A stretch of 23,956 nt of DNA. Source: a virus. Of the stretch, positions 1-23,956 are shown one piece after another. The notes beneath the pieces were generated by a model. That model ran no database searches. It saw only the letters and a program-made list of their open reading frames with translations, and was not told the origin of the DNA. Position 1 is the stretch's first letter; every line of letters begins with the position of its first letter. The stretch lies in the IMG/VR virus record IMGVR_UViG_3300036407_000023, positions 1-23,956 of that record; one strand, written 5' to 3'. The translations under genes and the position numbers were made by a program.

Positions 1-1110
1 TCATGACTCTGCGGCCTCACCATCCTTAGATGAAACCTCCCCTAGCGGCCCGGCTGGGCGACCGGCTCTTTCCATAGCCTGTAGCAGATCGTCGTGGGTC
101 ACGTGGGCATATTTCATCGTGGTCGCGATATCCGCATGCCTGAGCATTTCCTTCGCGAGTCGGATTGAGCCGGACGTCCGGACGAGTCGGGTAGCGGCCG
201 TATGGCGCAGGTCATGGAAGCGGAAATCAGCCACATCGGCTTTCACGTCGCGCCGGAACTGGGTCTTCAGCCCCTCATAAGTGATGGGATAGCGCCGGCC
301 ACGGACTCGACCATCCCGGGTCCGGTCCGCTGTATAGGTAAAGACCGCCTCATCATGGCTGCCCTTCAGGTCCCACAGGAGTTCTCGGACCACCGGCGGC
401 ATAGGGATTGGAGCTAGCTTCTCGCCTTTGCCAAGGATCCAGATCTGCCGGGCGGCCCAATCTAGATCCTTCCAGCGCAGATTGACACATTCGGAGAGGC
501 GGCAGCCTGTCAGGATTGCGAAGCGGACGATCGGGTGAAAATCGGAACGCAGGTTTTCGAAGAGAGCCGTCTCCTCTTCAGATCGGAGCTCTCGGACTCG
601 TTCCTGTGGCTCTTTGAGCAGATGCGTCTTCCAATCGACCGAGCCGACCGGCTCATGCCATACCTTAGCAGCTCGGTGCAGGATCCGGCGCAGGGGCTCC
701 GTCACAGTCCGGTTGACGGTAGACGGCTTGACCGGGCGGCGGGTCTTCCCCTTGTCGACGCGACGCCTCGAGACGAGGCGGGCGACCAGTTCGTCGTTGA
801 TGTCCGTCAGCCGCCGATCAAGCCCGATCGCGTCCTGCAGCCAGGCCAGGGACCATTCAATATCGACTGAGGATGATGCGTACTGTCCGACCTGCTCCCA
901 ATAGAGGGTCGCGGCCCGGCCGAAGGTCATGTACTGGTGGCCGGCAGCCTTCTCGGCTCTTAGTTCGCTTTCAGCCTCGCGCCGCCGCCGTTTTTCGAAC
1001 GCGTCTGCCTCTCGCTTAGACGAGCATTCCGTTGAGCCCTGAAATCGACGACCTCGGATCGTGAAGTCGTAGAAGTAGTGCGGTCGGTCCGGCTTTTTGT
1101 AGGTCGACAT
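1..1110 (-). CDS. int: Tyrosine-family site-specific integrase
   Basis: This 369-residue protein is a phage integrase that would recombine attP with the bacterial attB and, helped by an excisionase, reverse the reaction. The N-terminal ~60 residues form a basic arm-type DNA-binding region, residues ~60-160 the core-binding domain, and ~175-345 the catalytic domain. The catalytic set is visible: R204 in TGCRLSE, a Lys at 228 or 231 in GKGEK, H299 and R302 in HDLRH, H325 in LRHADIATT, and nucleophile Y334 in MKYAH. The length is normal for the family. The ATG at 1110 has a GAGGGC-like ribosome site about 8 bases upstream. Its first ~50 codons lie inside the end of the excisionase-like gene in another frame. 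It is the last gene of the leftward operon, so the attachment site is probably just outside the window on the left. The family call is secure; the integration target is unknown. Confidence 0.96.
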   Translation of the reverse strand: MSTYKKPDRPHYFYDFTIRGRRFQGSTECSSKREADAFEKRRRREAESELRAEKAAGHQYMTFGRAATLYWEQVGQYASSSVDIEWSLAWLQDAIGLDRRLTDINDELVARLVSRRRVDKGKTRRPVKPSTVNRTVTEPLRRILHRAAKVWHEPVGSVDWKTHLLKEPQERVRELRSEEETALFENLRSDFHPIVRFAILTGCRLSECVNLRWKDLDWAARQIWILGKGEKLAPIPMPPVVRELLWDLKGSHDEAVFTYTADRTRDGRVRGRRYPITYEGLKTQFRRDVKADVADFRFHDLRHTAATRLVRTSGSIRLAKEMLRHADIATTMKYAHVTHDDLLQAMERAGRPAGPLGEVSSKDGEAAES

Positions 1111-1307
1111 GCTTGCGCCCTCTGGCGGTCCATGAAGGTCCGGAGGTCGTCAGGGTGGAACAGGTGATGCTTGCGTTGCAATCCCTCTCCCTTGGCGATG
1201 GTCGCCACTCGCCCAGCGCGAACGTGGGCCCGCAGCATTCGTTCCGACATCCCGAGCACGACGGCAGCCTCTTTAAATGAGAGCAGCCTTTCCAGGGCGG
1301 TGCCCAT
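960..1307 (-). CDS. Excisionase-like MerR/HTH_17-type DNA-binding protein
   Basis: This 115-residue protein has an N-terminal winged-helix domain of the excisionase type at residues ~8-62: an SFKEAAVVLGMSERMLRAHV helix-turn-helix, then a wing and the FHPDDLRTFM segment common in such proteins. It probably binds near attP and biases the integrase towards excision. Residues ~66-115 are basic, serine/arginine-rich and of low complexity, and they are encoded across the start of the integrase gene, an overlap of 151 bases. The start ATG shares one base with the stop of the preceding gene (TAATG) and has GGGAGGA upstream, so translation is coupled. The HTH fold is clear. Excisionase is inferred from position beside int; a small transcriptional regulator is the alternative. 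Confidence 0.8.
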   Translation of the reverse strand: MGTALERLLSFKEAAVVLGMSERMLRAHVRAGRVATIAKGEGLQRKHHLFHPDDLRTFMDRQRAQACRPTKSRTDRTTSTTSRSEVVDFRAQRNARLSERQTRSKNGGGARLKAN

Positions 1308-1738
1308 TATTGTCCTCCCGTGGGGTTCGGCTCGGCCGCGCGCCCGGCGGTTAGGTCAGGATAGGTTGAGGGACGAGACCGCGCATCTATGACTAGAGGA
1401 ACACTGCTGGAGCTGGGGAGGCGCTGATCTCCTCCCGCGACAGCCGTCCTATAGCAGACCGCGAAGGCGATCACGCCCATGACAGCACCGAGGGCGAAAG
1501 CGGGAGCATTAGCTCTGATTTCCGCGATCTGAGCCCGCCAGACCTTCTTCATCTGCCGGATGTTCCAGGCTGCAATGAGCGCGTCTCGCCAGCGAGCGGT
1601 GGTCGTGCAGGGATAGATACGCTTCTCCCGCAGGTACACGAGCAGAGCAGGCTCGTCACCTAGGTCGATGCCGCTGTCGGCAAGAAGGGTGGGCAGGTCA
1701 GGCGTGCTTGAGGTGAGCTGGCGAGGGGAGGGGATCAT
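1307..1738 (-). CDS. Small protein with one predicted membrane segment
   Basis: I do not recognise this 143-residue protein. Residues ~1-75 are soluble and mixed in charge, with WRDALIAAWNIRQMKKVWR resembling an amphipathic helix. Residues ~78-98 (APAFALGAVMGVIAFAVCY) look like a single transmembrane helix, and the Ser/Pro-rich tail is probably disordered. I place the start at 1738 because that ATG overlaps the upstream stop as ATGA and is preceded by AAGGAG at good spacing; an in-frame extension to 1774 has no such support. It lies within the leftward operon between small hypothetical genes and the excisionase-like gene, with one-base coupling downstream. Membrane location is inferred from hydrophobicity only. 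Confidence 0.75.
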   Translation of the reverse strand: MIPSPRQLTSSTPDLPTLLADSGIDLGDEPALLVYLREKRIYPCTTTARWRDALIAAWNIRQMKKVWRAQIAEIRANAPAFALGAVMGVIAFAVCYRTAVAGGDQRLPSSSSVPLVIDARSRPSTYPDLTAGRAAEPNPTGGQ

Positions 1739-1980
1739 ACCGCCTGCTCCTTGCGAACTTGGAGGGCGCGCCACCGCGCCTCTTGAGCGGCCAAACTCGC
1801 AATCGCATGGACGGCGACACGCGCCTGATCTTCATGGTCGCGGCCGTAGAAAATCGCGATCACGCAATGCTCGGCGTCGTAGACCTTGGTCGCCGAAGCG
1901 CCATCCACGAGGCGCAGCGGAAGTGCGAAGGCACGCTGGACAGGCGGTGGCGGTGCGGAGATCGGAAGCTGCGAGTTCAT
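1735..1980 (-). CDS. Small phage protein of unknown function
   Basis: This 81-residue protein has a proline-rich N-terminus, then a strand-strand-helix pattern: LRLVDGASATKVYDAE, CVIAIFYGRDHEDQARV, then a helix rich in Ala. The pattern resembles short phage proteins that carry a variable loop and an Asp-rich turn followed by an Ala helix, but I cannot name a family. A GTGGAGG ribosome site lies about 12 bases before the ATG. The upstream stop is two bases away and the downstream gene overlaps its stop as ATGA, so it is an integral member of the int operon. No catalytic residues are evident. Confidence 0.7.
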   Translation of the reverse strand: MNSQLPISAPPPPVQRAFALPLRLVDGASATKVYDAEHCVIAIFYGRDHEDQARVAVHAIASLAAQEARWRALQVRKEQAV

Positions 1981-1982
1981 GA

Positions 1983-2168
1983 TCAGCGCGCCTCCACTTC
2001 CTGAGAGGCCTCATTCTGCTTCTGATGCTCCGTCTCCTTGCGGATCTCCTTGTGCAGCGTGTCCATGGCGATAAACGTTTCAGTGCTGGTGAGACCACCA
2101 TGAGCTTCGTCGATCCAGAAGAAGCGGAGCGCACGACGGGCGGCGCTGAGAAGGGTTTCTTCGGCCAT
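1983..2168 (-). CDS. Small charged helical protein of unknown function
   Basis: This is a 61-residue protein starting MAEETLLSAARRALRFFW and ending in a strongly charged helix (KEIRKETEHQKQNEASQEVE). The start at 2168 is chosen because it overlaps the previous stop as TGATG; the longer in-frame version would begin inside the upstream gene with a proline/glycine-rich, unlikely sequence. The C-terminal half could form a coiled coil. Nothing identifies a function. It sits second in the leftward operon and is translationally coupled on the upstream side. Confidence 0.65.
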   Translation of the reverse strand: MAEETLLSAARRALRFFWIDEAHGGLTSTETFIAMDTLHKEIRKETEHQKQNEASQEVEAR

Positions 2169-2350
2169 CACGCCGCCCCCTGGACGATCGCGGCAATGCG
2201 TCCCGCAAACGTCTGGCGGAGCTCGTATTCCGCTTGACGAGCCGCGGCCGACTTCTCGCAAAACCCCTTCATAAGGCTCTGCTGGTAACCAATGCTAAGG
2301 CCGATGGCGCAGACAAGGAAATAAGGGAAGGGATTGGGCATGAAGGCCAT
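2168..2350 (-). CDS. Tiny membrane protein, first gene of the leftward operon
   Basis: This 60-residue protein has a hydrophobic segment at ~6-23 (NPFPYFLVCAIGLSIGYQ) followed by a soluble, charged helix. It may begin at 2350 or at a second ATG at 2341; neither has a strong ribosome site. It is the first gene after the predicted leftward promoter at 2367-2395, with an expected leader of only about 10-20 bases. A perfect 10-bp inverted repeat (2345-2365) covers its start codon region. Its function is unknown. Small membrane proteins at the head of phage early operons are common, but no specific role can be supported. Confidence 0.65.
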   Translation of the reverse strand: MAFMPNPFPYFLVCAIGLSIGYQQSLMKGFCEKSAAARQAEYELRQTFAGRIAAIVQGAA

Positions 2351-2365
2351 CCGTTACGGATGGCC
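2345..2365. repeat. Perfect 10-bp inverted repeat with a 1-base centre over the first start codon
   Basis: GGCCATCCGT and ACGGATGGCC flank a single T. The repeat covers the predicted transcription start and the first ATG of the leftward operon. It differs from the repressor operator family, so it could be the site of a second regulator, or form a hairpin with almost no loop that hinders translation initiation. Confidence 0.7.
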
Positions 2366-2366
2366 A

Positions 2367-2395
2367 ATGTTCCCCGAAACGGGGACTACAGTCAA
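2367..2395 (-). promoter_or_regulatory. Predicted leftward early promoter (PL-like)
   Basis: On the minus strand, TTGACT (2395-2390) is separated by 17 bases from GAACAT (2372-2367). Operator A fills the spacer and operator B touches the -35. The arrangement matches base for base in register the rightward promoter at 9986-10014, which is strong internal support. It should drive the operon ending in the integrase gene and be silenced by the repressor. Confidence 0.75.
2371..2385. promoter_or_regulatory. Repressor operator, left site A
   Basis: TCCCCGAAACGGGGA is a perfect 15-bp palindrome around a central A. It matches the motif found at the repressor/cro region (TCCCC-N5-GGGGA) and lies between the -35 and -10 of the leftward promoter. 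Binding by the repressor is inferred from the shared motif. Confidence 0.8.
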
Positions 2396-2409
2396 TCCCA
2401 AAATGGGAA
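2395..2409. promoter_or_regulatory. Repressor operator, left site B
   Basis: ATCCCAAAATGGGAA keeps the CCC-N5-GGG core of the operator family, with a perfect 5-bp inverted repeat (TCCCA/TGGGA). Its centre is 24 bases from that of site A, and it abuts the -35 of the leftward promoter. Confidence 0.75.
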
Positions 2410-2432
2410 ACAAGCTGCCTTATGCCCCTAAT

Positions 2433-2447
2433 TTGCCGATTTGGGAA
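2433..2447. promoter_or_regulatory. Possible degenerate third left operator
   Basis: TTGCCGATTTGGGAA has an intact right half (TTTGGGAA) and a left half with one core mismatch (GCC for CCC). It lies 38 bases from site B. A three-site array would mirror the three sites at the repressor end, but this copy alone would not be convincing. Confidence 0.4.
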
Positions 2448-2557
2448 ACGCGGCCAACCGGCTCTCTTTGTGGACAAGAAAATTTGTTCGCCTTCGTGCC
2501 CAAGAGGTTAAGGGCGTCTCTGCCCTGTGAACAGAGCTGGCCTGGTTCTGCGCCGCG

Positions 2558-2591
2558 TTGACACTGCGACAAACGTGAACAAACTACGAAC
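2558..2591 (+). promoter_or_regulatory. Rightward promoter with an alphaproteobacterial LexA box
   Basis: TTGACA at 2558-2563 is a consensus -35. GAAC-AAACTAC-GAAC at 2577-2591 is a perfect GAAC-N7-GAAC direct repeat, the known LexA (SOS) box of alphaproteobacteria (GTTC-N7-GTTC on the other strand). The box covers the expected -10 region, so LexA would block transcription of the three small genes that start 20 bases downstream. The -10 itself is poorly defined. Confidence 0.75.
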
Positions 2592-2611
2592 ATCCATCAA
2601 CGGAGGCCCTG

Positions 2612-2866
2612 TTGTCTCTTGGCTTCGTCGCTCCTCCCCAAGCCAGCCAATTACCAATTGAACACCGCTACAGACTGCGGATCAGATGCTCGAACTGCCG
2701 CAACGAGAGCCTCGTCACAGTAACTTTGGGATTGAAGCGCATCAGCGGAACGGAGGTGGACCGGAAGGTTCGAGAAATCGCCGAGCACATCCGCCCGACC
2801 TGCTCCCGATGCAACAGCATGGCCTTCCGAATGGTGGCTTACTTCCCCGACAGGAGATCATCATGA
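2612..2866 (+). CDS. SOS-regulated zinc-ribbon protein
   Basis: This 84-residue protein carries two CxxC pairs, C26-C29 (RCSNC) and C64-C67 (TCSRC), about 35 residues apart, as in a zinc ribbon. The strand-rich start RYRLRIRC and the end AFRMVAYFP fit that fold. I infer a TTG start at 2612 because GGAGG lies five bases before it and no ATG fits. It is the first gene after the LexA box and overlaps the next gene as ATGA. Its function is unknown. A DNA- or protein-binding zinc ribbon released during SOS could act in induction, for example as an antirepressor, but that is speculation from position. Confidence 0.7.
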   Translation: MSLGFVAPPQASQLPIEHRYRLRIRCSNCRNESLVTVTLGLKRISGTEVDRKVREIAEHIRPTCSRCNSMAFRMVAYFPDRRSS

Positions 2867-3120
2867 GAACGACTGAGAAAGCCCAAGGCACCAGCTATTA
2901 CGGCGTCCAAGCCTTCGTGCAGAAGGGCGCCAAGATCATTGCCGAACAGCCTCGCATTGCTACGTCTGAGGCGAATGCTAAGCGCATGGCCGAGAGCCTT
3001 GCGGCGACTAGGGTGGGTGTTATCGCCTTCCGGCGCTCAGGCGACATCGACACGGGCGTCTTCGATGATCCCGTAATCCTGGCCGAGCACGGCACGGTGC
3101 CGTCAGCAGATGGCTTCTGA
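2863..3120 (+). CDS. Conserved-looking small protein in the SOS operon
   Basis: This 85-residue protein begins MRTTEKAQGTSYYGVQAFVQ and shows a strand-strand-helix-strand layout: YYGVQAFVQKGAKIIAEQP, a helix with EANAKRMAESLAA, then RVGVIAFRRSGDID and DDPVILAEHG. It resembles a short family I associate with alphaproteobacterial phages that pairs a 'YYVQxFV..G' start with 'GVVAFxRTGDxDTG', but I have no name for it. The ATG at 2863 overlaps the zinc-ribbon stop and has AGGAG upstream; a longer in-frame version would run through that gene out of frame. No catalytic residues are seen. It should be co-regulated by LexA. Confidence 0.75.
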   Translation: MRTTEKAQGTSYYGVQAFVQKGAKIIAEQPRIATSEANAKRMAESLAATRVGVIAFRRSGDIDTGVFDDPVILAEHGTVPSADGF

Positions 3121-3331
3121 TCCTCCCAATACTCTAGAGCCCCTGCGCGGCCCTCTGATCGCCGCGCTGGAGCGCCATTTAATCGTCTACGGGGCGGGTG
3201 GAGAGACCGAGGCTCGCCGCCTCATCGCGGAGATCGCAGACGAGGTGCTGAAGGAGGTGGAGGAGAAGGGGTTTCCGGGGCAGGAGAGGGCAGGACGCCC
3301 ACTCAGACCTGAAGCCCGAAGATGTACATGA
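3110..3331 (+). CDS. Hypothetical small helical protein, third gene of the SOS operon
   Basis: This 73-residue protein overlaps the previous gene by 11 bases. Residues ~12-55 look helical with alternating charge (LIAALERHLIVYG, ETEARRLIAEIADEVLKEVEEKG); the last 20 residues are basic and unstructured. The ribosome site is weak and the tail may not be conserved. Position and direction suggest it belongs to the LexA-controlled unit. No family is recognised. Confidence 0.5.
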   Translation: MASDPPNTLEPLRGPLIAALERHLIVYGAGGETEARRLIAEIADEVLKEVEEKGFPGQERAGRPLRPEARRCT

Positions 3332-3374
3332 ACACAAAGCCGAACAAGAACCCGTGGGTGGCGAGCCTGAGCAT
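3303..3374 (-). CDS. Possible 23-residue membrane peptide
   Basis: This is a very short frame encoding a hydrophobic peptide with the core FLFGFVFMYIFG. A GAGGGG ribosome-site match lies nine bases before the ATG. That site is inside a 6-bp inverted repeat (GCCCCT/AGGGGC, 3381-3401), which could hide it in a hairpin. Such peptides are often missed, but a frame this short can occur by chance and it overlaps the end of an opposite-strand gene. Confidence 0.3.
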   Translation of the reverse strand: MLRLATHGFLFGFVFMYIFGLQV

Positions 3375-3476
3375 GAGAGTGCCCCTCGTTACCGAAGGGG
3401 CAACAGCTGAATATCGCCTAGGTTCCTAGCTTCTGGCATTGGTACAGCGTCCAGAAGACCGTCCGGAGCAGAGGGC

Positions 3477-3641
3477 TCAGGACTGAAACAGCAGCAGGAA
3501 CGCCACTCCGGAAGCTCCAATGAGCGTGATCACGACCAGGGCCAGCCAGAAGCGCTTCGGGCGGGCGCCAGGCTTGAGGCTTCCAAACCAGCCGCGCTCG
3601 CGAGGCGTGTTGTTGTTTGCGTGACCCGGGTCGCCGAACAT
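3477..3641 (-). CDS. Small tail-anchored-type membrane protein
   Basis: This 54-residue protein starts MFGDPGHANNNT. It has a basic, glycine-rich soluble part (RGWFGSLKPGARPKRFW) and one strongly hydrophobic segment near the end (LALVVITLIGASGVAFLLLF). The ATG at 3641 is preferred over an upstream TTG at 3692, because that longer form would translate through a strong terminator hairpin at 3655-3688. The ribosome site is weak. Function is unknown; the layout suggests a cytoplasmic tail with a C-terminal membrane anchor. Confidence 0.5.
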   Translation of the reverse strand: MFGDPGHANNNTPRERGWFGSLKPGARPKRFWLALVVITLIGASGVAFLLLFQS

Positions 3642-3654
3642 GCCAGCACCACGT

Positions 3655-3688
3655 AAAAAGCCCCTCCGGAGTGCGCCAGGGGAGGGGC
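3655..3688 (-). terminator. Rho-independent terminator, leftward
   Basis: On the minus strand, GCCCCTCC and GGAGGGGC form a perfect 8-bp GC stem with a 13-base loop, followed immediately by TTTTT. It would end leftward transcription coming from the 46-residue gene at 3863-4003. Confidence 0.8.
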
Positions 3689-3862
3689 TCAAGGTACCGG
3701 CGCCGGCCGTGGAACCAGCCTGGGGGGCAGAATGGCACCGGGTATGAGTAACCCGTCAGGTTTGGGAGGGTTCCTCTCACTCTTCATCAGCGGAACTCCC
3801 CTCAGCTGCCCTCGTGGCCGCCCTGGTGCTCGAGCTCTGGATCGTGGCGAGGCTGCTGTTTT

Positions 3863-4003
3863 TTAGGGACGACCTCTAGGGGCCTCAAGTTTATCGAGTT
3901 TGCGCAGCACTTGTCGCCGGGCTTGCTGAGCAGATACCGGTTTAGGAGTGACCGCGAGCGTCACTCGCTCCCCAGTGCGAGGATTGAAGATAGTGAGCGG
4001 CAT
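3863..4003 (-). CDS. Small basic protein of unknown function
   Basis: This 46-residue protein begins MPLTIFNPRTGERVTLAV and ends in an Arg/Lys-rich helix (QQARRQVLRKLDKLEAPRGR). The ATG at 4003 has GGGGGA eight bases upstream, so I take it in preference to the start at 4048. It stands alone, with a palindrome at 4038-4052 upstream and the terminator at 3655-3688 downstream, which fits a monocistronic unit. The basic helix could bind nucleic acid, but nothing proves it. Confidence 0.5.
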   Translation of the reverse strand: MPLTIFNPRTGERVTLAVTPKPVSAQQARRQVLRKLDKLEAPRGRP

Positions 4004-4037
4004 AGGAATTCCCCCACTCTCCCGTGAACAAAGGGTC

Positions 4038-4052
4038 GCCGTTAACAACGGC
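4038..4052. repeat. Palindrome upstream of the 46-residue gene
   Basis: GCCGTT-AAC-AACGGC is a perfect 6-bp inverted repeat about 35 bases before the ATG at 4003. Its size and place suit a regulator-binding site for that leftward gene; the regulator is unknown. Confidence 0.45.
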
Positions 4053-5006
4053 CAAGTTTAGGGAGTGTCACCCAAAAAGGCAGTAACAGCTTGCTCTCAA
4101 TCAGATCAAAACAACATAACTCTAAAGACTTATTTTATGTATTTTTCGATCTTCTACAGCTTAGCTTGCCTTCCGCTCAGTCATAAGGAATGCGACACCT
4201 ATAGTCTCAAGCTCTTCTGCCAAATGGATGGCTCCGAATGCTGCTGTGGGAGGAAGACACCTCAAGCGAACACGCGCAGGATCAACGTCAGTCATAGCCC
4301 CCTGGGATGGTTCTGGGGCTGTGGCGAGGACGGTGGGGCGTTCGCCAATTGGTCTCCTGTAACAGGCGGCGCCCCGCCGTCCGCTCAACTGCTCGGCGTG
4401 GGTCATCGGCAGGCCTGATCACCCTCGACTGGATGGGAAACGGAACAGTTCCGCCTACTCCGGGCAGCTTTCTGGTGCGGAGAGATCAGCGCAGTATTCC
4501 TGACCGTGCCCTGCCTCGTGATACTAACCGTGAAGTTCGGACCTTTGTCGGAAGCCAGCAGCAAAGAGGTCGATTAAAAAGGTTCTGTCACTCCAGCCTC
4601 GTGATTCGGGCGGGGAATGCGACAAGGATGTTATCAGCTACGATTAAACTTGGCTTTAATTGATGTTGCCGATGTGCCAGCACCCCTTTCCCTTCGAACT
4701 GTTGGCTCGCAATCCGGCCAATCTCGGGAAAAGCTCTCAGGTTGCCAGTAGCACTCCCTCGCGCTCGTCCTGGGCGGGAGCCATCCTTGCCTTTGCAGCG
4801 AGCTTGGTTTTCTGGCCTGGATCGTCTTGGCGCCCCTGATTGGGCGCCGACGGGCCGGGCGACCGCGGATGTACCGGCGCCCGGCCTATTCCCCTTATCG
4901 GCCTCGAGTTGCCAGACCGAGACTGGTAGCATCGCGCGCAGAGTTCGTTTCGTGGGACTACCCGGCTGTATTACCTCGGCCCCGCCGGTTTCGGGAGCTT
5001 CGACCG
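4053..5006. other. About 950 bases without a confident gene; AT-richer at its left end
   Basis: Bases ~4065-4220 are visibly more AT-rich than the rest of the window. Reading frames in this stretch have poor composition and lack ribosome sites. I see a 13-bp palindrome CGGAACAGTTCCG at 4441-4453 and one weak leftward frame at 4161-4295. There is no tRNA, terminator or clear promoter. It may be decayed cargo or regulatory DNA. Confidence 0.5.
4161..4295 (-). CDS. Doubtful 44-residue protein
   Basis: This short frame starts MTDVDPARVRLRC and contains a plausible helix (FGAIHLAEELETIGVAFLM). GGGGG lies only two or three bases before the ATG, which is too close for a good ribosome site. The composition is more protein-like than that of its neighbours, but there is no other support. 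Confidence 0.25.
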   Translation of the reverse strand: MTDVDPARVRLRCLPPTAAFGAIHLAEELETIGVAFLMTERKAS

Positions 5007-5219
5007 ATGACCTCTTCGTTTGAGCGGCAACTGACCGAACTCCGCGGACACATCCAGGCGCTCGAGGCCAAGCTGGAGGAGCAGGCGCAGCGTATCGAGA
5101 CCCTTGAGCGCGCGGCAGGAAAGGCACCAGCCCCTCATGAAGTCGTTGCCAAGGGCCAACTCTCTGAGAGCCAAACAGAGGGTCGGGCGGACGTCCCCTC
5201 CGCCATACTGGACGTCTAA
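5007..5219 (+). CDS. Short coiled-coil protein
   Basis: In this 70-residue protein, residues ~4-38 form a regular heptad pattern (FERQLTELRGHIQALEAKLE, then EQAQRIETLERAA), a clear coiled coil that could dimerise or trimerise. The remainder is polar and probably disordered. The ATG at 5007 has GGGAG nine bases upstream; a longer in-frame start at 4827 would add an Arg/Pro-rich segment with no protein character. It is isolated on the + strand beside a gene-poor stretch. No function can be assigned. A frame of 179 codons on the opposite strand is taken as its shadow. Confidence 0.55.
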   Translation: MTSSFERQLTELRGHIQALEAKLEEQAQRIETLERAAGKAPAPHEVVAKGQLSESQTEGRADVPSAILDV

Positions 5220-5365
5220 GCCGCGAGTCATCGCCCGCCCTCGCGACCTCGCTGGTGCTGCTGTTCGGGGTTGTGTGTGCGGTGGCGGGCTAGGACATAG
5301 ACGCGTGAGCCCCGTGGCCTTGCCGGACCCGGGGTTTGTTCCTCACAGGGTATGCCGAGGGCCAA

Positions 5366-5599
5366 CTACCCTGGCGGCTCCAGGGATACGGAAAGCGTCA
5401 CAGTCACAACCGGCTCTGGCCCACTGTCGCGGGCGCGGACTTCAATCTTCCTGTGCCGGCGCGCCTGCTCCTTAGTGATGGCCGCCGCTAGTTCCACAGC
5501 CTCGATCCGCGCCTGCTCTTTCGACGCCAGGTCCACACCGTCCTGGTCTTCGGACCACGGCTGATCGTCGTAGCTCAAATCGAAAAAGTACCGAGGCAT
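5366..5599 (-). CDS. DUF6894-type small protein
   Basis: This 77-residue protein begins MPRYFFDLSYDD, then has a DQDGVDLASKEQARIEAVELA helix and a terminal strand pair (IEVRARDSG, VVTVTLSVSLE). The layout, with 'PRYFFDL' at the start, an acidic 'DxDGxxL' turn and an Ala-rich helix, is that of the short DUF6894 family, which is abundant in Methylobacteriaceae and related Rhizobiales; the match is from memory. The ATG at 5599 follows GAGGAC. An upstream ATG at 5623 would add eight residues. Function is unknown. The family is mostly chromosomal, so its presence may reflect acquired host DNA. Confidence 0.75.
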   Translation of the reverse strand: MPRYFFDLSYDDQPWSEDQDGVDLASKEQARIEAVELAAAITKEQARRHRKIEVRARDSGPEPVVTVTLSVSLEPPG

Positions 5600-5766
5600 A
5601 GTCCTCGTCAACGTCGCAAGCACCCGATCAGGTCCAAATGCGACTACGCATGCGCGGAAACCCCACCGCCTTGCCAGGTGTGCGGTTTGCGCCAGATTGT
5701 AGGTAAGCGCGCTCTCTGGAGGGCCGCCGACACCAGTGGCCGGGGTCCCCCGGGGAAGAGAGCGGG

Positions 5767-6576
5767 ATGAGGATCCGAGTGGGCTGCGAGCTGAGCTACG
5801 ACGTCCCGAAGCCGACCCCGATGATCGCCATCCTGAACGTGCACTATTCGCGCTTCGGGAACCTCGAGAGCCCCGATCGTCTTGTGACCACGCCTGCGGT
5901 TCCGATCGCGAGCTACCGAGACAGCTTCGGCAACTGGTGCAACCGCCTTGTTGCGCCGCCTGGGCGGTTCACCCTCAGCACAGACGGTATTATTCAGGAC
6001 GACGGAACTCGCGATCCCGTCGATGAGAACGCCCTGCAGCACTTCGTCGAGGACCTACCTGCTGAGACGCTGCAATTCCTGCTCGGCAGCCGTTATTGCG
6101 AAACCGATGCCCTCTCCGATGAGGCTTGGCGGCTTTTCGGACACACGCCGCTCGGATGGCCGCGCGTGCAAGCGATATGCGATTTCGTCCACCGGCACGT
6201 GACCTTCGGCTACGAGCACGCCCGAGCTACCCGGACGGCTGCCGAGACCTACGCTGAAGGTCGAGGCGTCTGCCGGGACTACACTCATCTCGCCATCGCG
6301 TTCTGCCGCTGCCTTAACATCCCAGCGCGCTACTGCACGGGATACATCAGCGACATCGGCGTTCCGCTCCCCCACGGCCCGATGGATTTTGCCGCTTGGA
6401 TGGAAGTCTATCTCGGCGGCCGTTGGTGGGCGTTCGATCCGCGTAACAACTCGCCTCGGACTGGGCGCATTCTGATCGCTCAGGGGCGTGATGCAGCTGA
6501 TGTGCCTCTGACCCATACCTTTGGGCCGACGGAACTCGTAGGGTTCCGGGTCTGGACCGACGAGATCAAGCCCTGA
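5767..6576 (+). CDS. Transglutaminase-like (papain-fold) protein lacking the usual catalytic His
   Basis: This 269-residue protein has the two-part layout of bacterial transglutaminase-like proteins. An N-terminal beta domain (1-110) is followed by a papain-fold core. The nucleophile is C169 in GRGVCRDYTHLA, followed by FCRCLNIPARYCTGY. The third triad position is D224 in WAFDPRNN. Where the family normally has DFHAW, this protein reads DFAAW (A209), so the general-base His appears to be replaced by Ala. The tail (GRILIAQGRDAADV, THTFGPTELVGF) is also typical. No signal peptide is seen, so it would be cytoplasmic. The ATG at 5767 has GGAAG upstream. It stands between divergent and convergent small genes and has no phage role that I know of, so it is probably cargo. 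It may be inactive, or belong to a subgroup with a different mechanism. Confidence 0.9.
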   Translation: MRIRVGCELSYDVPKPTPMIAILNVHYSRFGNLESPDRLVTTPAVPIASYRDSFGNWCNRLVAPPGRFTLSTDGIIQDDGTRDPVDENALQHFVEDLPAETLQFLLGSRYCETDALSDEAWRLFGHTPLGWPRVQAICDFVHRHVTFGYEHARATRTAAETYAEGRGVCRDYTHLAIAFCRCLNIPARYCTGYISDIGVPLPHGPMDFAAWMEVYLGGRWWAFDPRNNSPRTGRILIAQGRDAADVPLTHTFGPTELVGFRVWTDEIKP

Positions 6577-6602
6577 ACCCCCGCTACTATCCTATGTGAG
6601 CC

Positions 6603-6833
6603 TCACCTCTTCCTTTCCGGCGTCCAGTCGCAGGGGACCTCGCGCAGAGCCGAGGAGGCGAAATCACGAAGGAGCAGCATTCCCGGCTTCCATGTCCTTG
6701 CATTGCTGAGGGACCTCGCTCGGAACTCGAACTGCACCCGACCGTCAGGCCAGAGCCTCACGACACGCCAGACCTTGCCGTTATCGCCCAAGTAGCACTT
6801 TCCGACCGTGATGCTCTCGGGAGGGACGCTCAT
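6603..6833 (-). CDS. Array paralogue A (GKC/EVPC small-protein family)
   Basis: This 76-residue member begins MSVPPESITVGKCYL and ends REVPCDWTPERKR, with invariant C13 and C68. Between them lie KVWRVVRLWPDGRVQFEFR, which reads as a beta hairpin, and RDFASSALREV, a short helix. The start overlaps paralogue B's stop as ATGA. It is the last gene of the leftward run and converges on the transglutaminase-like gene. A small beta-barrel (SH3-like) fold is an inference from the alternating strands. I know no function for this family. Confidence 0.75.
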   Translation of the reverse strand: MSVPPESITVGKCYLGDNGKVWRVVRLWPDGRVQFEFRARSLSNARTWKPGMLLLRDFASSALREVPCDWTPERKR

Positions 6834-7078
6834 CGGCCAGCCTCATCGGCGTTAGGGGTCCAGTCGCAGGGGACCTCGCGGAGAGTGGCCTCGGCAAAGG
6901 CGCTCAGATCCGCCGTGCCGCCGGCCCAGACAAAAGCTCGGGTCTCGGTGGCATCCCGGCTTTCGAAACGGACACGGCCGCTCGGCAGGACATGCGTCAC
7001 CAGGCGGACCCAGCGATGTCGCTCACCTTCGAGCAGGTAGCACTTTCCGGGTTCGATGCTCTCGGGAGGGAGGGTCAC
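6830..7078 (-). CDS. Array paralogue B (GKC/EVPC family)
   Basis: This 82-residue member starts with GTG at 7078, which overlaps the previous stop as GTGA. It begins with TLPPESIEPGKCYL and ends LREVPCDWTPNADEAGR, with C13 and C71 conserved. It carries a longer central loop than A (DATETRAFVWAGGT). A reading frame extending upstream to 7180 runs through paralogue C out of frame and is rejected. The nearest relatives within the array appear to be A and F, which share the LREVPCDW ending. Confidence 0.75.
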   Translation of the reverse strand: MTLPPESIEPGKCYLLEGERHRWVRLVTHVLPSGRVRFESRDATETRAFVWAGGTADLSAFAEATLREVPCDWTPNADEAGR

Positions 7079-7314
7079 GCCTTGCTTTCGCTTTCTGATC
7101 TGGGGTCCGGAGGACAGGACACCTCCTTGACGGCATGCGCAGCAAAAGTGTCCCGCTTGACAACAAACCGGCGCGGCCATCCCCGTTTGAGTGCCGACTG
7201 GTCTATCTCGTGAACGACCACCTTCCCCTGCTCATGCAAGATCACTCGCCGGACTTTTCCGGTGTCCATCAGGTAGCACTTGCCGACCCGGATGAGTGCG
7301 GGAGGGAGGCTCAT
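7075..7314 (-). CDS. Array paralogue C (GKC/EVPC family)
   Basis: This 79-residue member begins MSLPPALIRVGKCYLMDTGK. It is the most divergent at the end: the usual EVPCDW reads EVSCPPDP, but the second Cys is kept. The central part (VRRVILHEQGKVVVHEID) is again two strands, followed by FAAHAVKEV. Start and stop are coupled to its neighbours by ATGA and GTGA overlaps. Confidence 0.75.
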   Translation of the reverse strand: MSLPPALIRVGKCYLMDTGKVRRVILHEQGKVVVHEIDQSALKRGWPRRFVVKRDTFAAHAVKEVSCPPDPRSESESKA

Positions 7315-7550
7315 AGCCCGCTCGTCGCTCCGAAGTCAGGATCGTAGTGGCAGGGGACCTCCTTCGCGACATCAGCGGCGAACCGCTCGACGGACACCTT
7401 CCGCTGAGCGGGCCACTTGCCCCTCATCATCTTCGGCCCGCGCGCTTCATAGGAGACGATCCCGTCGCTGATGCTGAGAACCCGCCGGACCTGATTGCCT
7501 GGGGTCGCGAAACACTTGCCGACCTGGATACTCTCAGGAGGGATGCTCAC
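7311..7550 (-). CDS. Array paralogue D (GKC/EVPC family)
   Basis: This 79-residue member starts with GTG at 7550 and is coupled as GTGA to the gene at 7547-7759. It begins SIPPESIQVGKCFATPGNQV, continues RRVLSISDGIVSYEARG, FAADVAKEVPC and ends HYDPDFGATSGL. The ending differs from the CDWTP ending of A, B and E, so D and C may form a second subgroup. Both Cys residues are conserved. Confidence 0.75.
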   Translation of the reverse strand: MSIPPESIQVGKCFATPGNQVRRVLSISDGIVSYEARGPKMMRGKWPAQRKVSVERFAADVAKEVPCHYDPDFGATSGL

Positions 7551-7759
7551 TCGATCTCCTCCGAGGGAGCATGCCCATCGATCCAGGCTGTTGCCATAGC
7601 GATCGCCGACTCGCGATCGTGCCCCGCAGCCACGACTGGTTGGCCGCCAGGGAGAGCGAAGATGGCGACCCAGTCCATCGGCGTCTGGCGCACCGAGAGC
7701 TTGAACCCGCGATAGGTCATCACCTCAAGATGGGGATCGAAATCGCTCCCTTCTGCCAT
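7547..7759 (-). CDS. Small strand-helix protein in the lysogeny operon
   Basis: This 70-residue protein begins MAEGSDFDPHLEVMTYRGFK. Two or three strands (YRGFKLSVRQ, WVAIFALPGGQPVVAAG) precede a helix (DRESAIAMATAWIDG). The ATG at 7759 has GGGGA/GAGGTG upstream; an extension to 7942 is Arg-rich and runs through the neighbouring gene. Its fold pattern resembles the neighbour at 7795-8016, so the two may be distant relatives. No family name is offered. Confidence 0.7.
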   Translation of the reverse strand: MAEGSDFDPHLEVMTYRGFKLSVRQTPMDWVAIFALPGGQPVVAAGHDRESAIAMATAWIDGHAPSEEIE

Positions 7760-7794
7760 CACCTCATCCCCTGCTCTGAGTGTGGGGCGCTGGT

Positions 7795-8016
7795 CTAGCG
7801 TCTGCCGCGTGGTGGGTTGGACTGAGTGTTCCCCTTCAGCAACCGCTCTACGGCATCTCGCCCGTTCTTCAAGGCATCCTGCTCGGACCGGAACAGGCGA
7901 TCCGACCGCTCCAGCATCTTGCCGTGCATCCGAATAGCCCATCCGAACGATCCGTCACCCTTCGGAGAAGGGGTGACTTCCAGAGCATAAGGGTAGGTTG
8001 GGTTGTCACTGCTCAT
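7795..8016 (-). CDS. Small strand-helix protein of unknown function
   Basis: This 73-residue protein has strands YPYALEVTPSPKGDGSFGWA and IRMHGKMLERSDRLF, then a helix SEQDALKNGRDAVERLLKG and a basic tail. The layout (Trp-containing strand, turn, 'S..DA...G..AVE..L' helix) is common among short proteobacterial proteins of unknown role. The ribosome site before the ATG at 8016 is not obvious. It lies 35 bases upstream of the 7547-7759 gene within the leftward run. Confidence 0.7.
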   Translation of the reverse strand: MSSDNPTYPYALEVTPSPKGDGSFGWAIRMHGKMLERSDRLFRSEQDALKNGRDAVERLLKGNTQSNPPRGRR

Positions 8017-8047
8017 TGGAGGTTTATGCCACGGGAGTCCAAGAGCG

Positions 8048-8323
8048 TCAGCCCTTCCTCAGCCTCACCCCAGGCCCGCCGCCGTTCTCCGAGATGAACT
8101 CAGGGCCGGCTGCTTCTGAGGAAGGAGCAGCACCATGAACGGCACTGAGCAACTCCGGGCAGCCGAATGGCTCATCAGCTGGGGAGTTAAGCACCGCGGC
8201 TGTGCGCTGACAGGTGTGGGTGAACTCTCGAATGTCTCCCGTCAGGCCCGGGTTTGTGGCGTTGCCCTGATCTGAGACGTGGAAGCCGCACTGAGGGCAG
8301 GTGACCAGGTGTTTCTGGGGCAT
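8048..8323 (-). CDS. Small Cys-containing protein, possible zinc binder
   Basis: This 91-residue protein starts MPQKHLVTCPQCGFHVSDQG. C9 and C12 form a CxxC knuckle, and C38 (HTCQRT) with H36 or C55 might complete a metal site. The C-terminal half is Ala/Gly/Pro-rich and probably disordered. AAGGA lies eight bases before the ATG at 8323, a good ribosome site. It lies between paralogues E and D and their associated genes. A zinc-dependent role is possible but the fourth ligand is uncertain. Confidence 0.65.
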   Translation of the reverse strand: MPQKHLVTCPQCGFHVSDQGNATNPGLTGDIREFTHTCQRTAAVLNSPADEPFGCPELLSAVHGAAPSSEAAGPEFISENGGGPGVRLRKG

Positions 8324-8369
8324 TACGGCTTCCTTACGCCTTCAGGTGCTCGGTAAGAACATGAGCGTA

Positions 8370-8444
8370 TCACAGGCCTCCAAGGAGATTGACCGTGACG
8401 GTCGCAAGAAGCCCGAGTATGGCGATCGTGAGCAGGATAGTCAT
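8370..8444 (-). CDS. 24-residue single-span membrane peptide
   Basis: This short frame encodes a peptide that is hydrophobic throughout (TILLTIAILGLLATVTV, then NLLGGL). GAGG lies eight bases before the ATG at 8444, and the frame lies in an otherwise empty gap between two coding genes of the same direction. It resembles small membrane peptides that regulate or anchor partner proteins. Its shortness keeps confidence moderate. Confidence 0.45.
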   Translation of the reverse strand: MTILLTIAILGLLATVTVNLLGGL

Positions 8445-8472
8445 GGTCCAGCCCTCGTCCTCCGGATCATCG

Positions 8473-8721
8473 TCATTTCCGCGGTGACGGCTCACTCACC
8501 CCCTCCGGCGTCCAGTCGCAGGGGACCTCGCGCTCGACCAAGTGGGCGAAGGCGTTGAGCTCCAAGACCCCCGCCTTCCAGCCAAAGGCTCTAACGATCA
8601 CCCCTGATCGAAGCTCGTAGTGCACCTGGTTTCCGGGCAGGATGCGGAGGACTCTTGCGACCTTGTCGCCCGAGATCAGAAAGCACTTGCCGACGATATC
8701 GGTCGCGGGAGGGACGCTCAT
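8473..8721 (-). CDS. Array paralogue E (GKC/EVPC family)
   Basis: This 82-residue member begins MSVPPATDIVGKCFLISGDK and keeps VARVLRILPGNQVHYELRSG, NAFAHLVEREVPC and a DWTPEG ending. The PPESI element is replaced by PPATD, the strongest change at the start. The ATG overlaps the stop of paralogue F as ATGA. Both Cys residues are present. E and F are separated from A-D by three or four unrelated small genes, so the array is split. Confidence 0.75.
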   Translation of the reverse strand: MSVPPATDIVGKCFLISGDKVARVLRILPGNQVHYELRSGVIVRAFGWKAGVLELNAFAHLVEREVPCDWTPEGVSEPSPRK

Positions 8722-8954
8722 AGCTTTGGCTCATCAGTCCCCGGCGCCCAGTCGCAGGGGACCTCGCGCAGGAGCATCGCGGCAAAGGAACGTCGCTCCT
8801 GAATGCCGGGGATCCAGTGAGATTTCGGCGTCCGCTGCTCATACTGGACCCGCTCGTCAGGCAGGATGTGAACCACCCGTCGGATCCGCACGTCTCGGCC
8901 GCCCTCCGCCAGATAGCACTTGCCGACCTCGATGCTCTCGGGAGGGATGCTCAT
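8718..8954 (-). CDS. Array paralogue F (GKC/EVPC family)
   Basis: This 78-residue member begins MSIPPESIEVGKCYLAEGGR and ends LREVPCDWAPGTDEPKL, with an RIRRVVHILPDERVQYEQR centre. Its ATG overlaps the stop of the 52-residue membrane protein as TGATG. It is the copy nearest the repressor gene, and its DNA shares a long near-identical 3' segment with A, B and E. Confidence 0.75.
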   Translation of the reverse strand: MSIPPESIEVGKCYLAEGGRDVRIRRVVHILPDERVQYEQRTPKSHWIPGIQERRSFAAMLLREVPCDWAPGTDEPKL

Positions 8955-9112
8955 CAGCGGAGCCGCAAGGACAGCAGATTACTGAGCACAGCAGCCGGCT
9001 CAGCAAGGAGCGTCGCCAAGCTTGCCGCATCACTCAAAGCGAAGAGCCAAAAGCAAGCTCCCGCCCCAATGCTGAGCGTGAGATCCGCCAGGAGGATCGT
9101 CCGCCACTTCAT
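8954..9112 (-). CDS. 52-residue membrane protein next to the repressor
   Basis: This frame is too short to be picked up by usual length cut-offs. It begins MKWRTILLADLTLSIGAGAC and continues FWLFALSDAASLATLLAEP. The first hydrophobic stretch (~5-26) should span the membrane; a second, weaker one lies near the end. GAGGTGAGAGA precedes the ATG, a good ribosome site, and its stop overlaps the start of paralogue F. It is the first gene after the repressor, 33 bases on, so it should be expressed in lysogens. A membrane protein paired with soluble partners in this position recalls exclusion systems such as lambda RexB, but there is no sequence evidence of kinship. Confidence 0.6.
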   Translation of the reverse strand: MKWRTILLADLTLSIGAGACFWLFALSDAASLATLLAEPAAVLSNLLSLRLR

Positions 9113-9145
9113 TCTCTCACCTCATCCCCTTCTCTGAGTATGAGG

Positions 9146-9925
9146 TTAGGACAGCGGCAGCGAATTGAAGATTGAGCGGACAATGGCGAGGATTTCGACC
9201 TTCCGGCCATCTTCCTGCTCCTCCCCGGTGAACATCTTCCAGGGGATCACGATCGGCTTGTGCTTTGGGTTTGTGGACCGTGGGTGGAACTCAACCCGAT
9301 CCTCGTAGATTTCCACCTGCTTGACGGAACGCTCTCTTAGATGGCCGCCATCTCGAGCCTGCTCAACCACCACCACCATGCCGTCGCGAATGGGCACGCG
9401 CCCCTTCAGGCTCTCAAACTTGAGACAGACAAGTTGGTCACCAGCCATGATTGGTCGAGGCTTTAGGGCATTCATTGAGTCGCCGCCCACATCGAAAGTG
9501 GCCACTTCGGCCCAAGGGTAGTCAGGATCGCGAGGCAGTGCGCGCGGCCTTGGCTCCTCGTCACCAAACTCATCGACCGGGCGAAATGCACCAGCTTCTA
9601 CAATGCCGCCGTGGCTTGCCATGACGAAGCCAGGATTGGTCTCGTGGAGTTCGCCACCGGGCATGTCCAGGAGCCCCGGCCGCTTTTCAGGCAGATGGCT
9701 CTCTGACTGATCCACCGGCTGTACGCTCCGCAGCAGGTCCTGCATGATGACAGTACGCGGGACCCCAAAAGCCTTAGCGGCGGCCTCAATCGTATTCTTT
9801 TTGAGTTCCCGTTCGCCACGCTCGAGCTTGATGTAGCCGCCCTTGGAAATGCCCATGGCATCTGCGGCCTGCGGCTGCGTCCAGCCCTTCCGCTCCCGAA
9901 GCTCTTTGAGAATACTTGTCCCCAT
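9146..9925 (-). CDS. cI: CI/LexA-type phage repressor with self-cleavage domain
   Basis: This 259-residue repressor maintains lysogeny. Residues ~4-62 form an HTH_3 domain (ILKELRERKGWTQPQAADAM, GISKGGYIKLERGER). A linker leads to an S24 peptidase-type domain. The cleavage bond is probably A111-G112 in VEAGAFRP, the nucleophile S150 in GGDSMN, and the general base K202 in RSVKQVEIY. These are the hallmarks of RecA-stimulated autocleavage. I start it at 9925, because the extra 33 residues of the longer frame (to 10024) would cover the operators and the Cro start and have no domain character. The ribosome site GGGAG is 13 bases away, which is far, and the ATG sits at the centre of operator C, which suggests autoregulation. 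It is divergent from the Cro-like gene, and eleven small genes follow it with no clear terminator. Confidence 0.95.
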   Translation of the reverse strand: MGTSILKELRERKGWTQPQAADAMGISKGGYIKLERGERELKKNTIEAAAKAFGVPRTVIMQDLLRSVQPVDQSESHLPEKRPGLLDMPGGELHETNPGFVMASHGGIVEAGAFRPVDEFGDEEPRPRALPRDPDYPWAEVATFDVGGDSMNALKPRPIMAGDQLVCLKFESLKGRVPIRDGMVVVVEQARDGGHLRERSVKQVEIYEDRVEFHPRSTNPKHKPIVIPWKMFTGEEQEDGRKVEILAIVRSIFNSLPLS

Positions 9926-9933
9926 AACGGGGA
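9919..9933. promoter_or_regulatory. Repressor operator, right site C (over the repressor start codon)
   Basis: TCCCCATAACGGGGA matches the operator motif with one mismatch in its symmetry. The repressor's ATG (9925-9923) lies within it. Binding here would block the repressor's own expression, or initiation at that codon, when repressor is abundant. Confidence 0.75.
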
Positions 9934-9961
9934 GAATGCTCCCGCTGCAGAAATTTGTCGC

Positions 9962-9976
9962 TTCCCATTTAGGGTA
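9962..9976. promoter_or_regulatory. Repressor operator, right site D (weak)
   Basis: TTCCCATTTAGGGTA keeps the CCC-N5-GGG core with weaker flanks. It lies between the repressor start and the rightward promoter, 43 bases from C and 34 from E, where a middle operator would modulate the repressor promoter. Confidence 0.6.
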
Positions 9977-9985
9977 ATTTTCCCG

Positions 9986-10014
9986 TTGACAAACATCCCC
10001 ATTTTGGGGATCAT
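9986..10014 (+). promoter_or_regulatory. Predicted rightward early promoter (PR-like)
   Basis: TTGACA (9986-9991), a 17-base spacer and GATCAT (10009-10014). Operator E occupies the spacer beginning four bases after the -35, the same register as in the leftward promoter. Transcription should start near 10020-10022, almost at the ATG of the Cro-like gene. Confidence 0.8.
9996..10010. promoter_or_regulatory. Repressor operator, right site E
   Basis: TCCCCATTTTGGGGA, with A and T just outside, gives an almost perfect 17-bp palindrome. It is the best match of the family and blocks the rightward promoter spacer. Confidence 0.8.
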
Positions 10015-10022
10015 ACGTGCCC

Positions 10023-10253
10023 ATGAAGCTGCTCGATTACATGCGTGCGGAAAACCTTGACGACCAGGCCATGGCCGGCCGCATCGGCGGCTGCTCTGCC
10101 CACGCCGTGAAGAAGTGGAAATACGGCGAAAGATCCCCAGACCCCGATCGGATCATTCGTATCGAAGAGGTCACTGGCGGCAAGGTCAGCCTCCGCGACT
10201 GGTCCTTACGCAACCGGCCCCCACGCGCCTTCGCTGAAAACGAGGCCGCTTGA
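10023..10253 (+). CDS. cro: Cro-like HTH repressor
   Basis: This 76-residue protein is largely one helix-turn-helix domain: MKLLDYMRAENLDDQAMAGR, then IGGCSAHAVKKWKYGERSPD and PDRIIRIEEVTGG. It should compete with CI for the operators and favour lytic growth. I take the ATG at 10023 over the in-frame GTG at 10017, because the predicted transcript starts at about 10020-10022. That makes the message essentially leaderless, as no ribosome site is visible. It is divergent from the repressor and is the first gene of the rightward early operon. Its stop overlaps the next start as TGATG. Confidence 0.88.
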   Translation: MKLLDYMRAENLDDQAMAGRIGGCSAHAVKKWKYGERSPDPDRIIRIEEVTGGKVSLRDWSLRNRPPRAFAENEAA

Positions 10254-10432
10254 TGCTCCCCGTCTCCCTCAGCCCCAACCACCCCCGGCTGAGCGGAGGT
10301 GCGCGGGCGGCTATGGGCTCCTCCCCCCTGACCCAGCCGCCCGCGCATTCCCTTCTCCCCCGCTGCCCGATCCTGACCATCGCCGAAACGGGCGAGCAAG
10401 TCATCGAAAACAACGGCAGGAACATTCCATGA
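10253..10432 (+). CDS. Proline-rich 59-residue protein, doubtful
   Basis: Sequence character is poor (Pro, Ser and Ala rich; MLPVSLSPNHPRLSGGARA). However, the start overlaps the cro-like stop (TGATG) and the stop overlaps the next start (ATGA), so it fills the gap exactly as a coupled gene would. It could simply be a translated spacer that carries ribosomes to the next gene. No domain is recognised. Confidence 0.4.
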   Translation: MLPVSLSPNHPRLSGGARAAMGSSPLTQPPAHSLLPRCPILTIAETGEQVIENNGRNIP

Positions 10433-10911
10433 ATGAGGGACGCCAACTCCCCGCCCGGGACTACGCCAGTCTGAAAGCCGAGTTTCGAGACCTCGTCGAG
10501 GCTGGCGGCGGTGTCACGCGCGCGGCGCGCATCACGCGGGTGAATGCCCCGCGGCTCTCGAACTACTGCTCTTCTCAGGATCCCTCCTTTGCTCCGGTCG
10601 ACGTGATCGCGGATCTGGAGGCCGAGGTCGGCGAGCCCATCGTCACGCGTATCCTCGCCGACCTCTCCGGTTATGTGCTCGTCCGCAAAGCGGCGGTCGA
10701 GCATCCCGTCGAGGCGATCGACCGCGCGGCGGCCCCCGTCATGCAAGCGGTCGGTAAGGCCATGATGGAACTCGCCACAGCGTTGAGCGATGGCGTTTGC
10801 ACGCCGCAAGAAGCGGCTGCCATTCTCCCGACCGTGGCGACGGCATGCGCTGAGATCCACAATCTCGATGAGGCGCTCCGCGCTCGCGCTGCCAAAGGGG
10901 GTGCCAGATGA
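10429..10911 (+). CDS. CII-like phage regulatory protein (CP76-type)
   Basis: This is a 160-residue protein. Residues ~12-60 look like a DNA-binding helix-turn-helix (YASLKAEFRDLVEAGGGVTR, AARITRVNAPRLSNYCSSQD). A helical C-terminal half includes VMQAVGKAMMELATALSDGV. The layout resembles the phage CII/CP76 regulatory family: N-terminal HTH with 'AA.....V....LS.Y....' followed by an all-helix tail. It would act on early or lysogeny promoters. It sits immediately after cro, the usual place. Coupled starts and stops on both sides support it. The family call is by resemblance only. Confidence 0.75.
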   Translation: MNEGRQLPARDYASLKAEFRDLVEAGGGVTRAARITRVNAPRLSNYCSSQDPSFAPVDVIADLEAEVGEPIVTRILADLSGYVLVRKAAVEHPVEAIDRAAAPVMQAVGKAMMELATALSDGVCTPQEAAAILPTVATACAEIHNLDEALRARAAKGGAR

Positions 10912-11087
10912 GCCGCTCCATTCCCACGCTCTGTTACCACGCCCGCATGCTGCATCTCGAGGGCCTGAGCTACGTCCAGATCGTGCTGCGGCTGCAGGTC
11001 ACGAGGAGACAGGCCTGGTACCTCGTCAACAGCGTGTCGAAGGCTGGGCCACTGCCGCTGAGGACCATGGCCAGGAGGGCGGCATGA
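10908..11087 (+). CDS. 59-residue HTH-like protein
   Basis: This short frame starts MSRSIPTLCYHARMLHLEGL and continues SYVQIVLRLQVTRRQAWYLV, a pattern close to a sigma/transposase-type helix-turn-helix (helix, SYVQI turn, recognition helix VTRRQAWYLVNS). Both ends overlap the neighbouring genes as ATGA. It may be a small DNA-binding regulator. The frame of a longer overlapping reading is rejected in favour of this one. Confidence 0.65.
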   Translation: MSRSIPTLCYHARMLHLEGLSYVQIVLRLQVTRRQAWYLVNSVSKAGPLPLRTMARRAA

Positions 11088-11494
11088 CTGCCATCACGAT
11101 CCGCCTCGCAGGCGAGCCAGAAGGGAAGAGGCGCCCTCGCTTCGGCCGCCGCTCTGGTCGGGCCTACACACCGGCCAGCACGCGCTCTTACGAGGCTGCG
11201 CTCCGCCTCGCGGCACAGGCTGAAATGGCTGGTCGGCCGCTCATGACCGGCGCTCTTGAGGTTCTGATCGTGGCTGCCTTTCCGATTCCGAAGAGCTTCT
11301 CGAGAGCAAAGCGCTCCGACGCCCTCGTCGGTGCCCTGCGCCCTACCAGAAAGCCTGATGCCGACAACCTCCTGAAGGGCATCGACGCTCTCAACGGGGT
11401 GGTTTGGGAAGACGACGCGCAGGTCACCGATGCCACCGTGAAGAAGATCTACGCCGAGCGTCCCGAGCTGACCATCCAGGTGAGACCAGCCTGA
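11084..11494 (+). CDS. rusA: RusA-type Holliday junction resolvase
   Basis: This 136-residue protein is the length of RusA. The hallmark stretch runs from ~89 to 114: K90-P-D-x-D94-N95, K98, D101, then VVWEDD (D110, D111) and QV. The acidic residues D94, D101 and D111 would hold magnesium for cleavage of four-way junctions. The N-terminal KRRPRFGRRSGRAYTP also fits. The enzyme would resolve recombination intermediates and branched concatemers before packaging. The ATG overlaps the preceding stop (ATGA). It leads a recombination block with an annealing-type ATPase and a nuclease. Confidence 0.93.
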   Translation: MTAITIRLAGEPEGKRRPRFGRRSGRAYTPASTRSYEAALRLAAQAEMAGRPLMTGALEVLIVAAFPIPKSFSRAKRSDALVGALRPTRKPDADNLLKGIDALNGVVWEDDAQVTDATVKKIYAERPELTIQVRPA

Positions 11495-11561
11495 CCTCGC
11501 GCCGCTCGCGCTGGGCCCCGGCGAGCGGATCCGCAGACGAGGGCCAGGGAAAGCCAAGCCC

Positions 11562-12377
11562 ATGCCTCTTAAAATCATCACTGCCGACCAACGCTTGACC
11601 GGGCCACGCGGCGTCAAGGCTCTCATTGTCGGACCCGCCGGCGTCGGCAAGACCTCGCTCCTGCGCACGCTCGATGCGAAGACGACGCTGTTCGTGGACC
11701 TCGAGGCGGGCGATCTCTCCGTCCAGGACGTCCCGGCCGACACGCTGCGCCCGAAGACCTGGGAAGAGTGCCGTGACCTAGCGGCCTTCCTTGCCGGCCC
11801 CAACCCGGCACTGCCACCAGAGGCCGCATACAGCCAAGCGCATTTCGATCGCGTCCGGGAGGACATGGGCGATCCCGAAGCCTTGGCCAAGTACGACACC
11901 TACTTCGTGGACTCGATCACCGTCGCGGGTCGGCAGTGCTTCCGGTGGGCCACGCAGCAGCCGGAAGCCTATTCAGACAAGACTGGTAAGCCGGACATCC
12001 GCGGCGCCTATGGGCTGCATGCCCGCGAGATGATCGCGTGGCTGACGCAGCTCCAGCATGCCCGGGCCAAGAACGTGGTGTTCGTCGGGATCCTGGAGTT
12101 CGTCTCCGACGATTTCAACCGCGGCACCTGGCAGCCGCAGATCGAGGGCTCGAAGACAGGCCGGGAGCTGCCGGGCATCGTGGATCAGGTCATCACGATG
12201 CAGCTCGTGCAGTTCGACGAGGGCACCGATCCCGTGCGGGCTCTCATCTGCCAGCAGCCGAACCCGTTCTCCTATCCGGCCAAGGACCGCTCCGGCCGGC
12301 TCGACATCTACGAGAAGCCCGACCTCGGCGAGCTCATCGCCAAGATAACAGCCCCGCGCCTCCAGGCTGTGGCGTGA
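11562..12377 (+). CDS. Sak4-like phage AAA/RecA-fold ATPase
   Basis: This 271-residue P-loop protein has Walker A GPAGVGKT at 24-31, a FVDLEAGD segment (44-51), and Walker B YFVDSIT with D117. The C-terminal QVITMQLVQF and LICQQPNPFSYPAKDRSGRL stretches are typical of phage-encoded ATP-binding proteins of the Sak4/AAA_24 group. These are thought to assist single-strand annealing together with a phage SSB, which matches the next gene. The ATG at 11562 follows AGGGAAAG. The P-loop assignment is firm. The annealing role is from family knowledge, and a helicase-loader role is the alternative. Confidence 0.85.
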   Translation: MPLKIITADQRLTGPRGVKALIVGPAGVGKTSLLRTLDAKTTLFVDLEAGDLSVQDVPADTLRPKTWEECRDLAAFLAGPNPALPPEAAYSQAHFDRVREDMGDPEALAKYDTYFVDSITVAGRQCFRWATQQPEAYSDKTGKPDIRGAYGLHAREMIAWLTQLQHARAKNVVFVGILEFVSDDFNRGTWQPQIEGSKTGRELPGIVDQVITMQLVQFDEGTDPVRALICQQPNPFSYPAKDRSGRLDIYEKPDLGELIAKITAPRLQAVA

Positions 12378-12407
12378 CCCTGAAGTCCCTCACAGAAAGC
12401 CGAAGCC

Positions 12408-13004
12408 ATGTTCGACCTGAATACCGCTAACAAACAGACCTCGGGTGACTCCATCATTCCGGACGGAACGGCCGTCCCGGTTCACGCCACCCTTCGTCCG
12501 GGCGGAGCCGGCGACGGGGGCTGGCTCAAGCGCAACCGCGACGGCACGTGCCTGATGCTGGACTTCGAGTTTACCGTTCTCGACGGCGACTTCGCGCGCC
12601 GCAAGTTCTGGTCGATGCTCGTCGTCGAGGGCGAGACGGAGGGCCAGCAGAAGGCAGCTGACATCAGCCGATCCCGCCTTCGCGCCATGCTGGAGAGCGC
12701 CCGGGGGATCAACCCCGCCGACGAGAGCGAGAAGGCTGTCGCCGCGCGTCGTGTCGCCTCCCTGCAGGATTTCGACGGGCTCCGCTTCTGGGCGGTCGTC
12801 GGTGTCGAGAAGGGCAAGGACGGCTACAAGGATAGGAATGTCCTGAAGGCGGTCGTCACACCGGACCGCAAGGATTGGATCCAGCTCGAGCAGGTGGCAC
12901 GACAGGCCAGCTCTAGGCCTGTGCCGTCCGGCACCACAGCTCCAGCCTCAAAGCCGACAGCAGTGAAAGCTGGTTCTGCGGGACGGCCCTCATGGGCAGC
13001 GTAG
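12408..13004 (+). CDS. Putative phage single-stranded DNA-binding protein (DUF669-like)
   Basis: This is a 198-residue protein. Residues ~15-145 are strand-rich: IIPDGTAVPVHATLRPGG, GTCLMLDFEFTVLDGDFARR, KFWSMLVVEG, then a helix SRSRLRAMLESARG and further strands GLRFWAVVGVEKG. The Ala/Pro/Ser-rich tail (~165-198) is flexible. This 'LxxEFxVxxGxxxxRxxW' barrel-like core resembles DUF669/SSB-like proteins paired with Sak4-type ATPases in phages. No annealase or nuclease residues are seen. It lies between the ATPase and a hypothetical gene, and its end overlaps the next gene by 13 bases. Role inferred from neighbours and core pattern. Confidence 0.7.
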   Translation: MFDLNTANKQTSGDSIIPDGTAVPVHATLRPGGAGDGGWLKRNRDGTCLMLDFEFTVLDGDFARRKFWSMLVVEGETEGQQKAADISRSRLRAMLESARGINPADESEKAVAARRVASLQDFDGLRFWAVVGVEKGKDGYKDRNVLKAVVTPDRKDWIQLEQVARQASSRPVPSGTTAPASKPTAVKAGSAGRPSWAA

Positions 13005-13471
13005 AGCGGATTACCAACGACGAGCGGGCGGAGGCGATTGCCTCCGCCATCGACTTCGCGCAGTCGCAGCTCGGCGACGGATCGGGCTTCGTGAGCCGGA
13101 ATGTACGACTCGGGAGCCTGTCTCGTTATGAGTGGAACAAGCTCGCTGAGGGCTTCGTCTCGGGCTGGATCATCGCCCGGTCGAAACAGCTGACGCGCGA
13201 CCGGTTCGCTGACGAAGCCTTCTTCCTGGCCACAGGCGAGGTTCCCGAGCCGTCCGAGCTCGGCGTCTGTGCCGCTGCACTGCCCGAGCTGGGTGACCTG
13301 GTCGAGAAACTCGGGCTGGCGGATCAGCCGGTCGGCGCTTGGTCGAGGGAGCAGATCCTGATCTTCGTGTGGACTGCCGCAGAGCTCGTGCTTGAGGCGC
13401 GGACGGCGAAGGACGAGCGGCCGGGGCCGATGCCGCGCGAGCTCGAAGACGATGTCTTGATGGCGGGGTGA
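12992..13471 (+). CDS. Hypothetical early protein
   Basis: This 159-residue acidic protein is predicted mostly helical: DERAEAIASAIDFAQSQLGD, then RYEWNKLAEGFVSGWIIARS, ALPELGDLVEKLGL and EQILIFVWTAAELVLEARTA. I do not recognise it. The start is inside the end of the previous gene, a common phage overlap, and its stop is followed three bases later by the GTG of the nuclease gene. A role as partner of the nuclease or the ssDNA-binding protein is possible from context only. Confidence 0.75.
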   Translation: MGSVERITNDERAEAIASAIDFAQSQLGDGSGFVSRNVRLGSLSRYEWNKLAEGFVSGWIIARSKQLTRDRFADEAFFLATGEVPEPSELGVCAAALPELGDLVEKLGLADQPVGAWSREQILIFVWTAAELVLEARTAKDERPGPMPRELEDDVLMAG

Positions 13472-13474
13472 CCT

Positions 13475-14200
13475 GTGCTCGACTTCAACCGGACCATCAC
13501 GAAAACCAAGGCAGCCAACGTACCCGTTAACGAGTGGGTCGACATGGCCTTGGACGTTCGCATCGCCTCGGAGCCGAAGCGGACCTATCTCGGCGCGTCG
13601 ATCATCGGCTCAGAGTGCCTGCGGCAGATCCAGCTGGACTGGCAGGAGCCGGTTGCACCAGAACCGCGCTTGGCGCGCATCTTCGCGCGCGGGCATTGGG
13701 TCGAGAAGTATACCGCCGATCTTCTGCACGAGGCGGGCTTCCGGATCGTGCGCGGGCAGGGGGTTGGGATCGAGTTCTCGCAGATCGGCGGATACTTCCG
13801 GGGCCACGCGGACGGCAAGATCATCGCAGGACCAGTTACGGAAGGCATGGGCTTCCCGTGTATCTGGGAGTGCAAGGGCCTCGGCTCCAGGGGCTGGACG
13901 CAGCTTGAAAAGTACGGACTCGCCAAGGCTTACCCGCACTATGCGGATCAGGTGGCCCTCTATCAGGCTTACCTCGACCTGACTGATCATCCGGCGCTGT
14001 TCACGGCCTGCAACATGGACACCATGGAGATGCTGTTCCTCCTGGTGCCGTTTGATGCAGCCAGAGCCCAAGCCGCTTCAGACCGGGCCGTAACGGTCGT
14101 GCAGGCCACGACGGCAGGCGAGGCCCTGCCGAGGATCGGCGCCGATGCCGATGACTGGCGCTGCAGGCTGTGCGCTCATCACCAGAGGTGCTGGGGATGA
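13475..14200 (+). CDS. PD-(D/E)XK nuclease of the Cas4/RecB type with likely Fe-S cluster
   Basis: This 241-residue exonuclease has the core of the superfamily: H74 and E77 in ARGHWVEKY, D113 in GHADGKI, and E132-C-K134 in IWECKGL, followed by the QVALYQAYLDL helix. Four cysteines in the arrangement C48 ... C230-x2-C233-x5-C239 (SECLR and CRLCAHHQRCW) match the Fe-S cluster of Cas4/AddB-type enzymes. It would resect DNA ends so that the ATPase and SSB can anneal them, giving a Red-like module with RusA as resolvase. The GTG start at 13475 follows three bases after the previous stop. Its stop overlaps the primase-helicase start. No Cas genes are nearby, so a CRISPR role is unlikely. Confidence 0.88.
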   Translation: MLDFNRTITKTKAANVPVNEWVDMALDVRIASEPKRTYLGASIIGSECLRQIQLDWQEPVAPEPRLARIFARGHWVEKYTADLLHEAGFRIVRGQGVGIEFSQIGGYFRGHADGKIIAGPVTEGMGFPCIWECKGLGSRGWTQLEKYGLAKAYPHYADQVALYQAYLDLTDHPALFTACNMDTMEMLFLLVPFDAARAQAASDRAVTVVQATTAGEALPRIGADADDWRCRLCAHHQRCWG

Positions 14201-16212
14201 GCGGTTCCGGCCAGCTCCTCGACTTCAACACCGCGAAGCCGCTCGCTCAGATCGACGCCGAGCACCGCACCCGCGCGACGGTCGATGCCGACGACATCAA
14301 GGCCCGGCTGAATGCGAACCCGCGCGCCTTTGTCGAGTGGCTGTTCTCCGGCCGGGCTCATATCAGCCGCGGGGAGGCCCGCATCGGGGACGTGAGCGGC
14401 ACGCCCGGAGCCTCCCTCGCGATACAGCTGGTCGGGCCGAACGTGGGCCTCTGGCACGATCACGCCACGGGGGAGGGCGGCGATCTCATCGCACTCTACC
14501 AGGCCTACATGGGGTACCATGGCGGCCGGAACTTCCAGCTCGCCCTGAAGGAGATCGCCAGGGAGTTCCTCGGCGATCCCGTCGAGGTCAAGCGCGCGGA
14601 CTGGCAGCTTTCCGCCACGGACAGGATTGCGGAGAAGAAGCAGAAGCTCGGGACCAAGCCCCGGGAGGACATGCAGCAACTCGGTGCCCCCATTGCGACG
14701 TACCGCTACACGGACCTGCACGGGAACCAAGTCGCTAGTGTCGTTCGTTTCGAGCCCGACGGCACACGGGCCTCTAAGACCTTCCGCCCGTATTGCCTCC
14801 AGGAGGTGAACGGCCGGCGCGAGTGGCGTCCGGGTGCGCCCGAGCGCCACCGGCCCCTCTACAGGCTCCCGGCCATCATCCGGGCTTCCACGGTCGTCCT
14901 GTGCGAGGGAGAGGGCAAAGCCGATGCGCTGGCATCTCTCGGGATCGATGCCACCTCGGCCATGCAGGGCTCGAAGGCGCCGGTCGACAAGACGGACTGG
15001 GACGTTCTGAAGGGCAAAACCGTCATCATCTGGCCGGACAACGACGAAGCCGGGCGGGCCTACGCCCGGTCCGTGGCGGTGCACTTGGTGGCTCTTGGCT
15101 GCACGGTGCAGGTGGTTCCCGTCCCAGAAGGTAAGCCAGCCACCTGGGACGCTGAGGATTGCGTTGCCGAGGGTGGAGACCCGCACGAGCTCCTCGGCCG
15201 GGCGGTGCCGTGGACGGACGTGCCCGCTGCCAAGCGGGTGAGGTTCTACACTCTCGACGAGCTTGCAGATCTTCCGCCGCCAGACTGGCTCATCGACAAT
15301 ATCATCACGGAAGGTGGCCTTGCGCTCCTTTGGGCCGGGAGCGACAGCTACAAGACGTTCTTTGCCATCGACATCGGCATGTGCGTGGCAACAGGCCATC
15401 CCTGGCACGGGCATCAGGTCAAGGCCGGTCTCGTCCTCTATGTCGCCGCTGAAGACGAGAGCGGCGTGAAGATGCGCATGCTCGGATGGAGAGCCACCCG
15501 AGGCAAGGAGCTGCCCCCGGCCAAGCTCCTCATCCATCGTGATGGCGTGACCCTGACTGGCGACGATGGAGAGGAGCTGATCCAGGCCGCTGCCGCACTC
15601 CCGGAAAAGCCGAAGCTCATCATCATCGACACGCTCGCCCGGACCTTTGGAGCCGGCAACGAGAACCAGACGCAGGACATGAACGCCTATGTGCTGGTCG
15701 CCGATCGTCTCAGGGCCGCTACCGGCGCAACCGTTCTGATCATTCACCATACCGGCCGCAACACGGACCGGGAGCGCGGCAACCTCGCGCTGCGCGGGGC
15801 CTGCAATACCATCATCACCGTCCAGAGGGACGGCGATCGACTGACCCTCGTGAACCAGCCTCCCAAAGGAAAGCAGAAGAACGCTGAACCCTTCGCGGAC
15901 ATCCCGCTCCGCATGCAAAAAGTCTCGTTCGGCTACAGAGGTACCGAACAGACGACGCTCATCGTCATGCCTGATGATGAGCCACGGCCAGGCCCTGCTA
16001 AGTCGGAAGAGCCGACCTTTGGCAAGGTCGAACAGCAGATCCTCAAAGCAATCAACGAAGCGGACGAGCCGCTCGGGCTGACCCGACTTCAACTCATCAC
16101 GCACGCGAAAAAGAACTCGCTCCTGAAGGCTCTCGGATCCCTCGTCGACAAGGAAGCTCTCGAAAAGATCCCGTCAGAGGACGGCACATCTGCAGTGTGG
16201 AGGCTTCGATGA
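14197..16212 (+). CDS. Toprim primase-helicase for phage replication
   Basis: This 671-residue protein starts at the ATG overlapping the nuclease stop. The N-terminal part has the phage primase signature GLWHDHATGEGGDLIALYQ (84-102). A Toprim domain (~228-320) shows E237 in VLCEGEGKAD and D281-N-D283 in IIWPDNDEAG. A RecA-like ATPase (~365-560) shows the P-loop AGSDSYKT (K386, T387), Walker B LIIIDT (D478) and the IIHHTG motif of RepA/DnaB-like helicases. A winged-helix-like tail (610-671) follows. Tyr replaces the usual Gly before the P-loop Lys; related RepA-like ATPases also vary here. It would prime and unwind at the phage origin. A cluster of GGTGAAA repeats lies directly downstream. Confidence 0.92.
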   Translation: MSGSGQLLDFNTAKPLAQIDAEHRTRATVDADDIKARLNANPRAFVEWLFSGRAHISRGEARIGDVSGTPGASLAIQLVGPNVGLWHDHATGEGGDLIALYQAYMGYHGGRNFQLALKEIAREFLGDPVEVKRADWQLSATDRIAEKKQKLGTKPREDMQQLGAPIATYRYTDLHGNQVASVVRFEPDGTRASKTFRPYCLQEVNGRREWRPGAPERHRPLYRLPAIIRASTVVLCEGEGKADALASLGIDATSAMQGSKAPVDKTDWDVLKGKTVIIWPDNDEAGRAYARSVAVHLVALGCTVQVVPVPEGKPATWDAEDCVAEGGDPHELLGRAVPWTDVPAAKRVRFYTLDELADLPPPDWLIDNIITEGGLALLWAGSDSYKTFFAIDIGMCVATGHPWHGHQVKAGLVLYVAAEDESGVKMRMLGWRATRGKELPPAKLLIHRDGVTLTGDDGEELIQAAAALPEKPKLIIIDTLARTFGAGNENQTQDMNAYVLVADRLRAATGATVLIIHHTGRNTDRERGNLALRGACNTIITVQRDGDRLTLVNQPPKGKQKNAEPFADIPLRMQKVSFGYRGTEQTTLIVMPDDEPRPGPAKSEEPTFGKVEQQILKAINEADEPLGLTRLQLITHAKKNSLLKALGSLVDKEALEKIPSEDGTSAVWRLR

Positions 16213-16385
16213 CCGCAATCCCGATGAAGGGTGAAAAGGGTGAAATCACCCTCGGAAATCACCCAGGTGAAAAGGGTGAAAACCAGGGTGAAAGGGAGGG
16301 GCCCCCTTTAGGGGAGGGCCCCTTTCATCCCGGTTTCACCCATCACCCGACCACCCACATCCACCTCACCGCTCCAGGAGAGTAG
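16209..16385 (+). CDS. Repeat-encoded 58-residue frame, doubtful
   Basis: The ATG overlaps the primase-helicase stop. The product ([16 protein letters not shown]...) is Gly/Glu/Lys-rich, then Pro/His/Thr-rich, because it reads through the GGTGAAA repeats and a GC hairpin. It has no fold-like character. The DNA structure is more likely the functional element, and the frame may be fortuitous. Confidence 0.3.
16229..16341. repeat. Cluster of GGGTGAAA repeats, possible replication origin iterons
   Basis: GGGTGAAA occurs at 16229, 16238, 16274 and 16286, AGGTGAAA at 16265, and the inverted TTTCACCC at 16334-16341. GAAATCACCC occurs twice, at 16242 and 16255. Short direct and inverted repeats directly after the primase-helicase gene suit an iteron origin or the binding site of a regulator. 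Function is inferred from position. Confidence 0.55.
16297..16323. terminator. GC-rich hairpin after the replication gene
   Basis: AGGGGCCC and GGGCCCCT form a perfect 8-bp stem around an 11-base loop, followed by TTC. The T tract is too short for a strong terminator. It could attenuate transcription ahead of the NusG-like gene, or be part of the origin structure. Confidence 0.45.
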
Positions 16386-16389
16386 GGGA

Positions 16390-17016
16390 ATGGCGAAGAA
16401 GAAGCGCAGGGCTGTCGAGAGCCTCGGCCGGCAGGCAAGGGCGCGCGAGGCTCGCAAACGCGCCGCCAGGCGGACGCGGGTCCGCCTCGACCGGTTTGTG
16501 GTCGATGAGACCAAGACATGGCATCTCCTGCGCGCACGGCCACGCTGGACTCGCCGGCTGATGCAGGACCTCGCCAAGGGCGGCATGCCCTGCTTTGAGG
16601 CGTCGGAGGAGGTCAGGGTTGAACGCCGCGGGCGGGTCATGGATGTGCGGGTGCCGATCCTACGGCGCGTGCTGTTCGTCGGAGTGGCGGGTTCTGATGA
16701 GCGTGCAAAGGCCGAATCGCATCCGGGCCTGGATCGCATTCTGCGCCGGCCGGATGGGGCTGTCATCCGTGTCCCGCACGCGCAGCTGCAGCGCTTCTGC
16801 GACCTCGTCACTGGCGAGGTCCTGACGGAAGCCGAACTCGTCAGCGTACTGCTGACGGTCGGTGTCCCGGTGCGCGTGAAGGATGGGCCGTTCGCCTCGT
16901 TACCTGGTGTGATCGAAGAGGCGGACGAGCGCACGGGCCGCTACAAGATCGGGGTCTCGATCTTCGGGCGTGTGACGCCTGTGGAGTTGGAGGCTTCGCA
17001 GGTCGAGGCCTCTTGA
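16390..17016 (+). CDS. NusG-like protein (NGN plus KOW), putative phage antiterminator
   Basis: This 208-residue protein has a basic N-terminal tail (1-35), then an NGN-like domain starting [13 protein letters not shown] and including [27 protein letters not shown]-terminal KOW domain (~157-206) follows: [37 protein letters not shown]. 'GPF...PG.' followed by 'V.IFGR.TPVEL' is the typical NusG signature. Cellular NusG is ~175 residues and this one has an added basic tail, so it is a specialised paralogue. It probably binds RNA polymerase and lets it read through terminators into the late genes downstream. It follows the replication genes directly, where an antiterminator would be expected. 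Confidence 0.85.
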
Positions 17017-17557
17017 CACGGGGCGGTCCTGCTATAGGATTCCAATCAGGTTCCCGGGATAGCCTGTCTGCCTTCGAGGATTGTGACGGCTTAGGACTGC
17101 CCCTCCCGAGAGGGGATGATCTCCCGCACCGGCCCACGGCATCACCGAGGCAACAGGGCTACTGCGCCTTAAGCGATTAGATCGGCGGGGCTTTCGTTGT
17201 TGCAAGGGCTCATGGCCTTCCTGATCTACAAGCGCATGCTCCTGCTCTCCCTCCGCGGGAATTAGACGGGGCTCCAACTTTCCGAGATGCGCCGTGACGC
17301 GGCCTATGTGGCGGCAGCGGAGGACCTGAGGCTGGTTGAGGCCCGGATACGCCGCACGGCTGCCAGACACTGGATCAAGGTCGAGAGCGCCATGTCCGCC
17401 GGGGCGAGCTCCGCTGCTCAGCCCGCACCAAAAGCAACGTTGCGTTTTTCCACTGCCTCGGTCGGAAGTGGACGCCGGTTTGGCCTTGTCAGAAGCCGCT
17501 CGATCTACAGATAGTTGAAACGACGGGATGTCATATTAAAATTAGGGAGGTCCAAAC
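17017..17557. other. Gene-poor stretch of ~540 bases; possible small RNA or late control region
   Basis: No confident gene. TTGACA at 17013-17018 is followed by CTATAG at 17032, but the spacing of 13 bases is too short for a normal promoter. CCCCTC-CCGA-GAGGGG at 17100-17115 is a perfect 6-bp hairpin. One weak frame of 75 codons starts at 17287. The end holds a candidate promoter for the hydrolase gene (TTGAAA at 17515, TAAAAT at 17537, 16-base spacer). Confidence 0.5.
17287..17514 (+). CDS. Doubtful 75-residue protein
   Basis: The first half (MRRDAAYVAAAEDLRLVEAR, IRRTAARHW) looks like a helix, but the second half is Ser/Arg-rich and patternless, and no ribosome site precedes the ATG. It might be a remnant or chance frame. 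Confidence 0.25.
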   Translation: MRRDAAYVAAAEDLRLVEARIRRTAARHWIKVESAMSAGASSAAQPAPKATLRFSTASVGSGRRFGLVRSRSIYR

Positions 17558-18910
17558 GTGCTGAGGTTCCGTAATCTTGTCGCGTCTGCATTGCTCATAG
17601 GGGCAATGTCGTCCGCGGCGGACGCTGCTGAACCCAATCGCTGGATCCCGACATGGGCCGCGCCGGACGTAGCGCGCGTCGATCAGCCTGCGCAGACGCT
17701 GTCGCCCGCCGCGCAGGCATTCCCATGGGTCAATGATGTCCCGGACGCCGTGCGTGAGGCTGCGCCGGGGCAGCAACTCGAAGTCGCAGGATACTCGCGG
17801 CTACATTTCAACGATCAGACGATCAGACAGATTGCCCGTGTGTCCACGGGTGGAGGGCGGGTCAGGGTTGTCCTGTCGAACACCTTCGGGACTGCCCCTC
17901 TGCGCATTGGTGCCGCCCAGGTTGCCCTGCGCGACAAAGGCCCGTCCATCGTCGCCGGCACCAACCGTGTCCTCACCTTCGGCGGGCTCGCCCAGCCTGC
18001 TGTTCCACCAGGCGCCCTGCTGGTGAGTGATCCTGTCGATCTGACCGTCCCGGACTTCGCCGATGTCGTCGTCGATCTCTACCTGCCAGGTGACACCGCA
18101 GCCGCGAAGTCGCCGGTTACGATTCATCCGGCGTCTTGGCAGACCAACTACGTGTCCACCCAAGGTAATCACGCGGGCGCGGTCACGTTCCCAGTTGCCG
18201 CGACGACGGCCTACCGTCGCGGTGACGGGCTGCCCTCTGCTTCGTCGTTCTTCCTGAGCCGGGTCGATATCGTCGCGGCGCAGCCGACCGGGGTGCTCGT
18301 CGCTTTCGGAGATTCCATCACTGACGGCACGCAATCCGGTATCGACCAGAACCGGCGCTGGCCCAACCTCCTTGCTGGCCGCCTGGCGGATGCGGGGATC
18401 CGCATGAGTGTGGTCAATGGCGGCATCGGCGGCGGGCGGGTGCTCGAGGACGGGGTCGGACCGAACGGTCTGGCACGCTTCGGCCGCGATGTGCTTGCAC
18501 TGCCTGGCGTGACCCATGTCACGGTCATGCTGGGCATCAACGATATCGGGGTTGGCGGAGCCAAGCCTTCCCCGAGCGTTGCCGAACTCATTGCCGGACA
18601 TCGCCAGTTCATCGATCGCGCTCGCGCACACGGGTTCAGGGTCTACGGGGCAACGCTCACCCCGTTTGAGGGAGCGGCGTACTGGACCCCTGAGGGCGAG
18701 GCCAAGCGCCAAGCGCTCAACGAATGGATCCGGACGAGCGGTGCCTATGATGCGGTTCTGGACTTCGCAGCGGCCGCCCAGGATCCGGCCCGGCCGACGA
18801 GATTGCGCGCCGAACACGACTCCGGCGATCACCTGCACCCGAGCCCTGCAGGCTATACGGCGATGGCAAACAGCATCGACCTTGGGTTGTTCCGCCCCAC
18901 GAATCCCTAG
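17558..18910 (+). CDS. Secreted SGNH/GDSL-family hydrolase
   Basis: This 450-residue protein has a signal peptide (MLRFRNLVASALLIGAMSSA, cleavage probably after ADA at ~23). After an N-terminal beta-rich domain (~25-235) comes an SGNH hydrolase core: S253 in FGDSITDG, NGGIGGG (~288-294), N328 in GINDIG, and D424/H427 in SGDHLHPS. These are the four conserved blocks, so it should be an active esterase or deacetylase outside the cytoplasm, possibly on polysaccharide. The GTG start has GGGAGG seven bases upstream. It ends before a strong hairpin and has its own promoter-like sequence, which suits an independently expressed cargo gene. Substrate cannot be told. Confidence 0.93.
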   Translation: MLRFRNLVASALLIGAMSSAADAAEPNRWIPTWAAPDVARVDQPAQTLSPAAQAFPWVNDVPDAVREAAPGQQLEVAGYSRLHFNDQTIRQIARVSTGGGRVRVVLSNTFGTAPLRIGAAQVALRDKGPSIVAGTNRVLTFGGLAQPAVPPGALLVSDPVDLTVPDFADVVVDLYLPGDTAAAKSPVTIHPASWQTNYVSTQGNHAGAVTFPVAATTAYRRGDGLPSASSFFLSRVDIVAAQPTGVLVAFGDSITDGTQSGIDQNRRWPNLLAGRLADAGIRMSVVNGGIGGGRVLEDGVGPNGLARFGRDVLALPGVTHVTVMLGINDIGVGGAKPSPSVAELIAGHRQFIDRARAHGFRVYGATLTPFEGAAYWTPEGEAKRQALNEWIRTSGAYDAVLDFAAAAQDPARPTRLRAEHDSGDHLHPSPAGYTAMANSIDLGLFRPTNP

Positions 18911-18957
18911 CCTCGTTCCTGCGGCTGTTCTCTAGGCTACCCCGCGATCCACAGCCG

Positions 18958-18990
18958 TCAGAGCCGATCTCCATTCGAGATCGGCTCTGA
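18958..18990. terminator. Long perfect hairpin between convergent cargo genes
   Basis: TCAGAGCCGATCTC, a 5-base loop and GAGATCGGCTCTGA form a perfect 14-bp stem just after the hydrolase gene. There is no T tract on either side. It could stop or protect transcripts from both directions. Confidence 0.7.
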
Positions 18991-19165
18991 ACCGACATTC
19001 CCCAAATACACGGCTTGCTGGCGCACTTCCGGGAGCAATAATCTTAGCAAAAACTCGTGACGATATCGCTGTGAGGCGGCTCCGGCGGTTTGTTCATCAT
19101 CGATAGAATCTGACCACCAGCCTTAAGTTTATACCATCTTGGAGATTACAGGCGATCATGGCCGT

Positions 19166-19528
19166 TCAGAGCGGACGGATGAAGCGTCCATAAACCCATC
19201 CGGGCCGCCATCTGCCCTCGCCTGTCGGATCGAGCCAGATTTGGCACCAACGATCACGCACCGCCTGCTGCTGTCGTTGGGAAGACTGGCCGCTGATCGC
19301 GTCGAGGTGGAGGCCCCCTGTGCAGCGACCGGTGAGGCTGAGCCGAGTACCGTTCGGATAGCCCACCAGCGTTTTTGATTTGTTCGATGGATAGGCCCGC
19401 ACGTTGAGGAGGTCGCCGGCAGGTACGGCGGCGACCTGCCATCCGAAGAACGCGGATGCGGACGCAGGTGAGGGGCTATCGCCGAGTGCTACAACGGTAG
19501 CCACCAGCATGAGTGCACAGATGCGCAT
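19166..19528 (-). CDS. Secreted bacterial SH3-domain protein
   Basis: This 120-residue protein starts with a signal peptide (MRICALMLVATVVALGDSPS, cleavage near residue 26). The mature part is an SH3b (SH3_3) domain: GDLLNVRAYPSNKSKTLVGY, NGTRLSLTGRC, then a C-terminal RPGWVYGRFIRPL. Two cysteines (C69, C95) could form a disulphide. Such domains bind cell wall peptides or other surface ligands. I choose the ATG at 19528, preceded by AAGGA ten bases upstream, over 19552. It converges on the hydrolase gene, and both are exported, so they look like a two-gene cargo island. Confidence 0.85.
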   Translation of the reverse strand: MRICALMLVATVVALGDSPSPASASAFFGWQVAAVPAGDLLNVRAYPSNKSKTLVGYPNGTRLSLTGRCTGGLHLDAISGQSSQRQQQAVRDRWCQIWLDPTGEGRWRPGWVYGRFIRPL

Positions 19529-19664
19529 TAGAGGCCTGTCCTTTCTGGCCATAGGGTTGCCGAGAGGCCAGTGGGTCAGAGAAAGATAGATCTGATATGG
19601 CGCTCACCGAAAGGCAGCGCCGGTCGGGTGTGAGCGACCATGCCCAGCCCCTGAAGGCTGAGCC

Positions 19665-19985
19665 ATGGTGCTGAAGACCCTTAGTCCGCGGCTCTCCACC
19701 TTCGACGCCCGCCGTGTGAAGCCCCCGCCCAAGCAGGTCGATGGTCACTACACGACGCCTGAGCATAGGGCATGGGCTCGTGAGGTGGTCCGCAGGGCAG
19801 GTGGTCAATGCCAGTGGCCGGGATGCACCAAGGCCCTGCCGCAGCATCGTATGGTCGCCGACCACATCGTCGAGGTTAAGGACGGCGGTGCGCTGCTCGA
19901 CCCTGTCAACGGCCAATGCCTCTGCGTCCAGCACAACACCCTGAAGGGCGTGAAGGCGCGGGCGAGACGGGCGCAGGGCCGCTGA
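19665..19985 (+). CDS. HNH endonuclease, packaging-associated
   Basis: This 106-residue protein has two zinc-binding CxxxxC-type halves, C49/C54 (QCQWPGC) and C85/C87, with the HNH core D66-H67 (ADHIVEVKDGG) and H90-N91 (VQHNTLK). Small HNH proteins placed directly before terminase genes stimulate terminase cleavage at cos in HK97-like phages, and this one has that position. An in-frame stop lies just before the ATG, so the start is fixed. Its length and motifs are complete. It begins the packaging block. Confidence 0.92.
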   Translation: MVLKTLSPRLSTFDARRVKPPPKQVDGHYTTPEHRAWAREVVRRAGGQCQWPGCTKALPQHRMVADHIVEVKDGGALLDPVNGQCLCVQHNTLKGVKARARRAQGR

Positions 19986-20062
19986 GGGGGAGGGGGGACA
20001 AAGTCCCGGGCGCTTAGGGGCAGTTACCGCACGGGGTCTCATCCGCAGGTTTTTGCTAAGGC

Positions 20063-20081
20063 GCTGCACGGTGTGTGCAGC
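20063..20081. promoter_or_regulatory. Hairpin just before the small terminase gene; possible cos-region element
   Basis: GCTGCAC-GGTGT-GTGCAGC is a perfect 7-bp stem 11 bases before the ATG at 20093, and no ribosome site lies between them. It is in the interval between HNH and terminase genes where cos sites are usual. It could equally control translation. Confidence 0.45.
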
Positions 20082-20092
20082 TTTGTGTGCTC

Positions 20093-20680
20093 ATGGCTCT
20101 CACCGAAAAACGGCGACGCTTCGTCGAGGAATATCTGAAGGATCTCAACGGCAAGCAGGCGGCCATTCGGGCCGGCTATGCGCCAGGTTCCGCAGAGGTC
20201 GAGGCTTCCCGTCTGCTGAAGGACGCTAAGGTGCGGTCTGCCCTGGAGGCCGCCACCCGTGAGCGCACCCGGCGAGTGGAAGGCCACGGCATCACCGTCG
20301 ACCGCATCGTGCTGGAGCTCGCAAAAATCGGCTTCTCAGACATCCGCAAGGTGGTTGAGTGGCACGGCGCCGAGATCACTGACGAAAAGGACGGCGACGA
20401 AGGAGAGGGCGGAGATCCGGTCGTCGTGATCCGGGCTGCTAACTTCGTGAAGCTCATCGGCAGCGGCGAGATCGATGATGCCACGGCAGCAGCCATCGCC
20501 GAGATCTCGCAGACAAGGGACGGCGCCCTGAAGGTGAAGATGCACAACAAGCAGAGCGCCCTCGTGAACCTGCTCCGACACCTCACCGCGCCCCGGCAGA
20601 AGCCAGCGGAGGACGATGAGGGTGAAGCCCAGACGGGCCGGAAGACCACGGGCGACAGCTGGGACGGGCTACTGCAGTGA
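20093..20680 (+). CDS. terS: Terminase small subunit
   Basis: This 195-residue protein carries an N-terminal HTH of the Terminase_2 type (MALTEKRRRFVEEYLKDLNG, KQAAIRAGYAPGSAEVEASR, LLKDAKVRSALEA). The central part has the conserved ELAKIGFSDIRKVVEW segment, and VKMHNKQSALVNLLRHL near the end is the usual oligomerisation region. It recognises the packaging site on the phage DNA and recruits the large subunit. The ATG at 20093 is preferred over GTG at 20075, which would put the start inside the hairpin. The gene overlaps terL by one base. The family call is secure. Confidence 0.93.
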   Translation: MALTEKRRRFVEEYLKDLNGKQAAIRAGYAPGSAEVEASRLLKDAKVRSALEAATRERTRRVEGHGITVDRIVLELAKIGFSDIRKVVEWHGAEITDEKDGDEGEGGDPVVVIRAANFVKLIGSGEIDDATAAAIAEISQTRDGALKVKMHNKQSALVNLLRHLTAPRQKPAEDDEGEAQTGRKTTGDSWDGLLQ

Positions 20681-22356
20681 TGGCCTGGTCTCTTGCCTGC
20701 TCGGACTGGCGGGAGCGCCTCAAGACGGGTTGCTCGCTCGTGCCGAAGCTGCCCCTGGATGGAGCGGAGGCAGAACGGGCGGTCGCGATCTTCAACCGGC
20801 TGCGCCTGCCGGACGTGCCCGGGCAGCCAACTCTGGCCGAGGCTGGCGGCGACTGGTTCCGGGACATTGTGCGGGCGCTGTTCGGCTCGATGGGTGAGGA
20901 CGGCAAGCGCCGGATCGAGGAACTCTTCGTCCTGGTGCCGAAGAAGAACTCGAAGACCACCAATGGCGCCGCGCTGATGCTGACCGCGCTCCTGCTCAGC
21001 CGGAGACCGCGCGGCGAGTTCCTCCTCGTGGCGCCGACCCAGAAGATCACGGAGCTCGCCTTCAACCAGGTGATCGGGATGATTGAGGCCGACCCGGTGC
21101 TGAACGACCGGATCCACATCCAATCTCATCTCAAGCGCGTGACCGTCCGCAAGGGACCGGGGAAGGGCGCCTTCCTCGAGGTGAAGTCGTTCGATCCCAA
21201 GATCGTGACGGGCTCGAAGGCATGCGGCGTCCTGGTGGATGAACTCCACACTGTGCCGCAGAGCGACGCTGACCGGGTGATCGGGCAGCTCAAGGGCGGG
21301 CTGGTATCGCAGCCGGAAGCCTTCATGGCCTACATCACGACCCAATCGGAGCGGCCGCCGTCTGGTGTCTTCAAGGCGAAACTCGACCAGGCGCGCGGGA
21401 TCCGCGACGGTCACCGCGGCGGAGCGATGCTCCCGGTGCTGTACGAGTTCCCGGAGGACGTCGACTGGCGAGATCCGGCCAACTGGTGGATGGTGACGCC
21501 CAACCAGGGCCTGTCGATCACGACGGAGCGCCTCGTCCCGGATTACGAAACGGCGATCCAGTCGGGAGAGGAAGAACTGCGACGTTGGGCGTCGCAGCAC
21601 CTCAACATCGAGATCGGCCTTGCTCTCCGCTCGGACCGCTGGGCCGGAGCCGAGTTCTGGGAGCGGCGGGGCGTCAAGAGCCTTACCTTAGAGACCGTGC
21701 TCGAGCAGTCTGAGTGCGTCGTGGTCGGGATCGACGGCGGTGGCCTCGACGATCTCTTCGGCCTCGTGGTGCTGGGCCGGGACCGGGACACAAAGGATTG
21801 GCTCGCCTGGTTTCACGCCTGGGCTCACGAAGGTGTACTGGAGCGCCGCAAGTCCATTGCCGCGAAGCTGCAGGACTTCGCCGGCGAGGGCAGCCTGACT
21901 ATCGTGGACGACGAGCTGGCTGACATCTCCGCTATCGTCGACATCGTTCAGGAAACCCAGGACCGCGGGCTCCTGGCCTGCGTCGCAGTGGACCCGGCCG
22001 GCCTCGGCGAGTTCGTCGACGCTCTGGCCGAGATCGGCGTCACTGAGGAGAGCCGTCTGCTTGTGGGCGTGCGCCAGGGCATCGGGCAGATGACGGCCCT
22101 GAAGACGGCCGAGCGCCGGCTCGCTGCCGGCACACTGCTGCACGATGGCAGCCGGATGATGGCCTGGTGCGTCGGCAACCTGAAGATCGAGCCGACCGCC
22201 ACTGCCATCCGAGCGACGAAGCAGAATGCCGGCGACGCCAAGATCGACCCTGTGATGGCCCTGCTCAATGCCGTGACCATGATGTCGAGGAATCCGGTGG
22301 CGAGATCCTCCAGGGCCGACATCTCCGACTTCCTCGCCAACGCGGTGATGGCGTGA
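20680..22356 (+). CDS. terL: Terminase large subunit
   Basis: This 558-residue Terminase_1-type motor begins MAWSLACSDWRERLKTG. The ATPase Walker A variant is VPKKNSKTT (~86-94), the FLLVAPTQ segment follows, and Walker B is VLVDELHT (D187, E188). The C-terminal nuclease domain has D352 in VVGIDGGGLDD, further acidic residues in IVDDELAD, and DPVMALLNAV near the end. It would drive packaging of DNA into the procapsid and cleave it. The ATG overlaps the terS stop as TGATG. The length is normal. Confidence 0.95.
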   Translation: MAWSLACSDWRERLKTGCSLVPKLPLDGAEAERAVAIFNRLRLPDVPGQPTLAEAGGDWFRDIVRALFGSMGEDGKRRIEELFVLVPKKNSKTTNGAALMLTALLLSRRPRGEFLLVAPTQKITELAFNQVIGMIEADPVLNDRIHIQSHLKRVTVRKGPGKGAFLEVKSFDPKIVTGSKACGVLVDELHTVPQSDADRVIGQLKGGLVSQPEAFMAYITTQSERPPSGVFKAKLDQARGIRDGHRGGAMLPVLYEFPEDVDWRDPANWWMVTPNQGLSITTERLVPDYETAIQSGEEELRRWASQHLNIEIGLALRSDRWAGAEFWERRGVKSLTLETVLEQSECVVVGIDGGGLDDLFGLVVLGRDRDTKDWLAWFHAWAHEGVLERRKSIAAKLQDFAGEGSLTIVDDELADISAIVDIVQETQDRGLLACVAVDPAGLGEFVDALAEIGVTEESRLLVGVRQGIGQMTALKTAERRLAAGTLLHDGSRMMAWCVGNLKIEPTATAIRATKQNAGDAKIDPVMALLNAVTMMSRNPVARSSRADISDFLANAVMA

Positions 22357-22357
22357 C

Positions 22358-23956
22358 ATGGGGCTTCTGTCATGGTGGCGCGGCCGCACGATCCGGCTCA
22401 CGGATGGCGCCTTCTGGTCGTCGTACTTCAACGGAGACACGTGGGCGGGAGAGAGTGTCGGAACGCATGGAGCCTTGCAGCTTGCCGCCTGGTGGGCTTG
22501 CGTTCGCCTCCTGTCCGAGACTGTCGCGACACTGCCGCTGTTCGTCTACCGGATGGGAGCAGATGGCAGCCGTGAGCTCGACCGCGACCACGCGCTCTAT
22601 GGTCTTCTCCACGACAGTCCCAATGCAGACCAGACCGCGGTCGAGTTCTGGGAAGGGCAGATCGCTGCCCTGTGCACGGCGGGCAACGGCTATTCGGAGA
22701 AGGTCTTCAGCGCAGGACGCCTCGTCGCCCTGCAGCCCCTCATGCCGGACTGCGTACGGGTCCGGCGCGATCCTGACGGGGCTCTCGTCTACGATGTCAC
22801 TGATCGCGGAAGGGTCGAGTCCTTCAGCGAAGACAAGATCTTCCACATCCGAGGGTTCGGGGGAGGGGACCAGGGGCTCTCGCCGGTCGCCTACGCGCGC
22901 CAGACGCTTGGCATCACAGTGGCGACGGAGAAGGCCGCTGGGAAGGCTTTCGCGCAGGGGCTCCGAGCCTCCGGTTTCTTCACGGCTCCTGCGGGCGCAA
23001 AGCTCACCCCGGAGCAGAGGGAGCAGTTCAGGCGCACATTCATTGACCCGTACGTTGGAGGGGATGCATCCGCGAAGGTCGGTCTCCTCGAGGCCGGCTT
23101 TGACTTCAAGCCGGTCACGATCAGCCTTCACGACGCTGAGCTTCTGCTCTCGCGGCGCTGGAACGTGGAGGAGATCTGCCGCTGGCTCAACGTTCCGCCG
23201 ATCCTCATCGGCCATGCCGGGCAGGGTCAGACGATGTGGGGATCCGGGGTCGAGCAGATCATGCTCGGCTGGCTCACGCTCGGGCTGCGGCCCTATCTCA
23301 GCCGGATCGAGCAGGCGATCGCGAAGCGCCTGATGACGCCGGCCGATCGCAACGCACGCCTCAAGGCAGAGTTCAGCGTCGAAGGTCTTCTCCGGGCGGA
23401 CAGCGCGTCCCGGGCCGCTTTCCTGAGCACGATGGTGCAGAACGGGATCTACACCCGGAACCGGGCCCGCGCACTGGAGAACGAGCCTCGCGATCCCGAT
23501 CCCATGGCGGACCGGCTGACGGTCCAGTCCAACCTCATCGCCCTGTCGAAGCTCGGCGAGAGCGGAGCCGATCCCGCGGCTCAGGCTCGCTCGGCGCTCA
23601 TGAGCCTGCTCGGACCTGAGATCGATGCGCTCGTCGAGGTGCGGTCACGGACGATCCCTCAGGACCACAGCGGGCCACTGCCCCAGGACAAGGAGCTTGC
23701 CATGCCGGCCCTCAAGAGCAGCCTCCACCGCAAGGAAGCCTCGCTCAAGATCCGCGGCTTTGATCTGCAGATCAAAGCCGCCCAGGACGACGGCACCTTC
23801 TCGGGCTACGGATCCGTCTACGGAGTCGTCGACAGCTACAACGAGGTGGTCGCGCCCGGCGCGTTCGACGAGAGCCTCGCGGAAATCGCTGCCAAGGGGC
23901 GGTCGGTCCCGGTGCTCTGGCAGCTGCCTGACGTCAGCACTCACGAGACAAACTGA
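22358..23956 (+). CDS. Portal protein fused in frame to a truncated prohead protease
   Basis: This 532-residue frame starts one base after terL. Residues 1-~430 are an HK97-type portal: AAWWACVRLLSETVATLPLF, then FHIRGFGGGDQGLSPVAYAR, and the typical SRRWNVEEICRWLNVPPILI (265-284). The portal forms the ring through which DNA enters the head. No stop separates it from residues 449-532, which are the N-terminus of a prohead protease (DGTFSGYGSVYGVVDSYNEV, VAPGAFDESL, VPVLWQ). After LWQ, where the family continues with a His-Asp segment, it reads LPDVSTHETN and stops. The catalytic His and Ser are therefore absent. The portal call is secure; the fusion may be real or reflect a sequencing error or decay. 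Confidence 0.9.
   Translation: MGLLSWWRGRTIRLTDGAFWSSYFNGDTWAGESVGTHGALQLAAWWACVRLLSETVATLPLFVYRMGADGSRELDRDHALYGLLHDSPNADQTAVEFWEGQIAALCTAGNGYSEKVFSAGRLVALQPLMPDCVRVRRDPDGALVYDVTDRGRVESFSEDKIFHIRGFGGGDQGLSPVAYARQTLGITVATEKAAGKAFAQGLRASGFFTAPAGAKLTPEQREQFRRTFIDPYVGGDASAKVGLLEAGFDFKPVTISLHDAELLLSRRWNVEEICRWLNVPPILIGHAGQGQTMWGSGVEQIMLGWLTLGLRPYLSRIEQAIAKRLMTPADRNARLKAEFSVEGLLRADSASRAAFLSTMVQNGIYTRNRARALENEPRDPDPMADRLTVQSNLIALSKLGESGADPAAQARSALMSLLGPEIDALVEVRSRTIPQDHSGPLPQDKELAMPALKSSLHRKEASLKIRGFDLQIKAAQDDGTFSGYGSVYGVVDSYNEVVAPGAFDESLAEIAAKGRSVPVLWQLPDVSTHETN
23702..23956 (+). pseudogene. Prohead protease, truncated to its first 84 residues
   Basis: An internal ATG with AAGGAG seven bases upstream could start a separate protease product. 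Only ~74 residues match the family (usual length roughly 180-230); the match ends at VLWQ and an unrelated ten-residue tail precedes TGA. The ten-base palindrome CTGACGTCAG at 23930-23939 falls just after the break, which may mark an insertion or deletion junction. The product could not cleave scaffold or capsid without its active-site residues. Confidence 0.6.

Follow-up and report, generated by a model that had tools for sequence, protein, structure and literature searches.

Six related genes for small, predicted SH3-like barrel proteins between the repressor and integrase of a temperate phage

Introduction

What might six diverged copies of one small gene do in the accessory segment of a temperate phage, and what is their history? 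This question is raised by the virus contig IMGVR_UViG_3300036407_000023, whose whole length of 23,956 bases was analysed and is referred to here as the window. An earlier note on this DNA had described a six-member array of an undescribed protein family, shaped by repeated duplication with divergence under constraint, and had suggested inhibitors, exclusion or immunity factors as examples of what its members could be. We have examined the organization of the genes, the conservation and predicted fold of their products, and their relatives in phages and bacteria.

Genomic context of the array

The record, the left part of a temperate tailed phage, has an integrase (1-1110, minus strand), a helix-turn-helix/excisionase-like gene and a CI-type repressor with HTH_3 and Peptidase_S24 domains (9146-10024, minus strand), and from 10,429 on the genes run rightward and comprise a CII-like gene, RusA, AAA_24, a Cas4-type exonuclease, a primase/helicase, an antiterminator, the small and large terminase subunits and the portal. 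The six genes lie between the repressor and the integrase, downstream of the former and on its strand, in the leftward accessory segment. A related phage, with a terminase 83% identical to that of the window, has different cargo in the same segment downstream of its repressor, which supports the view of the array as accessory cargo without telling its role. The family itself was absent at E≤0.01 from 42 records, which comprise the transglutaminase contig and further phages whose terminases are related. No repressor relatives were found among viral contigs when sought by repressor patterns, and a promoter scan found no promoter for the array.

At its end, the array meets a convergent transglutaminase-like gene of alphaproteobacterial type (5767-6576, plus strand). 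Two alphaproteobacterial genomes have genes beside rsgA-groES-groEL to which it is 62-65% identical, and it resembles one on a Methylocapsa plasmid; it is probably a host gene taken along by the phage.

Organization of the six genes

All six coding frames reported earlier are present, and they align over their whole length as homologous ORFs of 76-82 residues. They are encoded on the minus strand, which the earlier note had left unstated. In the direction of transcription, member 1 (78 residues, 8718-8954) is followed by member 2 (82 residues, 8473-8721), member 3 (79 residues with a GTG start, 7311-7550), member 4 (79 residues, 7075-7314, the most divergent of the six), member 5 (82 residues, 6830-7078) and, last, member 6 (76 residues, 6603-6833). 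Member 5, second in the order of the earlier note, starts at a GTG at 7078, the longer ORF of 116 residues reaching to 7180 being a mechanical extension. Starting from one member, each of the other five is found at E-values from 1e-21 to 7e-8, so that the homology is not due to chance, and GC3 is 0.70-0.81 in all six ORFs, as in coding frames. The overlaps described earlier are indeed found, with ATGA at 6830-6833, 7311-7314 and 8718-8721 and GTGA at 7075-7078 and 7547-7550, and a TGATG junction joins member 1 at 8954 to a 52-residue ORF. Given these overlapping starts and stops, translation of the array is probably coupled. The description as a six-member array thus stands as to the number of genes but not as to their continuity, since they are arranged as four plus two (6603-7550 and 8473-8954), with three or more unrelated small genes between the two groups, at 7547-8323.

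These interrupting genes, all on the minus strand, are a 70-residue ORF (7547-7759) that shares the GTGA overlap with member 3, a gene for a 73-residue protein (7795-8016), and a 91-residue ORF with a CPQC motif and no family match (8048-8323); a possible hydrophobic peptide of 24 residues (8370-8444) also lies between members 2 and 3. The 73-residue protein is 68% identical to one encoded at 7503-7718 of a contig from a proteobacterial metagenome-assembled genome (L036, see below), directly downstream of a pair of family genes, and it is the only other neighbour common to the window and that contig. It is a conserved neighbour of the family and a candidate partner. Its structural model is a low-confidence beta-beta-alpha arrangement (pLDDT 64), and was dropped as evidence on account of this poor quality.

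The 52-residue ORF, which has a hydrophobic segment (8954-9112, minus strand), lies between the repressor and member 1. Between the repressor and the array we also noted a 29-nt element, CCTCATACTCAGAGAAGGGGATGAGGTGA (9117-9145, minus strand), with a second copy at 7759-7787 (minus strand) that precedes the ATG start of the 70-residue ORF at 7759. The two copies are 90% identical, and each is located directly 5' of a small gene of the leftward segment. A nearly identical stretch is found in a related phage (L129, near 9554-9573, minus strand) 5' of a different small gene, and the exact stretch of that phage was found in no other viral contig. The element may serve as a common promoter, operator or translation signal.

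Sequence conservation and predicted fold

Fourteen alignment columns are invariant in all six members: P4, P5, G11, K12, C13, V24, V33, E36, F58, A59, E65, V66, C68 and P72. These include the two cysteines of the GKC and EVPC motifs, in agreement with the earlier note. In the wider family, only the first cysteine (GKC) is invariant (18 of 18 sequences), the second being missing from three chromosomal copies, which excludes a disulfide common to the whole family. A basic RRV..GRV strand is conserved among the six, and on reading the sequences we saw no long hydrophobic segment indicative of a membrane or signal segment. Across the 13 sequences from the window and the metagenome-assembled genome, the N-terminal segment and the first strand are nearly fixed (0.3-0.8 bits) and most of the core varies little (0.3-1.5 bits), whereas variability peaks in the loops at residues 16-20 and 38-49 (2.3-2.4 bits) and is high in strand 4 too (2.1 bits). 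Taken with the structural model, these per-column values bear out the contrast between a variable loop and a conserved core that had been noticed earlier.

A confident AlphaFold (AF2) model of member 3, built from an alignment of 18 sequences, was obtained with a pLDDT of 85.9 and a pTM of 0.75. It places strands at residues 13-15, 21-28, 31-37, 50-53 and 63-65, with a helix at 54-60 before the last strand, which makes a small SH3-like barrel of five strands and a short helix a plausible fold. The earlier note had named unrelated folds as the outcome that would speak against a single family; the one copy modelled gave this SH3-like fold. Its neighbours in the PDB are weak (best Foldseek E-value 0.13, Z at most 6.1, a level that may be background), and SH3-like barrels predominate among them, for example Tudor, KOW/Spt5, EF-P and FeoA domains. 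With solved-structure matches this weak, little can be read from the fold class as to the ligand.

Relation to known protein families

The family was taken to be undescribed, and this holds for the curated libraries, as no trustworthy match was obtained in Pfam, NCBIfam, PHROGs or PADLOC. PADLOC-DB gave no match at E≤1 for the six members and four neighbours, and Pfam KOW was matched neither by the six at E≤10 nor by the 18 family members at E≤1. A limited open-access search of the literature found no description of the family. Likewise, tblastn searches of phages and plasmids with single members returned no convincing relative, because single sequences are too divergent. Several candidate relatives were discarded, namely a spurious viral-contig match (L023) that is the antisense of a microvirus gene, weak matches in L025-L029 (E 0.003-0.01) whose translations are without the family motif and which were judged to be due to chance, as was a weak match in a Microvirga plasmid.

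More distant kin were reached by fold and by profile, independently. The best viral fold match is a 66-residue protein of Sinorhizobium phage phiM12 (E 3.2e-4, TM 0.65/0.77), and when the family profile was run on the phiM12 genome the top match was the 66-residue CDS SmphiM12_435 (19.6 bits, as compared with at most 10.7 in 2000 shuffles). Given their equal length and their occurrence in one phage, the two are taken to be the same protein. SmphiM12_435 belongs to phrog_8958 and has clear relatives among Caulobacter phages (25 records), phiCbK and jumbo phages included. The remote homology is supported by the reverse profile search and by the fold, but a direct PHROG profile match is absent, as phrog_8958 is not among the PHROGs matched at E≤1 by any of the 18 members; the phiCbK protein (D865_gp193) was reached only by profile-profile comparison (P 69%). 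The members of phrog_8958 (SmphiM12_435, D865_gp193 of phiCbK and their kin) share with our family the small SH3-like barrel, an I-x-x-G-x-x-Y start, the RRV strand and an SFA-x-W helix, but they are shorter (66-69 residues), have neither the PP start nor the cysteines of GKC and EVPC, and occur in lytic phages, at one place per genome in all but one of the records found. Although the family proper is thus absent from the libraries searched and has no name there, it branches remotely from a kind of small phage barrel that is already known, as are its fold and distant kin.

Three other known proteins are also comparable. DUF7244 of KanT1 and T1 (Drexlerviridae) is likewise a standalone phage SH3 protein, encoded beside lysis genes and proposed to aid cell-wall binding (PMC13164509), whereas the window genes lie between repressor and integrase and have no Pfam match. 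MotB of T4 has a predicted KOW domain, is an early DNA-binding protein, copurifies with H-NS and improves phage fitness (PMC7827196, PMC6070864); it is comparable as a phage accessory protein with a domain of the SH3-like class and a proposed part in host takeover, but we found no sequence relation between it and our family. SH3-like homologues of the type B dihydrofolate reductase DfrB, a barrel of similar size (about 78 residues) with a VQIY active-site motif, have been reported in phages and Methylobacterium among hypothetical genes (PMC9835603). This motif is missing from all 18 family sequences, and no profile match to DfrB chains in the PDB was obtained at E≤10, so that a DfrB assignment was dropped.

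Occurrence in bacterial genomes and history of the copies

The family is not specific to phages. A proteobacterial metagenome-assembled genome (LB5_4) holds seven copies on three contigs (L035-L037), mostly in pairs. No other carrier was found among 299 genomes drawn from its own family or among 79 of its near relatives, the best first-look candidates being scored in the larger draws. On contig L036, a histidine kinase is 80% identical to one of Microvirga terrae and 78% to one of M. ossetica and adjoins a PRC-barrel gene, as in those Microvirga plasmids; on these grounds the contig is probably misbinned and would come from a Microvirga-like organism. At least one contig of this bin therefore looks misplaced, and the bin's family shows no other carrier. 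The family of genome G775 was ruled out as the source lineage.

In one other family, four genomes each carry a single chromosomal copy; three of these copies are nearly alike, and two adjoin groESL. All chromosomal relatives fall within one order of alphaproteobacteria. Of the six window genes, member 3 is nearest to them. The copies of G880 and G883 are near groESL, that of G882 is near an aminotransferase-type gene, that of G672 is beside some of the same small genes, and G284 has a divergent single copy. Their surroundings are ordinary chromosomal ones, and no phage structural genes were seen nearby on reading. Small genes of three types recur near family copies (L040, L042, L038, L036), the FSRPFSLDGVEGT..PAGTY type, the KxxVGQMVDFVPSQRG type and the DUF1488-like MLNFPNE type; accompanying the chromosomal copies, they form a set of small unexplained genes in Hyphomicrobiales. 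A link of the family with the transglutaminase-like gene was set aside, as in two bacterial genomes a similar gene is convergent with the family copy but 4-5 kb off, with RsgA-GroES-GroEL in between, which may be a coincidence.

In the tree, the window copies are interleaved with those of the metagenome-assembled genome. Forcing the six into one clade costs 20.6 log units, with a p-AU of 0.045 obtained on 80 columns for a group tested after the tree had been seen, and recent tandem duplication within this phage is thereby mildly rejected. Of the earlier proposal of duplication with divergence under constraint, a paralogous set with variable loops over a conserved core is retained, but the set does not look like a recent local expansion. 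On this sequence evidence, which we regard as weak, the six look like older paralogs common to phage and metagenome-assembled replicons.

Proposed function and alternative explanations

Our preferred reading, tentative at a probability of roughly 0.4, is that the six are small soluble SH3-like accessory genes of the moron type, whose products act as cytoplasmic binding modules with loops diversified for different partners. The small size, solubility and variable loops of these predicted barrels, their number and their place in an accessory segment are consistent with binding modules that have different partners. As moron-type cargo of the leftward repressor-integrase segment, the genes would be expressed in the lysogen, the host being most likely a soil alphaproteobacterium of Hyphomicrobiales type, and the members would probably be made by coupled translation via their overlapping start and stop codons. 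Judging from fold and variability, each predicted barrel would most likely be a cytoplasmic binding module. Its fold, or a surface common to the copies, would be maintained by the conserved core and the N-terminal PPxSIxVGKC segment, and the differing loops (about residues 16-20 and 38-49) would give different copies different partners among host or foreign proteins or nucleic acids. The chromosomal copies outside prophages imply that a phage-specific role is not required. A bolder version appears improbable to us: the array would be a repertoire of same-fold barrels with diversified loops, each blocking or tethering a different protein of the host or of a competitor, and phages and Hyphomicrobiales replicons would exchange copies from a common gene pool.

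For the inhibitor, exclusion or immunity roles proposed earlier we found no evidence in particular, in view of the missing PADLOC match and membrane segment. Temperate phages often carry immunity or exclusion genes downstream of the repressor, and the position of the array, the varying cargo at this place in a relative and the several diverged copies would suit prophage immunity, superinfection-exclusion or anti-phage genes, each copy directed against a different incoming phage. Many exclusion proteins, however, have the membrane segment that is lacking here, and the distant relatives are found in lytic T4-like and jumbo phages, and the close ones are ordinary chromosomal genes, settings in which exclusion by a prophage would have little point; we consider this reading quite unlikely. 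No better placed is a counter-defence set, in which the small proteins would inhibit different host defence systems. The members' small size, solubility, copy number and variable loops agree with it, and Nip of SPbeta is a precedent for a phage counter-defence protein with SH3-like domains, but these are only predicted and Nip, at 279 residues, is much unlike our proteins in size (PMC11984713). Moreover, no known anti-defence protein was matched in Pfam, PHROGs or NCBIfam, and we regard such a role as very doubtful.

The weak fold neighbours, which include Spt5 KOW, ribosomal L2 and EF-P, and the conserved basic RRV..GRV strand would be compatible with KOW/Tudor-like nucleic-acid binders acting on host DNA, RNA or nucleoid proteins, for which the DNA binding of MotB and its copurification with H-NS offer a precedent (PMC7827196). 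Since the solved-structure matches are at background level, Pfam KOW is unmatched and no nucleic-acid site is indicated, we hold this to be rather unlikely. Doubtful to a similar degree is that the six are host-derived accessory genes with a bacterial regulatory or metabolic role, carried as passengers and multiplied by recombination between copies. The single copies that four genomes of one family carry in their chromosomes, the paired copies of the Microvirga-like contig with the 73-residue neighbour protein, and the adjoining transglutaminase of bacterial type all point in this direction; against it, distant relatives also occur in lytic phages, and the bacterial occurrence is rare and patchy, as expected for mobile cargo.

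The analysis assigns genes that are nameless in curated libraries to a wider family with a predicted fold, and brings into one group temperate-phage cargo, accessory genes of soil alphaproteobacteria and an unexplained small protein of the lytic phages phiM12 and phiCbK, which are well studied. If the copies bind different partners, the set would amount to a compact, naturally occurring library of small binding barrels and would make the role of phrog_8958 directly testable.

Other features of the phage genome

Three observations concern the remainder of the window. From the integrase region to the transglutaminase-like gene (about 1800-5700), nearly 4 kb hold few convincing genes. A small ORF in this stretch (2686-3120, plus strand) is common to the window and the related phage L129. 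At the right end (22358-23956), comparison with another relative (L130) reveals terminase genes that are 75-83% identical and a portal of only 25% identity, so that a sharp mosaic boundary falls directly after the terminase.
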